Assembly: GCA_023150615.1 (NCBI GenBank)
Contig: JAKLKO010000006.1
Coordinates: 62,001-126,000 of the forward strand
Origin: Phycisphaerae bacterium
Lineage (GTDB): Bacteria; Planctomycetota; Phycisphaerae; UBA1845; UTPLA1
DNA: 64,000 bases
Reading direction: 5' to 3'
Under the pieces are notes generated by a model. It ran no database searches. It had not been told where the DNA came from and saw only the letters and a list, made by a program, of their open reading frames with translations. Position numbers and translations under genes: made by a program. Positions 1-64,000 of this stretch are shown here, piece by piece; position 1 is the first letter of the stretch, and each line of letters starts with the position of its first letter.

Positions 1-396
1 GGCTACAACGGGTATTACCTCTCGCCGTCGCACACGCCGGGCTGGGCGTTTCAGATCGGCCACCGGCCGTGGCGGAACCTGAGTCACATCGGCGATACGG
101 CCCGGATCTTCTCTTTCGGCGATACGCTGATCGACCTGGGCGGCCGGCAGCCGCGGAACACGGCGCTGCTCGATCCGCCGATGCTGTTCGCGTCGGACCA
201 GTGGTCGCGGAACGCGAATCCGACGACGTCGTTTCGGCACGCGCGCGCCGCGAATCTCATGCACGTCGATGGGCATGCGTCGTCGTATCAGGCGGAGCGA
301 AACTGGATCCGCTCGACGAACCATGGGATCGGTTCGGTGGGCGAGGAGAACGATCCGCACTATGTGCCCGACTGGCGGGAGTGGCGCGCGCCGTGA
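1..396 (+). CDS. C-terminal part of a prepilin-like H-x9-DG protein (DUF1559 type), partial
   Basis: The reading frame is open from the first base and stops at 394-396, so only the last 131 residues are present. The diagnostic element is a His, nine residues, then Asp-Gly (FRHARAANLMHVDGHA). This is the H-x9-DG motif near the C-terminus of the very numerous planctomycete proteins that begin with a type IV-pilin-like N-terminal methylation helix (DUF1559/SBP_bac_10 family). The N-terminal prepilin signal lies outside the window. Proteins of this family are thought to be exported pseudopilin-like surface proteins of unknown function, often present in dozens of copies per genome. This gene is the first clue to a planctomycete host. 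Confidence 0.8.
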   Translation, partial: GYNGYYLSPSHTPGWAFQIGHRPWRNLSHIGDTARIFSFGDTLIDLGGRQPRNTALLDPPMLFASDQWSRNANPTTSFRHARAANLMHVDGHASSYQAERNWIRSTNHGIGSVGEENDPHYVPDWREWRAP

Positions 397-397
397 C

Positions 398-982
398 TCA
401 GGCGAACTCGGCGTCGATCCGCTCGAGCAGCAGGTGGATGCAGACGAGGTGCAGCTCCTGGATTCGCGCCGACGACAGCGCGTCGAGCGTCAGGGCGATG
501 TCGCAGAGCGGCTCGGCGGGACGATGGGACGGGCCGAGCAACCCGAGCGTCTGGACCGACATGGCGCGGGCGCGTTCGAGGGCGCTGAGGATGTTGAGGC
601 TGTTGCCGCTGGTGGTCAGAACGAGCAGCGCATCGCCGGGAGCGGCGAGCGCTTCGACCTGACGCGAGAAGACTTGTTCGTAGCCGTAGTCATTGGCGAT
701 GCACGTGATCGCTGTCGGGTCGCTGCTCAGGCAGAGGGCCGCGAGCGGCCGTCGAGCCTTGGAGAAACGCCCCATCAGTTCCTCGGACAGATGCAGTGCT
801 TCGGCCGCGCTGCCGCCGTTGCCGCAGGTCAGGAGCTTGCGTCCGTTGCGCAGGGTCTGCGCAACGGCGTCGGCGAGTCGGCGGACGATCGGCAGTCTGC
901 CATCGAGTTCTTCGAGCGCGCGGCGCAAGTCGGCAAGCGATGCTCGCATCGGGTTCGGATCGGAGTTCGATTCGCGGGTCAT
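398..982 (-). CDS. gmhA: D-sedoheptulose 7-phosphate isomerase (SIS domain)
   Basis: A 194-residue SIS-domain protein, the usual length of GmhA. It would convert sedoheptulose 7-phosphate to D-glycero-D-manno-heptose 7-phosphate, the first step of ADP-heptose synthesis for lipopolysaccharide core. The phosphosugar loop CGNGGSAAEALH starts near residue 53 and is followed by SEELMGR, whose second Glu (about E68) aligns with E. coli E65; the late IQELHLVCIH segment supplies the His (about H183) aligning with E. coli H180. The TSGNS loop is also present. An ATG at 980-982 is preferred to the in-frame TTG one codon earlier. It lies 23 bp downstream of the GT2 gene and is probably cotranscribed with it. 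DiaA is a structural relative, but conservation of both catalytic residues favours GmhA. Confidence 0.85.
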   Translation of the reverse strand: MTRESNSDPNPMRASLADLRRALEELDGRLPIVRRLADAVAQTLRNGRKLLTCGNGGSAAEALHLSEELMGRFSKARRPLAALCLSSDPTAITCIANDYGYEQVFSRQVEALAAPGDALLVLTTSGNSLNILSALERARAMSVQTLGLLGPSHRPAEPLCDIALTLDALSSARIQELHLVCIHLLLERIDAEFA

Positions 983-1005
983 CAATGGTCCGCCGTTTCA
1001 GGGGA

Positions 1006-2001
1006 TTATGCGGCCGGCTGCGAGGGTTGTCGCGTGGAGACGGACATGGAGCGCGGGCGGAGATCGCGCGTCGCAGCAGGGGCGAATCCGGTCAGCGGCG
1101 GCGTGCGTTCCAGCCCGATGGCGCGGAGGATCCGCGCGAGCGCGCTCAGCGTTCGAATGCCGCGGTGCTTTGGGTCATGCGATCGGCCGTGCGAGAGTAG
1201 TTGGATGGCGTCGTCGAAGCACCGTTCGCGGAGCGCCGCACGGCCGGCCGCGGCGAACACCTGGCCGAGGCGCCGCCGGGCGCGTTCGGAGTCGAGTTGA
1301 TCCCGTCCGGCCGGGCTGTAGTAGAATCGCTCGAGGACTTCGGCCTTGATCGCGAGGTTCCGGCGCATCGACGACTTGCTGAGTCGATCGTCGTGGAGGC
1401 GGCGCAGGGCGAGGGGTTCGTCGATCAGCCCGAACTCGTGGCGCGTGCTGACGCGCAACCAGAGGTCGTAGTCTTCGCAGACGGGCAGGGCCGGATCGAA
1501 GCCCTCGAACTCCTCGAGCACGGCGCGATTGCAGACGACCGTGGGGACGTGGACAAAGCTGCTTTCGAAGAGTTCCTGTGTTACGCGGCCGGACCGACAG
1601 GGCTTCGTGCGGCCCGGGACGGGGCGACCGTCGACCGCAATCGGCGCCATCGGTCCGTACCAGATCGGGATGTGCGGCTGGCGGTCCATCGCCTGGAGAA
1701 AACGTTCGAGCTTCATCGGGAGCCACTCGTCGTCGCTGTCAAGAAAGGCGATGCGGTCGGCGGCGGCGCGGATGATTCCGGCGTTTCGCGCGGCGGCCGG
1801 CCCGCGATGCGGTTGTGTGAGGATGATCGGTCGCAGGGGATGCGCGCAGGCGACGCCCCGCACGTCTTCCGTCGAGCCATCGTCGACGACGATGGTCTCG
1901 AAGTCGCGGACGGTCTGGCGCGCCAGCGAATCGAGTGCCCAGACGAGCATTCGAGCGCGGTTGTGCGTCGGCACGACCACGGTGGCGAGCGGCTTGCGCA
2001 T
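1006..2001 (-). CDS. Family 2 glycosyltransferase
   Basis: A 331-residue cytoplasmic GT-A fold protein. It begins with the nucleotide-sugar binding strand TVVVPTHNRARMLVWALDS, has the VDDGSTEDV loop near residue 40, the GPAAARNAGI helix, and the metal-binding acidic motif FLDSDDEW near residue 90. These are the hallmarks of family GT2 inverting transferases. The C-terminal third (after about residue 215) is helical and carries no recognisable domain. No membrane segment is seen. The substrate cannot be read from the sequence; the neighbouring gmhA suggests work on lipopolysaccharide or another surface glycan. Start ATG is preceded by CCGGAGA about a dozen bases upstream. Confidence 0.85.
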   Translation of the reverse strand: MRKPLATVVVPTHNRARMLVWALDSLARQTVRDFETIVVDDGSTEDVRGVACAHPLRPIILTQPHRGPAAARNAGIIRAAADRIAFLDSDDEWLPMKLERFLQAMDRQPHIPIWYGPMAPIAVDGRPVPGRTKPCRSGRVTQELFESSFVHVPTVVCNRAVLEEFEGFDPALPVCEDYDLWLRVSTRHEFGLIDEPLALRRLHDDRLSKSSMRRNLAIKAEVLERFYYSPAGRDQLDSERARRRLGQVFAAAGRAALRERCFDDAIQLLSHGRSHDPKHRGIRTLSALARILRAIGLERTPPLTGFAPAATRDLRPRSMSVSTRQPSQPAA

Positions 2002-2141
2002 GATGTCGAGTGTCTCCGGAGAAAAAACTCAGGGCGGCGGCAACCCTGCGCCCAATGTCGCCGCAACCCGTTGGCAAGCAATGGGTTCCATCACCTGCCG
2101 AACGCGAGGCGCCCTAGTATCGCCCCACCGTCGCGGCGGCG

Positions 2142-3827
2142 TCAAGGCGATACGGCGGCGCGGTCGGAAGTGCGGCTTTCGTCAGAAGATGCGGCGTTTC
2201 GCCTGAAGACCAGCGCGATCCGGTCGGTATGGACGAGCCGCCAGTCTTGCCATTCGCGCAGCAGGCGGGCGAGGCGGCTGGCGGGGCGGACGATGGCGAT
2301 CGAGATTCGGCCGAACGGCGCATCAAACTCGGCCCGCGCGTCGCCGTCCGACATCGTGCGACCCCGGTAACCGCCGGTGTCGAGCAGGCTCCAGCGGATG
2401 AGGTGTGCCTCGTCGTAGACCATCTGGCTTCGGCCATCGATGTAGAGCCGCGCGCCCGGGAGTCGGTACGCGAGATACCCGCCGAAGGTCCAGTCGTTCA
2501 GAAGGCGGAGTTCGCCGATGGTCGCCCAGTTGGATTGGAGATAGTCCGCGGCGTCGCGAGGGGCGCTCCATTCCTGCGTCATGCGCGAAAACAGCGAATC
2601 TCCGACGCCAGCGGGTGGGGATGCGAATTCGGTCGGCACGGCGAGCGCGGAGGCGATGATCAGCACGGTCGGCAGTATTGCGAGCGGTCGTGCGATGCGC
2701 GGCGAGAGCGCGGCGAGCCGCGCGGGATCGACGGTTCGGCGCGTGATGGCTTCGGCGATACGCGCGATCAGCGCACGATGCAGTTGCGCGAGCGTCGGCG
2801 TTGCGATGATGCAGAGGGGCGGCAGGAAACGACGCGAGATCGCCGCGAGGACGAGACCCGCGAACGTGAGCAGCAGGAGCGGAACGTCGATCGGGAGTGC
2901 CGCGCCGGGTCCGCTTCGGCGGCAGAGTCGCGCCCGTCCGGGTAGGAACCCGAAAGCGAGGATCCCAAGCACCGACGTCCACCCGGCCAATGCCACGAAG
3001 CCGAGGATCGGTGGCCCGGCCACCGCCTCCCAGACCGGCCGCCATTCGGTCACGGACTGAAAGACCGGACTTGCACCGACGGCGAATGGATGGCGGAGGT
3101 TGTCGATGCCGTACGGAGATGCGACGACGGTTACCGCCACGCAGACAGCGACGACGGCCAACGGTCCGTATCGGACCATCGGCCGGCCGGGACGGCGTGC
3201 CAACGCCGATGCGAGGGCGATTGCGATCAAGAGGCCGAGCAGGAATCCACCATGAGCGTTTGCCCAGACGGCGAAGACGAGTGGGAGCGACCACCAGAGG
3301 GCCGTGCGCCCGGCCCGGGCGTGGACGTAGGCGAGCATCAGGAACGAAAGCGCGGCAGAGGTGAGCATCTGCGGCCGAATGTCCCAGTAGGAGCGGGCAA
3401 GGATCAGGCTGATGGACGTGACAATCGCGGCGAGACCGGTGTGGTGACAGGCGCACTTCGCGGCGGAGCACACAGCCAAACCCATCAAGATGAGCAGCAT
3501 GAACTTGGCGCCGACCAGTGCGTTCGGGTGGATGCGGTCGTGGAGCCAGGCAGTGCCGGCGTGGGCGAGCCAGTTCTGGTTGATCCAGGGTCGGCCGGCA
3601 AACGTGTGCGACAGCCAATCCGTTCGCGGCGCAGCCCGATCGGCGAGGATGCCTCGCCCGACCGCGATCCCGAGCCAGGTGTCGCCGCCCTCGACCGGCT
3701 TCGAGCCAGCGACGAGCGCGGCCAGCAGGACGAGTGCGATCCAGCCACGAGAGTTCGGAACATCGGGGTCGCACGGACGCGTCGTTGGAGCGTCGTTCGG
3801 CGATTCGAGCGGGTGCTGCGGTTTCAC
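2142..3827 (-). CDS. Polytopic membrane protein, GT-C-like, function unknown
   Basis: A 561-residue integral membrane protein with about nine to eleven hydrophobic segments between residues 28 and 405, followed by a soluble C-terminal domain of about 150 residues. The N-terminal loop after the first helix contains GGDTWLGIAVG and later WLSHTFAGRPWINQNWLAH. This resembles the acidic and aromatic first loop of polyprenyl-phosphate-sugar dependent (GT-C) transferases and is found in a family of uncharacterised bacterial membrane proteins. The C-terminal part (LLNDWTFGGYLAYRLPG, then RLYIDGRSQMVYD) fits the periplasmic domain of that family. The start codon appears to be GTG. A role in glycosylation of a surface molecule is inference from topology and from the neighbouring GT2 and gmhA genes. 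Confidence 0.6.
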   Translation of the reverse strand: MKPQHPLESPNDAPTTRPCDPDVPNSRGWIALVLLAALVAGSKPVEGGDTWLGIAVGRGILADRAAPRTDWLSHTFAGRPWINQNWLAHAGTAWLHDRIHPNALVGAKFMLLILMGLAVCSAAKCACHHTGLAAIVTSISLILARSYWDIRPQMLTSAALSFLMLAYVHARAGRTALWWSLPLVFAVWANAHGGFLLGLLIAIALASALARRPGRPMVRYGPLAVVAVCVAVTVVASPYGIDNLRHPFAVGASPVFQSVTEWRPVWEAVAGPPILGFVALAGWTSVLGILAFGFLPGRARLCRRSGPGAALPIDVPLLLLTFAGLVLAAISRRFLPPLCIIATPTLAQLHRALIARIAEAITRRTVDPARLAALSPRIARPLAILPTVLIIASALAVPTEFASPPAGVGDSLFSRMTQEWSAPRDAADYLQSNWATIGELRLLNDWTFGGYLAYRLPGARLYIDGRSQMVYDEAHLIRWSLLDTGGYRGRTMSDGDARAEFDAPFGRISIAIVRPASRLARLLREWQDWRLVHTDRIALVFRRNAASSDESRTSDRAAVSP

Positions 3828-3842
3828 GCGATCCTTCGGGCG

Positions 3843-3870
3843 TTGGCGATTGCGCGAATGCGATTATAAT
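3843..3870 (+). promoter_or_regulatory. Sigma70-type promoter for the 81-residue protein gene
   Basis: TTGGCG (3843-3848), a 16-base spacer and a perfect TATAAT (3865-3870) stand about 50 bases before the ATG at 3921. The -10 lies inside a 14-base perfect palindrome, GCGATTATAATCGC (3860-3873), so a -10-like TATAAT is also present on the opposite strand toward the divergent membrane-protein gene. I see no good -35 for that direction. Confidence 0.5.
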
Positions 3871-3920
3871 CGCCGCGGCCGATCCGCGATGCGATCAATC
3901 GGCCTCCAGGGACCGCGCGC

Positions 3921-4166
3921 ATGAGCGATGTCGAGCCGGGTCAGCGGGTGCGAATTCGGCAGACAATCCACGTCCGCAACGGGGACTGGTCGCACGAGGT
4001 CGAAGGCGTCGTCGTGTCGGTGGAGCGACGGCCGACGGGGAGCTGGTTCGCCCACGGCAAGCGCGACAAGCTGTGGCTGCGGCGCGTCCAGCTCCGCAAG
4101 GACGACGGCGAGCTCGTGCTTGTGAATCTCACGCCGGACACCGACGTGACGCCGGCGGGATCGTAG
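3921..4166 (+). CDS. Small conserved protein of unknown function (81 residues)
   Basis: A short soluble basic protein with a predicted all-beta character. It starts PGQRVRIRQTIHVRNGDW, contains a Trp-Phe-Ala-His-Gly-Lys segment in its middle (TGSWFAHGKRDKLWLRR) and ends with LRKDDGELVLVNLTPDTDV. The even spread of conserved-looking aromatic and charged residues, third-position GC like that of its neighbours and a consensus promoter directly upstream make it a credible gene. I recall proteins of this type from other planctomycete genomes but cannot give a function. The fold could be a small SH3-like or OB-like barrel (inference). A weak ribosome site AGGGA precedes the ATG. Confidence 0.65.
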   Translation: MSDVEPGQRVRIRQTIHVRNGDWSHEVEGVVVSVERRPTGSWFAHGKRDKLWLRRVQLRKDDGELVLVNLTPDTDVTPAGS

Positions 4167-4306
4167 CCGGACGCGGTCGGCGACCGATGGCGTGGAACTT
4201 GGCACGTCTGCACAATGCAGGGCGCTCTGAGCTGGTCCCACGGCCGGTTTCCGGTCCTTTTCTGCAGTCCGGGGGGTGGGCTGCGATTTTTGCAGTTGCA
4301 GCATGC

Positions 4307-4335
4307 TTGACGTTAACGCTACCATGTCGCATAGT
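4307..4335 (+). promoter_or_regulatory. Promoter of the acyl-CoA catabolic block
   Basis: TTGACG (4307-4312, five of six consensus bases), an exact 17-base spacer, and CATAGT (4330-4335, four of six) lie about 55 bases before the first acyl-CoA dehydrogenase start at 4391. The preceding 140 bases are noncoding. This probably drives both dehydrogenases and the thiolase up to the terminator at 8130-8158. The spacer contains the palindrome CGTTAACG; whether a repressor binds there cannot be told from one site. Confidence 0.5.
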
Positions 4336-4390
4336 GTTTGATCGACGCCGCGACCGAGGCGGCGGGTCGCGCGGCATTCAGGTGTGCGGC

Positions 4391-5542
4391 ATGCACTTCG
4401 AGCTCTCGGATGACCTGCGGGCCTTTCGCGACCTGGCGCGCGACTTCGCCGCCAAGCACATCGCTCCCCACGCCCGCAAATGGGACGAAAGCAAGTGGAT
4501 CCCCGATGACGTCGTGCGCCAGATGGGCGAGATCGGCCTGCTCGGCGTCACGATCCCGGAGGAGTACGGCGGCGCGGGCCAGGGACTCCTGGCGATGACG
4601 GTCGTCGTCGAGGAGATCGCGCGGCATTGCGGGGCGACTGCGCTGCTCGTCGCGGCGCACGCGGGGCTTTGCTGCGGGCACCTGCGGCTGGCCGCCAACG
4701 ATACGCAGAAACGAAAGTACCTTCCCTCGCTGGCGACGGGAAAGATGGTGGGCTCGTGGTGTCTGAGTGAGCCGCACTGCGGGACGGATGCCGCTGCGCT
4801 GACGACGCGGGCGGAAAAGGCGTCCGGCGGCTGGGTGCTCAACGGCCAGAAGATGTGGGTGACGAACGGCAAGCGCGCGGGCGTGTTCGTCGTAATGGCG
4901 CGGACGAAGAACGAGCCGGGGGCGCGGAGCATTTCGGCGTTCATCGTCGAGCGCGGCGCGAAGGGTCTGGAGATCGGGGAACCGGAAGACAAGATGGGCA
5001 TGCGGGGCAGCGACACGGTCCCGCTCAGCCTGGAAGACGTTCGCGTCGGCGATGATGCGCTCGTCGGCAATCTGGACGAGGGCTACATCGACGCGCTGAA
5101 GGTGCTGGACCGCGGTCGGGTGACGATCGGTTCGCTGTCGGTCGGTCTGGGGCGGGGTTGTCTTGAAGAGGCGGTGAAGTACGCGGCGGAACGCAAGAGC
5201 TTCGGTGTGCCGCTGCACATGCACCAGGCGATCCAGCTCAAGCTGGCCGACATGGAGACGCAGGTGGAGGCCGCGCGGCTGTTGGTTCGGCAGGCGGCAT
5301 GCACGTTCGACGCGGGCCGCCCCGACAAGCAGGCGGCGAGCATCGCGAAGCTGTTCGCGAGCGAGGGCGCGTCGCGCGTGGCGTGGGAGTCGATCCAGAT
5401 TCACGGCGGCGCGGGGTACACGAAGGACATCTGCGTAGAGCGGCTGGCGCGCGACACGAAACTTTGCGAGATCGGAGAAGGGTCAAGTGAAGTCCAGCGC
5501 ATGCTGATCGCGCGGGCGGAGTATCAGAAGCGATCCGCCTAG
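4391..5542 (+). CDS. Acyl-CoA dehydrogenase, short-chain type (first copy)
   Basis: A 383-residue FAD enzyme that would oxidise a saturated acyl-CoA to the trans-2-enoyl-CoA and pass electrons to ETF. It has the N-terminal helical domain (LSDDLRAFRDLARDFAAKHI), the middle beta domain with CLSEPHCGTDAA and KMWVTNG, and a C-terminal helical domain ending with GEGSSEVQR. The Glu of that last motif (about E363) occupies the catalytic base position of butyryl- and medium-chain dehydrogenases, so it looks active. ATG 4391 is chosen because the family's conserved N-terminus begins right there; the frame stays open far upstream, but that extension is unlike the family. It is followed 50 bp later by a second dehydrogenase. 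Butyryl-CoA is a likely substrate from the gene context. Confidence 0.9.
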   Translation: MHFELSDDLRAFRDLARDFAAKHIAPHARKWDESKWIPDDVVRQMGEIGLLGVTIPEEYGGAGQGLLAMTVVVEEIARHCGATALLVAAHAGLCCGHLRLAANDTQKRKYLPSLATGKMVGSWCLSEPHCGTDAAALTTRAEKASGGWVLNGQKMWVTNGKRAGVFVVMARTKNEPGARSISAFIVERGAKGLEIGEPEDKMGMRGSDTVPLSLEDVRVGDDALVGNLDEGYIDALKVLDRGRVTIGSLSVGLGRGCLEEAVKYAAERKSFGVPLHMHQAIQLKLADMETQVEAARLLVRQAACTFDAGRPDKQAASIAKLFASEGASRVAWESIQIHGGAGYTKDICVERLARDTKLCEIGEGSSEVQRMLIARAEYQKRSA

Positions 5543-5592
5543 CGCGGCGGGCGCGGACGTCGCCGCGCGGCGCGCGGCGCGGGATCGACGGA

Positions 5593-6801
5593 ATGACACA
5601 GAGCGAAACAGCGGTGTTCGACGGCGGCCTGATCCCGTTCGGCTACGAGCTGGACGAGGACCATCGGATGCTGCGCGACACGATCCGCGAATTCGCCGAG
5701 AACGAGCTCCTGCCCGGCGCGGGCGAGCGCGACGTACGCGGCGAGTTCCCGCGCGAGATCATCCGCGCGCTCGGTGAGATGGGCTACATGGGTCTGTGCG
5801 TGCCGGAGGCGTACGGCGGTCCGGCGATGGATGCGCTGGCGTCGTGTATCGTCGTCGAAGAGCTGTCGCGATGCGATGCATCGGTGGGCGTCATCGTCTC
5901 GGTGCAGAACTCGCTCGTCATCGATCCCATCCTGAAGTACGCCACCGAGGCCCAGAAGCAGCAGTGGCTGCCGCGCATGGCCCGCGGCGAGCTGATCAAC
6001 TGCTTCAGCCTGTCCGAGCCGAACAGCGGTTCGGACGCGGGCGCGATGGAATGCCGCGGCGTGTGGAAGGGCGATCACTGGATCATTCAGGGCACGAAGT
6101 GCTGGGTGACGACGGGGGCCGAGGCGGACGTGGTGCTGCTGTTCTGCCGGACCGAAGACACGGAGCGTCGCAACGCCAGCGCGTTCATCGTCGACAAGTC
6201 GCTCCCGGGGATCACGGTCGGCAAGCACGAGGAGAAGATGGGCATCCGCGGCAGCAGCACGACGGAGCTCGTGTTCGATAATGTGAAGCTTCCGGCCGAT
6301 GCGCTGCTCGGCGAGCGCGGCCGCGGATTGGGCATCGCGCTGTCGGCGATCGGCGGGGGCCGGCTGGGCATCGCGGCGCAGGCGATCGGCATTGCGCAGA
6401 TGGCGCTGGACAAGTCGGTGAAGTACGCGCTGCAGCGCCGTCAGTTCGGCAAGTCGATCTCCGAGTTCCAGGCGATCCAGTGGAAGATCGCCGACATGGC
6501 GACGCGGATCGCGGCGTCGCGGGCGCTGAACTACAAGGGCGCGTGGATGAAGGACCACGACGACAAGCGCCTGATGGAAATCGGCGCGATGGCGAAGGTG
6601 TATGCATCCGAGACCGCCCGTTTCTGTGCCAACGAGGCGGTTCAGGTCTTCGGCGGGATGGGGTACTGCCGCGAAGAGGGGGTCGAGCGGCTTTATCGCG
6701 ACGCAAAGATCACGGAGATCTACGAGGGCACGAGTGAGATGCAGCGGCTGACGATCGCCGAAACGCTGATCGCCAACCCGAAGCGGCTGCTCGACGTGTA
6801 G
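5593..6801 (+). CDS. Acyl-CoA dehydrogenase, short-chain type (second copy)
   Basis: A 402-residue paralogue of the preceding gene, slightly longer at the N-terminus. The domain order is the same: helical LDEDHRMLRDTIREFAENEL, middle beta domain with CFSLSEPNSGSDAG and TKCWVTTGAEAD, and a C-terminal helical domain with FGGMGYCREEGVERLYRDAK and IYEGTSEMQR. The Glu of YEGT (about E378) is the expected catalytic base. The two dehydrogenases differ clearly in sequence, so they probably serve different substrates, for example butyryl-CoA and a branched or longer acyl-CoA. This is inferred from duplication within one operon. It is likely cotranscribed with the gene upstream and with the thiolase 111 bp downstream. 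Confidence 0.9.
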   Translation: MTQSETAVFDGGLIPFGYELDEDHRMLRDTIREFAENELLPGAGERDVRGEFPREIIRALGEMGYMGLCVPEAYGGPAMDALASCIVVEELSRCDASVGVIVSVQNSLVIDPILKYATEAQKQQWLPRMARGELINCFSLSEPNSGSDAGAMECRGVWKGDHWIIQGTKCWVTTGAEADVVLLFCRTEDTERRNASAFIVDKSLPGITVGKHEEKMGIRGSSTTELVFDNVKLPADALLGERGRGLGIALSAIGGGRLGIAAQAIGIAQMALDKSVKYALQRRQFGKSISEFQAIQWKIADMATRIAASRALNYKGAWMKDHDDKRLMEIGAMAKVYASETARFCANEAVQVFGGMGYCREEGVERLYRDAKITEIYEGTSEMQRLTIAETLIANPKRLLDV

Positions 6802-6912
6802 TCCCGCTGCACGCGTATTCAGATACCTGCGGTCCGCGGCATTCCCGTCGCGGCCGCTCATCCTGGGGATGGTCGTCGCCCGCGGACGACCGCAGCAGAG
6901 GAGTAAACCACC

Positions 6913-8094
6913 ATGCCAGAGACACTCATTGTGGCCGCCAAGCGCAGCGCGATCGGACGCTTCCTGGGGACGCTCAGTCCGCTGTCGGCCATGGACATCG
7001 GCGCGCAAGTCGCGCGGCAGACGCTGGAGTCGATCGGCGCGAAGCCGGACTCGATCGACGAGGTCTTCGTCGGTCAGGTGCTTCAGGCCGGGTGCGGGCA
7101 CAATCCCGCGCGGCAGGTGGCGCTGGGCGCCGGCCTGCCGGAGTCGATCCGCGCGCTGACGCTGAACCAGGTGTGCGGCTCAGGCCTGCAGTCGGTGATG
7201 ACGGCCGACCGGGCGATCCGCGCCGGGGACATCCACGTGGCGCTGGCCGGCGGGATCGAGAACATGAGCAACTCGCCGCACTTGATGCGGGGCGTGCGGA
7301 CCGGGGCGGTGAAGTTCGGCAACGCCGAGCTGATCGACGTTATGATCTATGACGGACTGACGTGCGTCTTCGACAAGTGGGCGATGGGCGTGTGCGCGGA
7401 CGACACGGCGCGGCGGCATAACGTCAGCCGGCAGGCGCAGGACGAGTACGCGGTCGAGAGTCACAAGCGGGCGAGCAAGGCGCGGGCCGAGGGGTTCTTC
7501 AAGCGCTCGATCGTTCCGATCGCCATCAAGAGTCGAAAGGAGACGATCACGTTCGACGTGGATGAGACGATCCGCGACGACGCGAGCCTGGACGCGATGG
7601 CGAAACTCGCGCCGGCGTTCGGCAAGGACGGCACGGTGACGGCGGGCAATGCGTCGGCCATTTCGGACGGCGCGGCGATGACGATCGTGGCGTCCGACGC
7701 GGCGGTGAAGAAGTACGGCTGGAAGCCGCGGGCACGGATCGTGTCGCAGGCGGTCCATTACCAGGCGCCGAAGGACCTGTTCATCGCGCCGGTCGGCGCG
7801 GCCAAGCTCGCGCTCGAGCGGGCGAAGCTGACGACCAAGGACATCGACCTGTTCGAGATCAACGAGGCGTTTGCGACGCAGGTCCTGGCGGATATTCGGA
7901 TGCTCGACATCGATCACGGGCGCGTGAACGCGTACGGCGGGGGCATCTCGCTCGGCCATCCGATCGGCGCATCGGGCGCGCGATGCCTGTCCACGCTGCT
8001 GGACGGGCTGGAGCATCGCAACGCGAAGCGCGGACTGGTCGCGTTGTGCATGGGCGGCGGCGGCGCGGTAGCGATGGTCGTCGAGCGCGTGTAA
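6913..8094 (+). CDS. Acetyl-CoA C-acetyltransferase (thiolase II)
   Basis: A 393-residue thiolase, the standard length. The nucleophilic Cys is C88 in NQVCGSGLQSV, the catalytic His is H349 in GGGISLGHPIGASGAR, and the second Cys is C379 in LCMGGGGAV. All three are intact, as is the NEAFA motif. It would cleave acetoacetyl-CoA to two acetyl-CoA, or run in reverse. Start ATG is preceded by AGAGGAG with good spacing. A strong hairpin follows about 36 bases after the stop, marking the likely end of this transcription unit. Together with the next two genes it completes a beta-oxidation spiral for C4 acyl-CoA. Confidence 0.92.
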   Translation: MPETLIVAAKRSAIGRFLGTLSPLSAMDIGAQVARQTLESIGAKPDSIDEVFVGQVLQAGCGHNPARQVALGAGLPESIRALTLNQVCGSGLQSVMTADRAIRAGDIHVALAGGIENMSNSPHLMRGVRTGAVKFGNAELIDVMIYDGLTCVFDKWAMGVCADDTARRHNVSRQAQDEYAVESHKRASKARAEGFFKRSIVPIAIKSRKETITFDVDETIRDDASLDAMAKLAPAFGKDGTVTAGNASAISDGAAMTIVASDAAVKKYGWKPRARIVSQAVHYQAPKDLFIAPVGAAKLALERAKLTTKDIDLFEINEAFATQVLADIRMLDIDHGRVNAYGGGISLGHPIGASGARCLSTLLDGLEHRNAKRGLVALCMGGGGAVAMVVERV

Positions 8095-8129
8095 TCGGCA
8101 ACGCGGCTTCCAAGCGCGGTTTTTCGAAC

Positions 8130-8158
8130 GGACCCCGGATCGCGGCGATCCGGGGTCC
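8130..8158 (+). terminator. Intrinsic-type terminator after the thiolase gene
   Basis: A perfect 13-base-pair stem (GGACCCCGGATCG at 8130-8142 against its complement at 8146-8158) with a three-base loop follows the thiolase stop codon. Only a weak T-rich tail (TTAGTTG) follows, so it may need help from Rho, but stem perfection and position between two genes make a terminator the best reading. Confidence 0.6.
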
Positions 8159-8200
8159 TTAGTTGCGCGGCGCTGACTCGTGCGAGGCGAGCGGCGGCGG

Positions 8201-8226
8201 TATACTTCGCTCAGCCCCGCAGGAGG
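8201..8226 (+). promoter_or_regulatory. -10 element and strong ribosome site before the hydroxyacyl-CoA dehydrogenase
   Basis: TATACT (8201-8206) matches five of six -10 bases and sits just downstream of the terminator; I find no convincing -35 at 16-18 bases. The transcript would start near 8213 and contain a perfect AGGAGG (8221-8226) six bases before the ATG at 8233, the clearest Shine-Dalgarno sequence in this block. The dehydrogenase and hydratase therefore seem to form their own unit. Confidence 0.45.
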
Positions 8227-8232
8227 AATGTC

Positions 8233-9096
8233 ATGCTCGATACCGTACTCGTCCTCGGAAGCGGAACGATGGGTCGCGGGATTGCCCAGGTCGCGGCGAC
8301 GACGGGTCTGACCGCGATCCTGCACGACGCCTCGGCGGCGCAGTTGAAGGGCGCCGTCGCGGAGATCGAGAAAAGCGTCGCCAAGCTCGCCGAGAAGGGC
8401 AAGCTGACCGCGGAGCAGGCGTCGGGCCTCAAGTCGCACCTGGTCGTCTGCGAGTCGCTCGACGCGGTGGAGTGGAAACGCGTCGATGTCGTCATCGAGG
8501 CAATCATCGAGAACTTCGACGCGAAGACGGAGCTGTATCGGCAGATCCTCCCGCGGTTTCGGCCGGACACGATCCTGGCGTCGAACACGTCCAGCATCAG
8601 CATCACGAAGCTGGCGGCGGCGACGGACCGGCCGGCGCGGTTCATCGGCATGCACTTCTTCAATCCGGTGCCGCTGATGGCGCTCGTGGAGTTGATCCGC
8701 GGTCTGGCGACGGACGACGTGACCTGCGAGACGATCGAGGGGCTGGCGCGTCGCATGGGCAAGACGCCGCTGCGGTGCAACGACATGCCGGGGTTCGTGT
8801 CGAACCGCGTGCTGATGCCGATGATCAACGAGGCGGCGTACGCGCTGATGGAGGGCGTGGCGACCGAAAAGAACATCGACGAGATCATGAAGCTCGGGTG
8901 CAACTTCCCGATGGGGCCGCTGACGCTGGCCGACTTCATCGGCATCGACGTCTGCGTGAACATCCTCGAGGTGATGCACCGCGACCTGGGCGACCCGAAG
9001 TTCCGACCGTGTCCGCTGTTGCGGAAGATGGTGGATGCGGGTCGGCTGGGGCGCAAGAGCGGGCGGGGGTTTTATGAGTACGGCGGAAAGGCATAG
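8233..9096 (+). CDS. 3-hydroxybutyryl-CoA dehydrogenase
   Basis: A 287-residue NAD-dependent enzyme that would oxidise 3-hydroxybutyryl-CoA to acetoacetyl-CoA. The Rossmann motif GSGTMGRGIAQVAA begins at residue 9. The SNTSSISITKLA strand, the catalytic His (H141) in GMHFFNPVPLM with its partner Glu (about E153), and the NDMPGFVSNRVL helix follow in the family order. Length matches stand-alone bacterial Hbd/PaaH rather than the hydratase-dehydrogenase fusion FadB. The enoyl-CoA hydratase gene starts 6 bp after the stop, so the two are certainly translated from one message. A perfect AGGAGG ribosome site fixes the start. Confidence 0.92.
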   Translation: MLDTVLVLGSGTMGRGIAQVAATTGLTAILHDASAAQLKGAVAEIEKSVAKLAEKGKLTAEQASGLKSHLVVCESLDAVEWKRVDVVIEAIIENFDAKTELYRQILPRFRPDTILASNTSSISITKLAAATDRPARFIGMHFFNPVPLMALVELIRGLATDDVTCETIEGLARRMGKTPLRCNDMPGFVSNRVLMPMINEAAYALMEGVATEKNIDEIMKLGCNFPMGPLTLADFIGIDVCVNILEVMHRDLGDPKFRPCPLLRKMVDAGRLGRKSGRGFYEYGGKA

Positions 9097-9102
9097 GCAA
9101 GC

Positions 9103-9876
9103 ATGAGCACGAATGCCAAGTACATCGCCGGCGGCGTAATCGGTCGCCTGGTATTTTCGAGCGAGAAGGGCGTCAACGTCATCTCGACGCCGTTCCTGAG
9201 GGAGCTTGACGCGCGGCTGGCGGAGGTCGAGGGCGACGCAGCGCTGCGCGTCCTGATCGTGATCGGCGAGGGAAAGACGTTTCTCGCCGGGGCCGACATT
9301 GCGGAGATGTCCGCGGCTGCGCCGAGCGCGGGTCGCGACTTTGCCGCGCTGGGCAAGCGGGTCTTCGACCGGCTGGCGACGCTCGGCAACGCGGTGACGA
9401 TCGCGGCGATCAACGGCGCGGCGCTGGGCGGCGGGTGCGAGGTGTCGCTGGCGTGCGACCTGCGCGTGATGTCGTCCGCGGCGAAGATCGGCATGCCGGA
9501 GGTGAAGCTCGGACTGATTCCGGGTTGGGGCGGAACGCAGCGGGCGTTGCACCTGCTCGGCCCGGCGCGGGCCCGGCGACTCGTCTTCACCGGCGATCCG
9601 ATCGACGCGAAGCTGGCCGTCGAGATCGGACTGGTCAACGAGGCCGTTGAGCCGGACCAACTCCTGGAGGTGGCGGTGAAGCTGGCGAGCCAGATCGCCG
9701 CGAACGGACCGCAGGCGGTGCGCCTCGCCAAGCGGGTGATGAGTCGTGTCGAATCGGAACTGCTGAAGTCCGGCATGGAGGCGGAAACGGCGGCGTTCGC
9801 CGAAGTGTTCGCGAGCGAGCAGGGCCGCGAGGGCTGCAAGGCCTTTCTCGAAAAGCGGCCGGCCAGGTGGACGTAG
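9103..9876 (+). CDS. Enoyl-CoA hydratase (crotonase family)
   Basis: A 257-residue crotonase-fold protein that would hydrate crotonyl-CoA to 3-hydroxybutyryl-CoA. The oxyanion-hole segment FLAGADIAEM lies near residue 60. Both catalytic glutamates of true hydratases are present: E113 in GGGCEVSLACD and E133 in IGMPEVKLGLIPGWGGTQR, exactly 20 residues apart as in rat mitochondrial hydratase (E144/E164). This separates it from crotonase relatives that lack one Glu. It sits 6 bp behind the dehydrogenase gene. The gap to the following mutase is 87 bp and holds a separate promoter. Confidence 0.9.
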   Translation: MSTNAKYIAGGVIGRLVFSSEKGVNVISTPFLRELDARLAEVEGDAALRVLIVIGEGKTFLAGADIAEMSAAAPSAGRDFAALGKRVFDRLATLGNAVTIAAINGAALGGGCEVSLACDLRVMSSAAKIGMPEVKLGLIPGWGGTQRALHLLGPARARRLVFTGDPIDAKLAVEIGLVNEAVEPDQLLEVAVKLASQIAANGPQAVRLAKRVMSRVESELLKSGMEAETAAFAEVFASEQGREGCKAFLEKRPARWT

Positions 9877-9925
9877 TAGATCGCCGTTGCGCGGCGCATC
9901 TCCGGTACCGTATTCGTAGCTTCGA

Positions 9926-9934
9926 TGTTAGAAT
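9926..9934 (+). promoter_or_regulatory. Extended -10 promoter of the acyl-CoA mutase gene
   Basis: TGtTAGAAT (9926-9934) is an extended -10 with five of six hexamer bases. No clear -35 is visible, which is typical of extended -10 promoters. The transcript would start near 9941, giving a leader of about 23 bases that includes AGAGGA before the ATG at 9964. Confidence 0.4.
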
Positions 9935-9963
9935 TCCGCGGAGAGTCCAGCAGAGGATGCCGT

Positions 9964-11592
9964 ATGCACAAATCGCTCAATGGCACGCCGGCTCCCGTGA
10001 CGGGCGCAATCGGTCCGCACACGACGATCTCGGGCCGGCCGCTGAAACCGGTTTACGGACCGCGCGACGTCTCCGATCTCGATCCGGCGCGCGACTGGCC
10101 CGATCCCGGGGAGTTCCCGTTCACGCGCGGCGTGCACCCGGACATGTATCGCGGCAAGCTGTGGACGATGCGGCAATTCGCCGGCTTCGGCACGGCGCGT
10201 CAGACCAACGAGCGCTTCAAGTTCCTGCTGTCGCGCGGCCAGACAGGCCTGTCCACGGCATTCGATCTTCCGACGCTGATGGGCCGAGACAGCGACGACC
10301 CGCTGTCGACGGGCGAGGTGGGCCGTTGCGGCGTGGCGATCGACTCGCTGGCGGACTTTGAGACGTTGTTCCACGGGATCGACCTTGGCGCGGTAAGCGT
10401 GTCGATGACGATCAATGCGCCGGCCGCGATCCTGCTGGCGTTCTACATCGCCACGGGCGACAAGCAGGGCGTGCCGCGCGAGCAACTCCGGGGGACGTGC
10501 CAGAACGACATCCTCAAGGAGTTCCACGCACAGAACGAGTTTTATTTCCCGCCGCGCGAATCGGTGAAGCTGGTCGTCGACACGATTCAGTTGTGCGCGG
10601 ACGAGCTGCCGCAGTACAACCCGGTCAGCATCAGCGGCTATCACATTCGTGAAGCGGGAAGCACGGCAGGTCAGGAGCTCGCCTTCACGCTCGGCGACGG
10701 CCTGCACTACGTCGAGGCATGCATCGAGCGCGGCATGGCGGTGGATACATTCGCACCGCGGCTGAGCTTCTTCTTTAACAGCCACAACGATTTCTTCGAG
10801 GAGATCGCGAAGTTCCGCGCGGCGCGGCGGTTGTGGGCGCGGTACATGCGCGAGCGCTTCGGCGCAAAGAGCGAGCGTTCGTGCTGGCTGCGGTTCCACG
10901 CGCAGACGGCCGGATGCAGCCTCTACGGCAAGCAGGTGCACAACAACATCGTGCGCGTGGCGTACCAGGCGATGGCGGCCGTTCTCGGCGGTTGCCAGAG
11001 TCTTCACACGAACAGCATGGACGAGACGCTGGCGCTGCCGAGCGAGCACGCGGTCACGGTTGCGCTGCGGACGCAGCAGATCCTGGCGTTCGAGACGGGC
11101 GTGACAAGCGTCGTCGATCCGCTCGGCGGAAGCTTTTTCATCGAACGGCTGACGAAGGACCTCGAGGACGAGGCGGCGGAGTACATCCGGCGGATCGACG
11201 AGATGGGCGGGATGACGGCGGCGATCGAGTCTGGCTACATCCGCCGTGAGATCGCGGACGCCGCGTTCCGCTACAGCCGTGCCGTGGAGTCGAAGGACAA
11301 GATCGTTGTCGGCGTGAACGACTATCTGGAGGACGACGGCCCGGCGATCGAGCTGCTGAAGATCGGGCAGGACACGGAGGATGAGCAGGTCGCCTCGCTG
11401 CGAACGCTGCGGGCGCGTCGGGATCCGTCCCGACTCGCGGCGGCCCTGCATCGCGTCACGGCCGATGCGAAGGCCGGTCGCAACGTGATGCCGGCGTTGA
11501 TCGACGGGGCGAAGGCCTACGCGACGGTCGGCGAGATGATGCGGGCGCTCGAAACGGCCCTGGGGCGCTACGACGGCGGCGCGCTGTGGTAG
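9964..11592 (+). CDS. Acyl-CoA mutase large subunit, isobutyryl-CoA mutase type (annotated generally as methylmalonyl-CoA mutase)
   Basis: A 542-residue catalytic (TIM-barrel) subunit of an adenosylcobalamin-dependent acyl-CoA mutase, carrying FDLPTLMGRDSDDP, SISGYHIREAGSTA, FAPRLSFFF and QSLHTNSMDETLALP. The two positions that set substrate in this superfamily read Phe (F72, in RQFAGFG) and Gln (Q190, in HAQNEF). Methylmalonyl-CoA mutases have Tyr and Arg there (Y89/R207 in Propionibacterium); isobutyryl-CoA mutase has Phe and Gln (F80/Q198). The spacing of 118 residues is the same in all three, so the alignment is secure. The protein ends before any B12-binding domain and no DxHxxG motif occurs, so a separate small subunit is required and is not encoded nearby. 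ATG 9964 is preferred over an upstream in-frame ATG at 9925, because AGAGGA precedes it. Confidence 0.85.
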   Translation: MHKSLNGTPAPVTGAIGPHTTISGRPLKPVYGPRDVSDLDPARDWPDPGEFPFTRGVHPDMYRGKLWTMRQFAGFGTARQTNERFKFLLSRGQTGLSTAFDLPTLMGRDSDDPLSTGEVGRCGVAIDSLADFETLFHGIDLGAVSVSMTINAPAAILLAFYIATGDKQGVPREQLRGTCQNDILKEFHAQNEFYFPPRESVKLVVDTIQLCADELPQYNPVSISGYHIREAGSTAGQELAFTLGDGLHYVEACIERGMAVDTFAPRLSFFFNSHNDFFEEIAKFRAARRLWARYMRERFGAKSERSCWLRFHAQTAGCSLYGKQVHNNIVRVAYQAMAAVLGGCQSLHTNSMDETLALPSEHAVTVALRTQQILAFETGVTSVVDPLGGSFFIERLTKDLEDEAAEYIRRIDEMGGMTAAIESGYIRREIADAAFRYSRAVESKDKIVVGVNDYLEDDGPAIELLKIGQDTEDEQVASLRTLRARRDPSRLAAALHRVTADAKAGRNVMPALIDGAKAYATVGEMMRALETALGRYDGGALW

Positions 11593-11595
11593 AAT
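11587..11595 (+). promoter_or_regulatory. Extended -10 promoter overlapping the mutase stop codon
   Basis: TGgTAGAAT (11587-11595) has the same form as the element at 9926-9934, and its TAG is the stop codon of the mutase gene. It would start a transcript near 11602, about 43 bases before the lipoprotein ATG. No -35 is evident. Confidence 0.35.
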
Positions 11596-11644
11596 AGCGT
11601 TCCCGAACACGGCCCTGTGCGTCGGAGCGATCAAGGAGTCGGCC

Positions 11645-12040
11645 ATGACACGGGGACTTCACATTCTGGCGACCGTCGCGTTTCTCGCCGCGCTCGGTTC
11701 GTGCAACCTCCTGTCGTTTCTGTTCGGAGCGCCGCAGTCCCTCGAGGGGAACTGGCGGAGCACCGGTGCCGGCGATGCCTGCCTGACCGTCTCGGGCGGA
11801 AAGATCACGTCGTACGACAATTGCGCGGGAACGTCGTACACGATCACGTCCAATCCGAACGCCATGGTCAACGGCGCGCAGGTTCAGATTGAATTGACGT
11901 ACGATGCCAACCTGGGCATGTCGGTACGGACGGTCTTCGACCTGCAATGGCAGGCGAACGGCACGCTCACCGGCACGGCAAGTACGTTTCTGAACGGCGC
12001 GCCGTCCGGTTCGGTGCAGGTGACGTGGATGCGCCGCTGA
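11645..12040 (+). CDS. Small predicted lipoprotein of unknown function
   Basis: A 131-residue exported protein. A basic start (MTR) is followed by a hydrophobic stretch, [16 protein letters not shown], ending in a lipobox-like Leu-Gly-Ser-Cys at residues 17-20, so it should be lipid-anchored. The mature part is rich in Thr, Ser, Asn and Gly with alternating hydrophobic residues ([20 protein letters not shown]), which suggests a beta-sandwich or lipocalin-like fold. It resembles short lipoproteins that bind ligands nonspecifically, but I recognise no family. GGAG is well placed before the ATG. It is probably unrelated to the acyl-CoA genes, because it has its own promoter candidate and faces a convergent gene. 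Confidence 0.65.
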
Positions 12041-12076
12041 GCCGGCTGCGTCTGCGGCGCGCCGGCGTCGCGGTTT

Positions 12077-13231
12077 TCAGACGAAGGCGGTGCTCACGTC
12101 GGTGGGTACGGATGCACTCAGCACGCGGCAGCCGTCCGGTGTGATCGCGACGACATCTTCGATCCGCACGCCGAACTGCCCCGGAATGTACACCCCAGGT
12201 TCGACCGTCACGACCATTCCCGCTTCGAGGGCACGCCGCGATCCTTCAACGAGATAGGGCGGTTCGTGGATGTCGAGGCCGATGCCGTGCCCGAGGCGAT
12301 GCACGAAGCAGTCGCCGAAGCCGGCGGCCTCGATGACTCGCCGGGCCGCCGCATCGACGGATTCGCAGGTCACGCCGGGCCGCAGAGCCTGGATCGCGGC
12401 TCGCCGGGCGCGTCGGACGGCGTCGTATGCACGGCGGGCGCGGTCCGGCGGCGTGCCGAGCGCGTAGGTCCGCGTCAGGTCGCCGAAGTAGCCGCCGACC
12501 TGCACGACGAAGTCGCACACGATGAGGTCGCCGTCTTGCAGGCGGCGCGAACCGCTCGGGCGATGAGGAACGGCTGCGTTCGGGCCGAATTGGAACAGCC
12601 CTTGGCCGGTCGGATGGCCGCGCTTCCGCATCTCGTGATTCGCACCCCAGAGCAGGTCGGCTTCCGAGACGCCGGCTCGAATCAGGCCGGGCAGAACGTC
12701 GTACACAGAGCCGGTGACCTTTACGGCCCGCTCGATCGCCTCCAGTTCGGCAGGCGACTTGACGATGCGGATGGCCTCGATGATGCCGGGATCGCGCTTC
12801 AGCGTGATTCCATCAACCGCTTCGCGCAGTCGTTCGAGCGCGCCGATCCACATGAAATCATCCACGGCGACCGTGCCGCGGTCGACGCCGAGCGATCGCA
12901 ACGCGGCGGCCACGGTCGCGTAGGGATCGGCGTGTTCCGGCCACGCGAAAACGGTGACTCCGTCAACCAGCTCGCGGTCGGTCGGTGCCTCGAAGGCGGG
13001 GCAGATGAGGGCGACGCGCCCGGTTCTGTCGATCAGACCGCATACCAGGCGGTCGCTGGGTTGCAGCGGCGTTCCGATGAATGCGCGTAGGTTGGACGGC
13101 GCAAAGACGAGCAGGGCGTCGAGATGCTGGCGCTCGAGCGCTTCGGGCACGTCGCCGCGATGCTCGGCGATGAGCGCGTCGGGAATCACGCTCGCGTTGG
13201 GCAGGTCGGCGGGACCGATGGGTTTGGGCAC
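12077..13231 (-). CDS. M24 family metallopeptidase (Xaa-Pro aminopeptidase/dipeptidase type)
   Basis: A 384-residue pita-bread-fold peptidase that would remove an N-terminal residue in front of proline or split Xaa-Pro dipeptides. The N-terminal creatinase-like domain covers about residues 20-155. The catalytic domain supplies all five dinuclear metal ligands: D240 (CDFVVQ), D251 (GDLTRTY, eleven residues later as in the family), H315 ([13 protein letters not shown]), E344 (VEPGVY) and E358 (RIEDVV). The GTG start lies only 6 bases from a promoter -10 element, so the mRNA may be leaderless. It is convergent with the lipoprotein gene. A stand-alone creatinase is less likely given the H-E-P-P signature of the PepP/PepQ group. 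Confidence 0.85.
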
Positions 13232-13237
13232 ACCGGC

Positions 13238-13266
13238 AGTTTAACGTTAACAAATGAGATGTTCAA
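13238..13266 (-). promoter_or_regulatory. Promoter of the M24 peptidase gene, apparently leaderless
   Basis: Read on the minus strand: TTGAAC (13261-13266), a 17-base spacer, then TAAACT (13238-13243), each four of six consensus bases. Only six bases separate the -10 from the GTG at 13229-13231, so transcription would begin at or within a base of the start codon. There is no room for a Shine-Dalgarno sequence. Confidence 0.45.
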
Positions 13267-13345
13267 GGGCAAAAAAACCTCAATCCGAGTCTGGAATCTA
13301 CGAGGCCCCGCACACACGGACCTCGATTGACATGTCGACGCGAAC

Positions 13346-14221
13346 TCATGGCGACGATTTCCGCGCTGGGCCCGCGCGCGCAAGTTCGAGCCAGCGGTCG
13401 ACCGATACGGCCTCCGGACGAAGCGCGGGATCAATCCCAATCTCGCTGCACAGCACGTCGAAGTCCGGAATCGAGAGTTTGGCCGCCGTCCATTGCAGCG
13501 TCTTTCGGCGGTGATTGAAGAACTGCCGCGCCAGCTCGGCGAGTGCACGTCGGTGACGCCAATGCGGCGATTCGACGGCGCGCGGCGTCAGCGCGATCAT
13601 CGAAGATTCGACCTTGGGGGCGGGCCAGAATGCCTCGGGCGGAACGCGGGCGATGCGATGCCCCACCGCAAGTCCCTGAGCGACGATGCTGGCGACGCCG
13701 TACGCGCTGGTTCGCGGCGATGCGAGGAACCGCTCGCCGACCTCCTTCTGCACCGTAAAGCACAATCGCTCGAGCCGATCCTCGCCGCAGAGCAGGTTGA
13801 GCACCAGCGGCGTCGCGATGTCGTATGGGAGGTTCGCAACGAGTTTGACCGTCCGGCCGTCATGTGCTGCACGATGGATCGCCTCGGCAAGCGGCGGCGC
13901 GAGACGCGCCTTGCTCTCGAGTGCGTCGGTAACTAGCCACTCGATGTTCAATCGGGCCGCGTTCTGGGTCTTCGCGATTTCCGCGAGTCCACGGTCGATC
14001 TCCACGGCGATGACGGACTGCGCGCGGCTGGCGAGCTCGCCGGTGAGCGAGCCCGTGCCCGCGCCGACCTCAATGATGACGTCGCGCGGGCCAATTTCCG
14101 CCGCGTCGACCAGCTTGTACATGAGATTTCGATCGATGAGAAAGTGCTGGCCGAAGCGCTTTCGCGGCGCATACGGCCCGGCGGACAAGAGCGATCGAAT
14201 CTCGCGCTGCGTCTGAAACAT
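13346..14221 (-). CDS. rsmA: 16S rRNA (adenine1518-N6/adenine1519-N6)-dimethyltransferase
   Basis: A 291-residue KsgA/RsmA protein that dimethylates two adjacent adenines in the 3' terminal hairpin of 16S rRNA during small-subunit assembly. It shows the family N-terminus RKRFGQHFLIDRNLM, the SAM-binding VIIEVGAGTGSLTGELA, the acidic AVEIDRGLAE, and the catalytic NLPYDIATPLVLNLL (N-L-P-Y) near residue 150. The C-terminal helical domain contains FFNHRRKTLQW. The start ATG is taken at 14219-14221, which gives the normal family length; the frame is open far upstream but into unrelated sequence. A shared AT-rich -10 region separates it from the divergent regulator gene. Confidence 0.92.
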   Translation of the reverse strand: MFQTQREIRSLLSAGPYAPRKRFGQHFLIDRNLMYKLVDAAEIGPRDVIIEVGAGTGSLTGELASRAQSVIAVEIDRGLAEIAKTQNAARLNIEWLVTDALESKARLAPPLAEAIHRAAHDGRTVKLVANLPYDIATPLVLNLLCGEDRLERLCFTVQKEVGERFLASPRTSAYGVASIVAQGLAVGHRIARVPPEAFWPAPKVESSMIALTPRAVESPHWRHRRALAELARQFFNHRRKTLQWTAAKLSIPDFDVLCSEIGIDPALRPEAVSVDRWLELARAGPARKSSP

Positions 14222-14259
14222 GCCCGTCTCGCACGCGTCCGTGCCGGATCGCGTTGTCG

Positions 14260-14267
14260 AGTATAAT
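14260..14267. promoter_or_regulatory. AT-rich divergent -10 region (AGTATAAT)
   Basis: AGTATAAT gives TATAAT on the plus strand (14262-14267, toward the CII-like regulator, 72 bases before its ATG) and TATACT on the minus strand (14260-14265, toward rsmA, about 40 bases before its ATG). No good -35 box is found for either direction, so this rests on the -10 alone. Confidence 0.35.
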
Positions 14268-14338
14268 GGACTCGATTTTTGACGCGCGCTGGCCGGATCG
14301 GGCCCGGGCGCGGCGCAGAAGAGACGCGGAGGTGCGCG

Positions 14339-14806
14339 ATGCAATCGTACGAGGTCTTGCGGAAGGCCGTGGACCGGGTGGGCGTCAAGGCGGTCGCAGC
14401 GGAACTCCGGGTCTCGCCCGCGCTGGTGTACAAGTGGTGTGAAGAGTCGGACGCGGATGATCCGGACGCCAGTGGCACGCGGAATCCGCTGGATCGGCTG
14501 CGGGAGGTCGTGCGGTTGACCGGCGACACGGACATCGTCAACTGGCTGTGCCACGAGGCCGGCGGGTTTTTCGTGACGAACCCGCCCGTGCGGAAGGCGA
14601 ACTTCGATGCGGAGCTGCTCGAATCGACGCAACGGCTGGTCCTCGCGTTCAGCCGCCTGCTGGAGGAGGTCAGCCGGTCGGCGTCCGACGATGGTCAGAT
14701 CAAGTCCGATGAGGCCGAACGGATCCGGGACGACTGGGAGCGGCTGAAATCGACGACCGAGGCGTTCGTAACTGCGTGTGAACGCGGGGTCTACCGCACG
14801 CGCTGA
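14339..14806 (+). CDS. Phage CII-like (Phage_CP76-type) DNA-binding regulator
   Basis: A 155-residue protein. Residues 1-40 form a helix-turn-helix-like segment (GVKAVAAELRVSPALVYKW), followed by a linker with SGTRNPLDRLREVVRLTGD and then IVNWLCHEAGGFFVTNP, an arrangement known from the phage regulatory protein CII/CP76 family. The C-terminal half is a long charged helix, probably for oligomerisation. Bacterial chromosomal members of this family are uncharacterised regulators, and no prophage genes surround this one. It precedes the FHA-like and kinase genes by 128 bp in the same direction, so it may belong to the same signalling group. GGAGG stands upstream of the ATG. Confidence 0.65.
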   Translation: MQSYEVLRKAVDRVGVKAVAAELRVSPALVYKWCEESDADDPDASGTRNPLDRLREVVRLTGDTDIVNWLCHEAGGFFVTNPPVRKANFDAELLESTQRLVLAFSRLLEEVSRSASDDGQIKSDEAERIRDDWERLKSTTEAFVTACERGVYRTR

Positions 14807-14934
14807 GCGGCTGCCCGGCCGGGATCGCCACCGAATATTCGGCGCCGGAAGGCCAATATCACGGCGTCGCTCGATCCGGCCGGTCGGCCGGGGCGAGTGT
14901 CGCTGCCCGTCGGCAGTACAGACGGAGACCGGGG

Positions 14935-16524
14935 ATGTTCGGACGGCGTTCGGCAGAACGGGTGAAGGCGGCGGAGTCGGCGCTGAACGCCGGTCGGCTG
15001 GACGAGGCGTATGAATTGTTGCGCGATCCGGCGCTGCGGGACGAGTCGCGGGCCAGTGGCGTCCGATCGCGACTGTGCGAGCCGCTGCTGATGCGCGCGC
15101 AGGAACGCCTGATCGCCGAACGGTTCGGGGAAGCGCTTCAGGATCTGGATCGCGCTGCGTGGTGCGGCGCGGCACCGCAGCGCGTCGAGGAGTGGCGGCG
15201 GCGGGCGGTCGCGGCGATGCAGGACCGCCAGCGGGCGCAGCGCGAGGTTCGCGAACGACTCAACGCCGCGGAGCAGCGGCTGGCCGAAGGGGCGCTGACG
15301 CTAGCTCGGCAGGAACTCGCGCCGCTCCGTGACGAGTCCGAAGCCGCGGCGATCGCCGAGCGCGTGGCCCGTACGGCGGAGCGCGCGGAGGCGCTGCTGG
15401 CCGATGCGCGGTCGGCCGTGTCGCGCGGCGCGATCGACGAGGCGGTCCGCGCCTGCGAGGCGGTGCGGCAGATGTATCCTGGCGCCGAGGGACTGGACGC
15501 GATCGAGGACTCGGTGTGTTCCGCCGCGATGGATGACGCGAACCGCGCGCTCGCCGACGGACGGCCGGATCGGGCGCGGGCGGTGCTGGCGCAGTTGGGG
15601 CGTATCGGGTTGAATCGGCCGGCGCGGCTCGACCTGGAGCACGCGCAGAGCATCCTGAATGACGTGGCGACTTCGTTCGCGGCGGGCCGATTCGAGGTCG
15701 CGGCGATTGCGGCTGCGCGGCTCGAACAGCTCGTGCCGGGTGCGAAGTGGCTCGAGGCGCTGCGATCGAAGCTGACGCAGCTCCAGGAGCTGTCGGCGGG
15801 CGTGCGCCAAGGGCCAATCGGGTTTCTCCTGTCGCCGCAGAATGCGGCCGCTGTCATTCCTTCGATCGGTGCGGATCGAGGCGCGGCTGGTGTGGCGCCG
15901 ACGCCGCCGCCGGTGATCGTGGAGCCCGGACTGCCGAGACGGCTGATGCTGCGGATCGACGGAGCGGGCAGCTTCCTGTTGCTCCGAGGTGATCGTGTGA
16001 CCATCGGCCGCGCCGGGCCGGGTGCGACGGCCGACCTGCCGCTCGTCTCGGACTTGCCGGAGCAGGCCGCTGAGATCGTTCGCAGCGGCGAGGACTATTT
16101 CGTTCTGGCGCCCAGCGGTCTGACGGTGAACGATCAACCGGTGCGGCAAGCGCTGCTGGATCGCGAGGCGAAGCTGCGAATCGGGCGGCGCGTGCGTCTG
16201 ACGTTTCGCCGGCCGAGCCTGAAGAGTCCGTCGGCGGCGATCGACCTGGAATCGGGCGTGCGGACGGTGTCGGACGTGAGGCGCGTAATCCTGATGGGCG
16301 GACCGGTGCTTCTGGGTCCGACGTCGGAATGTCATGTCGTCCTTCCAGGCACGTCGATCGTGCTGTCGGAGCGCGGCGGTCGGATGTTTGCGCGTGGGTT
16401 GTCGGGTGGCGGCGTAATCGGTGCGATGGCGCCCGTCGTGCCGGGTCAGCCGCTGGAAATTGCGGGCGTTCGCATGTCGATTCAGGCCTGGACCGGTGTA
16501 TCGGTCGCGCCGCCGGTCGGGTGA
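14935..16524 (+). CDS. FHA-like protein with TPR-like helical N-terminus
   Basis: A 529-residue soluble protein. Residues 1-300 are Ala/Arg/Glu-rich helical repeats (ALNAGRLDEAYELLRDPALR is a clear TPR-like unit). After a Pro-rich linker near residue 325, the C-terminus contains an FHA-like beta sandwich: VTIGRAGPGATADLPLVSDL, then SGLTVNDQPVRQ and LRIGRRVRLTFRR. A second, more diverged module follows (LLGPTSECHVVLPG to the end). In the first module the Ser-x-x-His that contacts phosphothreonine in ordinary FHA domains is replaced (DLPEQAAEI), so phosphothreonine binding is doubtful. It lies 77 bp upstream of a Ser/Thr kinase gene and may be a partner or substrate of that kinase (inference). 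Confidence 0.65.
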   Translation: MFGRRSAERVKAAESALNAGRLDEAYELLRDPALRDESRASGVRSRLCEPLLMRAQERLIAERFGEALQDLDRAAWCGAAPQRVEEWRRRAVAAMQDRQRAQREVRERLNAAEQRLAEGALTLARQELAPLRDESEAAAIAERVARTAERAEALLADARSAVSRGAIDEAVRACEAVRQMYPGAEGLDAIEDSVCSAAMDDANRALADGRPDRARAVLAQLGRIGLNRPARLDLEHAQSILNDVATSFAAGRFEVAAIAAARLEQLVPGAKWLEALRSKLTQLQELSAGVRQGPIGFLLSPQNAAAVIPSIGADRGAAGVAPTPPPVIVEPGLPRRLMLRIDGAGSFLLLRGDRVTIGRAGPGATADLPLVSDLPEQAAEIVRSGEDYFVLAPSGLTVNDQPVRQALLDREAKLRIGRRVRLTFRRPSLKSPSAAIDLESGVRTVSDVRRVILMGGPVLLGPTSECHVVLPGTSIVLSERGGRMFARGLSGGGVIGAMAPVVPGQPLEIAGVRMSIQAWTGVSVAPPVG

Positions 16525-16601
16525 GGGTTCCGGTCGGTTGTCCTCCGGACGGCTCGAAGTGCGTCGGGATCAGCGGACATGCTGATTCGCGGATAGACGG
16601 G

Positions 16602-19502
16602 ATGGGCATCGTGACGACGTTTTTATTCCATGAGGGCGATCGTCCGTTGGAGGGATACACGATCCAGCGCGGGGTGGGTCGTGGTGGGTTTGGGGAGGTG
16701 TATTACGCGGTATCGGACGGCGGGAAGGAGGTGGCGTTGAAGTATCTTCGGGACAACCCGAGCGTGGAGCTTCGTGGTGTCTCGGCGTGCCTGAACCTGA
16801 AGAGTCCGCACCTGGTTTCGATTTACGACGTTCGTCAGAGCAGCGTGGGGGAGTGGTTCGTGGTGATGGAGTACGTGTCGGGTCCGTCGCTTCGGGAGCT
16901 TCTGGTGGAGTCGGCGGGGGGGCTGGGGGTGGCGAAGGCGACGTACCTGGTTCGGGAGATCGGGAGAGGTCTGACGTACCTCCACGAGCGGGGGATCGTC
17001 CACCGGGACCTGAAGCCGGGGAACGTGTTCTGGGATGAGGGGTACGTGAAGATCGGGGACTACGGGTTGAGCAAACATCTGACGGCGTCGCAGCACAGCG
17101 GCCAGACGGTGAGCGTGGGGACGGTGCACTACATGGCGCCGGAGATCGGGAGCGGGAACTACGACCGGACGATCGACCTGTATGCGTTGGGGGTGATGCT
17201 GTACGAGATGCTGGTGGGCCGGGTGCCGTACGCGGGGTCGACGGTGGGGGAGATCCTGATGAAGCACCTGACGGCGGAGCCGGAGGTGTCGGGGCTGGCG
17301 GAGCCGTTCCCGACGGTGCTTCGGCGGGCGTTGGCGAAGGACCCGCGGGAGCGGTATGGGACGGTGGAGGAGATGGTCGGGGCGATCTTTTCGGGTGGAG
17401 GTCTGGAATCGACGCTGGCGACGTTCGAGCCGGCGAGCCTATCGACGGTGGCGGGTCGGGTGGCGCATCGGGCGAGGGTGCCGGTGGCGGCCGGGGGCCT
17501 GGGCAGCGGGAGCAGCAACCGCGGCGACCCCTTCCCCGGACCACCGCCTCCACTGCGGATCGACCGCGAGGCGATTGGAAGTGCGGATCGCTGGGTGGGC
17601 AAAGTACACGACACGGCCGGCCGGTTCGCCCATCGCGTGGATGAGACGCGAGCCGGACGGGCGATGGAGCGTTGGGCGCTGCATCGGCCGATTGGCGAGC
17701 GGCTCGGTACAGCGCTGCTGCTGGCGATCGGTTTCTCGTTCGGGGTCGGGCTGATCGTCCACGAGGACTTGCCCTCGGTTCTCCAGACCGTTCGGGTTGC
17801 GGGTCCGATCGGCGCGATCGTGGGCGCGGTGTTGCTCGGCAGTTGGATTGCGTTTGAACGCTACCGGTTCCGAAGCGAGTGGATGGCGAGATTCCTGATC
17901 GCGTCACTTGCAGCACTCCTTTTGTCGCCGATGCCGTCACCGATTGAAGTGACGAAGCGGACGCGCGCCGCTCCGCGAATCGAGGCCCCGTCGGCGCGAA
18001 TCGACGGGCCGATGGGGTCCATCGTCGCGCCGAAGCCGCCGAGGGTAGAAACGGTCGAAGTCTCGGGTGCGGGCGGAAAGTTCATGGCACCGCTGCTGTT
18101 GCTGCTCGTGCTGGGCAACTGGCCGAAGCGGTACTACAACGGGCGAAAAGGGCATGTCTCGCTCGGCTCGGCATTCTCGGCCGGGCTTCTCGCGCTCGTG
18201 ACGTCCGGGATCCTCGACGTTGAGCCTGCGCTCGGGATGGCGGCGATCGCGGTTGCAGCGTCGCTCTGCGTCGAGACGGTTGCGAGCCTCTGGCCTCTGG
18301 CGGCGGGTCGCGCGGCGACGCCGGGCAGCGTTCGTGAGGCCGACTTCGCCGATCGTGACGCGCCGCCGCGGCACGTCAGCGCAGGCGCGGGCCACGCATG
18401 GCCGAGCGACATTCCGGATGACACTGGGGTGCCGAATCGGCGGGCGATGACGGCGGTGGGCGTGCCGCCGGTGCCTGTGGTGCCGTCGGAACCGGGCCGC
18501 GTTGAATACTCGCCGGTTTCGCGGATCACCTGGTTTCTGCTCGGTGTTCCGTTGCTCGGTTTCGGCATCGCGGCATTCGCGGCGTCCGGACTGCTGGCGC
18601 AGAACGACCGTCAGATGGCGAATTACCTGATGGGTGGGGCATCGGGCTGCCTCTTCGGGTTGATGGCCCTTCGGCGCAGCGCGCTGCGCGTACAGCGCGG
18701 CGTGTGGCGCGGGTTCCTTCAGCCGCTGGCGCTGACGACCGGAATTGCCGCCATCACGAGTTCAGGCATCGGGATGGGTCTGCTCGCCGCGTCGGAATCT
18801 CAGCAGTTCCAATGGCTGCTCGGACTGATGCTCGGCGTCAGCATCATGATCTTCGCGATTTTCCTGCCGGTTGGTGCGTTCGTGCCGACGCGGCCAAGTC
18901 CGGAGGAACTCGCCACGCGACGGCGACGCACCGGCGGCGTGATTCTCGGCGGAGGGATCTTCCTGCTTGTGTGGTCGGGCAGCATGGTCCCGCTGCTTCA
19001 GCGACACCTCGACCAAGAACTGGTCCCTGCCGTAATCGGACCGCTCGGAATCGGGTCGATCGGTCTGATCATCTGGGGTGGCTTCATCCTCGGTCGGACG
19101 CGTTTGCGCGGGCCGAAGCTCGAGCTGCCGCTGCGATGTACGTTCCTCGTTCCGGCGAATGTTGATCTGTCCGCGGTCGTTGAGCGACACTGCCTGGCGA
19201 CCGGATTCCGGCTGAAATCGAGCGGGGACCTGTTGTGGGCGTTCGAGCGCGGGTCGTCTTCCATCCAGAGCCTGTGGGATCAGAACGTCCGCAAGTTGAA
19301 GACGCGGCTGAATATCGCCGCCTATCGCGCCGGCGATGAGGCGTGGCAGCTCCGCTGCCTCCTCGACGTCGAGGAGCCGGCGTGGTTCTCGATGGGCCAG
19401 CGCGAGCTGCGGTCGCTTCGAGCGGAGCTGGAGGAGCTGGGGCGGGTTCTGGGTGGAACGGAAGTGGAATCGGCCGCAGCGACCGTGGCGGCGGCGGATT
19501 AG
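16602..19502 (+). CDS. Membrane Ser/Thr protein kinase (Hanks type) with about ten transmembrane segments
   Basis: A 966-residue protein. Residues 19-270 form a complete kinase domain: glycine loop GVGRGGFGEVYYA, Lys K47 (VALKYL), catalytic loop HRDLKPGN (D136, N141), DYG in place of DFG (D153), and MAPE (E181). After a linker (about 275-360), some ten hydrophobic segments run from about residue 365 to 825, ending in a cytoplasmic-looking domain of about 130 residues without recognised motifs. ATG 16602 is chosen because the frame upstream overlaps the FHA gene in another frame. The kinase domain uses GGG for about three quarters of its glycines, whereas the rest of the gene and its neighbours use GGC or GGT. 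This suggests a different history for that part. The sigma factor gene starts 80 bp downstream. Confidence 0.88.
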   Translation: MGIVTTFLFHEGDRPLEGYTIQRGVGRGGFGEVYYAVSDGGKEVALKYLRDNPSVELRGVSACLNLKSPHLVSIYDVRQSSVGEWFVVMEYVSGPSLRELLVESAGGLGVAKATYLVREIGRGLTYLHERGIVHRDLKPGNVFWDEGYVKIGDYGLSKHLTASQHSGQTVSVGTVHYMAPEIGSGNYDRTIDLYALGVMLYEMLVGRVPYAGSTVGEILMKHLTAEPEVSGLAEPFPTVLRRALAKDPRERYGTVEEMVGAIFSGGGLESTLATFEPASLSTVAGRVAHRARVPVAAGGLGSGSSNRGDPFPGPPPPLRIDREAIGSADRWVGKVHDTAGRFAHRVDETRAGRAMERWALHRPIGERLGTALLLAIGFSFGVGLIVHEDLPSVLQTVRVAGPIGAIVGAVLLGSWIAFERYRFRSEWMARFLIASLAALLLSPMPSPIEVTKRTRAAPRIEAPSARIDGPMGSIVAPKPPRVETVEVSGAGGKFMAPLLLLLVLGNWPKRYYNGRKGHVSLGSAFSAGLLALVTSGILDVEPALGMAAIAVAASLCVETVASLWPLAAGRAATPGSVREADFADRDAPPRHVSAGAGHAWPSDIPDDTGVPNRRAMTAVGVPPVPVVPSEPGRVEYSPVSRITWFLLGVPLLGFGIAAFAASGLLAQNDRQMANYLMGGASGCLFGLMALRRSALRVQRGVWRGFLQPLALTTGIAAITSSGIGMGLLAASESQQFQWLLGLMLGVSIMIFAIFLPVGAFVPTRPSPEELATRRRRTGGVILGGGIFLLVWSGSMVPLLQRHLDQELVPAVIGPLGIGSIGLIIWGGFILGRTRLRGPKLELPLRCTFLVPANVDLSAVVERHCLATGFRLKSSGDLLWAFERGSSSIQSLWDQNVRKLKTRLNIAAYRAGDEAWQLRCLLDVEEPAWFSMGQRELRSLRAELEELGRVLGGTEVESAAATVAAAD

Positions 19503-19582
19503 GGGTCGGATGCATATCGCGGCTTCCCAGGGTATGGTTCGCGCGGAGAGGCCGACGTGCCCTTTTTGTTCTCGATGGATGG

Positions 19583-20503
19583 ATGACCCTCGCCGCCCCG
19601 CTGCCGACTGACGATGCCGACCGGTACTTGATCGCTCAAATCCGGTCGGGGCAATTGCATGCCTGGAAGCAGTTGATCGACCGATACCACGGCCGCCTGG
19701 CGGCGTTTGCGCGTTCGCGCCTCGGCTCGACGGGTGAATCGGACGACGTGGTGCAGGAGGCGTTCGTCGGGTTTCTGACGAGCCTGCCGCACTTCGATGA
19801 AGCGCGTTCGCTAGAGACGTACCTGTTTTCGATCCTGCGTTACAAGATCGGCGAGTATCTCGCGCGGCGCAAGCGCGCGCCGGAGGCGTTCGGGTTCGAC
19901 CCCGACGAGCTGGCGCACGGCGTCGAGGCGACCGAATCCGACACGCCGAGTCGTGCGGCGGCGCGACGGGAGCTGTCGCGGCGGCAGGAGCAACTGCTCG
20001 TGGTCATTCTGCGGCGGCTGATTGACGAGCTGGTCGAGCGGCAGAAGCTGGAGGAGATCCAGATGATCGAGCTGCTCTTCTACGTCGGGCTGCGCAACAA
20101 GGACGTCGCGGCACGGATGGGGCGTGATGAGAAGGCCGTGGCCGGCGTGAAGTTCAGGGCGCTGGCACGGCTGCGGGAGTACGTCGACGAGATCCGCGAG
20201 CGCGAAGGGGCCGCGGCGGCGCTCGATGATGTGCCGCTGTCCGAGGACGCAACGATCGCGCGGATCTGGCGCGAGCATCGCCTGACCTGTCCGAAGCGCA
20301 GCACGCTCGGTTCGGCGCTGCTGGGGTTGCTCGACGACCCGTGGCAGCGGTTCATCGAGTCGCATCTCGAGACGGTCGGTTGCTTGATGTGCCGGGCGAA
20401 CCGCGACGATCTGGCGCAGCCCGCGGCCGCGGCCGCCGACGCCGGTACGCAGGATCGCATCTTCCAATCGAGCGTGGGGTTCCTCTCGAAGACCGGCGGA
20501 TAA
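19583..20503 (+). CDS. ECF-type RNA polymerase sigma factor with C-terminal Cys extension
   Basis: A 306-residue protein. Region 2 lies at about residues 12-100 (AWKQLIDRYHGRLAAFARSR, DDVVQEAFVGFL, LETYLFSILRYKIGEYLARR). Region 4 lies at about 158-200 (LFYVGLRNKDVAARMGRDEK, then VKFRALARLREYV). A C-terminal extension of some 100 residues carries C236 and then HLETVGCLMCRANRDDL (H261, C267, C270), which resembles a zinc-binding anti-sigma-like tail. ECF factors with such tails beside Ser/Thr kinase genes have been described as a planctomycete-enriched group, where phosphorylation may replace a classical anti-sigma factor. Here the kinase gene lies directly upstream, fitting that arrangement. 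The start at 19583 is the only ATG giving the family N-terminus; no good ribosome site is seen. Confidence 0.8.
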   Translation: MTLAAPLPTDDADRYLIAQIRSGQLHAWKQLIDRYHGRLAAFARSRLGSTGESDDVVQEAFVGFLTSLPHFDEARSLETYLFSILRYKIGEYLARRKRAPEAFGFDPDELAHGVEATESDTPSRAAARRELSRRQEQLLVVILRRLIDELVERQKLEEIQMIELLFYVGLRNKDVAARMGRDEKAVAGVKFRALARLREYVDEIREREGAAAALDDVPLSEDATIARIWREHRLTCPKRSTLGSALLGLLDDPWQRFIESHLETVGCLMCRANRDDLAQPAAAAADAGTQDRIFQSSVGFLSKTGG

Positions 20504-20516
20504 CGTCGAGGGGCGC

Positions 20517-21632
20517 TCAGACGCCGAACGACGTACCGATCGAACGGGCCGCGGCGACGAGCGGGTGGTCGGGCGGGACCGTGCGTTGCTGATCCGCGAC
20601 CTCGGCGATGTCCACGTTGTCGATTCGATAGTCCTTCATGACCACGAGCCGGTTGAATTGCCCGGTGGCGAGCAGTCGCACGGCCGCGTTGCCGAATTGC
20701 GTTGCCAGGACGCGATCGAAGGCCACCGGCGTTCCGCCGCGCTGGATGTGGCCGAGAATGGTGGCGCGCGTCTCGAGGTGCGTGCGCTCGGCGATCTGTT
20801 CGGCGAGGATCTGGCTGATGCCGCCCAGTCGGACCGGATCGGGACTGTCCTTGACGATCTTGTGCACCGTCCGCCCGCCGTCGCGGGAGCGCGCGCCCTC
20901 GGAGACGGCGATAATCGTGAAGCACTTGCCGACGTGGGCGCGTCGGTGACAAACCTCGCAGATCGTGTCGAGGTCGTAGGGGATCTCGGGAATCAGGACG
21001 ATGTCGGCGCCGCCGGCGATCCCGGAGTAGAGCGTGAGCCATCCGGCGTTGCGGCCCATGATCTCGACGAGCATGACGCGGTGGTGGCTGGAGGCGGTCG
21101 TGTGCACCCGGTCGATGGCCTCGGTCGCGGTGGTCACGGCCGTCATGAAGCCGAAGGTGATGTCGGTGTGCATCAGATCGTTGTCGATGGTCTTGGGCAC
21201 GCCGACGCAGCGGAAGCCGCGGGGGATCAGCCGGGCCGCGCCGCTCATCGTGCCGTCGCCGCCGACGACGACCACGGCGTCGAGCCCGAACGTTCGGTAG
21301 TTCTCCATGACGAGGTCGGATACGTCGTGGAAGACAGGGTCACCGTGCTCGTCGGTGGCCACGGCGAAGCGGGCGGGGTCGGCCTTGTTGGTGGTGCCGA
21401 GGATCGTTCCCCCGCGGGTGAGAATATTGCTCACATCCTCGCGGTCGAGTTTCCGGATGCGTCCGACAATCAGGCCGAGAAAGCCGTCCTCGATGCCCCA
21501 GACTTCCCAGCCGTGGTCGTTGAACGCGCTCTTGGTGACGGCGCGGATGACGGCGTTCAGTCCCGGGCAGTCTCCGCCGCCGGTCAGGATGCCGATACGC
21601 TTGAGGGGGGCGGATCCGCTCACTTTTTTCAC
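20517..21632 (-). CDS. 6-phosphofructokinase, mixed-substrate group
   Basis: A 371-residue enzyme that phosphorylates fructose 6-phosphate in glycolysis. Conserved parts are ILTGGGDCPGLNAVIR, TRGGTILGTTN, VVGGDGTMSGA, GVPKTIDNDLMHTD with catalytic Asp D150, and MGRNAGW. The two phosphodonor positions are mixed. Gly (G127) stands where ATP enzymes have Gly104 (E. coli numbering), whereas Lys (K147) stands where ATP enzymes have Gly124 and PPi enzymes have Lys. This combination belongs to the group III 'mixed' phosphofructokinases, so the donor cannot be assigned; Gly104 leans toward ATP. The start is GTG. A second in-frame GTG three codons later (21621-21623) has a better spaced GGAG and may be the true start. 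Confidence 0.85.
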   Translation of the reverse strand: MKKVSGSAPLKRIGILTGGGDCPGLNAVIRAVTKSAFNDHGWEVWGIEDGFLGLIVGRIRKLDREDVSNILTRGGTILGTTNKADPARFAVATDEHGDPVFHDVSDLVMENYRTFGLDAVVVVGGDGTMSGAARLIPRGFRCVGVPKTIDNDLMHTDITFGFMTAVTTATEAIDRVHTTASSHHRVMLVEIMGRNAGWLTLYSGIAGGADIVLIPEIPYDLDTICEVCHRRAHVGKCFTIIAVSEGARSRDGGRTVHKIVKDSPDPVRLGGISQILAEQIAERTHLETRATILGHIQRGGTPVAFDRVLATQFGNAAVRLLATGQFNRLVVMKDYRIDNVDIAEVADQQRTVPPDHPLVAAARSIGTSFGV

Positions 21633-21807
21633 TCCACCGCAGCCGCCGTTCGGCCGAACAAGACGTGCGTGCCGAACACGCGCGTCGGCCGTTGAGCGGA
21701 TCGACGCATTGTCGAGTGTAGATCAGCGGTTTTTTGCCGTCCAGCGCGCCGCGCCGACCATCGCACCGCGAATACGGACGGCGCATCGGTGAACCGGGGC
21801 TTGCGCC

Positions 21808-22203
21808 ATGCTCGACATCCTCGCCGCCCGCGATCGAGCCGCCCGGCGTGCTACTGAGACGGGCGAACTGCCTGACCTGTACCTGATTCACCACTTGCAA
21901 CGTACGGAGGGCTTCGACGCGTGTTTCGGTCGCGCGGTGTCGGTCTGTCCGCGGCCGCAGTGCCGCTGGTATTCCGAGTGCATGACGCTCATGGCGTATG
22001 CACCGCGGGGGAATCGGGACGCGCAGAAGTTGCCGGTTCTGGCCGGCGTCCGTAGACTGGAGCGGCGTGACGAATACCGGGACGGCGATCTCGCATTCGA
22101 GCACACCGACACGCCGGGTCCTCCGGACGATCGCGCTGGGTTTGCTGCTCCTTGCAGCGCGGATCGCGACGATCGAACATCCCTGGCCGGTTCACGGCGA
22201 TGA
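21808..22203 (+). CDS. Possible small Cys-containing protein, uncertain
   Basis: An open frame of 131 codons in a stretch that otherwise holds no gene. The first 70 residues look protein-like, with third positions rich in G and C: an amphipathic N-terminus, a segment LPDLYLIHHLQRTEGFDACF, and CPRPQCRWYSEC, a Cys cluster like those of small metal-binding proteins. The remaining residues are Asp/Arg-rich and overlap the start of the membrane-protein gene by 137 bases, which is unusual, so the gene may really be shorter or frameshifted. I cannot name a family. It stays a candidate because removing it would leave 434 bases empty between two genes. Confidence 0.35.
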   Translation: MLDILAARDRAARRATETGELPDLYLIHHLQRTEGFDACFGRAVSVCPRPQCRWYSECMTLMAYAPRGNRDAQKLPVLAGVRRLERRDEYRDGDLAFEHTDTPGPPDDRAGFAAPCSADRDDRTSLAGSRR

Positions 22204-23311
22204 ACTTGAATTCGTCGCCGCCCTCGGGTTTCCCAGGCCCTACCCGGTGCACCCGCCCGGCTATGTCCTCTGGATCGCTCTCGGGACGCTTCTGAACGCG
22301 ATGGGCGTCGGGGCGTACGCGAGTTTCGCGTCGCTTTCGCTCGTCGCATCGATCCTGACGCCGATGCTGCTTTACCCGGCGCTGCGTTGCGTCGCGGGCG
22401 AGGGCGCCGCGTGGTGGTCGGCACTGGCGATGGGGCTGAATCCGCTGTGGTGGTTCTGCGGCGTGACGGCGTGGAACTACGTCGCGGCCAACCTCGTGGC
22501 TGCGATCGTGCTTGTCGTCGCGGCGGTGGGCTGGACGCAGCGTCGGACGCCGGCGGTGCGGCTCGCGGCGGCCGTGCTGGCGGTCGGTGCGGGCCTTCGA
22601 TTCGACCTGCTGATGTGGTTCGGGCCGCTCGTGCTGTGGACCGCCGGACGCGTCGGTCGGCGGGAGCTGATCGGGGCGGCGGCGGCGCTGGTGGCGGGCG
22701 CCGCATGCTGGATGGTCATCGGCAGCGTCCTGTACTCCGACGCAAACGCGCCCAGCCTCGCCTATACGCTGAGCGTCGTTCGCTCGACATCGGTGATCGA
22801 TCGCGGACTGGTCGACGGGCTGCTGCGAAACGTCGTCAAGCTCGCTGCGTATCTTGGTTGGGGCTTTGGGCTGGGCGCGATTCCGATCGCGTATTCGCTG
22901 ATTGTCGGGTTCCGCTCGCGCACGCCACCGGCGATCCGGTTACCGCTTTTCGTGCTCGGCGTCGGTCCGGTGCTCGCATTCCAGTCGCTCGTGCACGTTA
23001 CGGAGATCGGCCACGCACTCTGGTATCTGTTTCCCGCGTATGCACTGCTGGCAGTTTCGTGCAGCCGACGGCCGCGACGGCGGACGTGGATTGCCGCGGC
23101 CGTCGCGGTCGCGTCGGCGGTGCAGTTTGTCGCATATCCGTGGGGGACCGATGTCACCGGTTGGCGTCGCGTCCTCAACGCAAAGGTCGCGTTTGCCAGC
23201 GCGGCCGGCCTGTCGCGGATCGACCAGCGGGGCCGGATTCACACGCCGAACGACTTCTGGGGCGTACCGGATCGATCGACGAACGATACATCCGTGACTG
23301 CGCAGCCATAG
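22067..23311 (+). CDS. GT-C-like polytopic membrane protein (dolichyl/polyprenyl-phosphate mannosyltransferase type)
   Basis: A protein of about 414 residues with about nine hydrophobic segments. The first helix (VLRTIALGLLLLAARIA) is followed by HPWPVHGDELEFVAALG, an acidic Asp-Glu pair in the first outer loop like the catalytic acidic motif of GT39/ArnT-type transferases, and then HPPGYVLW. A role in transferring a lipid-linked sugar, or in sensing one, is inferred from this fold signature. Unlike ArnT, there is no sizeable soluble C-terminal domain. The GTG at 22067 with GGAG upstream is taken as start; an ATG at 21998 in the same frame is the alternative. The downstream polX gene has its own promoter. 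Confidence 0.6.
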   Translation: MTNTGTAISHSSTPTRRVLRTIALGLLLLAARIATIEHPWPVHGDELEFVAALGFPRPYPVHPPGYVLWIALGTLLNAMGVGAYASFASLSLVASILTPMLLYPALRCVAGEGAAWWSALAMGLNPLWWFCGVTAWNYVAANLVAAIVLVVAAVGWTQRRTPAVRLAAAVLAVGAGLRFDLLMWFGPLVLWTAGRVGRRELIGAAAALVAGAACWMVIGSVLYSDANAPSLAYTLSVVRSTSVIDRGLVDGLLRNVVKLAAYLGWGFGLGAIPIAYSLIVGFRSRTPPAIRLPLFVLGVGPVLAFQSLVHVTEIGHALWYLFPAYALLAVSCSRRPRRRTWIAAAVAVASAVQFVAYPWGTDVTGWRRVLNAKVAFASAAGLSRIDQRGRIHTPNDFWGVPDRSTNDTSVTAQP

Positions 23312-23399
23312 GGCGGCCGAAGCTAAGATGTGTACGGCGCGGATCGTTGCGCGTCGCGACGGCCGGCCTGTCCAACGGTCTAGTCGACCGGGCCGATCG

Positions 23400-23408
23400 T
23401 GCTACACT
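23400..23408 (+). promoter_or_regulatory. Extended -10 promoter directly before polX
   Basis: TGcTACACT (23400-23408) is an extended -10 with four of six hexamer bases. The best -35 (TAGTCG, 23381-23386) is poor. Seven bases separate the hexamer from the ATG at 23416, so the mRNA would begin at or one base from the start codon and have no Shine-Dalgarno sequence. Confidence 0.4.
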
Positions 23409-23415
23409 GCGGTCG

Positions 23416-25152
23416 ATGGGAAACAAGGAACTGGCCGCGGCGTTTGAGCGGATCGCGGACCTGCTCGACATCCAGGGTGAGCAGTCGTTTCGCGTGAACG
23501 CGTACCGCCGCGCAAGCCGGGCGCTCAAGGACCTTCCGCAGGACGCGGCAGACCTACTGGCGAGCGGCGCGCTTGCCGAAGTCCCGGGCATCGGCAAGGG
23601 CACGCTCGAAAAGGTCGAGCAGTTCGTCAAGACGGGCAAGATCGCGCTGCTCGAGGATCTGCGGGCGGCCATTCCGGGCGGACTGCCCGAGCTGCTCGAC
23701 ATTCCGGGGATGGGGCCGAAGAAGGTTGCGCTGGTGTGGAAGGAGCTGGGCGTCGACGGGATCGACGCGCTCCGCCGCGTGATCGACAGCGGCGAGCTGG
23801 CCAAGCTGAAGGGACTGGGCGAGAAGAGCGTCGCGCAGATCAAGGCCGGACTCGAGTTCGCGGAGCGATCCGCCGGGAGAACGGCGCTCGGTGTCGCGCT
23901 TCCGATCGCGACGGCGCTGGTCGAGCAGGTTCGCCGGATCCGCGGCGTTTGCCGTGCCGATCTGGCCGGGTCGCTGCGACGGGGGACGGAGACGATCGGC
24001 GACGTGGACATCCTGTGCGAGTCGGCGTCGGGTCCGAAGGTCGTTGAGGCGTTCGTATCGCTGTCGGCAACGAAGCGAGTGCTGGCGAGCGGCGAGACGA
24101 AAGGGTCGGTGCTGGTCGAGAAACCCGACGGCGGCGAGTTGCAGGTCGACCTGCGCGTCGTTCCGGCCGAGTCGTACGGCGCGGCGTACATGTACTTCAC
24201 GGGGAGCAAGGAGCACAACGTCCGGCTGCGCGAGCTGGCGATCAGGCGGAAGTGGAAGCTGAACGAGTGGGGCCTTTTCGATGCGGCGGGCAAGCGGCTT
24301 GCCGGAGCGGATGAGATCGACGTCTATAAGCGGCTGGGCCTGCCGTTTATTCCGCCGGAGCTGCGCGAGGATCGCGGCGAGGTGTCGGCGACGGACGGCC
24401 TGCCGAAATTGATCGAACGCGACGACATCCGCGGCGATCTGCACATGCACACGACGGCCAGCGACGGCACGGTCTCGGCCGAGCAAATGGCCGAGGCGGC
24501 CGGGCGGTTGGGTTACGAGTACATCGCGATCACCGATCACAGCCGGAGCAGTACGATCGCGAACGGACTCTCGATCGACCGGATGTGGCGGCAGATCGAC
24601 CGGCTTCGCGAGTTGAACAAGAAGTTGCGGCACGTGACCGTGCTCGTCGGCTGCGAGTGTGACATCCTCGCCGATGGAACGCTGGACTACCCGGACTCGA
24701 TCCTGGCCGCGTGCGATCTGGTCGTGGCCAGTCTGCACAGCAGCCTGCGCCAGGACCGCGTGGCGATCACGCGGCGGCTTCTCGCGGCGATTGATAACCC
24801 GTACGTGACGATCGTCGGCCATCCGACCGGCCGGTTGATCAACAAGCGCGAGCCGGCCGATCTGGACATGGAGGCGGTCGTCGCGGCGGCGGCGCGGACG
24901 GGGACGGCGTTGGAGATCAACGCGGCGTGGCAGCGCCTGGATTTGCACGACCGTCACGTTCGCATGGCGCGCGATGCCGGGGTGATGCTCGCGATCGACA
25001 CGGATTCGCATGCGCCGCCCCAGCTCGAGCAGATGGAACTCGGCGTACGGACCGCGCGGCGCGGCTGGGTGCGTGCGGAGGACGTGCTTAATACGCGCCC
25101 GCTGCCGGCGGTGCGGAAGTGGATTGCGCGGAAGCGGGCGAAGGCGCGCTGA
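23416..25152 (+). CDS. polX: DNA polymerase X family protein with C-terminal PHP domain
   Basis: A 578-residue protein in the usual bacterial PolX arrangement. Residues 1-80 form the 8-kDa helical domain with a helix-hairpin-helix (PGIGKGTLEKVEQF), and a second hairpin lies at 95-110 (IPGMGPKKVALVWKELG). The nucleotidyltransferase domain has GSLRRG and the metal triad D196, D198 (IGDVDIL) and D245 (QVDLRVV). From residue 338 a PHP phosphoesterase domain begins, with GDLHMHTTASDG (H343, H345), ITDHS (D374, H375) and DTDSHAP near the end. Such proteins fill short gaps during base excision repair, and the PHP part gives 3'-5' exonuclease and abasic-end processing in Bacillus and Deinococcus homologues. 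All catalytic residues are intact. It is a single gene with its own promoter. Confidence 0.92.
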   Translation: MGNKELAAAFERIADLLDIQGEQSFRVNAYRRASRALKDLPQDAADLLASGALAEVPGIGKGTLEKVEQFVKTGKIALLEDLRAAIPGGLPELLDIPGMGPKKVALVWKELGVDGIDALRRVIDSGELAKLKGLGEKSVAQIKAGLEFAERSAGRTALGVALPIATALVEQVRRIRGVCRADLAGSLRRGTETIGDVDILCESASGPKVVEAFVSLSATKRVLASGETKGSVLVEKPDGGELQVDLRVVPAESYGAAYMYFTGSKEHNVRLRELAIRRKWKLNEWGLFDAAGKRLAGADEIDVYKRLGLPFIPPELREDRGEVSATDGLPKLIERDDIRGDLHMHTTASDGTVSAEQMAEAAGRLGYEYIAITDHSRSSTIANGLSIDRMWRQIDRLRELNKKLRHVTVLVGCECDILADGTLDYPDSILAACDLVVASLHSSLRQDRVAITRRLLAAIDNPYVTIVGHPTGRLINKREPADLDMEAVVAAAARTGTALEINAAWQRLDLHDRHVRMARDAGVMLAIDTDSHAPPQLEQMELGVRTARRGWVRAEDVLNTRPLPAVRKWIARKRAKAR

Positions 25153-25194
25153 GCCTGCGCGAGGGTGCGACGCGGCCATCGCGGGCGGTTGTCG

Positions 25195-25299
25195 TCAGTG
25201 GACCATCGCGACGAGACCGACGATCGACAGCACGACGACGACGAATTCCCAGGCCTGCTGGGCCGAGGGGGTCGGTTGATGGGGCCGGCGCTTGCGCAT
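25195..25299 (-). CDS. Candidate small single-span membrane protein (34 residues)
   Basis: A 35-codon frame on the minus strand, from ATG (25297-25299) to TGA (25195-25197). The product has a strongly basic start (MRKRRPHQPTPSAQQ) followed by a Trp and an uninterrupted hydrophobic stretch (FVVVVLSIVGLVAMVH) that would span the membrane once and end right at its far side. A positive N-terminus followed by a short helix is the pattern of real small membrane proteins, and the region lies in a 270-base gap between genes. Against it: the size is small enough to arise by chance in GC-rich DNA and no ribosome site is convincing. Conservation in relatives would decide. Confidence 0.4.
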   Translation of the reverse strand: MRKRRPHQPTPSAQQAWEFVVVVLSIVGLVAMVH

Positions 25300-25422
25300 G
25301 GATCGCGGTCTCCGACGGCGGCGAATTTCCGGCGCTGCTATCGGTTGACCGCGCGTCGGGCTTGATGGATCGATCGGAGATCGGCGGCGGTTATCGGACG
25401 GAAGCCGTTCGGGGAGCGTGTC

Positions 25423-25788
25423 ATGGTGATCGCGCTGGTTCGGGACCTGATTTTCGCAACGAAGATCGGTTCAACCGCGGCGGCGGTGGGAGCGGACGTC
25501 AGAGTGGTTCGCGACGTTTCGGGCGTGACGGCGCTGCTGGCCGCGGGAGCCGTCGTTCGGACCGTGATCGTGGACCTCGCTGCCGTGGAGTTGGACGTCG
25601 GCGCGGCGGTGCGTGCGATTCGGGCTGCCGCGGGATCGGCTCGCATCATTACCTACGGGTCACACGTCGATGCGGAGCACCTGAGCACCGCGCGTGCCGC
25701 GGGGGCGGATGAGGTCATGGCCCGATCGGCATTCTCGGTGAGACTGCCGGATCTGCTTCGAGCCTCTGGTTCGGCGATCGAATCGTAG
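25423..25788 (+). CDS. Stand-alone receiver-like (CheY-fold) protein, atypical
   Basis: A 121-residue alpha/beta protein with the alternating strand pattern of a receiver domain: VIALVRDLIFATKI, RTVIVDLAAVELDV, RIITYGSHVD, and a final strand before RSAF. An Asp (VIVDLA) stands where the phosphoacceptor would be, but the usual acidic pair after strand 1 is reduced to one Asp (VRD) and the invariant Lys after strand 5 is replaced (ARSAF). Phosphorylation by a normal mechanism is therefore doubtful. It has no output domain. GGGAG precedes the ATG. It is convergent with the TPR/HEAT gene. I read it as a diverged receiver; a small Rossmann-like binding protein is possible. Confidence 0.6.
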   Translation: MVIALVRDLIFATKIGSTAAAVGADVRVVRDVSGVTALLAAGAVVRTVIVDLAAVELDVGAAVRAIRAAAGSARIITYGSHVDAEHLSTARAAGADEVMARSAFSVRLPDLLRASGSAIES

Positions 25789-25812
25789 ATTGGGGCGTCG
25801 GACGGCGGCGAC

Positions 25813-28170
25813 TCAGCCGTCGGTCTTCGGGGTGAGATAGCACTTGGCGAGCAATCGTACGGCGGGACTTTCGTCCGACTCGGCGACGGATTCGAGCACG
25901 CGGCGGAACTTCTCTCCCTGCTGCGTGACGAAGAAACGGATCGCCGCCATGCGGACGACGGGGTGCGAATCGCGGACGGCGTTCGCGACGGCAGCCAGCA
26001 CTTCCTTGCCCTGCTTCTCGTTGTTCAACGCATCGATCGCATGCGCACGGACCAGCCAGGCGGCGTCCGTCAGGCGGGCGTTCAGCTCGCGGCGAATTCG
26101 GCCAAGCGCGTCGGCGTTCAGCGGCGATTGCTGCCCGCGGGCGACGGCGGTCACGATCAGCGCGCCGAGCGTATCGACGGCGGCCACCTGGTCGGCGACG
26201 CCCGGCCCGGCCGATTTCGCGATGAGCATCTGAAGCGAGCCGGGGTCGGTGGCGACGGCGGGCCGCGTTGCGCGGATGGGCGTCGCGAGCACCGAGCTCA
26301 TGCCGCGGTCGTAGCCCGACTCGGAGTAGACCGGGTCGAACATCGCGGAAAGCTCGACCGAAAGCGGCTGATCGACGCACTCGAGCGCGCGGCGACGGAC
26401 TGCGCCCACGTCAACGGCCTCGATCTTCTCGACCGCGTCGCCGGGAATCAGCATCTCGCGGCTGTTGAGCAGCGTCTGCATGTAGTAATCGAAGCGGTTC
26501 TGCGGATCGTCGCCGAGCCGGGCCGAGAGGACCACCAGCGGCTCGGCCATCTTGCCCTCGCCGAGCGTGATCGGAAACGGTCCGACGTTTTCGATGCGGA
26601 TCGCCACGCGCCACGGACCGGCGGCCGGAAGGGAGTCGTCCAGGAAGCGCAGTGTCAGCTTGAGGAAGTCGCCCGGTCGCTTGTGGAAGTCGAAGACGCG
26701 TCGATCGCATCGCTGCAGGGTCTGGACGATCTTGTCGTGGGTGGGGCGCGCCGGCGGCTTTTCGCCGAGGCGTTCCAGCATGCGCACGATCTCGTCGTAC
26801 GCGACGCCGCTGGCGTTCAGCAGCGCCGCCCTGTGCAGCACCGGGATTGCCTCGGCCTCCTTGTGCATCTGAATCAGCGCGCGGGCCACTCCGACCGCGG
26901 CCATCTGGTCCACGTCGGCAAGCGGGCGAAGTCGCGCGAGGGCCTCGGCGGGCTTGTTGTCCATCAACAGCGCGAAGCCCATGGCCCGTTCCGCGAGCGA
27001 ACCCGGCAGCGGCACGCTCGTGGCGAGTTCGGCGAGCTGAAGCGCGCGTGTCTTGTCGGGGCGATGGTAGGCGTAGAACCACGCGAGTTCGACGGCCTTG
27101 GCGATGTTGCGAGACTTGATGACCTCGTCGACCTCCGCGTTGAAGCGATCGGCGAGGGCGTTCAGCGGCGCATCGGCGTCCTTGGCGCCCGCGCGCTGGG
27201 CGATGTAGGACTTCAGGACGCTCGCGCGTGCGAACATCGGATCGGCCGCCAGCGCCTTGTCGACCGCCTCCATGGCCGCCTTGAGGTCGGATGAGTACGC
27301 GTACGATTGCGCGAGCTTGAACCAGTACTCCGCCACGACGGGCGTCTTCGCATTCCGCTCGTGGACCTCGATCGCGCGGAGGTACCACTCCTGTGCTTCG
27401 CGGTGCAGCGAGAGCGAATCGAGCACCTCCCCCAGTTCCCAGAGGAGGTAGACCTGGCTCGGGCTGGCCCGGATGAGTTGCAGGGCCAGCTCGACGCGCT
27501 GCAACGTCGGTTCGGTCTCGCCGAACAGCTCGTAAGCCAGGCGCCGCGCCTCGACGTTGCTCGGCATCAGGCGAAGCGCGTTCTCGACGTGCTTTCCCGC
27601 TTTGGCAAGGTCGTTTCGCTCGCGGTAGTGCGCGGCGAGACGTCGGTGCAGGTCGCTCGCGACCGCCTTGGGCAGGCGCGGCTGGGAGAGTTGCTCTTGG
27701 AGAAACGCCACGCGCGCCTCGGCGGTTTGCAGCGCGTCGATGCGCAGCGCGAGGAAGTGCAGCCAGACGGTCTCTTCGTCGGGTTTCAGCTCGACGTACC
27801 GTTGCAGCGCGGCCAAAGCCTCGACCGGTCGGCCGAGCCGATTCAACAGGTCGTATTGCCAGAGATACGGCGCCGGCGCGGCAGGTTGAACGTCGCTGGC
27901 CGCCTGCATGAGCGCGAGGGCCTGCAACGCGCGGGTCCGCGCGTCGCCGGCGCCGGCGAGATGGCCGTAGTGCCGTGCGAGATGCACGAGCCAATCCGCA
28001 CCCATCGTGTCAAGCAGGTCTGCCGCGGTCCCGGTGGCGCGGTTGGGCGCGCCGGGCGTGGCCGGAACGGCTCGCGGCGCGCCCGGCGGCGGCGCCGCGT
28101 CGGCGGCCTGTCCGAGAATGAAGAAGCAGCAGCAGATCGCGCCGATCATCTCGCCGCGTATTACCGCCAC
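25813..28170 (-). CDS. Exported TPR and HEAT-repeat protein
   Basis: A 785-residue protein beginning with a signal-peptide-like segment (MIGAICCCFFILGQAADA after a short basic lead), so it is probably periplasmic. Residues 60-430 are helical repeats of TPR type (NRLGRPVEALAALQRYVELKP, then YRERNDLAKAGKHVENALRL). Around residues 460-610 there is a non-repeat beta-rich region (GPWRVAIRIENVGPFPITLG), and the last 150 residues look like HEAT repeats (WLVRAHAIDALNNEKQG, then NAVRDSHPVVRMAAIRFF). Such proteins are protein-protein scaffolds; no catalytic residue is apparent. The start is GTG at 28170 or an in-frame ATG at 28149. It is transcribed divergently from the histidine kinase gene across 157 bases, in which I found no clear promoter. 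Confidence 0.7.
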   Translation of the reverse strand: MAVIRGEMIGAICCCFFILGQAADAAPPPGAPRAVPATPGAPNRATGTAADLLDTMGADWLVHLARHYGHLAGAGDARTRALQALALMQAASDVQPAAPAPYLWQYDLLNRLGRPVEALAALQRYVELKPDEETVWLHFLALRIDALQTAEARVAFLQEQLSQPRLPKAVASDLHRRLAAHYRERNDLAKAGKHVENALRLMPSNVEARRLAYELFGETEPTLQRVELALQLIRASPSQVYLLWELGEVLDSLSLHREAQEWYLRAIEVHERNAKTPVVAEYWFKLAQSYAYSSDLKAAMEAVDKALAADPMFARASVLKSYIAQRAGAKDADAPLNALADRFNAEVDEVIKSRNIAKAVELAWFYAYHRPDKTRALQLAELATSVPLPGSLAERAMGFALLMDNKPAEALARLRPLADVDQMAAVGVARALIQMHKEAEAIPVLHRAALLNASGVAYDEIVRMLERLGEKPPARPTHDKIVQTLQRCDRRVFDFHKRPGDFLKLTLRFLDDSLPAAGPWRVAIRIENVGPFPITLGEGKMAEPLVVLSARLGDDPQNRFDYYMQTLLNSREMLIPGDAVEKIEAVDVGAVRRRALECVDQPLSVELSAMFDPVYSESGYDRGMSSVLATPIRATRPAVATDPGSLQMLIAKSAGPGVADQVAAVDTLGALIVTAVARGQQSPLNADALGRIRRELNARLTDAAWLVRAHAIDALNNEKQGKEVLAAVANAVRDSHPVVRMAAIRFFVTQQGEKFRRVLESVAESDESPAVRLLAKCYLTPKTDG

Positions 28171-28327
28171 TTCGGCCGAACTTCAAGTCGATTGTCGCGG
28201 CGAACGATCACAGCCGAGGTCGGATGGTGCGATTGTCGAGCGATTGCTCAACCGGCGGAAGAACAGGGCCGATATTCGGGCGTCGGCCGAAGCGGCGTCG
28301 CGGTCGGACATCGGGGCATCAGTCTCC

Positions 28328-29980
28328 ATGAGAATGCGGAACCTCTGGACACAACTCCTGCGCGAGGCGCGCGGTCTGCAATGCCGCTCAACGGTGCTCC
28401 TCACGATCGTCGTCGCCGTTGCGACGGGCCTGACCGGCGCGCTCTACCTCCGCGTTTCGACGCAGCTCACGCTGGCCCGCGCGCAGGTCCACGCGCTGGA
28501 TCTCGTTCGCGTGCTGGCCGTGCCCAGTTCCGAGGCGATTCGCAAGCAGGACCGCCAGGCGCTGCTGCGGATCGCGCAGGAGCTGATTCCCGGCGATCGC
28601 CTCGCGTATGTCGTCTTTGCCGACACGTCGGGCGAAGTACTCGCGGCGTCGCAATCGGGCGTCGGGCAACTGTCCCGCTGGTGGTTGGAGGATGGCAAGC
28701 GGATGCGCGTCTCCTCGCTGGGGCGGCCGCGCTTCACCAACGACGGCGGGCGCGGACCGTGCGTCGACATCGTGTATCCGATCGAGGCGGCCGGTTCGCA
28801 GTACCTGCCGATCGGGCGGCGGCCGATTGCGGGATTCATCCGACTGGGGCTGAGCCTGTCGCTCGTGGACAAGATGCTGGCGACGGCGACGCGGCAGATC
28901 CTGGGGATCGGCGTGGGTATCGTGCTGCTGATGGTGCCGCTCGGCTTCGAGGTGGTGCGGCAGATCGTCGCGCCGATCAACGAGCTGAGCCAGGCGGCGG
29001 AGGCGCTGGCCGCCGGCGATCTGGATCGTCGCGTTCGTGTGGCGCGGGCGGACGAGATCGGCCGGCTGGGCGAGTCGTTCAACAAGATGGCGGCGGAGCT
29101 TTCGCGGTCGCACGGCGAACTGACGGCGCTAAACGTGGACCTGGAGCGTCGGGTTGCCGATCGAACGGAACAACTGGCCGCGAGCAACCGGCGTCTGCGC
29201 GTGGAGATGAACGAGCGCGAGGAGTTCCTGCGGGCGGTGTCGCACGACCTGCACGCGCCGCTGCGGAACATCAAGGGGCTCGCTACGATGCTCCGCCGCA
29301 AAGCCGGCGCGGCGCTGTCGGATGAGGCGCGGCACTGCCTCGACCGGATCGAGCACAACGTGCGGTGCGAGCTCGATTTGATCGAGGAACTGCTCGAACT
29401 ATCGCGCGTGCGCTGCCAGCGCGATGCGCCGCAGCGCATCGACCTGGATGCGGAGGTGCGCGGCGTCGTCGCGCAGCTCGCGTTTGAGCTGGAGAAGAAG
29501 CGGATCGACGTCACGATCGACGGGCCGTTGCCCCGGCTGTACGCATCCCGCCGGCGGCTCCGGCAACTGTTCCAGAACCTGATCGACAACGCGATCAAAT
29601 ACACGCCCGCGCCGCCGGAGCGCCACGGCGCCCGCTCGACGATTCGCGTTTCGTGTCTCGACCGGGACAGCGAGTACGAGTTCCGGATCGCGGACCACGG
29701 GATCGGCGTTCGGGAGGAGGATCGGAACTCAATCTTTGCGCTGTTCAACCGCGCGCGGGTCGATTACGTCAGCCATGTTCCCGGCCGCGGCGTCGGTCTC
29801 GCGTATTGCCGCGGGATTGCGCAATCGTACGGCGGCCGCATGTGGGTCGAGCCGAATTCTCCGAGCGGCAGCGTGTTCTGCTTCACGCTGGAAAAGGCCG
29901 CGGTGTGCTCGACGCGCGCGGCGTCCGCCGCATCGGAGCCCTTGCCGGAGACGGAGCTGGTCGCCGGAGGTGTCGCATGA
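28328..29980 (+). CDS. Membrane sensor histidine kinase (HAMP, phytochrome-like HisKA)
   Basis: A 550-residue two-component sensor. TM1 covers about residues 22-42 (LLTIVVAVATGLTGALYL), a periplasmic sensor domain of about 150 residues follows, TM2 lies near 197-217, then a HAMP domain (APINELSQAAEALAAGDL) and a coiled coil. The phosphoacceptor is H306 in SHDLHAPLRNIKG. The ATP domain has an N-box (NLIDNAIKYTP), a G1 box (IADHGIGV), an F box (IFALFNR) and a G2 box (GRGVGLAYCRGI), so all functional boxes are present. Its stop codon overlaps the start of the receiver-GGDEF gene (ATGA), so the two are translationally coupled and probably form a cognate pair. Confidence 0.88.
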   Translation: MRMRNLWTQLLREARGLQCRSTVLLTIVVAVATGLTGALYLRVSTQLTLARAQVHALDLVRVLAVPSSEAIRKQDRQALLRIAQELIPGDRLAYVVFADTSGEVLAASQSGVGQLSRWWLEDGKRMRVSSLGRPRFTNDGGRGPCVDIVYPIEAAGSQYLPIGRRPIAGFIRLGLSLSLVDKMLATATRQILGIGVGIVLLMVPLGFEVVRQIVAPINELSQAAEALAAGDLDRRVRVARADEIGRLGESFNKMAAELSRSHGELTALNVDLERRVADRTEQLAASNRRLRVEMNEREEFLRAVSHDLHAPLRNIKGLATMLRRKAGAALSDEARHCLDRIEHNVRCELDLIEELLELSRVRCQRDAPQRIDLDAEVRGVVAQLAFELEKKRIDVTIDGPLPRLYASRRRLRQLFQNLIDNAIKYTPAPPERHGARSTIRVSCLDRDSEYEFRIADHGIGVREEDRNSIFALFNRARVDYVSHVPGRGVGLAYCRGIAQSYGGRMWVEPNSPSGSVFCFTLEKAAVCSTRAASAASEPLPETELVAGGVA

Positions 29981-31005
29981 ACACGATTCTGCCGAGTCCG
30001 GTCGATGGGCCATCGCAGTTTCGTTCCCGGGCGCTGCGACTGGTGCTGCTGGAGGATGATCCGGACCAGGCCGAGCTGATGTCCGCGGTCCTCGCGGAGC
30101 ACTTTCCGAACGCGACGGTCACCCTGGCAGCGTGCGGCGCGGAGATTCGAGCGCTGGACCTGACGCGGTTCGATCTCGGGATCTTCGACCTGCACGTGCC
30201 GGACTGCACGGGGCTCGAACTGCTTACGGAGATTCGCGCCACGCTCGATTTTCCGGTCATCATGGTGACCGGCGAGCGATTCGGGCAGGCCGCGGCGGAT
30301 GCGATCCGGCTTGGGGCGATCGACTACGTCGTCAAGCACGGCGACTACCTCAACGTCGTTCCGATCGTCATCGAGAAGGCGCTGGCGATGATGGAGATGA
30401 AGGCGGCCAACCAACGGCTGGAAAGCGAGCTGCTGGAGCGGAACGCCGAACTCGAGCGGCTCAATGAGCAACTCCGTGACATGGCGGCGCACGATGCGCT
30501 GACGGGCCTGTACAACCGCCGCCACTTTGAAGAGTTGCTCAACCAGCTCTTCTCCGAGGCGGTTCGCTACCAGACCGATCTGACCTGCATGATGCTCGAC
30601 CTCGATCGCTTCAAGCAGGTCAACGATACGCACGGACATGCCGTCGGCGATCACGTGCTGCAACTCACAGCGGAGGTGCTCCGGGCCGTGCTGCGGCAGT
30701 CGGACCTCCCGGCGCGCTACGGCGGCGACGAGTTCGTCGTGTTGCTGCCGCGGACGACGCCGGACGAAGCGGCGTCCTCGGCGCGCCGCCTGGCGAAGAC
30801 GTTCCGCGAGCGCGTGTGCGAGCAGCTCCCGCGGGCGTCGAGCGTGACGCTGAGCATCGGACTGGCGAGCCTCGAACAGGGTCAGCCGCCGACCGGCGAA
30901 GCCCTCGTGCGACTGGCCGACCAGGCGCTTTACCTCGCCAAGACCGGCGGCCGCGACCGCATCATGGTCGTCAACCCGATCGAGGTTTCGTGCGGACGGT
31001 CCTGA
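29977..31005 (+). CDS. Response regulator with diguanylate cyclase (GGDEF) output
   Basis: A 342-residue protein. The receiver domain (residues 20-140) has the acidic pair LEDDPD, phosphoacceptor D71 (IFDLHVPDCTGLELL), the TGE switch and K120. A coiled-coil linker (about 141-168) leads to a GGDEF domain with HDALTGLYNRRHF, the metal loop LDLDRFKQVND and the intact signature GGDEF at 249-253. An inhibitory I-site RxxD (R240, D243) stands five residues before it, so the cyclase should be feedback-inhibited by cyclic di-GMP. It would synthesise c-di-GMP on phosphorylation by the overlapping histidine kinase. No EAL or other output domain is present. Confidence 0.92.
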   Translation: MNTILPSPVDGPSQFRSRALRLVLLEDDPDQAELMSAVLAEHFPNATVTLAACGAEIRALDLTRFDLGIFDLHVPDCTGLELLTEIRATLDFPVIMVTGERFGQAAADAIRLGAIDYVVKHGDYLNVVPIVIEKALAMMEMKAANQRLESELLERNAELERLNEQLRDMAAHDALTGLYNRRHFEELLNQLFSEAVRYQTDLTCMMLDLDRFKQVNDTHGHAVGDHVLQLTAEVLRAVLRQSDLPARYGGDEFVVLLPRTTPDEAASSARRLAKTFRERVCEQLPRASSVTLSIGLASLEQGQPPTGEALVRLADQALYLAKTGGRDRIMVVNPIEVSCGRS

Positions 31006-31083
31006 CCTGCCGACGCGGCGTCGGAGCGACGACGGCGTTGCGAACTTCCTCGGCCGGAATTCCTGTGAGCTTGCAGAATTCGA

Positions 31084-32598
31084 CTACGGCGACGATCGGC
31101 CGCGATGCGGCGGGTGCCGCTCGCCGAGGAACTGGTGGCGCGTGTCGAGCAGCGCCTGGTACGCCGGCTTCGGCGTGAGGTCGGCGTGCAGCAGGCCGCC
31201 CGAGGGCATGATGCGGCCGGGGCCGTCGACGAGGTCGCGCCACGCGACAGTCTCGACGAACGGCTTCGAAAAGGCGACGTCGTAGAACTGCCGTAGCCAC
31301 TGGGACTGCACCTTCTCCGACCAGGGATCGTGCCAGATGCCGCCGCCGTTCGCGGCCGATTCGGGGTTTCGCGCCGGCTGAATGACGGAGGGGACCTGCG
31401 CCGCCGTCACATGGATCGGTTTTCCGAGCGACCCGAAGCGGTCGAGCATCGACGAAACCTGCATGAGATCGCGCACGAGCATGCCTTCGACCGGCGCGCC
31501 GAACTGGAATTGCAGTCCGAAGGCGTCGAAGTTGAATCCGCTTTGCACGCACATGTCCGCGTACAGCGCCGGCGGGATCGTCCGCTGGTCGCGCGCGTAG
31601 TACTCGCCCCAGGGGACGATCACGTTGACGATGGCGGTGCTTCGCGGGGCGTTCTGCTTGACGATCAGCGCCGCGGTGCGCGTCAGGTCCATCAACTGCT
31701 CGAGCGAGAAGTGAAATGTGTTGAAGGCATGAACGCCGCTGATGCACTCCCACGACTGTACGCGGTGCGTGAAGCGACGCACCATCCGCGTGGCGTGGGC
31801 CACCACCAGCTCGCGAAACGTCTCGTAGTTCGGGGCCACGTCGATGGCCCAGTCCGGCAGGCTCGTCTTGTCCAGCGACACGAGCGGCGCCGCCCGCACG
31901 TGCAGACGGTGCTGCCCCAGCCAGTTGACCCACAAGTCCAGCGCGTCCCAGCGAAGCTTGCCCTCGCTTGGTTCCATCTCGCGCCACGGCACGGGCAGGA
32001 CGGCGAAGTCGAACGCACCCGGCAGGAACTCGCGATACGCCTCGTCGCTGCGGTTGAGCACGACGCCGGCGCCGAACGGCCTCTTCACGAACTGGTTCGC
32101 GCTGCGACGCCGTTTCAGGAACAGATCGGCGTGATACAGGCTGAGGTCCTCGCCCACGATCACCGCGTCGGAGAGTGCCGCGTCGGCCTGTCGCGCCGCG
32201 GATTCGTCGTCATCGGCGGTCAGGGCCTCGACCAGCTTCGCCTTGGCGGCATCGATCCGGCGGTAGTAGTCGGCGCCGTCCGGAAAGTCGTAAAAGCCCC
32301 ATTCTTCGCGCTTCTGGCTGATCCGCATGAGCCGGCCGCGGGCCAGCTCGACGTGCAGGTTGTACGCGGCATCGCGGTCCACGAGACGTGTCGTTTCGAG
32401 CATCAGGCGTCCAAACCCCGGAACGGGCCAGAGCACGCACAGGCCGCTCGGGCCCGGGATGCGCTTGTTGCAGCGGATTTCGCCGTTGGCGTACGTGATT
32501 TCCGCGCGGATGGGCACGCCGTCGCTGCCGACGACGTAAGCGCCGTCCAGCGTGATCGGCGGCGTGTCGGAGTTCGGAAACACGTTGAAGCGTAGCAT
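31084..32598 (-). CDS. GH10-like (endo-xylanase fold) protein lacking both catalytic Glu
   Basis: A 504-residue protein. Residues 1-170 form an N-terminal beta domain of the type found in planctomycete GH10-like proteins, and 175-490 resemble a glycoside hydrolase family 10 barrel (WREMEPSEGKLRWDALDLW is the counterpart of the family's E-N-x-M-K-W strand). The acid/base motif W-D-x-x-N-E appears as SWECISGVH, with Gly G288 where the Glu should be. The nucleophile motif I-T-E-x-D appears as HVTAAQ, with Ala A399 at the Glu position. No signal peptide is seen. It is therefore probably not an active xylanase; carbohydrate binding is possible. ATG 32598 matches the beginning of the recognisable domain. 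Confidence 0.65.
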   Translation of the reverse strand: MLRFNVFPNSDTPPITLDGAYVVGSDGVPIRAEITYANGEIRCNKRIPGPSGLCVLWPVPGFGRLMLETTRLVDRDAAYNLHVELARGRLMRISQKREEWGFYDFPDGADYYRRIDAAKAKLVEALTADDDESAARQADAALSDAVIVGEDLSLYHADLFLKRRRSANQFVKRPFGAGVVLNRSDEAYREFLPGAFDFAVLPVPWREMEPSEGKLRWDALDLWVNWLGQHRLHVRAAPLVSLDKTSLPDWAIDVAPNYETFRELVVAHATRMVRRFTHRVQSWECISGVHAFNTFHFSLEQLMDLTRTAALIVKQNAPRSTAIVNVIVPWGEYYARDQRTIPPALYADMCVQSGFNFDAFGLQFQFGAPVEGMLVRDLMQVSSMLDRFGSLGKPIHVTAAQVPSVIQPARNPESAANGGGIWHDPWSEKVQSQWLRQFYDVAFSKPFVETVAWRDLVDGPGRIMPSGGLLHADLTPKPAYQALLDTRHQFLGERHPPHRGRSSP

Positions 32599-32752
32599 GA
32601 CCACCCCCGCCGCGGCGGTTCTGTCGTGCGACTGGCACGGCGGGACATCCGTGCTGCCGCTTGTTGGAGCACTATACGGCCGGTTCGCCCGGCCGTACAG
32701 GGATGTCCGGCCATCGAAGCTCCGCGGCGGATGGTGCGAGGCGTCTTTTGCG

Positions 32753-32780
32753 TTGCGGATGTGCTTCGGCAAGATATGAT
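32753..32780 (+). promoter_or_regulatory. Possible dnaE promoter
   Basis: TTGCGG (32753-32758), a 16-base spacer and TATGAT (32775-32780, five of six bases) lie about 85 bases before the dnaE ATG, in the 267-base divergent gap. The -35 is weak (three of six). Confidence 0.3.
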
Positions 32781-32865
32781 CGCGCATCGGCGCGACGGCC
32801 GGGCAGAACGGATCGGGTTTTCGGGCCGTCCCGGACGTGGATCTTCGGCGAAAGGAGCGCGGGCC

Positions 32866-35800
32866 ATGTCGGCGGGGAGCGGCTTTGTTCACCTGCATTG
32901 TCACACGCACTACAGCCTGCTCGATGGGGCCAACCGCATCGGCGATCTGGTGCAAACCGCCAAGGCGATGGGGATGCCGGCGATCGCAATCACCGACCAC
33001 GGGAATCTCTTCGGCGTCATCGACTTCTACCAGACGGCGCTTAAGACGGGGATCAAGCCGGTGCTCGGGATGGAGGCGTACATCGCCCCGGGCCATCGGC
33101 GCGAGCGCGATGCGAAGGGCATCGGCGAGGCGAGCTATCACCTGCTGCTGCTGGCTCAGAACCGCCGCGGGTACCAGAACCTGCTCAAGCTGTCGTCGAT
33201 CGCGTATCGCGAGGGCTTTTACTATCGCCCCCGGATCGACCGCGAGGTGCTGGAGGCGCACCACCAGGGCCTGATCTGCACGAGCACGTGCCTCGGGGCG
33301 GAGATTCCGCAGGCGCTGCTCAAGCGCGATCGCGCCGCGGCGATGGAGATCGCCGAGTGGTACCTGAAGGTCTTCGGCGCGGACCGGTTTTTCATCGAAT
33401 TGCAGGACCACGGCCTGCCGGAGCAGCAGCAGATCAACCCGGAGTTGATCGACATCGCCCGGCGGCTGGGCATCGGGATCGTCGCGACCAACGACGTTCA
33501 CTATCTCACGAAGGACGACGCCGAAGCGCACGACGTGCTCTGCTGCATCTCCACGGGCAAGCTCGTTTCGGACGAAAACCGGCTGAAGTTTCCCTCGGAC
33601 GAGTACTACCTCAAGTCACCGGAGGAGATGCGCGTCCGCTTCGCGAGCACGCCCGAGGCGATCGACAACGCGCTGGCGATCGCGAACCGTTGCAACGTCG
33701 ATCTGGACTTCTCGACGCGCCACACACCCGTCTACCGTCCGCCCGGCGGACAGAGCCCCGATCGCTACCTGCGCGAGCTGGTCATGAAGGGCGCGCGCGA
33801 GCGCTACGGCGAGATTTCGGCCGAGATCGCCGAGCGGATCGACTACGAGCTTGAGGTTATTCAGAGCAAGGGCTTCGCGAGCTATTTCCTGATCGTCTGG
33901 GACTTCGTGCACTACGCCCGCAATCGCGGCATTCCGTGCGGCGCGCGGGGCTCCGGCTGCTCGGCCGTCGTGTCGTACTGCCTCTACCTTTCTCAGCCCG
34001 ACCCGATGCGCTACGGGCTGTACTTCGAGCGCTTTATGGATCCCGATCGGGACGAGATGCCGGACATCGACATCGACATCTGCCAGGATGGCCGTGAGGA
34101 GGTGCTGCGCTACGTCCGCGAGAAGTACGGGCACGTGGCGCAGATCATTACGTTCGGAACGCTCAAGGCGCGGGCCGTGCTGCGCGACGTCAGCCGCGTG
34201 CTCGGCGTTCCGCTTGCGAAGGCCGACCAGGTCGCCAAGCTCGTTCCGGAACAGCTCAAGATGACGCTTGAGCGGGCATTGGCGGTCGAGCCTGAGCTGC
34301 GCCGCCTGCACGAGGACGACGCGGAGGTCCGCAAGGTCATCGACATCTCCAGGCGATTGGAGGGTCTGGCCCGTCACGCCGGCGTTCACGCGGCGGGCGT
34401 CGTCGTGGCCGACCGGCCGCTGGACGACCTGCTGCCGCTCTACAAGCCGTCGGACTCCGACCAGGTGATCACGCAGTTCGAGGGCACGACGGTCGAGAAG
34501 ATCGGCCTTCTGAAGATGGACTTCCTCGGCCTGCGGACGCTTTCGGTGCTGGAGCGGTCGAGGCAGCTCGTCGAGCGGAATCATGGAGTGTCGGTCGATT
34601 TCGAGCGGCTGGACCTGTCCGACCCGCACGTCTATGGCCTGTTTGCGCGCGGCGACACGAAGGGCATCTTCCAGTTCGAGTCCGGCGGCATGCGCGACGT
34701 CGTAATGAAGATGCGTCCGAACCGCATCGAGGACCTGATCGCGGCCAACGCGCTCTATCGTCCCGGGCCGATGGTCAACATCGAGGCGTACATCTCCCGC
34801 AAGCACGGTGAGAAGTGGAAGACGCCGCACGCGATCATGTCGGAGGTGCTCGAGGAGACGTACGGCATCATCGTCTACCAGGAGCAGGTGGCGCGGCTCG
34901 CGATCCGACTCGGCGGCATCGAGCGCAAGCGGGCTTTCCGCCTCGCCAAGGCGATCAGCAAGAAGCGGACGGAGATGATTGAGGCGGAGCGCGAGCCGTT
35001 CATCGCCGGCGCGGTGAAGAACGGGCTGGATGCGCGCATCGGCGAGGAGATCTTCAATCAGATCCTGCCGTTCGGGGAATACGCGTTCAACAAGGCGCAC
35101 TCGACCGGTTACGCGCTGATCGCCTTCCAAACGGCCTACATGAAGGCGTATTACCCGATCGAGTTCATGGCCGCGCTGCTGACGTTCGAGATGGGCGACA
35201 CGGACAAGATCGTGGAGTACATCGAGGAGTGCGGCCGCATGGGCATCGATGTCCGGCCGCCGGACGTGAACTCGTCGGAGATCGACTTCTCGGTGGTCCG
35301 CTCGGCCGGGGGCGGGGCGAAGGACGGTTTCATCCGCTTCGGACTGGCGGCGATCAAGGGGGTCGGCGAGCGCGCCGTGGAGTCGATCCTTCGCGCGCGG
35401 CAGGAGCGCGGTTCGTTCGAGAACCTGTACGATTTCTGTGAGCGGGTCGACCTGACGCTCGTGAACCGTTCGGTCATCGAGGCGCTGATCAAGGCCGGCG
35501 CGTTCGATTCCACCGGCGCCGTGCGGCGCGGGCTCATGGCCGCGCTCGACGCCGCGCTCAAGGTCGGTAGCACGGTCCAGGAAGATCGTCGCCAGGGCCA
35601 GCTCAACATGTTCGGCACGTTTGAGCACGACGCCCAGGCGCCACCACCGCCGATCCCGACCCTGGAATGGTCCGAGGCCGAGATGCTGGCGAATGAGAAG
35701 GCCGTCCTGGGCCTGTACGTCACGCGGCATCCGCTGACGCAGCATGCGACCACGATTCAGCGCTTTGCGACGGCGGACTGCGCGGACATCGCGACGATCT

Positions 35801-36426
35801 CCGACGGGACCGAGATCGTCCTCGGAGGCATGATCAGCCGCGTGCGATACAGCGTCACGAGGCAGGGTCGCAACGCCGGGTCGAAGCTCGCGGTCATGAT
35901 CTTCGAAGACCTGACCGGCTCGGTCGAGGCCGTGCTGTACGCCGAGGGACTGGAGCAGTACCGCGCCCTGATCGTCCCGGATCGCCCGCTTTATCTCCGC
36001 GGGCGCGTCGATCGTCGGCGCGAGGAGCCATCGCTCCGAGTCACCGAGGTGATCGCATTCGACGATGGCCCGGGACGATTGTCGTCGGGCGTCATCCTGC
36101 GCCTGTCGACGCTTCGCCTGGAGGATGGCACGATTGCGCGGCTGCGCGACGTGTGCCGCGCGCACCGCGGCGATCGTCCGGTCTTCATCGAGGTCGAGAC
36201 TCCGCAGGGGCTGACAGCGACGATCCGCTGCGCTGACTCGATGAGCGTCTCGCCCGGCGAGGCGTTCGTACGCGATGCTGCCGCCCTCGTCGGTGATGGA
36301 AACGTCGTCGTGCTCGGCGGGCGACGGGTTTCTCGACCAGTCATGCTGGAGGCCGCGATGGAACGAACGGAGGTCGCGGTGGAACCGGAGCCGGAGGTCG
36401 AGGTCGAGGAAGCCGTGGCGCTCTGA
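32866..36426 (+). CDS. dnaE: DNA polymerase III alpha subunit
   Basis: An 1186-residue replicative polymerase of C family DnaE1 type. The N-terminal PHP domain (FVHLHCHTHYSLLDGANRI, ITDHGNLFG) keeps the His/Asp residues lost in E. coli, so proofreading or pyrophosphatase activity of the PHP domain is possible. The polymerase triad is D402 and D404 (MPDIDIDICQDGR) and D552 (KMDFLGLRTLSV). A helix-hairpin-helix region (AIKGVGERAVESIL) and an OB-fold (about 980-1070) follow. Length is close to E. coli DnaE (1160). GGAG precedes the ATG, and the start fits the family N-terminus. It is convergent with the aminotransferase gene, only 14 bp away. Confidence 0.95.
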   Translation: MSAGSGFVHLHCHTHYSLLDGANRIGDLVQTAKAMGMPAIAITDHGNLFGVIDFYQTALKTGIKPVLGMEAYIAPGHRRERDAKGIGEASYHLLLLAQNRRGYQNLLKLSSIAYREGFYYRPRIDREVLEAHHQGLICTSTCLGAEIPQALLKRDRAAAMEIAEWYLKVFGADRFFIELQDHGLPEQQQINPELIDIARRLGIGIVATNDVHYLTKDDAEAHDVLCCISTGKLVSDENRLKFPSDEYYLKSPEEMRVRFASTPEAIDNALAIANRCNVDLDFSTRHTPVYRPPGGQSPDRYLRELVMKGARERYGEISAEIAERIDYELEVIQSKGFASYFLIVWDFVHYARNRGIPCGARGSGCSAVVSYCLYLSQPDPMRYGLYFERFMDPDRDEMPDIDIDICQDGREEVLRYVREKYGHVAQIITFGTLKARAVLRDVSRVLGVPLAKADQVAKLVPEQLKMTLERALAVEPELRRLHEDDAEVRKVIDISRRLEGLARHAGVHAAGVVVADRPLDDLLPLYKPSDSDQVITQFEGTTVEKIGLLKMDFLGLRTLSVLERSRQLVERNHGVSVDFERLDLSDPHVYGLFARGDTKGIFQFESGGMRDVVMKMRPNRIEDLIAANALYRPGPMVNIEAYISRKHGEKWKTPHAIMSEVLEETYGIIVYQEQVARLAIRLGGIERKRAFRLAKAISKKRTEMIEAEREPFIAGAVKNGLDARIGEEIFNQILPFGEYAFNKAHSTGYALIAFQTAYMKAYYPIEFMAALLTFEMGDTDKIVEYIEECGRMGIDVRPPDVNSSEIDFSVVRSAGGGAKDGFIRFGLAAIKGVGERAVESILRARQERGSFENLYDFCERVDLTLVNRSVIEALIKAGAFDSTGAVRRGLMAALDAALKVGSTVQEDRRQGQLNMFGTFEHDAQAPPPPIPTLEWSEAEMLANEKAVLGLYVTRHPLTQHATTIQRFATADCADIATISDGTEIVLGGMISRVRYSVTRQGRNAGSKLAVMIFEDLTGSVEAVLYAEGLEQYRALIVPDRPLYLRGRVDRRREEPSLRVTEVIAFDDGPGRLSSGVILRLSTLRLEDGTIARLRDVCRAHRGDRPVFIEVETPQGLTATIRCADSMSVSPGEAFVRDAAALVGDGNVVVLGGRRVSRPVMLEAAMERTEVAVEPEPEVEVEEAVAL

Positions 36427-36440
36427 TCGCCCGTTCAGCG

Positions 36441-37637
36441 CTACGTCCGAAGCATTCCGTCGAGCGCGTCGGCCAGGCGCGCGTATTGTCGTTCATCGTT
36501 GTAGAGCTGCGCGGAGATGCGAATCAACCGCCGCGGCGTCGATGGCCATGCGATGATCGGCACCTCGATGCGGTGCTCTTCGAACAAGCGCCGCTGGAGC
36601 GGATCGTCGTAGAGCGAGGTCGTGGGCGCGTCGGCGCTCCCGTCCGGCAGCGGCAGGCTGGCCATCGAGCCGATCATGTCGTCCGGCGTGGGGGCCGCAA
36701 TGTCAAGCGTTTTGCAGAGAATGGCGCGGCCGCGCAATGCGAGCCGACGATTACGTTCCATCACCTCCGGCCAGCCGCCGGGTGCGAGTGAGGCGAGATG
36801 CCGCAGTGCGACTGGGACGCACAGGTACGGCGTCGGGTCGAACGTCCCGGTCCAGTCGAACTCGGCGCGGAAACGCTCGCGATCGGTCCGTGTCGAGTTT
36901 GCGCCATGGCTGATCACGGTGGGGCGGATGCTCTTGCGGCGGTCGGCCCGCACGTGCAGAAACCCGGCGCCTTTGGGGGCGCAAATCCACTTGTGACAGT
37001 TCCCGGTGTAATACGCCGCGCCGATCGCGTCGATCCGAAATTGAAGCATCCCGGGCGCATGGGCGCCATCGACGAGCACGTCGATCCCGCGTTCCGCGAG
37101 CGCCTCGACCAGCGAACGGATCGGGAGGATGAGCGCCGTCTGGCTCGTGACGTGATCGATCAGCGCCAGGTGCGTCCGCGGCGAGACGCATTGCAGGATG
37201 GCATCAATCACGTCTGCCGGCCCGCGGACGGGGAACGGGATTTGCGCGACGACAACGGCCGCGCCGTACCGTCGCGCGGCGAACTCCAGTGCGTTCCGGC
37301 AGGCGTTGTACTCGTGGTCGGTCGTCAGCAGTTCATCGCCCGGCCGGAATTCGAGCGAGCGAAGCACCGCGTTGACGCCTGTCGTCGCGTTCGGAACGAA
37401 TGCCAGGCCGTCCGGGTCGGCTCCGAGGAAGGTGGCGAGTTGGGTCCGCGCGGCATCGAGCCGCGACTCGAGTTCGCGCACCATGAAGCGCACCGGTTCT
37501 CGCTCAAGTTCCTCGCGCAGGCGCGCCTGTTCGTCGAGCACTGCGACGGGGCACGCGCCGAATGAGCCGTGGTTGAGGAAGTCGATTGCCGGGTCGAGGG
37601 CCCACGCGCCGCGGACGGTGTTCTGTATCGACGGCAT
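36441..37637 (-). CDS. Class V PLP aminotransferase, isopenicillin-N epimerase-like
   Basis: A 398-residue fold-type I PLP enzyme similar to CefD and cysteine desulfurase relatives. The N-terminus FLNHGSFGACP is typical of the epimerase-like subgroup. Further landmarks are FVPNATTGVNAVLRSL (cofactor phosphate loop), DHEYNACRNAL, VDGAHAPGM (Asp pairing with the PLP nitrogen, His in the stack), and the Schiff-base Lys in GNCHKWICAPKGAGFL. No Cys loop of a desulfurase is seen near the C-terminus. A beta-lactam role is not supported by context. It may be a general racemase, lyase or aminotransferase. ATG 37635-37637 is chosen because the conserved N-terminus starts soon after; 65 bp separate it from ftsK upstream. 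Confidence 0.8.
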   Translation of the reverse strand: MPSIQNTVRGAWALDPAIDFLNHGSFGACPVAVLDEQARLREELEREPVRFMVRELESRLDAARTQLATFLGADPDGLAFVPNATTGVNAVLRSLEFRPGDELLTTDHEYNACRNALEFAARRYGAAVVVAQIPFPVRGPADVIDAILQCVSPRTHLALIDHVTSQTALILPIRSLVEALAERGIDVLVDGAHAPGMLQFRIDAIGAAYYTGNCHKWICAPKGAGFLHVRADRRKSIRPTVISHGANSTRTDRERFRAEFDWTGTFDPTPYLCVPVALRHLASLAPGGWPEVMERNRRLALRGRAILCKTLDIAAPTPDDMIGSMASLPLPDGSADAPTTSLYDDPLQRRLFEEHRIEVPIIAWPSTPRRLIRISAQLYNDERQYARLADALDGMLRT

Positions 37638-37701
37638 CGCGGTATTGGAGCGGGGGAGCCTCGGCGTGTCGATGTGGTGCGGGCGAGCCGAATCGCCCCG
37701 T

Positions 37702-40191
37702 CTAGTCGTCGTCCAGCGGGTCGTCGCGATCGGCGTCACGGAGCGCCGCCGAGCTTTCCGCGTCATCGTGCGAGCCGCCCGCGCGATCATCGCACGACGA
37801 CGCGCGCTGCGCCTTGATGGCCGCCCACTCGTCCTGCGTTACGCACACATCGCGCGCCTGGCTGCCGCGGTATTCGCCGACGATGCCGGCGGCGGCCATC
37901 TGGTCGATCAGGCGGCTGGCGCGGGAGTAGCCGATCTCCAGCCGGCGCTGGAGCAGGCTGACGCTGCCGCGCTGGGTTTCCACGATGATGTCGACCGCCT
38001 GGTCGAACAGCGGATCGCGTTCGCCGGTGTCATCATCGCGCGGCGTGGAGAGCCGCATGAGTTCGTGGTGGAACTCGGGCTGGGCCTTGCTGCGGAGGTC
38101 GTCGATGACGGCCTTGATCTCGTCGTCCTCCACGCACGTGCCCTGCGCCCGGACCAGCTTGTGCTGCCCGGGCGGCAGGAACAGCATGTCGCCCTGGCCC
38201 ATGAGCAGTTCGGCGCCGTTCTGGTCGAGCACGATTCGCGAGTCCATGCGGCTCGCGACGCGGAAGGCGATCCGCGACGGCAGGTTGCTCTTGATCAGGC
38301 CTGTGACGACGTTGGCCTGCGGGCGCTGCGTCGCGACGAGCAGGTGGATGCCGACGGCGCGGCTCTTTTGCGCAAGTCGCGCGAGGTGATGCTCGACCGC
38401 CTTGCCGCTGGTCATCATGAGGTCGGCCAGTTCGTCGATGATGATTACGATGTAGGGCAGGTGCGTCGGGATCTGCGCCCGCTCCTGCTCGGTCGTGGGC
38501 TGGAAGCGGGCGTAGATTTCGTCCTTGCCGAGCCTGTTGAAGCCGTCGATGTTCTTGACGCCCGCCTCGGCCAGCAGCTCATAGCGCTCGTCCATCTTTG
38601 TCGCGGCCCAGTCGAGGATCAGCTCGGCCCGCGGCATCTCGGTGACAATCGGGCACATGAGGTGCGGCACGTCTTTGAAGACCGACAGCTCGACCATCTT
38701 GGGATCGACGAGGATGAGCTTGACATGGTCAGGGCGCTGCGTCATGAGGATGCTCATGATCAGCGTGTTGATGCAGACGCTCTTGCCGCTGCCCGTCGTT
38801 CCGGCGATGAGCAGGTGCGGCATCGTCGTCACGTCCGCGATGAGCGGACTGCCGCTCGCGTCCTTGCCGATGAAGATCGGCAGGTGCATCTTCGTCGGCC
38901 GCACGCCGCCGAGGGTGATCAGCTCCTTCAGCCGGACCTTCTCCTTGTCGACGTTTGGAACCTCGATGCCGATGGTGTTCTTGCCCGGCAGCGTCGGCAC
39001 AACGCGCACGACCGGCGCCCGCAGGGCCCGCGCCACGTCGTTCGACAGGGCCGAAATCTGTCCCGACTTGATCCCCGGCGCGAGCTCGACCTCGAACATC
39101 GTGATGACCGGGCCGGCGTCGATCGCGACGACCCGCGCATCAATGCGAAACTCGCGGAGCGTCTGTTCCAGGATGCGGGCCTTTTCGCGCACCGGGCCTT
39201 CCTGCGCGACGACGTGCGTGTAGTCCGGGTCGCGCAGCAGCGAAAGCGGCGGCAGGCGGTAGTCGCCCATTTCGCGCGGCCAGGGATTGGGCGGCTGCTT
39301 CCGCTCCCGCGGTCCGATGATCGTCGTGCGGACGACTGCCTCCCGCGCGGGCGCGGTGACGTCGTCGCCGCCCGGACGATCATCGCGCGATTCGCGATCC
39401 GAACTTGCGGCGGACGGCACGGCCGCGCCGGTAGCATCGGTGCCCGGACTTGCGAGCGAACCGGCGATGAGAGTCGGCGGTACCGAGAGGCGTCGCGCCG
39501 TCGTTTCGCGGGAGCCGGTCGCGCGCGGCGAATCCGCCGTCGACGGACCGTCCGGTGTGCCGGCCGAATTCCGCGATGTGGCGACGGCCAGCGCCGACCA
39601 TCGCGGCCAGCCGATCCAGCGTAGCACCGCGCGGACTCGCGCCAGCCAGCCGCGGACGTTGTGGTAGAGCGTGGGAACGCGCAGGACGAGATCGTCGGCG
39701 GTCAGCAGGACGCCGACGATGAAGCCGCACAACAGGATGAGCGCCGTGCCCGCCGTCGAGAAGTAGCGCTGCAACGCCCAAAGCACGGCGACTCCGAGCA
39801 CGCCAGCGCGACCTTCCGGACGACCGTGCGTCGGCGCAGGCGCGATCAGGGCCACCGACGCGGCCGTCACCGCCATCAGCAGCGCCAGTCCGATGAGTCG
39901 GAACGGCCAGTCGGCGAGTCCGGGGCGGGCGATCCGCGCGATGCTGGCGACCGTGGCAAACAGGACGAGAGGATAGGCCCCGTCACCGAAATAGCGGATC
40001 AACTGGTAGGCGAGCCACGCGCCGACGCGGCCGGCGGCGTTGTGCACCGGCAAACCGGCCGGCCAGCGTACCGGGCTGGGCCAGTCGGTGGGCTCGTACG
40101 TGAGGAGGGCGATCCAGCCGAACGCGCAGGCCATGAGGGCTGCGACGAGAAGACACGATCGCAAGGTTTGACTGCGCGATTCGGACGGCAT
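37702..40191 (-). CDS. ftsK: DNA translocase FtsK/SpoIIIE
   Basis: An 829-residue septal DNA pump. Four hydrophobic segments lie within about residues 12-175, followed by a Pro/Arg/Asp-rich linker of some 130 residues and a motor domain: alpha subdomain with MFEVELAPGIKSGQISALS, then the Walker A site IAGTTGSGKSVCINTLI (near residue 465) and the Walker B strand YIVIIIDELADLMM. The C-terminal gamma winged helix (SVSLLQRRLEIGYSRASRLI) is present for recognition of polar KOPS-like sequences. The protein is shorter than E. coli FtsK because of the short linker. Planctomycetes divide without FtsZ, so its site of action here would be different; this is family knowledge, not seen in the sequence. 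Confidence 0.93.
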   Translation of the reverse strand: MPSESRSQTLRSCLLVAALMACAFGWIALLTYEPTDWPSPVRWPAGLPVHNAAGRVGAWLAYQLIRYFGDGAYPLVLFATVASIARIARPGLADWPFRLIGLALLMAVTAASVALIAPAPTHGRPEGRAGVLGVAVLWALQRYFSTAGTALILLCGFIVGVLLTADDLVLRVPTLYHNVRGWLARVRAVLRWIGWPRWSALAVATSRNSAGTPDGPSTADSPRATGSRETTARRLSVPPTLIAGSLASPGTDATGAAVPSAASSDRESRDDRPGGDDVTAPAREAVVRTTIIGPRERKQPPNPWPREMGDYRLPPLSLLRDPDYTHVVAQEGPVREKARILEQTLREFRIDARVVAIDAGPVITMFEVELAPGIKSGQISALSNDVARALRAPVVRVVPTLPGKNTIGIEVPNVDKEKVRLKELITLGGVRPTKMHLPIFIGKDASGSPLIADVTTMPHLLIAGTTGSGKSVCINTLIMSILMTQRPDHVKLILVDPKMVELSVFKDVPHLMCPIVTEMPRAELILDWAATKMDERYELLAEAGVKNIDGFNRLGKDEIYARFQPTTEQERAQIPTHLPYIVIIIDELADLMMTSGKAVEHHLARLAQKSRAVGIHLLVATQRPQANVVTGLIKSNLPSRIAFRVASRMDSRIVLDQNGAELLMGQGDMLFLPPGQHKLVRAQGTCVEDDEIKAVIDDLRSKAQPEFHHELMRLSTPRDDDTGERDPLFDQAVDIIVETQRGSVSLLQRRLEIGYSRASRLIDQMAAAGIVGEYRGSQARDVCVTQDEWAAIKAQRASSCDDRAGGSHDDAESSAALRDADRDDPLDDD

Positions 40192-40373
40192 GCATCCAGC
40201 GATGGCGAAAGCACTTGGAACGTTTTACTCGGGTCGGCAACCGTCCCGCCCGCCGCGATGAGGATATCGACCGGCCGGGCAGCACGACTGGAAGGAAAGC
40301 GGAGGGCGCGCGGCGACGGTCTCGCGCCGCAAGCTTCGACCGTTTCGAGGATTATCGCCTGGATGCCGGAGGA

Positions 40374-41804
40374 TCAGGCCAGAACGGCGGGCGCGGCGGC
40401 GGGATCGAGACGGCGCGTGCCGAAACGCTCCGCACCGGGGGCGGCGCCGTGGAAGATCCGCGTCTTGCGGCCCGTCCGGCTGGTGAAATCGGTGAGGATG
40501 CGGTTGAGCGTCTCGTGGCAATCTGCGCGATCGGCCATGAGGACGACCATGCCGCCGCTGCCGCCGAAGCCGGTGACCTTCGCGCCGTACATCGGCAGGG
40601 TCTTTCCGGCGGCGCGGACGGCAGTCGCGATCTGATCGGTCTCGACGGCGCCGATGCCGCAGCGCTGGCTGTAGCTCCAGTGCGACGCGTACATCAGCTC
40701 GCCGGCTCGGTGCAGCGCCGCCGGGTCGCTGGTGCGCCGCGCACGGGCGATGGTCGTCGCGAACTCGTGCACGCGGTGATTCTCGTAGATGAAGTGCTCG
40801 ACGCGCGAGCGAATCTTGTAGACCTTCTCCGCGCGGACCTGCGCCACGTCGCGGAAGGAACCCCCGTACGTCTCAACGAAGGCTCTGCCGGTCATGCGCG
40901 TCGGCACGCGGTCGCGGAAGCGCTCGACGAACTCGGTCGGCGTCACGTTCGCGAGGAACGAACCATCGGCATCCACCGCCTGTCCGTCGCTGCGGATCAG
41001 GTGCTGGATCAGGCAATGCCCCATCGCGGCCGACAGGAGCGTATCGCGGTGGCGCTGCGTCGAGACGGGCCGCGCCAGTTCCGTATCGAGCGCGACGACG
41101 GCGACGCCGTCGGGCAGCTCGAGCGCGTTGTGCGTCGGGTGCGGCCGCGTGCGCACGAGAAGCAGGCTTTCGGGTTCCGCCAGCAGCGCCGCGAGCGGTA
41201 CACGCAGACTCGACGACCGACCGGCCTGCGACAGCGCGGCGCGGCACCACTCCGCCTTGGACATCGCGTCAATGGTCGCGCTTTCGAGGCCCACGACCGC
41301 CTCGGCGATCGCCGCGAGCAGCGGCGCGACGAGATCGATCTGCGCATCGGAGGGCCAATCGGACTGGAGGATCAGCGTCAGTCCGGACGGGAACCGCGCG
41401 TGCGGCAACTCGCGGACGATCCGCCGAAGCAGGGCGATGATCGCCGGTGCGAGGTGCTTCAGGTCGGTCGAGCCGGCCTCGCCGTCGGTCGGCGCGGGCA
41501 GTGGGTCGGAATTAACGACCACTGCCGCCGGAAGGGCCAATTCGCGGGGTTCTTCATGCTGGGAAAGGCGGCAGAGGTTCAGCCGGCCGTCCGCGTTGGA
41601 CGCCGCGGCGGCGGCGACGGCGACGTCGAGAGCACCCTGCAGCGCCAGGCCGCCGGCCTCCTCGACGATGCCGCCCATGACGTCGACGATGGCGGGCGCG
41701 CGGGCGACGATGGCCGTGCCGGCGGCACTTGCGTGCGGACCGACGAGGGTTGCGAGCCGCGCACAAAAACGTTCGATGTCGGTACGACAGGCGGTCTGCG
41801 TCAT
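40374..41804 (-). CDS. GHMP kinase-fold protein, L-arabinokinase/galactokinase-like, probably inactive
   Basis: A 476-residue protein. The N-terminal motif VARAPAIVDVMGGIVEEAGG matches the A-P-G-R-L-D-V-M-G-G-I-A-D-Y-S-G start of L-arabinokinase-like GHMP proteins, but with Arg, Tyr and Ser lost. At the ATP phosphate loop (G-[LV]-S-S-S-A) the protein reads PSDAQIDLVA (residues 151-160). At the catalytic G-[IV]-M-D-Q motif it reads GRSSSLRV (about 195-202), with no Asp. The third GHMP motif YGAKVTGFGGSGGMVV (406-421) is intact. The fold is thus recognisable while two of three nucleotide and catalytic motifs are gone, so catalysis is unlikely. It follows the BFN-domain gene by 46 bp and is probably cotranscribed with it. 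A regulatory or sugar-binding role is only a guess. Confidence 0.7.
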   Translation of the reverse strand: MTQTACRTDIERFCARLATLVGPHASAAGTAIVARAPAIVDVMGGIVEEAGGLALQGALDVAVAAAAASNADGRLNLCRLSQHEEPRELALPAAVVVNSDPLPAPTDGEAGSTDLKHLAPAIIALLRRIVRELPHARFPSGLTLILQSDWPSDAQIDLVAPLLAAIAEAVVGLESATIDAMSKAEWCRAALSQAGRSSSLRVPLAALLAEPESLLLVRTRPHPTHNALELPDGVAVVALDTELARPVSTQRHRDTLLSAAMGHCLIQHLIRSDGQAVDADGSFLANVTPTEFVERFRDRVPTRMTGRAFVETYGGSFRDVAQVRAEKVYKIRSRVEHFIYENHRVHEFATTIARARRTSDPAALHRAGELMYASHWSYSQRCGIGAVETDQIATAVRAAGKTLPMYGAKVTGFGGSGGMVVLMADRADCHETLNRILTDFTSRTGRKTRIFHGAAPGAERFGTRRLDPAAAPAVLA

Positions 41805-41850
41805 GGCATCCTGAACCGAATGGACCCGCTATCCGCGCCGTGCTCCGCGC

Positions 41851-42246
41851 TTAACCGCAGACTTCGCGAAGCACATCTTCCTCGACATAGATCGGCGTGC
41901 TCGTCGCCGCGCCCAGTGCGATCGCGTCCGACGGACGCGAGTCGACTTCAATCAGTCGGCCGTGATGTCGAATCATGAGTTTGGCGTAGAAGGTGTGATC
42001 TTTCAAGTCGTGGATCACAATTTTCTCGATCTCGCCCGACAGGTGCTCGATGATCGACGCCATCAAGTCGTGCGTCATCGGGCGGCTGGCGCGCAGGCCC
42101 TTGAGCCGTCTGTCGATGGCGGCCGCCTCGACGTCGCCGATGACGATGGGAAAGCCCCGTGACCCGTCCCGCTCCTTGAGTACGATGATCTGCTGATCCG
42201 ACGAGTCTTGGATGATGATTCGCGCCAGATCCACGCGGACTTCCAC
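41851..42246 (-). CDS. BFN-domain (bifunctional nuclease family, DUF151) protein
   Basis: A 131-residue protein consisting of one BFN domain: IIVLKERDGSRGFPIVIG near the start, EAAAIDRRLKGLRASRPMTH in the middle, and HHGRLIEVDSRPSDAIALGA plus IYVEEDVL at the end. These are the family hallmarks. Bacterial and archaeal relatives are widespread. A plant member has been reported to have nuclease activity, but the bacterial role is not settled. The start is GTG with GGAGG 7 bases upstream. A consensus promoter precedes it, and the GHMP-fold gene follows, so the pair forms a small operon. Confidence 0.85.
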   Translation of the reverse strand: MEVRVDLARIIIQDSSDQQIIVLKERDGSRGFPIVIGDVEAAAIDRRLKGLRASRPMTHDLMASIIEHLSGEIEKIVIHDLKDHTFYAKLMIRHHGRLIEVDSRPSDAIALGAATSTPIYVEEDVLREVCG

Positions 42247-42268
42247 GGGTGGCCCTCCATCGGGCGCG

Positions 42269-42298
42269 AGCGTACCGACCCCGGCCGAAGCTTGTCAA
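42269..42298 (-). promoter_or_regulatory. Promoter of the BFN / GHMP operon
   Basis: Read on the minus strand: perfect TTGACA (42293-42298), an 18-base spacer and TACGCT (42269-42274, three of six bases). It lies about 23 bases before the GTG start with its GGAGG, in the 133-base gap after valS. Confidence 0.45.
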
Positions 42299-42379
42299 GC
42301 AAGCGGCGTTCGTGCGGTCTCTCGCGGCCCGGCGCGGCCCTTGACACCGCGCGGGCGGTCGCGAAAGTGACGTTTCGCG

Positions 42380-45313
42380 TCACCCGAGGTCGGCCAGGTG
42401 CTGGCGGAGATCGGCGACCTGGCGCTCGAGTTCCGCCTCGCGCTGCCGCGCGCGCTCGACAACGTCCGGCGCTGCGCGCGAGGTGAATGATTCGTTCGCG
42501 AGCCGCTCGCGCTCGCGGTCGAGCGCCTCGCGCTTCGCCTCCAGTTGCGATGCCAGGCGCGCGCGCTCGGCCGCGAGGTCCACGAGTTCGCCGACCGGCA
42601 CGAACACCTGCGCCGCCTCATGCACCGAGGTCATGGACCCCGCGGGTTTCGCGGCATTGGGGCCGAAATCCAGCCGGTCGCAGCCCGCAAGCAACTGCAC
42701 GAACGAACCCTGCGTCGCGAGCAGCTCGCAGCAGCGCCGCCCGCCGCGCACGACCGCCGCCGGGAGTGTCCGCAGCGCCGGCTGCCCGGCCCGCAGCGCG
42801 TTGACGCGCGTGCGGATGTCGCGGATTGCACGGATGATGACCTTGAGGATCTCGACGTCGGACTCGACCGCATCGTCACGCCACGCCGGTTCGCGCTCTG
42901 GCCAGCGCGCCGTCGCGAGCATCGGCTCGGCGTCGTGCGGCGTTTCGATGCCGCGCCGCGGCGCGACGGCGAGCGCTTCCCAGATCGCCTCGGTCACGAA
43001 CGGCACGAGCGGATGCAGCAGGCGCAGCAGCCGGTCCAGGCCGTGCGCCAGGACCTGCCGGGCGATCCGCGCCGAGTCGCCTCCGGCGCGCAGGCGCGGC
43101 TTGATCATCTCGACGTACCAGTCGCAGTAGTCGTTCCACATGAACTGGTAGAGCGCCTGCGCGGCGTCGCTGAAGTGGTATCCGTCGAGCGCGTCGCTGA
43201 CGGACGCAACGCACGCGCTAAGGCGAGAGAGGATCCAACGGTCCTCGAGCGCGAGTGCGGCGCGTTCAATCGGCGCGAACGCGGCGTCTCCGAGACTCGG
43301 GATGACGAAGCCGGTCGAGACCTGCCAGAGCTTGTTGCAGAAGTTGCGTCCCTTCTCGAAGCGCTCCGACGTGTTGACGGTTCGACCGTCGGGCAACTTC
43401 GTCGGCTTGACCGGGACGCGGATGTCCTGCGTCTCGGTCGCCGACTCGGCAAGCGTGTAGCGCAGTGCGTCCGCGCCGTAGGCGTCGATGATGTCGACCG
43501 GATCGACGCCGTTGCCGAGCGACTTGCTCATCTTGCGGCCGTGACCGTCCTGGATGACGGCGTGGATCACGACGTCGCGAAACGGGACATCGCCGACATT
43601 GTAGAGTCCTGTAATCACCATCCGTGCCACCCAGAGCGTGATGATCTCGCGCGCCGTCGAGAGCACCGACGTGGGGTAGTAGTACGCCAGGAGCGTGGGG
43701 TCGGCCTCGGGCCAGCCGAGCGTCGAATGCGGCCAAAGGGCCGAGGAAAACCACGTATCGAGCACGTCGGAATCTTGCGTAAATCCCGCGGGCTCAGCGA
43801 CTTGCCGGAAGCGGTCTTCGAATTCCGGCCGCGGACAGTAGCACGTCCGTACTGCCGCCGGGTCGTCGCCAAACCGCTGTTCAGCCACCTGGCCGGCGCG
43901 GACCAGCTCCGCAAGCGGTGGTCCGGGAGACGGGGCGCGCGCATCGCCTGATGACGCCGCGCGACTCCACACCGGGATCCGATGTCCCCACCAGAGTTGG
44001 CGACTGATGCACCAGTCGCGCTTCTCGCCGAGCCAGTCAAGATACGTCTTGGCGTAGCGCTCCGGATGGAACCGCACGCGCCCCTCGTTGACCGCGTCGA
44101 TCGCGAGCTGCGCCAGGCCCGGCCGGCCGTGCAGCCCCGGGATCCGCGCCGCGTGCTCCGGCGACAGGTCGCCCATGCGGACGAACCACTGATCGGAGAG
44201 GTACGGCTGGATCGGCACCTTGCTGCGATCCGAATGACCGACGTCGGTCTCGTAGTCCTCGACGCGCTCGAGCAGGCCCTCCGCGTCAAGATCGGCGACG
44301 ACCTTTTTCCGCGCATCCTCGAGCTTGAGCCCCTGATGCGCGCCGCCGTTCTCGTTGATGCGCCCGTCTGGCGTCATGATGTTGAGCATGGGCAGGTTAT
44401 TGCGGAGCGCGCACTGGTAGTCGTTCGGGTCGTGCGCGGGCGTCACCTTCACGCAGCCCGTGCCGAACTCGCGCTTCACCAGCAACCCGTCGCCGATGAT
44501 GGGGATCGTCCGGCCGGTCAGCGGCAGGTGCACGCTCCGCCCGATGAGCGGCGCGTAGCGCGGATCCTCCGGGTGCACGGCGACGGCGGTGTCGCCGAGC
44601 ATCGTCTCGGGTCGTGTCGTGGCGACGACGAGGTACGCGATGCGACGATCGCCGCTCTCGCCCGAGAGCGTGGCCGGTTCGGTCAGCGGATAGCGCACGT
44701 GCCACAGGTGCCCCTTGACCGTTTCGTGATAGACCTCGTCGTCGGCGACGGCGGTCTGGAGCTGTGTGTCCCAGTTGACGAGTCGCTTGCCGCGGTAGAT
44801 CAGGCCGTCGCGGAAGAGCTTGAAGAACGTCTCGCGCACGGCCCGGGCGCACCAGTCGTCCAGCGTGAAGCGCAGGCGCGTCCAGTCGCACGAGCAGCCC
44901 ATTAGTTGAAGCTGTTCGAGGATCCGGCCGCCGAATCGCTCCTTCCACTCCCAGATGCGGCGGACCAGCTCGTCGCGGCCGAGATCGTGCCGCGTCTTCT
45001 TTTCCGCCTTCATGATCTCCTTCTCGACCGTCGCCTGCGTGGCGATGCCGGCGTGATCGGTTCCGGGCAGCCAGAGCGTGTTGAAGCCGTCCATGCGTTT
45101 GCGGCGCGTTAGGATGTCCTGGAGCGTGTTGTTGAGCGCGTGTCCGAGGTGCAGCGCACCGGTCACGTTGGGCGGCGGGATGACCATGACGAAGCGGCGG
45201 TCGCGCGGGCGGTCGTCGGGCGTCGCGCGGAACGCGTTGGCGTCCAGCCACTTGCGATAGATGCGCGATTCGGTTTCGCGCGGGTTGTAGGACTTGGAGG
45301 GGCCGTCGCTCAT
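42380..45313 (-). CDS. valS: Valyl-tRNA synthetase
   Basis: A 977-residue class I aminoacyl-tRNA synthetase that charges tRNA-Val. It has the HIGH signature as PPPNVTGALHLGHALN near residue 50 and the KMSKS signature as GRKMSKSLGN near residue 596. Between them lies the CP1 editing domain (VVATTRPETMLGD, GTGCVKVTPAHDPNDY). The anticodon-binding domain and a C-terminal coiled coil (AAERARLASQLEAKREALDR) complete the protein, which excludes IleRS and LeuRS. Length is normal. The ATG sits only 9 bases from a promoter -10, so the transcript is nearly leaderless. Confidence 0.95.
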   Translation of the reverse strand: MSDGPSKSYNPRETESRIYRKWLDANAFRATPDDRPRDRRFVMVIPPPNVTGALHLGHALNNTLQDILTRRKRMDGFNTLWLPGTDHAGIATQATVEKEIMKAEKKTRHDLGRDELVRRIWEWKERFGGRILEQLQLMGCSCDWTRLRFTLDDWCARAVRETFFKLFRDGLIYRGKRLVNWDTQLQTAVADDEVYHETVKGHLWHVRYPLTEPATLSGESGDRRIAYLVVATTRPETMLGDTAVAVHPEDPRYAPLIGRSVHLPLTGRTIPIIGDGLLVKREFGTGCVKVTPAHDPNDYQCALRNNLPMLNIMTPDGRINENGGAHQGLKLEDARKKVVADLDAEGLLERVEDYETDVGHSDRSKVPIQPYLSDQWFVRMGDLSPEHAARIPGLHGRPGLAQLAIDAVNEGRVRFHPERYAKTYLDWLGEKRDWCISRQLWWGHRIPVWSRAASSGDARAPSPGPPLAELVRAGQVAEQRFGDDPAAVRTCYCPRPEFEDRFRQVAEPAGFTQDSDVLDTWFSSALWPHSTLGWPEADPTLLAYYYPTSVLSTAREIITLWVARMVITGLYNVGDVPFRDVVIHAVIQDGHGRKMSKSLGNGVDPVDIIDAYGADALRYTLAESATETQDIRVPVKPTKLPDGRTVNTSERFEKGRNFCNKLWQVSTGFVIPSLGDAAFAPIERAALALEDRWILSRLSACVASVSDALDGYHFSDAAQALYQFMWNDYCDWYVEMIKPRLRAGGDSARIARQVLAHGLDRLLRLLHPLVPFVTEAIWEALAVAPRRGIETPHDAEPMLATARWPEREPAWRDDAVESDVEILKVIIRAIRDIRTRVNALRAGQPALRTLPAAVVRGGRRCCELLATQGSFVQLLAGCDRLDFGPNAAKPAGSMTSVHEAAQVFVPVGELVDLAAERARLASQLEAKREALDRERERLANESFTSRAAPDVVERARQREAELERQVADLRQHLADLG

Positions 45314-45322
45314 CGTTTCCCC

Positions 45323-45350
45323 ATTAGACGTGGATTCGCGAATTTGTCAA
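45323..45350 (-). promoter_or_regulatory. Promoter of valS with very short leader
   Basis: Read on the minus strand: perfect TTGACA (45345-45350), a 16-base spacer and TCTAAT (45323-45328, five of six). Nine bases (GGGGAAACG) separate the -10 from the ATG at 45313, leaving a leader of about two or three bases. No T-box or other leader structure can fit. Confidence 0.5.
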
Positions 45351-45381
45351 AACGGCGGCACGGGCGCGCGGATCGAAACCA

Positions 45382-45633
45382 TCAGGACGGCCTTGCGGCG
45401 ACGGCGCTCAGCGCGTCCATCGGCTGCGGGATGGCGGGTGCGGGAACATCGATCGGCCGTTCGCACTCGGGGCGGCGGCCGCTCGTGTTTCCGGTCAGCT
45501 CGTAACCGCATCCGATGCACAGAATCCCGCGCGGATCGAACGGGGGCTCGTGCGCGTGGCGGCACCAGACGACGCGTGTCCTCGCCCAGCGATCGCCGGC
45601 GCGCGGACCGCGGATGAGCGTGAATGCGAGCAC
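45382..45633 (-). CDS. Small protein with planctomycete-type zinc-ribbon motif, one Cys missing
   Basis: An 83-residue protein from a GTG start. Its core, GILCIGCGYELTGNTSG, corresponds to the C-x2-C-G-Y-D-L-x-G-N-x-S-G motif that recurs in planctomycete proteins and normally continues C-P-E-C-G. Here the second pair reads RRPECERP: the first Cys of that pair is Arg and the Gly is Glu, so only three of four ligands remain and metal binding is uncertain. A CRHAHE segment earlier might supply another ligand. The C-terminal 30 residues are low-complexity. It lies 34 bp after the LptD-like gene and may share its transcript. Function unknown. Confidence 0.55.
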   Translation of the reverse strand: MLAFTLIRGPRAGDRWARTRVVWCRHAHEPPFDPRGILCIGCGYELTGNTSGRRPECERPIDVPAPAIPQPMDALSAVAARPS

Positions 45634-45667
45634 CGGCGGTCGGATGAACGCGCCCGGCCCGGTCGTG

Positions 45668-48619
45668 CTACGGCCGGACGCCGATGGAATCGCCGACGCC
45701 GGTGAATCGCTTGGAGCCGAGACCGAGCTGCGGCGCGCCTTCGGGCCAGGCGCTGAAGCTGATGCCGATGTCGTCGGTCGGCTCGTCGAGGTCGAACGAG
45801 ATCGCGGTGTACCAGCGCGGCCAGCGGCGGATGTACGTGACCTGCGTCGAGTAGTTGCGATCGAGTTCGATGTCGTAGTACTCGCGGAAGGCGATCATGT
45901 GCTTGTCGCTCAGCCGGTAATTCGCGCCGAAGCCGATGAGGTTGCTGTCCGTGTCGTGGATGTAGCGCCAACCGAAGAAGTACGCCAGGCGCGGATCGCG
46001 CTCGATGTTCAGCGACAGCGCGCTGGTGCCGGCGTTGCCCCGACTGGTGTCGATGACGCCTTCGTAGATGAGGATCGTGCTGTCGCTGATCCGGTAAGAG
46101 AGCGTCGTCGCGAGGAAGTTCGAGCTGATGCTGTCCTCCGGCCGGGAGTAGATGAAGTTTCCGTGCGTGCGATCGCCGGGCCGGGCGTTCGAGAAGAACC
46201 CCGCCTCGACATCCCACGTGATCCAATCGACGGTTCGCCAGCGGCCGGGCCCGCCGCGCTTCGTCTGCCAGCGCTGACGCAGTCCGAGCGTGACGCCGCC
46301 GAAATCGTCGATCGTCTCGACCGATTGATCGAACGGCGGCAATTCGTTGCTATCGACGTTGGAGCCGGCCAGCCATAACCCGACGTCCGGTTTGGCGATG
46401 TAGCGCAGGCGGTGCAGGTCGAGCAGTTCGGACTCGACGTTGTCGTAGACGCGATGCAGATACATGTTGGCCCGCGCGCCGGCGCTGCCGAAGATGCGGC
46501 CTTCGCTACCACTTTTCTCCGGCAGGTCATCCCAGGCCGATGCGCGGCCCATCAGGTAGGGGGTGAGTTTGACGGGACCGAGCGACGGGAGCGGGAAGTT
46601 GACCTCCTGGCGCGTGTCGCCGCGGACGGTCGAGCCGGTCCTGTCGGTGTTGTCGTATCGGTCGGTGTCGAAGACGCGGCGGTTGTCGGGCTTGAAGCGC
46701 GTGACGCCGACGCGCGACTCGCTGTAGAGCGTGGCCCACTCGGTCAGCGGCTCGCCGATGAGCGAGAAGACGGCGTCGGGGAAGTGCTCGGTCTGCGTCA
46801 GCCAGTCCATCAGTCGCCAGTTGAACAGCGTCGAGAACTGCCAGTTGTCGCGGCGCTTGAGCAGCATGAGCAGCGTTTCCTGCTCCTTGCCGTTTTCCCA
46901 TTCATTCCGCTCGTAGGATTCGAGGTAGTTGTCGTCGCTGATGTAGGCCGCCTCGAGCGTGAGCTGCCAGTCCTGCGGCAGGTACTGCCGGTGACGCCAG
47001 AGCACGCGCCCGCGGTTCTCGGTGTCCGGCGTTCCACCCCGAATCGGTCCGAGGTCGTCCTCGCCGGTGTCGTGGATGTAGTAGCTCCGCAGCAGGCCGT
47101 AGTAGTCCTCGCGAACGTAGTCCATGTCGATTCCGACGCCCGGGCCGCGATCGGTGAAATAGTCGAGCTTGAGCGTCGCGTCGTAGCCCTCGGGCGTTTC
47201 GAGCCCGAGCAGGTTGAACATGTACCAGCGCGTCTCGAAGGTCGCCCCGAAATCACTGCTGTAGCCGAATTTCGCCCCGCGGAACGCCATCGTGTCCCGC
47301 GAGAAGTCGCCCTTGGCGAACGGCCAGTAGAGGATCGGAACGCCTTCCATCTCGAGCGTCGTGTTGTACGCGCGGTAGGTCCCGGCCTGCACGCCGATGA
47401 TCTCTCCGCGCTCGTTTCGCGGCGTGCGATCGGTCAGGTAGGCCGTCGTTGAGCCGAGTGCTATGTGCGGCGTGTGGAACTCGCTCGTCGTCAGCTTGGC
47501 GCGGCGCGCGACGTACTCGCTGCCCGAAAGCTGCCGCACCTGCTCGGCGCGGACGTAGATCGGCACGTCGCGGCCCGGCGCGATCGCGCTCATGACGACG
47601 TCGAGCAGGAGCGCCCGATCCGCCTCGAAGTCGTAATACAACTGCGACGCCCGAATCATCCGTGTGCCGCGCGTCAGGACCACGTCGCCTTCCAGGTACG
47701 CCGCCGTGACGAAATCGCGGGCCGCCTGCCGGTCGGTCTTTTCCGCCCCGGTCAGCGTCGGCTCGTCCTTCGCGGTCGGCGCGGGCTCGGCTTCCTGCGT
47801 TTCGGTACGTTGCGTCTCGTCGCGCGCGCCGCCGCCCATGCCCGGCATGGCCTCGTCGAACTGCGCCTTGGACAGAAAGAGCACGGCGGAATCCGCGCGC
47901 AATTCCATCGCGTCAGCGCTCGTGTCGCCGCCCTGTGAGACGCGCACGTCGCCGATCGCGATGACGACCCGCTGTCCCTCGACGATCTCCGACGAGAGCG
48001 ATCGTCCGCTGTAGTCGATGCGACGCGGCGCCCGCTGCGGAAGTCCCAGCCGGATGCGATCGGCCCGGCGCGGCTTGATCTGTAGCGGCTCGTCGCCGGG
48101 CTGCGTCGCAGGACCTTCGGTCTCGCCGCGCACGGTCCGGGCGCGCTGGTAGAGCGGACTCGACTCGTCCGACTGCTCCGCGCGGCCGGTGGCGTTCAGC
48201 CGCAGGTCGCCGAACGAGTTCAGCGTCACGAACAGCGCCGGACCGGTCTCCACGGTGCCGGCCGGCTGCACGACTTCGGCATCGTTCCAGAGGAAGACTT
48301 CGTATTCGTGATAGCGACGGTCGTTCCACATCCGCGGTCGGAACCAGACGACCGCATCGCGGCTCTTGAGCCGATAGCCGCCCATCTGCAGGACGAAATC
48401 GCCATAGACGCTGAGGATCGACGTGTCCTCTCGCTGCCAGGTGTAGGCGTAAGTCCCGCCGATTTCGACCGGCTCAGTGCCGATGCCCGCGGGCAGCAGG
48501 GGCCGGTCATCGACCGAATACTCCGAAGGCAGCGATGATTGCGCGGGCGCGACGGGCGGGAAGGCCGCCCAACCGGCGAGAATGCAGCAGAAGATGGCGA
48601 GGCGGCGTCGGTCGGCCAC
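45668..48619 (-). CDS. LptD-like outer-membrane lipopolysaccharide assembly protein
   Basis: A 983-residue exported protein with a signal peptide (AIFCCILAGWAAFPPVAPAQ). The N-terminal third contains OstA/LptA-like jellyroll strands (AAYLEGDVVLTRGTRMIRAS, ELRADSAVLFLSKAQ). The remainder, from about residue 400, is a beta-barrel with many short alternating strands and aromatic girdles, starting with VPILYWPFAKGDFSRDT and closing near the C-terminus with YSTQVTYIRRWPRWYTAISF. This is the LptD layout for inserting lipopolysaccharide in the outer leaflet. The two Cys pairs of E. coli LptD are not seen, so disulfide control would differ. A GTG start and a consensus promoter precede it. The presence of gmhA elsewhere in the window agrees with an LPS-type outer membrane. 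Confidence 0.75.
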   Translation of the reverse strand: MADRRRLAIFCCILAGWAAFPPVAPAQSSLPSEYSVDDRPLLPAGIGTEPVEIGGTYAYTWQREDTSILSVYGDFVLQMGGYRLKSRDAVVWFRPRMWNDRRYHEYEVFLWNDAEVVQPAGTVETGPALFVTLNSFGDLRLNATGRAEQSDESSPLYQRARTVRGETEGPATQPGDEPLQIKPRRADRIRLGLPQRAPRRIDYSGRSLSSEIVEGQRVVIAIGDVRVSQGGDTSADAMELRADSAVLFLSKAQFDEAMPGMGGGARDETQRTETQEAEPAPTAKDEPTLTGAEKTDRQAARDFVTAAYLEGDVVLTRGTRMIRASQLYYDFEADRALLLDVVMSAIAPGRDVPIYVRAEQVRQLSGSEYVARRAKLTTSEFHTPHIALGSTTAYLTDRTPRNERGEIIGVQAGTYRAYNTTLEMEGVPILYWPFAKGDFSRDTMAFRGAKFGYSSDFGATFETRWYMFNLLGLETPEGYDATLKLDYFTDRGPGVGIDMDYVREDYYGLLRSYYIHDTGEDDLGPIRGGTPDTENRGRVLWRHRQYLPQDWQLTLEAAYISDDNYLESYERNEWENGKEQETLLMLLKRRDNWQFSTLFNWRLMDWLTQTEHFPDAVFSLIGEPLTEWATLYSESRVGVTRFKPDNRRVFDTDRYDNTDRTGSTVRGDTRQEVNFPLPSLGPVKLTPYLMGRASAWDDLPEKSGSEGRIFGSAGARANMYLHRVYDNVESELLDLHRLRYIAKPDVGLWLAGSNVDSNELPPFDQSVETIDDFGGVTLGLRQRWQTKRGGPGRWRTVDWITWDVEAGFFSNARPGDRTHGNFIYSRPEDSISSNFLATTLSYRISDSTILIYEGVIDTSRGNAGTSALSLNIERDPRLAYFFGWRYIHDTDSNLIGFGANYRLSDKHMIAFREYYDIELDRNYSTQVTYIRRWPRWYTAISFDLDEPTDDIGISFSAWPEGAPQLGLGSKRFTGVGDSIGVRP

Positions 48620-48696
48620 GTTCTCAGCCGGGAAATCGGATTCGCGTCGGCCGCCGCACCGCGCCGTGCACGTGCGGACGCGTGTTATCTGCGGCG

Positions 48697-48725
48697 ATTA
48701 TGGAGCTTAGGAAAAGTCGCGTCAA
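48697..48725 (-). promoter_or_regulatory. Strong promoter of the LptD-like gene
   Basis: Read on the minus strand: TTGACG (48720-48725, five of six), an exact 17-base spacer, and CATAAT (48697-48702, five of six). It is among the best sigma70-type matches in the window. The transcript would start near 48690, giving a leader of about 70 bases. Confidence 0.6.
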
Positions 48726-49099
48726 ACGACTCGGCGGCACGTCCGTGGGTTCGAGTGGATACCATGCATGCCAGTCAGCGCCAAACGGGGCGGCAATGCG
48801 CACGGGAGCGGGACGCCCGGCGTCGGCGCCCAGCGGTCCCCTGATGGCCGGTGAAGTCCGCAGGTTGTGCCGATCGGCGGCGGAAGCTGCGGGCCGCAGT
48901 GCGCTGTGACGAGCCGGCGGCGACCGATGCGCGTCGGTGCATTCGACCGAATGGCCGATATCATAGGAAGTTACGAGCGCGGATGGCTCGTTCGGATCGG
49001 TCCGATGGGCTCGGGCGCGGGATGGCCCGTGGCAGGGGACGACGGGTCGTGAAGAGCTGCATTCGAGTGCGAGAGTTAAGCAGGGGGTGGCGCCGCGCG
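48726..49099. other. Intergenic stretch without recognisable gene
   Basis: Together with the promoter segment this makes a 480-base gap between the divergent LptD-like and SPOR-protein genes. I read both strands and saw no tRNA cloverleaf, terminator or credible small protein. A -10-like TATCAT (48959-48964) on the plus strand may belong to the exopolysaccharide cluster, but no matching -35 was found. Open frames here are Arg-rich and lack family-like features. Confidence 0.4.
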
Positions 49100-49891
49100 A
49101 TGCGCTCGCGGAAGAGGTTGCGCTCCGCATTGGTCAGCGTGCTGATCGGCGCGATTGCGACAACCGGATGCACGCAGTTGCCGCTGCACGCGCGCCAGCA
49201 ACTGATCGACGCGGACCGCGCGTATCGCACAAACGACACGGCCGGCGCGATCGCGAAGCTCGACGGCGTGCTGCGCGATTATCCGAACACGCCGGAGTCC
49301 GCCGAAGCGTATTACATCCGTGCGCTGTGTCACGCAAAAGCCGGCCGCACCGCCGAAGCGCGGAGCGACCTCGAGCGATGCCTGGGTCTTTCGGCGCGCG
49401 AGGACCTGAGCGCTCGCGCCGCCGCGACGCTTGGGGGACTGGAATATGACGCGGGGGACTACGAGGCGGCGATCGGGACGTTCGAGCGCGCCCTGCCGCA
49501 TCTGCCGGCCGCGCCGCCGACGGATCTCGTGATGCATCGCCACGGCATCGCTCTGCAAAGGCTGGGGCGGTGGAAGGACGCACGGGCGATTTTTGCTTCC
49601 CTGCTGGAGAGCTATCCCTCCAGCGAGGTCGCAGAGGATGCACGCCGCCGTTTTTCGTGGAAACAGCAGTATTTCTCGGTCCAATGCGGCGCGTTCGAGC
49701 GCGCTGCGTCGGCGGATGAATTGATACGAAAGCTATCGGGCACACTGGCCGATGCTTGGAAGGAGCCGGAAGCCCGCCACGGCCGGCCGTTGTACGTCGT
49801 GTACGCAGGGCAGTACCCGCGTTACGCGGATGCCCAGAACGGGCTTCGGCAGGTCCGAAAGATCGTGCCCGGGGCGTTCATCGTGCCGTAG
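49100..49891 (+). CDS. Exported TPR protein with C-terminal SPOR domain
   Basis: A 263-residue protein. A basic N-terminus (MRSRKRLR) leads into a hydrophobic stretch, SALVSVLIGAIATTGC, that ends in a lipobox-like Thr-Thr-Gly-Cys, so it is probably a lipoprotein. Residues 35-175 contain three to four TPR-like repeats (AYYIRALCHAKAGRTAEARS, LEYDAGDYEAAIGTFERALP, IALQRLGRWKDARAIF). The last 75 residues (YFSVQCGAFERAASADEL to LRQVRKIVPGAFIVP) match a SPOR domain, which binds peptidoglycan lacking stem peptides. It stands at the head of the exopolysaccharide cluster, 54 bp before wza, suggesting a role in anchoring the export machine to the cell wall (inference). Start ATG is chosen to begin just before the signal sequence. 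Confidence 0.7.
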   Translation: MRSRKRLRSALVSVLIGAIATTGCTQLPLHARQQLIDADRAYRTNDTAGAIAKLDGVLRDYPNTPESAEAYYIRALCHAKAGRTAEARSDLERCLGLSAREDLSARAAATLGGLEYDAGDYEAAIGTFERALPHLPAAPPTDLVMHRHGIALQRLGRWKDARAIFASLLESYPSSEVAEDARRRFSWKQQYFSVQCGAFERAASADELIRKLSGTLADAWKEPEARHGRPLYVVYAGQYPRYADAQNGLRQVRKIVPGAFIVP

Positions 49892-49945
49892 CGCGGTCGA
49901 TCGGGTGGTACACGGACGAGGTCCTGATCGACACGGGTGTCAAGG

Positions 49946-51145
49946 ATGACCGACAACCCCACTCGACTCTTCAATGCGCATCGGATGGCATTCGGCCGGC
50001 GCGCGATGGCGTCCCTCGCCGTCGCGGGCGTTCTCTGCGGCCCCGGCTGCGAGCGGCAAGGGCACATCATCCCCAACTCGGCCCCGGCCGAACCGCGCGA
50101 ATTGTTCCAGCCGTTCCGCGATGCGACGGCGCTGGCACCATCGCTGGTGGAGCGGCCGCCGTACCGCCTGAACGTCGCGGACGTGCTCGAGATCATCTAC
50201 CAGGTGAAGAACATCCCGACGCCGAAGGGCTATCGCCTCAAGATCGAGGACGAGATCGAGATCAAGTTCCCGTTTCAGAAGCAGTTCAACCAGAAGCTCG
50301 TCGTTCAGAGCGATGGCAAGGTGAACTGCCTGCTGATCGGCGCGCAGCAGGCGCAGAACCTGACGGCCGAGGAGGTCGAGGCGCAGCTCAAGGCCGCGTA
50401 CGCGCGCTACATCCGTGAGCCCGAGCTGACCGTCATCACAACCGCCGCGAACAAGAAGATCGATGAGTTGAAGAAGGCGATCACGACCGCGCCCCGCGGG
50501 CAGTCGCGCCTCATTCCGATCAAGCCTGACGGGACGATCGACCTGCCGTACGTGGGCGAAGTCATGGCCTACGGCAAGACGGTAAAGGAGCTGCGTTCCG
50601 AACTGAACCAGCGCTACATCGAGTCGGACCTGGAGGAAGTGGAAGTCACGGTGCAGACGCTGGAGTTCGCGCCGCGGAACGTCGCCGTGTTCGGCGAGGT
50701 CTTCGCGCCCGGCATGCAGCAGATGTTCACGCCGACAACGGTGGTCGGCGCGATCGCGACGGCCGGCGGCATGAACCCGCGGGCCGACACCCAGCACGTG
50801 CTGGTCGTCCGACGCAAGTTCCTGCCGATCCCGCAGGCCGTCATCGTCGACGTCTACGCGATGCTGAACGGCAAGAAGGCCGGTCCCGATGGTTTGATGC
50901 CCAACGGCGAGCAGTTCCGGTACGACTTCTGGCTCCAGGACGGCGACATCATCTACGTTCCGCCGACCGGCCTGGCGGTCGCGACCGACTGGATCGACCT
51001 GGTCTTCACACGCGGCGTCCGGCCGATTTTCCCGGTCACGGGCAACATCGGTCTCAACTTCGGATACGATATCTATAATGCGCCGTCCGCGTTTACGTCG
51101 CAGACGAAGGGACCGCCGCGGATCAATACGCAGATTGGACCGTAG
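49946..51145 (+). CDS. wza: Polysaccharide export outer-membrane protein (Wza type)
   Basis: A protein of about 399 residues. After a signal-like stretch ending in GVLCGPGC (possible lipid-anchored Cys) come two polysaccharide-export segments: YRLNVADVLEIIYQ with QSDGKVNCLLIGAQQAQNLT, then IPIKPDGTIDLPYVGEVMAYGKTVKELRSEL. An SLBB-like segment follows (VAVFGEVFAPGMQQM, TPTTVVGAIATAGGMNPRAD) and a C-terminal part beginning with DGDIIYVPPTGLAVATDWID. Between the two export segments is an insertion of about 30 residues. The start is ATG 49946 or the in-frame GTG three codons earlier. It would form the outer-membrane channel together with the Wzz-like protein downstream. Confidence 0.88.
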   Translation: MTDNPTRLFNAHRMAFGRRAMASLAVAGVLCGPGCERQGHIIPNSAPAEPRELFQPFRDATALAPSLVERPPYRLNVADVLEIIYQVKNIPTPKGYRLKIEDEIEIKFPFQKQFNQKLVVQSDGKVNCLLIGAQQAQNLTAEEVEAQLKAAYARYIREPELTVITTAANKKIDELKKAITTAPRGQSRLIPIKPDGTIDLPYVGEVMAYGKTVKELRSELNQRYIESDLEEVEVTVQTLEFAPRNVAVFGEVFAPGMQQMFTPTTVVGAIATAGGMNPRADTQHVLVVRRKFLPIPQAVIVDVYAMLNGKKAGPDGLMPNGEQFRYDFWLQDGDIIYVPPTGLAVATDWIDLVFTRGVRPIFPVTGNIGLNFGYDIYNAPSAFTSQTKGPPRINTQIGP

Positions 51146-51199
51146 CTCCGGCAGGGATGACCGGTCAGGATCGCCCAGGGTGCAAAGGACTGCTTCGCC

Positions 51200-52885
51200 A
51201 TGACGGACAACTTCGCCGCGAAAACGCTGCGTGAACTTTCCCGCGTCCTGTTCACGCGGTTCTGGATGATGCTGCTGATCGTCGCGGCCGCGACAGCCGG
51301 TACCTACGGACTGTGCACAATCGCCACGCCGCAGTACCGTAGCGCCATCACCCTCATCTTCAAGCAGCCGGTCGGGCAGAGCCCCGTCTTCCAGGAGTCC
51401 CCGGAGCGAACGCTGGAGGTCTTCGTCAAGGCGCAGCAGCAGATCGTCATGAGCGATCTGGTCCTCGCGCGAACGAAGGTCATCGCGGAGGATCCGAAGC
51501 TGCGGGCGCGCTGGTACGAACTGCGCGAGCGGCTGGATGAGCTCCAGACGCCGCCGGCCGATCCAGCCGAGCCGTACGATGCCAAGCGCAATGTCGAGCT
51601 GAACGCGGCCCACGCCGCGATGGAGGAATTCCTGACGCAGACCAGCCCGAACGGCCGGGACCGGACCGTCGCCGATCGCGTGGCCGATCTGATGCGGACC
51701 AAGCAGCGCGATCTGATGGACTTCCGCGACGACGTGCAGCTCAAGACGCCCGGCGGCGAGCAGGTCGCGATGACCGAGTCATTCCAGATCCTGGTCGATC
51801 GCCCCGCGCCGGTCGCCGAACGCGATTCGCATCTGCTGGCGATGCACGCGGCCGAGGTCCTGGCGGACATGTACATGGTCCGGTTCCGCGAGTTCCAGCA
51901 GGCGATGTCGGGCGCGGCCGGCGTGTTCATGAAGCGCGTGGTGGAGCAACATGCGAAAGTCGTAGAGCGGGCGCAGAAGAAGCTCGACGACTTCGTCGCC
52001 ACCGAGCTGGATTCCCCCGGCGACGTCGCGATCCTCGAACAGCTTCTCAAGAGCGGCACCGAACACGGATACCAGATCATCGCCACGCGCGCCCGCGAAG
52101 CGGATCTGCTGCTGCGCGACCAGTTGACCAAGGCCAAGAGCTTGAGCGAGCTGTTGCGGAAGTTCCTGCCCGCCGAGGCGTTTGAGCCGAACGGGCCGGA
52201 GTCGATCTCCGGCGAGGCGCTGGCGAAGGCCGTCGCGGTCGTTCCGCCGGAAGTGCTCGAGTCGAACATCATCATCAACCGGTTGACCGAGGAGTTGATG
52301 AAGGTCCGCTCGAAGCAGGCGAGCCTGGCGCCGCAGTTCACCGAGGCAAACCGCGCCCTGCGCGACGTGAATCAGCAGCTCGAAGAGACGCAGCGGCAGT
52401 TGCTCCGCGAGATGTTGGCCCACGCGCGGTCGCTCGACATCACGATCCAGTCGCTTCAGGTCCGGCTGTCGGAGAACGAGACCAACCTCAAGAACATCGA
52501 AGGCCGGCTGGACAAGATCAACCGGAAGCTGACCGAGTATCAGGGTCTCAAGAACGACGTCGCCGTGGCGCAGAAGCAGCACCAGGATCTGCAGCAGGAG
52601 CAGGTCAACGCGTTTTCAGCCGATGAGCGGGCGCGCGCCGCCGTCACGATTCGCAAGCTCGATCACGCGTCGCGCCCGGCGATCGACAAGCCGTCGCAGC
52701 CGCTGACGATGGCCTACACCATCATCGCGGCGGTCTCCGGCTTGTTCCTGGCGTTTGCGTATGCGTTCCTGTCCGACCACTTCGATCAGACCTTCCGCAC
52801 GATCGACGAGGCCGAGCGGTTCCTCGGAATACCCGTCGTCGGGTCGGTCTCGAAGAAGGGCAGGACCATCCTCACGTCGGCCTGA
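51200..52885 (+). CDS. Chain-length determinant / polysaccharide co-polymerase (Wzz type)
   Basis: A 561-residue inner-membrane protein. TM1 at about 20-40 (FWMMLLIVAAATAGTYGL) and TM2 near 505-525 (YTIIAAVSGLFLAFAYAFLS) flank a long periplasmic part with three coiled-coil stretches (for example VEQHAKVVERAQKKLDDFVA and LSENETNLKNIEGRLDKINR). The conserved Pro-rich motif before TM2 reads HASRPAIDKPSQPL. The short cytoplasmic tail contains FRTIDEAERFLGIPVVGSVS, usual for Wzz/GumC co-polymerases. There is no fused tyrosine kinase; a separate CpsD-like protein is encoded next. It controls chain length and links synthesis to the Wza channel. Confidence 0.88.
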   Translation: MTDNFAAKTLRELSRVLFTRFWMMLLIVAAATAGTYGLCTIATPQYRSAITLIFKQPVGQSPVFQESPERTLEVFVKAQQQIVMSDLVLARTKVIAEDPKLRARWYELRERLDELQTPPADPAEPYDAKRNVELNAAHAAMEEFLTQTSPNGRDRTVADRVADLMRTKQRDLMDFRDDVQLKTPGGEQVAMTESFQILVDRPAPVAERDSHLLAMHAAEVLADMYMVRFREFQQAMSGAAGVFMKRVVEQHAKVVERAQKKLDDFVATELDSPGDVAILEQLLKSGTEHGYQIIATRAREADLLLRDQLTKAKSLSELLRKFLPAEAFEPNGPESISGEALAKAVAVVPPEVLESNIIINRLTEELMKVRSKQASLAPQFTEANRALRDVNQQLEETQRQLLREMLAHARSLDITIQSLQVRLSENETNLKNIEGRLDKINRKLTEYQGLKNDVAVAQKQHQDLQQEQVNAFSADERARAAVTIRKLDHASRPAIDKPSQPLTMAYTIIAAVSGLFLAFAYAFLSDHFDQTFRTIDEAERFLGIPVVGSVSKKGRTILTSA

Positions 52886-53052
52886 CTGCCGCGTGGGGCG
52901 TGAAGTCGAAGGTTTCGGCCCGAACGGGCCGTCCCGATCGGGGGTAACGCCGCCCGGACCGGATTTGGGCGGGCCGTCATCAACCCTTCGACCGATAGAA
53001 TCATAACCCAAGGCCCCCGGCCGCGTTGCCGGGATCATGGAAACGAGACGAC

Positions 53053-54036
53053 GTGACGGAACGACCCGGCAAACCCGATCCTTTCAAGCCCGAGGATTCC
53101 GACTTCGGTGCGTCCGAGCGTGGTCGCGGGCCGCGCGAAGGGGACGTCGAGCCGGAACCGGACTATGGCGAGGACCTTTCAGCGTTTGGCGGCGACGAGC
53201 CGCTGACGCCGACGCCGATGGAGCCTGAACCGGCTGAAGAATTCGACCTCGAGCGCGAACTCGAGGCGGAAGCTCGCGGTTCGGCCGAGACGCTGGGACT
53301 TGGCGCCGGCGCCGCGCCGATGGGCGCCGAACCCGTCGGCGGTCCGCCGCGAGCCGGCTTTCGTCGTCCGGCCAAGCCCGCCGAGCGCCGCGTGCGCGCG
53401 GCGTCGCAGCGGGAACTCGGGCAGCTTTGGGGAAGCGTCTTCTTCGCCGTCGATCGACCGCCGCCGAAGATCGTCGCCTTCACCGCGGCCATGCGCAACG
53501 AGGGCGTGACGCAAGTCGCCACGGCCCTGGCAATGGCCGGTGCATCGGCCCAACGCGATCTGCGGATCGCGCTCGTCGACTGCAATCTCCGCCATTCGCG
53601 CATCGCGGCGCTGCTCAGCCTCGAAGGGTCGCCCGGCGTGACCGACGTGGTTTCGGGGCGCGCCCGCATCGACGACGCGATCCAGGCGATTGAAACCGAC
53701 GCCGGGCACACGCTCGGCGTGCTGCCTGCGGGCTCCGAAGACGGCCAGCCCCTCGGGCTTCTGCGAAGTCGGCAGTTCAAAGGTCTGCTTGGGGCACTTC
53801 GCGAACGATTCGATCATGTCATCGTGGACACACCCGCGACCAACTTGTATCCGGACCCGCAGATCATCGGTGCACTGTCGGACGGGGCGGTGATGGTCGT
53901 TCGTGCGGCCCGCACGCAGCGGCATTCCGTTGCCGAGGCCAAGAAGCGGCTTGAGCTGGCGCAATGCAAGCTCGTGGGCGTGGTTTTGAATCAGCGGACC
54001 TACCCAATCCCCGGCTTTATATATCGAAACATCTAG
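53053..54036 (+). CDS. CpsD/BY-kinase-like protein with a degenerate ATP-binding loop
   Basis: A 327-residue protein. The first 110 residues are acidic and Pro/Glu-rich, a disordered tail. From about residue 138 it has the fold of CpsD/Wzc-type ATPases: KIVAFTAAMRNEGVTQVATA, Walker A' strand IALVDCNLRHSRIAALL (D176), GVTDVVSG, Walker B DHVIVDTPATN (D259), and AVMVVRAARTQ. The P-loop G-[ED]-G-K-[ST]-T reads NEGVTQ, with Val (V152) in place of the essential Lys, and there is no tyrosine-rich tail. ATP hydrolysis and autophosphorylation are therefore unlikely. Position between the wzz and wzy genes says it still belongs to the export complex. GTG 53053 is preferred to the TTG at 53026. Confidence 0.75.
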   Translation: MTERPGKPDPFKPEDSDFGASERGRGPREGDVEPEPDYGEDLSAFGGDEPLTPTPMEPEPAEEFDLERELEAEARGSAETLGLGAGAAPMGAEPVGGPPRAGFRRPAKPAERRVRAASQRELGQLWGSVFFAVDRPPPKIVAFTAAMRNEGVTQVATALAMAGASAQRDLRIALVDCNLRHSRIAALLSLEGSPGVTDVVSGRARIDDAIQAIETDAGHTLGVLPAGSEDGQPLGLLRSRQFKGLLGALRERFDHVIVDTPATNLYPDPQIIGALSDGAVMVVRAARTQRHSVAEAKKRLELAQCKLVGVVLNQRTYPIPGFIYRNI

Positions 54037-54203
54037 CGGGCGGACCGATACAGACGAACGGGACGAGGTTCGTGCACGCCGTGCGCGCACGTCCCGTCGG
54101 GTCCGAAAACGTCTCGACCCCGGACCGAGCCGCCGCGCGTCGCGCTGAGCGGCCGGCAGGCGGCGTCGAGCGCATCTTCGGGCGGCAGGGTTGAGCGACA
54201 GCC

Positions 54204-55766
54204 GTGAGCGCGATTGCCCGCGACAGCTTTTCACTCGGGTTCCTGTTTCTCTTCCTCGCAGGCTTCGCCGCCGCTGCGCTCGCAATCCCGATCGAGTACA
54301 TCCACTTCTACTGGATGGGGTTGGCCGGGCTGATCCTCATCATCGTGTGGGCCCTCAAAGGCCGTCTGATCGACGCCACGCTCATCTGGTTCTTTACGCT
54401 CATCTGCCTCCACGAGGAATTCTGGCGCATGGCCGTGCCATTCTTCTTCGCCGTTACGATCCCGCGATTGCTCATCGTCGTCCTCGTCTTGCTGATGCTC
54501 CTGATGATCGCGGTGGGACGGCTGCGCGTGAACATGGCGTGGCCCGTCAGCGGCGCGATCACGTTGATCGCCGTCTACTTCTTCGTGTCCGCGGTGGTGT
54601 CAGGATTCGATACGCGCTCGCCGGTGACCGTGCACTATCGGCTGATCGGCGGCTACCTGTTCCCGTTCACCGTTTTTGCGCTGATCCTCCACGGAATCGA
54701 GAACGAAATCAGTCTGCGCCGCATCGCCAATTTCTTCATGCTCATCGGCGCCTATCTGACATTCACCGGCTGGATGGAGTATTTCCAGGTCTGGGCGCTG
54801 GTCTGGCCGCGATTCATCGCGAATCCCGAGGTCGGCATCCACTGGGGCCGCGTCCGCGGACCGTTCGTCATGTCCGCCGCGATGGGCCTGGCGCTGACAT
54901 ACTGCTATTTCAACAACCTCGTGCTGCTTCGCCAGTATCGTGGCGTGCGCCGCTGGATGATCTACGCGCTGAACCTTCTGATGCTCCCGATCATCTTCTG
55001 GACGAAGACGCGCTCGGTGTGGCTCGGTTTCCTGCTCTGCTCGATCGTCTGGGTTGCCTACTCCAAGCGCCGCACGTCCCGCGCCGTCTGGATTGCGATC
55101 CTGTTCATCACGGCCGCCGTGGTTGGCGTGATCAACATCGAGAACTTCCTCAGCGAGGATCGCGCGAAGGGCGGTCTGACCGACATCGAGCCAATCTACG
55201 TTCGGCTCGGCCTGGCACAGATCACGTTCAACATGTTCCGCGAGCGACCGCTGTTTGGCGTCGGATTCGGGCACTTCCGCGATTACGCGCCGCAGTTCGC
55301 CACCGACCCGTCCAGCCCGTTCTATGCATTTGCCTCCAGCGCCCTCGAGCACAACAATCTCCTGAGCATCCTGGCCGAAACCGGGCTGGTCGGAATCGCT
55401 CTGTACCTCGCACTTCTGGTGATCCTCGCGCGGATGAGCCTCGCGCTCTACCGGCGCTTGCCCGAGACCGCGGTCGGATTCATAAATCGTGACCTGATCG
55501 TGCTTTACTGGATTCTCACACTCGCGTATCTGACCGACGGAATGCTCCGCGAAACGAGCGACAACCCGTTTGCCAACAGCCTTTTCCTCGGCCTCAGCGC
55601 CGTCATCGTTGCGCTAAACTCGATGCTCGGCCGCACCCCGCTCGAACGGCTGCGGCCAAAATCCCCCGGCGCATACGGGCCATCGCTCCCGACTCCGGCT
55701 CGGCCGCCGTCGGGGCGCGGCGGAACCGTACCCGCGTCGCCGGCGCCGGCAGGGGGACGCGGGTAA
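54204..55766 (+). CDS. O-antigen ligase / polysaccharide polymerase family membrane protein
   Basis: A 520-residue protein with about eleven hydrophobic segments. The large periplasmic loop near residues 310-390 contains RLGLAQITFNMFRERPLFGVG and ends in EHNNLLSILAETGLVG, the conserved Arg and His-Asn signature of the Wzy_C/WaaL family. The C-terminal 55 residues are a Pro/Gly-rich disordered tail (TPARPPSGRGGTVPASPAPA). It would join lipid-linked repeat units (Wzy) or transfer polymer to an acceptor (WaaL); because a flippase, Wzz and Wza are in the same cluster, the polymerase role is favoured. The start is GTG. Its stop overlaps the flippase ATG by one base. Confidence 0.85.
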   Translation: MSAIARDSFSLGFLFLFLAGFAAAALAIPIEYIHFYWMGLAGLILIIVWALKGRLIDATLIWFFTLICLHEEFWRMAVPFFFAVTIPRLLIVVLVLLMLLMIAVGRLRVNMAWPVSGAITLIAVYFFVSAVVSGFDTRSPVTVHYRLIGGYLFPFTVFALILHGIENEISLRRIANFFMLIGAYLTFTGWMEYFQVWALVWPRFIANPEVGIHWGRVRGPFVMSAAMGLALTYCYFNNLVLLRQYRGVRRWMIYALNLLMLPIIFWTKTRSVWLGFLLCSIVWVAYSKRRTSRAVWIAILFITAAVVGVINIENFLSEDRAKGGLTDIEPIYVRLGLAQITFNMFRERPLFGVGFGHFRDYAPQFATDPSSPFYAFASSALEHNNLLSILAETGLVGIALYLALLVILARMSLALYRRLPETAVGFINRDLIVLYWILTLAYLTDGMLRETSDNPFANSLFLGLSAVIVALNSMLGRTPLERLRPKSPGAYGPSLPTPARPPSGRGGTVPASPAPAGGRG

Positions 55767-57457
55767 TGGCGGGGCAGCCTTCGGTGGAGACTCTCGCGAT
55801 GCAGGAGCCGGCGCCGCCCATCGAAGCTCCCTCGCGGGCGGCGACGGTGCCGCGCGGCCTCTACTCCAGCTCGCGCGCGTCGGCGGCGATGGGGCTGTAC
55901 GTCCCGGCGACGATCCTGATCCGCGTCATCAACTTCGCGCGCGTCATTCTGCTCACGTGGTTCATGAGCACGCAGCAGTTCGGCCTGCTGACGATGCTGC
56001 TGCTGGTCATCAACGTGCTGACGCCCGTGTGCAGCCTCGGCCTGACCGAGGCGGTGACGCGCTATGCGCCGCAATATGAGGCCCGCGCGTCGTTCTACCC
56101 GTTCCTCAAGCGGGCGCTCTACCTCATCAGCCTCGTGACGGTCATCACGACGATGATCCTGCTGGTCGTCTCGCCGCTGCTCGGCATGCGCTTCTACGGG
56201 CAGTTCTTCTACGACGAGGCAATCCGCTCGATCGTTCGCGCCCAGTTCAGCGATCTGACGAAGCTTTCGGCGATCGTCATCGCCCTCCAGACGTTCTATT
56301 TCTTCCTGCTCGCGATCCTCAAGGGGCTGCGGATGATCCGTGCCCTCGTCGTCGTCGAGTTACTGCACAGCGTCGCGTTCGTGCTGCTCGCCGTGGCCGC
56401 GTGCGTTCAGGGGCACGCGTCCGCGTTTACGATGACCGCCTGCTACGGGATGTCGCTGGTGGTGGCGATGATGCCATGCGGCGTCGGGTTGTGGTACTCG
56501 CTCCGCGGGTGGCAGTGTCAACAAGAGCCTTGCCTCGACCAGACGCTCTACAAGCGGCTGCTGGCGTTCAGCTATTGGGCGATGATCTCGGGCGTAACGT
56601 GGCAGTTGTTGCAGTACTACCCCGCGTGGTACCTCAACAAGATCATGGGCAACGAGGCCGTGGCGGTCTTCGGGGCGGTGCGACAGATCGGACAATTCGT
56701 CCTGCTCGCGGCGGTGACACTCGTCACGGTTGTCATGACCGTTGTGACGAAGACGTGGGAGACGCGCGGGGCGAAGGCCGCCGATTCGCAGTTGTCGCTG
56801 GCCTTTCGGGCCGCCGGGGCGATGATGTTCGTCGGTTCGGCCGTGCTGGCGCTGTCGCGCGATTTCATCATCCGGCTGTTCCGCGATGATTACGTGCTCG
56901 GCGCCGACATCCTGCCGCTTCAGCTCCTCTTCTTCGTGATCGGCGGGTTCTTCGCGTTCATCGCGCTGCATTTCAATCTCATCGAGAAGCCTCGCCTGCA
57001 CTTCCTTCCGTACGCCGTCGGTGTCGCGGCGAATATCCTGCTTGCCACCTGGCTTGTCGGACCGCGCTCCGCCTGGCTTCAGGCCAGACCCGAATGGCAG
57101 GCGCTCGCGCCGCTGACGACGGCCGTGTTCCCGGTGCACTTCTCCGATCGACTCGGACTCGGCGGCGCATCATGGGCCGGCGTCTTCGCCATCGGAACCG
57201 CGCTCGTCACCTGTCTGCTGATCCTGCGCGCGGAGGGTCGGCGGCTGGACCGCGGAAGTTACCTCGTGCTCGCTTCGGTCCTTCTGCTCGCGACGAAACC
57301 CGGGATACTGCTCGCCGGCGCCGTCGTCTTCGTCTGGGTGGCGATCCGCACGGAGCTGATCTTCACCGGTCCCGAGCGGCATGAACTCAAGCGCTACGTT
57401 CACGACATCGGACTCGGCATGCGACGCGGGCAATCCGGCGGCTTCGATGTGCCATGA
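55766..57457 (+). CDS. Polysaccharide flippase (Wzx/MATE-like)
   Basis: A 563-residue membrane protein with 12-14 helices. Features are PATILIRVINFARVILLTWF as first helix, LLVINVLTPVCSLGLTEAVT, a central SYWAMISGVTWQLLQYYPAWYL, and late helices before a short cytoplasmic tail. This is the pattern of polysaccharide_synt/MurJ-like exporters that flip undecaprenyl-linked repeat units. The N-terminus has an extra 40-residue Ala/Pro-rich lead. It starts in a TAATG overlap with the polymerase gene and ends in an ATGA overlap with the GT2-GT4 gene, so translation of all three is coupled. Confidence 0.88.
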   Translation: MAGQPSVETLAMQEPAPPIEAPSRAATVPRGLYSSSRASAAMGLYVPATILIRVINFARVILLTWFMSTQQFGLLTMLLLVINVLTPVCSLGLTEAVTRYAPQYEARASFYPFLKRALYLISLVTVITTMILLVVSPLLGMRFYGQFFYDEAIRSIVRAQFSDLTKLSAIVIALQTFYFFLLAILKGLRMIRALVVVELLHSVAFVLLAVAACVQGHASAFTMTACYGMSLVVAMMPCGVGLWYSLRGWQCQQEPCLDQTLYKRLLAFSYWAMISGVTWQLLQYYPAWYLNKIMGNEAVAVFGAVRQIGQFVLLAAVTLVTVVMTVVTKTWETRGAKAADSQLSLAFRAAGAMMFVGSAVLALSRDFIIRLFRDDYVLGADILPLQLLFFVIGGFFAFIALHFNLIEKPRLHFLPYAVGVAANILLATWLVGPRSAWLQARPEWQALAPLTTAVFPVHFSDRLGLGGASWAGVFAIGTALVTCLLILRAEGRRLDRGSYLVLASVLLLATKPGILLAGAVVFVWVAIRTELIFTGPERHELKRYVHDIGLGMRRGQSGGFDVP

Positions 57458-59661
57458 CATCCTTCGGCAGAGGCGATTCCGGCGTCGCGACGTCGGCCGA
57501 TGATCCGACCGTCGCCGTCGTGATCTGCACGCGCGATCGGCCGGACTCGCTCCGGCGCACGCTCCAATCGGTCTGGACGCAGTCCCGCCGGCCGACCGAG
57601 GTCATCGTCGTCGACGATGGGCAACTGCCCGCCGACATCCTCCACGACTGCGAGGTCCGCGGCGAATCGGCCGGCATCGTCTGGCGATATCTTCGCAAGG
57701 ACGCGCCGGGTCTGACTCGATCCCGAAACGTCGCCGCGCGCGCGTCGGCCGCCGACATCCTGCTGTATCTGGATGACGACGTGACGTGCGGCGCGAATGT
57801 CATCGAGGAGTTCGCATCGATCTTCCGTGATCCGCATGTCGGCGCGGTCACCGCGACCGTGCTGGAACCGACCTGGACCGACCTTGGCGCGCGGCTCTTT
57901 CAGTTCGCCTATCGCGTCGCCGGCTGGTGGGCGATCCGGCCGCGATCGACACCTAGCACGCCACGACCGGCGATCCTGCGCGACCGCGAGCGTGTCCGGC
58001 CGGCGCGCTGGCTTTCCGGTGCGGCGATGGCGCTGCGGCGGAGCATCGTGCTCGCCCATCCGTTCGACGAGCGACTCGGCGGCTACGCCCTCGGCGAAGA
58101 CCGCGAAATGACCTACCGCCTCGCGCCGCAGCACCGGATTATCGAGGCCCGTCAGGCCCGCGTAATTCACCGGCGCGAGGGTGGGGCGCGCGGTGACCCC
58201 TGGCAATCCGGCTTCATGACGGCGCGGAATTACATCACGATCATCGGCCAGACGTGCCGGCCGACGATCGGCGATGTGCTCGTGCTCTGCTGGACTTTCG
58301 GCGTCCTGGCCGCGGTTCACGTCGCGTTCGCGCTGACCGGACGTGCACGGCGACATCTCGCCGAAGTCGCCGGAATGGCGGCCGGTATCTGGCAGGCCGT
58401 CGTGCGCGAACGACCGGTGAAAGGGCCGGTCGGACGGGCGGTGCTCGCCGTTCGATATCCGTCTGCCGGTCATCGCCGTCGCGTCGCGTTCGTGACAAAC
58501 CGGCTGGAACACGGCGGCGCGGAATGGATGCTGATTACGCTTGCGCGGCGCCTGCCCGCGCACGGCGTCGATGCCGTGGTGTACTGCCTGAAGGACGCGG
58601 GCCCACTGGCGGACGAGTGCCGACGTGGGGGAATTCCGGTGCGCGCCGATCTGCTCCGTCACAAGTTTGATGCGAGCGTCATGCGTCGCCTGGCCGAGCG
58701 ACTCCGTTCGGACGGCGTTGACGTGATCATCGCGGCCGGTAGCGGCGGCGATCGGATGTTCTGGTCGACGCTGGCGGGTCACTGGACCGGCGTACCGGTC
58801 GTGGTCTGGTCGCACTGGTTCCCGACCGAGCGCGAGCCGCGATTCGAGCGCGTCAACCGCGCGCTGTATCGCGGCGTTGCGCGGTTCATCGCGCTAGGCC
58901 GACGGCACGCGGACGCGCTCGCGCGAATCGAGCATGTGCCCGCCGGGCGGATCGTCGTGATCCGAAACGGGATCGTGCTTGAGCGGTTCGCCGGCGCGGC
59001 GATGCGCTCCGACGCGCGTCGGCGTCTCGACCTGTCCGCGGACCAGGTCGGCGTGGCGATGATCGCCAATCTGCGGCCCGAGAAGCGCCACGACGTCTTC
59101 ATCGAGGCGGCGAGTTCGCTCGCGCCGCGTTACCCCAACGCGCGGTTCTTCATGATCGGCGACGGTCCCGCCCGCGATGCGGTCCTTGCGCATTGCCGGC
59201 GCGCGGAGGTGAGACCGGAACAGTTCCGCTGGCTCGGCGCGCGCGATGACGTTCCGGTGCTTCTGGCCGGACTGGATATCGTGTGTCTCTGCAGCGACGT
59301 GGAGTGCTTCAGTCTCGTGATGCTGGAAGCCGCCGCGAGCGGGGCCGCCTTCATCGGGCCGGCGGCCGGAAGCCTGGACGAGTTTCTCGAGCACGGGCGG
59401 ACCGGACTGGCGATCCGACCGGGCGACACGGCATCGCTTGTCGCGGCGCTGGATGCCTTACTGTCCGATGCGCCGCGACGTCGTGCGCTGGCGGCGGCGG
59501 GTCAGCATCGTGCACGGGCGGAATTCGGCATCGACCGGACGGCGTCGAGATTCGCCCGCTTGATCGAGGAGGTATGCTCCGTTAGCGCGGAGGGCCGCGG
59601 CTCGCACGATCCGAACTTTGCGCGCAACCGCCCGGCCCCGGCCGTGCGTTCCGCCGGATGA
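57454..59661 (+). CDS. Two-domain glycosyltransferase, GT2 fused to GT4
   Basis: A 735-residue protein. Residues 15-260 form a GT2 domain: VAVVICTRDRPDSLRRTLQS, VIVVDDG, LTRSRNVAARAS, and a metal motif YLDDDVT near residue 108. Residues 260-330 contain a hydrophobic helix (LVLCWTFGVLAAVHVAFAL) that may touch the membrane. Residues 345-700 form a GT4 domain: VAFVTNRLEHGGAEWMLITL, then VAMIANLRPEKRHDVFIEA, MIGDGPARDAV, and CSDVECFSLVMLEAAASG with the two Glu of the E-x7-E motif. Two successive sugar transfers by one polypeptide are the natural inference. The start ATG overlaps the flippase stop. Confidence 0.88.
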   Translation: MTSFGRGDSGVATSADDPTVAVVICTRDRPDSLRRTLQSVWTQSRRPTEVIVVDDGQLPADILHDCEVRGESAGIVWRYLRKDAPGLTRSRNVAARASAADILLYLDDDVTCGANVIEEFASIFRDPHVGAVTATVLEPTWTDLGARLFQFAYRVAGWWAIRPRSTPSTPRPAILRDRERVRPARWLSGAAMALRRSIVLAHPFDERLGGYALGEDREMTYRLAPQHRIIEARQARVIHRREGGARGDPWQSGFMTARNYITIIGQTCRPTIGDVLVLCWTFGVLAAVHVAFALTGRARRHLAEVAGMAAGIWQAVVRERPVKGPVGRAVLAVRYPSAGHRRRVAFVTNRLEHGGAEWMLITLARRLPAHGVDAVVYCLKDAGPLADECRRGGIPVRADLLRHKFDASVMRRLAERLRSDGVDVIIAAGSGGDRMFWSTLAGHWTGVPVVVWSHWFPTEREPRFERVNRALYRGVARFIALGRRHADALARIEHVPAGRIVVIRNGIVLERFAGAAMRSDARRRLDLSADQVGVAMIANLRPEKRHDVFIEAASSLAPRYPNARFFMIGDGPARDAVLAHCRRAEVRPEQFRWLGARDDVPVLLAGLDIVCLCSDVECFSLVMLEAAASGAAFIGPAAGSLDEFLEHGRTGLAIRPGDTASLVAALDALLSDAPRRRALAAAGQHRARAEFGIDRTASRFARLIEEVCSVSAEGRGSHDPNFARNRPAPAVRSAG

Positions 59662-59689
59662 TGCCCAACCGACCGTGTTGATCGCACAG

Positions 59690-60889
59690 ATGAACATGCC
59701 AGGCGAGCAATTCGATGCGTCGGTCCGGTCCGACGCTGACGGCTTGGTCTCGGCGAGGCGGACGATCCTCCATTTCGTCTCGACGTTTGCCATCAAGACC
59801 GACACGAAGTGGCTCTTGCAACTGGCCGCGCATCTCGATCGTACGCGCTTCCGGTTGGTCGTCGCGTGCTTCTACGAAGGCGGACCGATGCGGCAAGCGC
59901 TCGAGAGAAAGGGCATCGAGACGCACAATCTCGATGTGCCCGGTCGCCGGAGCCCGCGGGCAATCCTCCGAGCGCGCCGGTTGATCCGACGCGTTCGACC
60001 CGATCTCGTGCACACGCACCTCCTCCGCGCCGATCTGTTCGCGGGTTTGGCGGCGCGATGGGCGCGCGTTCCGGTCATCGTGTCGACCGTATACGCCATC
60101 GGTGAATTCCGCCGGGAGAGACCGAGATGGGGCGACTCAATTCTCGATAGCCTGTACCGCGTCCTGCCGACGCACGTCCTGGCCGTGTCGGATGCCGTGC
60201 GGCGCGATTGTGTCGAGAACCTCCGCGTCGATCCGCGCCGCGTCGTGACGATCCGGACGGGGATCGATCCGCCGCCGGCCATGGATGCCGCGCGGGCCGA
60301 TGCGCTGCGTCGCGGCTGGGGCGTCCGAGCCGGTGAGCGAATCGTGCTCGCGATCGGCCGATTGAGCTTTGAGAAGGGGATAGACGTACTGATCGACGCA
60401 GCGGCCGTGCTCCGCGATCGCCGGTGTGCGGCTCGGTTCGTCATCGTCGGCGACGGGCCGCTGCGACCTGCGCTTCAGGCACAGATCGCGCGTCTGCAAT
60501 TGGATGACACGGTCTGCCTTGATGGCTTTCGCGAAGATGTGTGGGACTGCCTCGCCGCGGCCGACGTGGTCTGCATGCCGTCGAAGATGGAAGGGATGCC
60601 GAACGCGCTCCTGGAGGCGCTGTCGGCCCGCCGCCCGGTCGTCGCGACCCGGGTCGGTGGAATTCCCGAGGCGATTGAGGATGGGCGGAGCGGATTGCTC
60701 GTTCCGCCCGGCGACGCCGTGGCGCTGGCCGATGCGTTGCAACGCATTCTGACGAACGCGGAGTTGGCGGAGTCCGTTGCGGTCGGGGGCCGGGCGGTTG
60801 TCGACGCTGGATTCCTGGCGAAGGACGTCGTGGCGCGTTACGCCGCCTGGTATGACGAGTTGTTGTCGCGCACGGAGGCGCAGGGGTGA
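59690..60889 (+). CDS. Family 4 glycosyltransferase
   Basis: A GT-B fold protein of about 399 residues. The N-terminal domain has ILHFVSTFAIKTDTKWLLQL and RPDLVHTHLLRADLFAGLAA. The C-terminal domain has VLAIGRLSFEKGIDVLIDA, FVIVGDGPLRPAL, and CMPSKMEGMPNALLEALSARR with the E-x7-E motif that holds the donor ribose and phosphates. It is a retaining transferase of the EPS/LPS type; the sugar is unknown. ATG 59690 is taken as start; an in-frame GTG (59675) and a TTG (59618, inside the previous gene) are alternatives. Its stop overlaps the GTG of the next gene. Confidence 0.88.
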   Translation: MNMPGEQFDASVRSDADGLVSARRTILHFVSTFAIKTDTKWLLQLAAHLDRTRFRLVVACFYEGGPMRQALERKGIETHNLDVPGRRSPRAILRARRLIRRVRPDLVHTHLLRADLFAGLAARWARVPVIVSTVYAIGEFRRERPRWGDSILDSLYRVLPTHVLAVSDAVRRDCVENLRVDPRRVVTIRTGIDPPPAMDAARADALRRGWGVRAGERIVLAIGRLSFEKGIDVLIDAAAVLRDRRCAARFVIVGDGPLRPALQAQIARLQLDDTVCLDGFREDVWDCLAAADVVCMPSKMEGMPNALLEALSARRPVVATRVGGIPEAIEDGRSGLLVPPGDAVALADALQRILTNAELAESVAVGGRAVVDAGFLAKDVVARYAAWYDELLSRTEAQG

Positions 60890-61671
60890 ATTCCGCGCCG
60901 AGCACCGTTGAATCCGCGCAGACGCTTCCGGCGCCCGTCGATGTGCTCGGCTACGCACTGCGTCCGCTGCGAGAGGACGAGCTGATCGAATTTCTGATTC
61001 AGGCGTCGCGCCAGCGGCGTACGACCACGGTCGCATACCTCAACACGCACGTGTGGAATCTTGCCCGGAAGGACGAGTCGCTTCGCACGGCGTTGACTGA
61101 AATGTCGGTTCTGTACGCTGACGGGATGTCGTTCGTGTGGGCCGCGCGGGTGCTCGGCGCGACGCTTCCGGAGCGGCTGAGTTCGGCCGACTATTTCGAG
61201 CGGCTGGTCCAACGCTGTGCCGATGAGTCCGTGTCGATCTTCCTGTTGGGCGGGGCTCCTGGCGTTGCGGAGCGTGCCGCGGCACGCCTGACCGAGCACT
61301 TTCCTGCGGTGCGAATCGTCGGGACCGAGAACGGCTATTTTCCGGAGACCCGGGCGGCAGAGGTCACGGCCCGCGTTCGGAATTCGCGTCCGGACCTGCT
61401 GATTGTGGGAATGGGCACGCCCCGGCAGGAGGTTTGGCTCAACAGGCATGCGAATTCGCTCGATGTTCCGGTATGCTGGTGCGTCGGGGCTCTGATGGAT
61501 TATCTGGCCGGGGCGGAGCGACGTGCTCCGCGTTGGGTATCGCGAACGGGTCTTGAGTGGCTGTTTCGGCTTAGCGTGAACCCGCGCGGCAAGTGGCGCC
61601 GCTACCTGGTCGGCAATCCGCGGTTCGCGTGGCACGTGTTGCGGGCCCGATTTCGCGCCGGAAGGCATTGA
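60886..61671 (+). CDS. WecG/TagA/CpsF-type glycosyltransferase (GT26)
   Basis: A 261-residue transferase of a distinct fold that adds N-acetylmannosaminuronic acid or a related sugar to a polyprenyl-diphosphate sugar. It carries the family marks YLNTHVWNLARK, VLYADGMSFVWAARVLG, SIFLLGGAPGVAERAAARL, VGMGTPRQEVWLNRH, and the C-terminal stretch VGALMDYLAGAERRAPRW with RTGLEWLFRL. The GTG start overlaps the previous stop (GTGA) and is served by GGAGG. Such enzymes act on the second sugar of the repeat, directly after the phosphoglycosyl transferase encoded next. Confidence 0.9.
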   Translation: MNSAPSTVESAQTLPAPVDVLGYALRPLREDELIEFLIQASRQRRTTTVAYLNTHVWNLARKDESLRTALTEMSVLYADGMSFVWAARVLGATLPERLSSADYFERLVQRCADESVSIFLLGGAPGVAERAAARLTEHFPAVRIVGTENGYFPETRAAEVTARVRNSRPDLLIVGMGTPRQEVWLNRHANSLDVPVCWCVGALMDYLAGAERRAPRWVSRTGLEWLFRLSVNPRGKWRRYLVGNPRFAWHVLRARFRAGRH

Positions 61672-61686
61672 GGCGGGGGCGAGGCG

Positions 61687-62385
61687 ATGGCCTCATCGAA
61701 AGCTACGACGACGGACTGGGCGGCTCACGGGGCGCAGACGTTGCCCGCGTCGTGGCCCGGCGTCTCTTCGGCGCGGGATCGTGCATACGAAATCGCGAAG
61801 CGCGCGGTCGACGTCGTCGGATCGCTGATCGCACTGGCCTTGTTCCTTCCCGTCATGGCGCTGGCGGCAGTCCTTGTGATGCTGACGTCGCCGGGGCCGG
61901 TCTTTTTCCGACAGTCGCGCGCCGGCCGGTACGGCAAGCCGTTCCGCATGTACAAGTTCCGCTCCATGGTGGAAAGCGCCGAGGACGACAAGGAGCTGTT
62001 CCGCACGTTCAACGAACTGCCGACCGGGCCCTGCTTCAAGATCAAGCACGACCCGCGCGTGACGTGGGTCGGCCGCCACCTTCGCCGTTCCAGCATTGAC
62101 GAGCTTCCGCAACTACTGAACGTCTTGCTCGGGGACATGAGTCTCGTCGGACCGCGGCCGCTGCCGCTCGACGAGGTCCGTTACGACACCCCGGATCAGA
62201 TACTGCGGATGTCCGTCAAGCCTGGGCTGACGTGCCTGTGGCAGATCTCCGGCCGCACCGAGATTCCGTACGAGGAGTGGCTGGCGCTTGACGTCTGGTA
62301 CATCCGCAACCGGACCTTCGTGCTCGATCTCCAGATCATGCTGAAGACGCTGCCCGCGATCTTGACGGGCCACGGCGCGTATTGA
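61687..62385 (+). CDS. Undecaprenyl-phosphate sugar phosphotransferase (monotopic phosphoglycosyl transferase)
   Basis: A 232-residue initiating transferase that puts a sugar phosphate onto undecaprenyl phosphate. It has only the catalytic part of WbaP/WcaJ-type proteins: one hydrophobic re-entrant helix (IALALFLPVMALAAVLVML), the start KRAVDVVGSL, SPGPVFFRQSRAG, MYKFRSM, the catalytic Asp-Glu pair in RRSSIDELPQLLNV, DMSLVGPRPL, and PGLTCLWQISGR. The N-terminal four-helix region of full-length family members is absent, as in PglC-type enzymes. It is the last gene of the exopolysaccharide cluster, 15 bp after the GT26 gene, and the step it catalyses comes first in the pathway. Confidence 0.9.
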   Translation: MASSKATTTDWAAHGAQTLPASWPGVSSARDRAYEIAKRAVDVVGSLIALALFLPVMALAAVLVMLTSPGPVFFRQSRAGRYGKPFRMYKFRSMVESAEDDKELFRTFNELPTGPCFKIKHDPRVTWVGRHLRRSSIDELPQLLNVLLGDMSLVGPRPLPLDEVRYDTPDQILRMSVKPGLTCLWQISGRTEIPYEEWLALDVWYIRNRTFVLDLQIMLKTLPAILTGHGAY

Positions 62386-62413
62386 CCGCGTCGCGTGCGA
62401 TGGGATCATCGAT

Positions 62414-62863
62414 TCAGCCGCTCCCTCGCCCATCCGCCTCCTCGCTGTTGCAGGAGGTCTCGAACGGGTCGTACTCCAGCTCGATCGTAAAGAGCCGCGT
62501 CGGGTCGATCTGGACGTGGCGCGCATCGAGGTCCACCAGCACCGGCTCGATTGCGTCGCGAAGGCGTCGACGAAACTCCGGGATGTTCAGCCCCATGAAG
62601 ACGGTCGGCAGGGTGTCGAAGAGCGCTCCGGAGGAGATGAAGACCTTCCGGACGCCCGCGGCCCGGCCGCGCCGGAGCAGTTCGAGCGTTACGGCGCTCT
62701 GAATGATCGCACGGTAGTACTGCTCGCGCCGCCGATGCAGGACCGTCCGCCAGTTCTCCTCCCACGCATCATGGGCCTCGAAGAACTGCCCCTCGTTGAA
62801 CAGCCGAATTCCCTCGAAATAGATGCGGCGCTCCTCCGCGAGATGTTCGGCGCGTTGCGACAT
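62414..62863 (-). CDS. DUF309 family protein
   Basis: A 149-residue helical protein. It carries the family core FNEGQFFEAHDAWEENWRTV followed by YYRAIIQSAVTLELLRRGR, in which the Glu-Ala-His and the Gln are conserved. Function is unknown in the family. Residues after about 80 diverge, with a segment LFDTLPTVFMGLNIPEFRRR. It is convergent with the exopolysaccharide cluster and 5 bp after the phosphodiesterase gene, with which it is likely cotranscribed. Confidence 0.75.
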   Translation of the reverse strand: MSQRAEHLAEERRIYFEGIRLFNEGQFFEAHDAWEENWRTVLHRRREQYYRAIIQSAVTLELLRRGRAAGVRKVFISSGALFDTLPTVFMGLNIPEFRRRLRDAIEPVLVDLDARHVQIDPTRLFTIELEYDPFETSCNSEEADGRGSG

Positions 62864-62868
62864 GGCCT

Positions 62869-63366
62869 TCAGGTCACCGCGCGACCGTGGAGATCGAGGA
62901 AGACAAGCTCATCGCGGGCGAGGTCGAGCAGCGCGACGGTCTTGGTGATCGCGCGGTGCAGGGCGCCGGGGTTGATGATTCGCACCGCGCCGACGCGTCG
63001 CTCACCGTACACGTGCGTGTGACCGTGGAAGATGTAGCGCGGCGATTCGCCATCGAGCGCCGTGCGGAACTCGCGCTCGTGGCCGTGAAACATCCGGATC
63101 TCGCGCCCCGCGAGCTCGACACGCACGGGGACCTCCGGCCACGGGAGTCCGAGCGAGCGGACGTAACGGCGCGTCGCGGCGCCCGGGTGATCGCAGTTTC
63201 CCCAGACGAAATAGGCGTTGCGCCCCGCGAGCAGATCCAGCACGCGGTCGTCGCAGACGTCGCCGCAGTGGAAAAACGCGCACGCGCCGCGCCCTTCCAA
63301 CAGCGCGATGGCCTTCGCTGTCGTGGCAGCGTCACCGTGACTGTCCGACATGATACCGACGATCAT
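62869..63366 (-). CDS. YfcE-type metallophosphoesterase
   Basis: A 165-residue calcineurin-like phosphodiesterase. All metal-site motifs are present: MSDSHGD (D8, H10), FFHCGDVCDD (D36), VWGNCDHP (N57), MFHGHEREF and FHGHTHVYGE, ending NPGALHRA. The family hydrolyses simple phosphodiesters in vitro, and its physiological substrate is usually unknown. ATG 63364-63366 is chosen since the first strand begins immediately; the frame is open far upstream but into sequence unlike the family. The CNNM-type gene is transcribed divergently from 154 bases away. Confidence 0.85.
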   Translation of the reverse strand: MIVGIMSDSHGDAATTAKAIALLEGRGACAFFHCGDVCDDRVLDLLAGRNAYFVWGNCDHPGAATRRYVRSLGLPWPEVPVRVELAGREIRMFHGHEREFRTALDGESPRYIFHGHTHVYGERRVGAVRIINPGALHRAITKTVALLDLARDELVFLDLHGRAVT

Positions 63367-63519
63367 GCGATACCCGGTGCGTTCGAATGCCGAGGCGCGC
63401 GCGAGGGGCAGAGTATAGCCACCGGCGCGCGGCTTGTCAGGCAGATGCCGCGGGCCATCGCCGCGCCGCGGCGCCGGCGCTTTGCCGTGATCCGACGCCG
63501 CGGGTATCGTGCGGACGAG

Positions 63520-64000
63520 ATGTTCGCAGCGCCGCTGTGGTTGCAACTCTGCCTCGTTCCGCTGCTCATCGGACTGAATGCGTTTTTCGTTGCCGCCGAG
63601 TACGCCGTGGTCACCATCCGGCGCACGCGCGTCGAGGAGCTTCGTCAGCTCGGCCTCGGTCCGGCCCGCGTCCTGGCCCGACTCAAGACCGACATGGGGG
63701 GGTCCCTCGCGACGATCCAGATCTGCATCACGGCAACCAACCTTTTGATCGGCGCGGTCGCCGAGCCGACCATGACGAGCGTGCTGGTCCGCGTGCTGTC
63801 TCCGCTCGGATGGATCGTTCCGATGCACGTCGCGCGTCCTGCCGCGCTGGCCGCCGGTCTGCTCATCGTCACCTTCTTCACCGTCGTCCTGAGCGAGCTG
63901 CTGCCGAAGGCGCTGACGCTCCAGCACACCGAGCGTATCGCCTTCGTCGTTGCGCGGCCGGTCGCTGTTCTCCGCGTGGTCTGTGCCCCGCTGGTTGTCG
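63520..64000 (+). CDS. CNNM/DUF21 domain transporter-like protein (HlyC/CorC family), N-terminal part
   Basis: An open frame from ATG 63520 that runs off the window after 160 codons. The product begins with hydrophobic helix WLQLCLVPLLIGLNAFFVAA and continues EYAVVTIRRTRVEELRQLG, then LATIQICITATNLLIGAVAE and FFTVVLSELLPKALTLQHTE. These are the first helices of a DUF21/CNNM membrane domain, with the conserved Glu-Leu-x-Pro-Lys turn. Relatives carry CBS and CorC domains behind and are implicated in magnesium or cobalt efflux. The start could lie further upstream, because the frame extends back. Confidence 0.8.
   Translation, partial: MFAAPLWLQLCLVPLLIGLNAFFVAAEYAVVTIRRTRVEELRQLGLGPARVLARLKTDMGGSLATIQICITATNLLIGAVAEPTMTSVLVRVLSPLGWIVPMHVARPAALAAGLLIVTFFTVVLSELLPKALTLQHTERIAFVVARPVAVLRVVCAPLVV

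Follow-up and report, generated by a model that had tools for sequence, protein, structure and literature searches.

Non-catalytic GHMP proteins are already known. In Saccharomyces, Gal3p (PDB 3v5r, 3v2u) is a galactokinase-fold protein that has turned into a sensor and regulator rather than an enzyme; it still binds galactose and ATP, and it controls Gal80. XOL-1 of C. elegans is a nematode sex-determination protein for which we know of no nuclease partner. PMC11349215 describes it as a GHMP-fold protein with a regulatory role and no detected ATP binding. BFN (bifunctional nuclease, DUF151) proteins such as TM0160, Rv1829 and the plant BBDs belong to a family that is widespread in bacteria, archaea and green plants, and whose exact molecular function remains unknown according to PMC7249048. 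Our search of the open-access literature (subscription journals and preprints lay outside its scope) returned no GHMP partner of a BFN protein and no description of a GHMP pseudokinase–BFN pair, including in Planctomycetes. A conserved bacterial non-catalytic GHMP protein tied to a nuclease gene therefore appears to be new.

The window analyzed here is a stretch of 64,000 nucleotides from a Phycisphaerae bacterium, and its reverse strand carries, at positions 40374–41804, an open reading frame with an ATG start that encodes 476 amino acids without interruption, as a preliminary description of this DNA had claimed. We use X as the name for this gene and its orthologues in the order (78 orthologues). 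The best solved structure for window X is 'AbGHMP' (PDB 9ulx/9uly), a protein for which we found no mention in the open-access literature searched; homology to AbGHMP and to arabinokinase/galactokinase-type kinases runs over the full length, as in GHMP superfamily members (E = 2.9e-50 for window X, 7.9e-112 for the family profile). The NCBIfam galactokinase model TIGR00131 matches residues 31–447 of window X with E = 4e-12, at 45.7 bits versus the 226.65 needed for its equivalog cut-off, and Pfam gave nothing above threshold (sub-threshold GalKase_gal_bdg, E = 0.51). Judged by these matches, window X is a relative by descent of the galacto/arabinokinase-type GHMP kinases, and its GHMP fold is predicted from homology; an AlphaFold model of X built from three sequences has a mean pLDDT of 51 and is too poor to place the C-lobe signature described below. 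The relation to Gal3p is distant, with a weak match of the X family profile (3e-14), and X resembles XOL-1 in its GHMP fold and probable regulatory role without demonstrated sequence kinship. A search with X for an intact paralogue in the genome carrying the window gave X itself as the sole match at E ≤ 1e-3; the only further GHMP_C match is L001.

Window X shares the DVMGG of motif 1 and the GAKxTG of the motif 3 region with AbGHMP and the arabinokinase-type kinases, whereas it has neither the GVSSSA nor the GVMDQ of AbGHMP. Motif 1 (residues 35–52, RAPAIVDVMGGIVEEAGG; 41649–41702, reverse strand) was previously read as an altered arabinokinase-like VMGGI form, and it does retain DVMGGI while the Arg of PGR is changed to Ile (R39I) and the Asp of ADY to Glu (D48E). 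In place of a GLSSSA-like motif 2 phosphate loop (residues 151–166; 41307–41354, reverse strand), QIDLVA stands at residues 155–160 where GVSSSA is expected, again in agreement with the preliminary description. The region of the catalytic Asp (residues 193–205, AGRSSSLRVPLAA; 41190–41228, reverse strand) has V202 in the Asp column, where MDQ or an equivalent would be found in a GHMP kinase, and there is no Asp at all between D179 and D232, whatever the alignment. The absence of the Asp was thus described correctly before; the SSSL (197–200) given as its replacement differs in detail from V202 but is the same place within alignment error, the region being degenerate. The glycine-rich motif 3 (residues 405–421, MYGAKVTGFGGSGGMVV; 40542–40592, reverse strand), which reads GAKVTGFGGSGG, is mostly kept; it had been called fully conserved, but two Gly columns are substituted, with F413 in a column that is Gly in 92% of the arabinokinase-type comparison set and S416 in one that is Gly in 97% of the 78 family members. 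Homology matches and motif columns together support the identification of a GHMP relative without phosphate loop and catalytic Asp, and we infer from them that window X has lost phosphotransfer activity.

The distribution of X was established with a profile of 23 rows that matched 86 of the 114 genomes of the order at E ≤ 1e-20, some of which carry ordinary galactokinase-type genes. Retrieval of the strong matches yielded 79 loci; one of these (L155 in genome G089), a candidate exception to the pairing with BFN described below, is an arabinokinase-type paralogue with GVSSSA and GVMDQ, hence not X, and its removal left 78. Using family labels of this analysis, with f1 as the family of the window, X occurs in 17/17 genomes of f1, 11/13 of f5, 1/1 of f6, 1/1 of f7 and 48/51 of f8, and none was found in f2 (3 genomes), f3 (1) or f4 (27). 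The orthologues are 409–596 aa long and full-length in 77/78 cases, the 409-aa one being stopped by a contig end. The phosphate loop and the Asp are both lost in all 17 members of f1 in the family alignment and both retained in f5 (11/11), f6 (1/1) and f7 (1/1). Among the 48 members of f8, 47 have lost the phosphate loop: 29 lack both features, 18 have just the Asp, and L121 comes through a loose test for the two, as does one f8 row outside these 48, the paralogue L155. Partial chemistry may therefore persist in some lineages. Within f1 the phosphate-loop columns show unrelated sequences (DLGRxx, DLGSPC, QIDLVx), and the residue in the Asp column is A, V, P, L or T. Orthologues that share the losses of window X, which the preliminary description had proposed to look for, are thus found throughout f1, and intact motifs, which in close relatives would have spoken for recent decay, occur only in the other families f5, f6 and f7.

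Two trees were built, both from 71 chosen rows of the sequences collected. In the first, calculated without the motif columns, X forms a clade (99/97), f1 forms a clade (100/100), and f1 with f7 and f8 makes up a crown group branching after f6 and f5 (97/91), with f7 falling weakly inside f8 (80/68). The second tree, which includes Poribacteria, agrees, with f7 beside f8 at weak support (88/61); the Poribacteria are not the sister of X in this tree, as class-level arabinokinase types stand between (97/87). Under parsimony on the second tree the loop needs 3 changes and the Asp 8. The simplest reading of these trees is that the ancestor would have been an intact kinase and that the loop disappeared in f1 and in f8 by separate events, the independence of the two losses being only probable because the placement of f7 is weak in both trees. 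Alternatively, the loop may have been lost once, with f7 misplaced.

Immediately upstream of X lies a gene for a BFN protein (41851–42246, reverse strand; 131 aa, GTG start), separated from the X start by a spacer of 46 nt (41805–41850, reverse strand). The BFN-domain neighbour of the preliminary description is real, with PF02577 matching at E = 1.4e-37 and 128.4 bits versus a gathering cut-off of 27. Aligned to TM0160 (1sj5), residues T58, H59 and D107 fall on the putative catalytic triad Thr57, His58 and Asp115 given by PMC7249048, a residue mapping that takes the deposited chain to carry a tag of 12 residues. Conservation of these three positions is ≥90% among BFN proteins, whether X is present or not. 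With the putative triad kept, the nuclease side of the pair looks ordinary and potentially active, the BFN of the window being of the same kind as TM0160, Rv1829 and the plant BBDs. Four BFN residues (R9, F32, P33, V129) track the presence of X; we give them no weight because X-bearing and X-less families also differ in descent.

The gene pair itself is conserved across the order: BFN stands directly upstream of X on the same strand in 78/78 X-bearing genomes. An automated neighbour scan found a clean upstream BFN in 75/78, and in the other three BFN overlaps X because the longest possible X start runs into it. Over the 78 loci the gap has a median of 28 nt, is ≤100 nt in 74 and is zero or negative in 15, and from this spacing and conservation we infer cotranscription. 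A promoter and terminator scan of both strands found none, and an Rfam search gave no match. BFN occurs in 106/114 genomes of the order, and 28 of these 106 (in f2, f3 and f4) have no X; BFN therefore does not need X. In f1 and f5–f8 there are 78 genomes with both genes, 5 in which neither was found (G026, G057, G075, G089, G108) and none with one alone, a count that is weak by itself because several of the five genomes are incomplete and adjacent genes vanish together.

Other neighbours are less constant than BFN. In the window BFN has a valyl-tRNA synthetase gene (ValS, 42380–45313) on its upstream side, and an ftsK gene is found downstream of X; ValS holds its place in 14/17 f1 loci and in f1 only, and PanB takes that place in 41/49 f8 loci and in f8 only, so that around X the BFN gene is the only one widely common between families. 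A cluster of 24 loci that lies over BFN on the opposite strand also recurs near X and is most likely a shadow reading frame. As a control, 20 BFN loci of the X-less families f2, f3 and f4 were compared, and their largest common neighbour was present in 4/20. For comparison outside the X set, 44 GHMP loci were taken, of which 40 belong to the class and phylum, 3 are additional arabinokinase-type loci within the order and 1 is from Poribacteria. None of the 44 has a BFN gene nearby within fetched flanks that vary in length and sometimes end at contig ends. Adjacency of this kind shows shared function or regulation, not binding; since it holds across the order, the two products probably work together, and on the evidence of gene order their partnership is well supported.

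To estimate the constraint on both genes, dN/dS was calculated by the Nei-Gojobori method for 16 pairs. The ratios for X range from 0.05 to 0.39, indicating purifying selection in every pair (f1: 0.13, 0.05 and 0.27, plus 0.39 for the window versus L090; f5: 0.14 and 0.19; f8: 0.07–0.27 in ten pairs), and those for BFN are lower than for X in every pair (0.02–0.16). By these values the pseudokinases are under much the same constraint as the intact f5 pairs, while the pair of the window and its nearest relative L090 (dS 1.1) is looser and the least constrained of the 16. Ratios were also computed for the N- and C-halves, of which the N-half value for L143/L147 is meaningless as dS is saturated. 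Mean identity is higher in the C-half than in the N-half (56 versus 36% in f1, 51 versus 29% in f8, 72 versus 56% in f5), so that selection has preserved chiefly the C-half. X therefore presents what a non-catalytic GHMP regulator would be expected to present, a fold predicted by homology to be GHMP that is under selection without its catalytic site. Recent decay is ruled out by losses common to 17/17 f1 genomes together with purifying selection, and the kept non-catalytic function proposed in the preliminary description gains support from these common losses and from the pair in 78/78 genomes.

The most strictly conserved parts of X are two C-lobe signatures, at residues 329–344 (YKIRSRVEHFIYENHR; 40773–40820, reverse strand) and 371–385 (MYASHWSYSQRCGIG; 40650–40694, reverse strand). 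Residues R332, S333, R334, E336, H337, Y340 and R344 of the first and S374, H375, W376, S377, Q380 and R381 of the second are present in 97–100% of the X family. Seven of them (S333, R334, E336, Y340, W376, Q380, R381) occur in 99–100% of the 78 X proteins versus 0–12% of 24 arabinokinase-type relatives, and this set is equally strict in X proteins with and without kinase motifs. A relative was found in 36/39 genomes around one Poribacteria genome, and most of 13 such relatives have an intact loop, the Asp and RSRxEHxIYE, some of them also W376, leaving Q380 as the sole signature residue that is still X-only among the rows compared. No BFN stands beside the Poribacteria GHMP genes in 16 loci within the flanks, and in one Poribacteria genome a BFN gene lies ~207 kb from the GHMP gene. 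The idea that the signature is a surface for contact with BFN is weakened by S333, R334, E336 and Y340 in these proteins without a BFN neighbour. Because Poribacteria kinases without a BFN neighbour have much of the signature, its residues are more likely the lining of a ligand pocket also used by kinases.

The Poribacteria neighbourhoods gave no sugar pathway as a clue to the substrate; in L237–L252 the GHMP genes cluster with RND adaptor, TolC-like, PorV-like and YCF48-like genes in up to 12/16 loci. Two further Poribacteria genes (L032:5845–7341 and L228:1483–2985) have lost the Asp motif with the phosphate loop intact, the reverse of the f8 proteins that keep the Asp alone. Elsewhere in the class, a second GHMP paralogue of family f11 (L175–L187) has an eroded loop (QASSTA, ASSTA) and keeps an Asp in a VDALT motif; no BFN was found nearby, and by its motifs it is another lineage drifting from the kinase consensus. 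At the level of the phylum, strongly diverged GHMP relatives of family f82 (L196–L202) have no recognizable loop or Asp motif and are probably a further independent pseudokinase lineage with no BFN link. One locus (L046:4846–7701, reverse strand) encodes a protein of 952 aa whose C-terminal half contains an arabinokinase-type GHMP part, a layout that resembles plant arabinokinase.

The above analyses are consistent with X being a GHMP-fold pseudokinase that serves as a dedicated partner of BFN, senses a ligand through its C-lobe and regulates BFN by contact, and we hold this reading as a whole to be about evenly balanced between right and wrong. Ligand sensing and control of BFN would proceed as follows: X would descend from a kinase that was at work beside BFN before phosphate transfer became dispensable, and a C-lobe pocket formed by RSRxEHxxYExxR and SHWSYSQR, with the DVMGG of motif 1, would have been kept. 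The ligand bound in this pocket would most likely be a small molecule resembling a sugar or a nucleotide, and X would signal the ligand state to BFN through direct contact, making the nuclease more or less active. X would thereby act like Gal3p or XOL-1, without phosphorylating anything. A more specific and more tentative form of this proposal casts X as the bacterial equivalent of Gal3p: once a sugar kinase but no longer able to use ATP, X would sense a metabolite and thereby switch the co-encoded BFN, the chemistry having been discarded at least twice (in f1 and f8); Gal3p differs in being eukaryotic and acting on Gal80, and window X has instead lost the phosphate loop altogether. If true, this would be a metabolite-gated nuclease module kept across an order, with the ligand pocket and the partner retained.

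The main rival to a ligand sensor, and an unlikely one in our estimate, is an RNA- or DNA-binding adaptor whose ferredoxin-like C-lobe grips the nucleic acid while it is cut by the small BFN domain. Near-invariant R332, R334, R344, R381, Y340 and W376 in the C-lobe, a partner that is a putative nuclease, and the reported resemblance between the C-terminal domains of GHMP proteins and RNA-binding domains (Luz et al., as related in PMC11349215) would all suit such a role, as would the charge of the C-half (+8 in the window; means of +3.6 in f1, +3.7 in f5 and +1.6 in f8, versus −1.6 in 12 arabinokinase-type proteins). However, this charge excess is modest, a near-strict dozen residues looks more like a pocket than a nucleic-acid surface, and much of the signature is present in Poribacteria proteins that have intact kinase motifs and no BFN neighbour. 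The signature is as strict as an active site, and X might have kept or gained an enzymatic activity without the classical loop and Asp, with BFN merely in the same pathway; the loop and Asp retained in f5, f6 and f7 and the Asp retained in 18/48 f8 proteins point in this direction. We regard such an enzyme as quite improbable, since the f1 phosphate-loop columns are unrelated to each other, the f1 Asp column varies among five residues, and no alternative active-site constellation is evident in X.

Contact between BFN and X is itself a conjectural step of the favoured reading, and the families f2, f3 and f4 have kept BFN in the absence of X, so the two genes might share an operon for regulatory reasons only, their proteins never touching and X having a separate non-catalytic role. 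This appears improbable as well, given that over five families no other neighbour is as lasting as the BFN–X pair and that X-less BFN genes have no fixed neighbour. A decaying sugar-kinase pseudogene, to which the lost catalytic motifs and the highest dN/dS of the 16 pairs (0.39, in the window pair) might point, is already refuted by full-length frames in 77/78 orthologues, identical losses in 17/17 f1 members and purifying selection in every pair, and we assign it next to no probability.

As a dedicated and strictly paired partner of BFN, X would offer a direct handle on the control of BFN/DUF151 proteins. Moreover, in this clade the partner gene stays the same while the kinase next to it is intact in some lineages and dead in others, a natural series in which the passage from enzyme to regulator can be studied.
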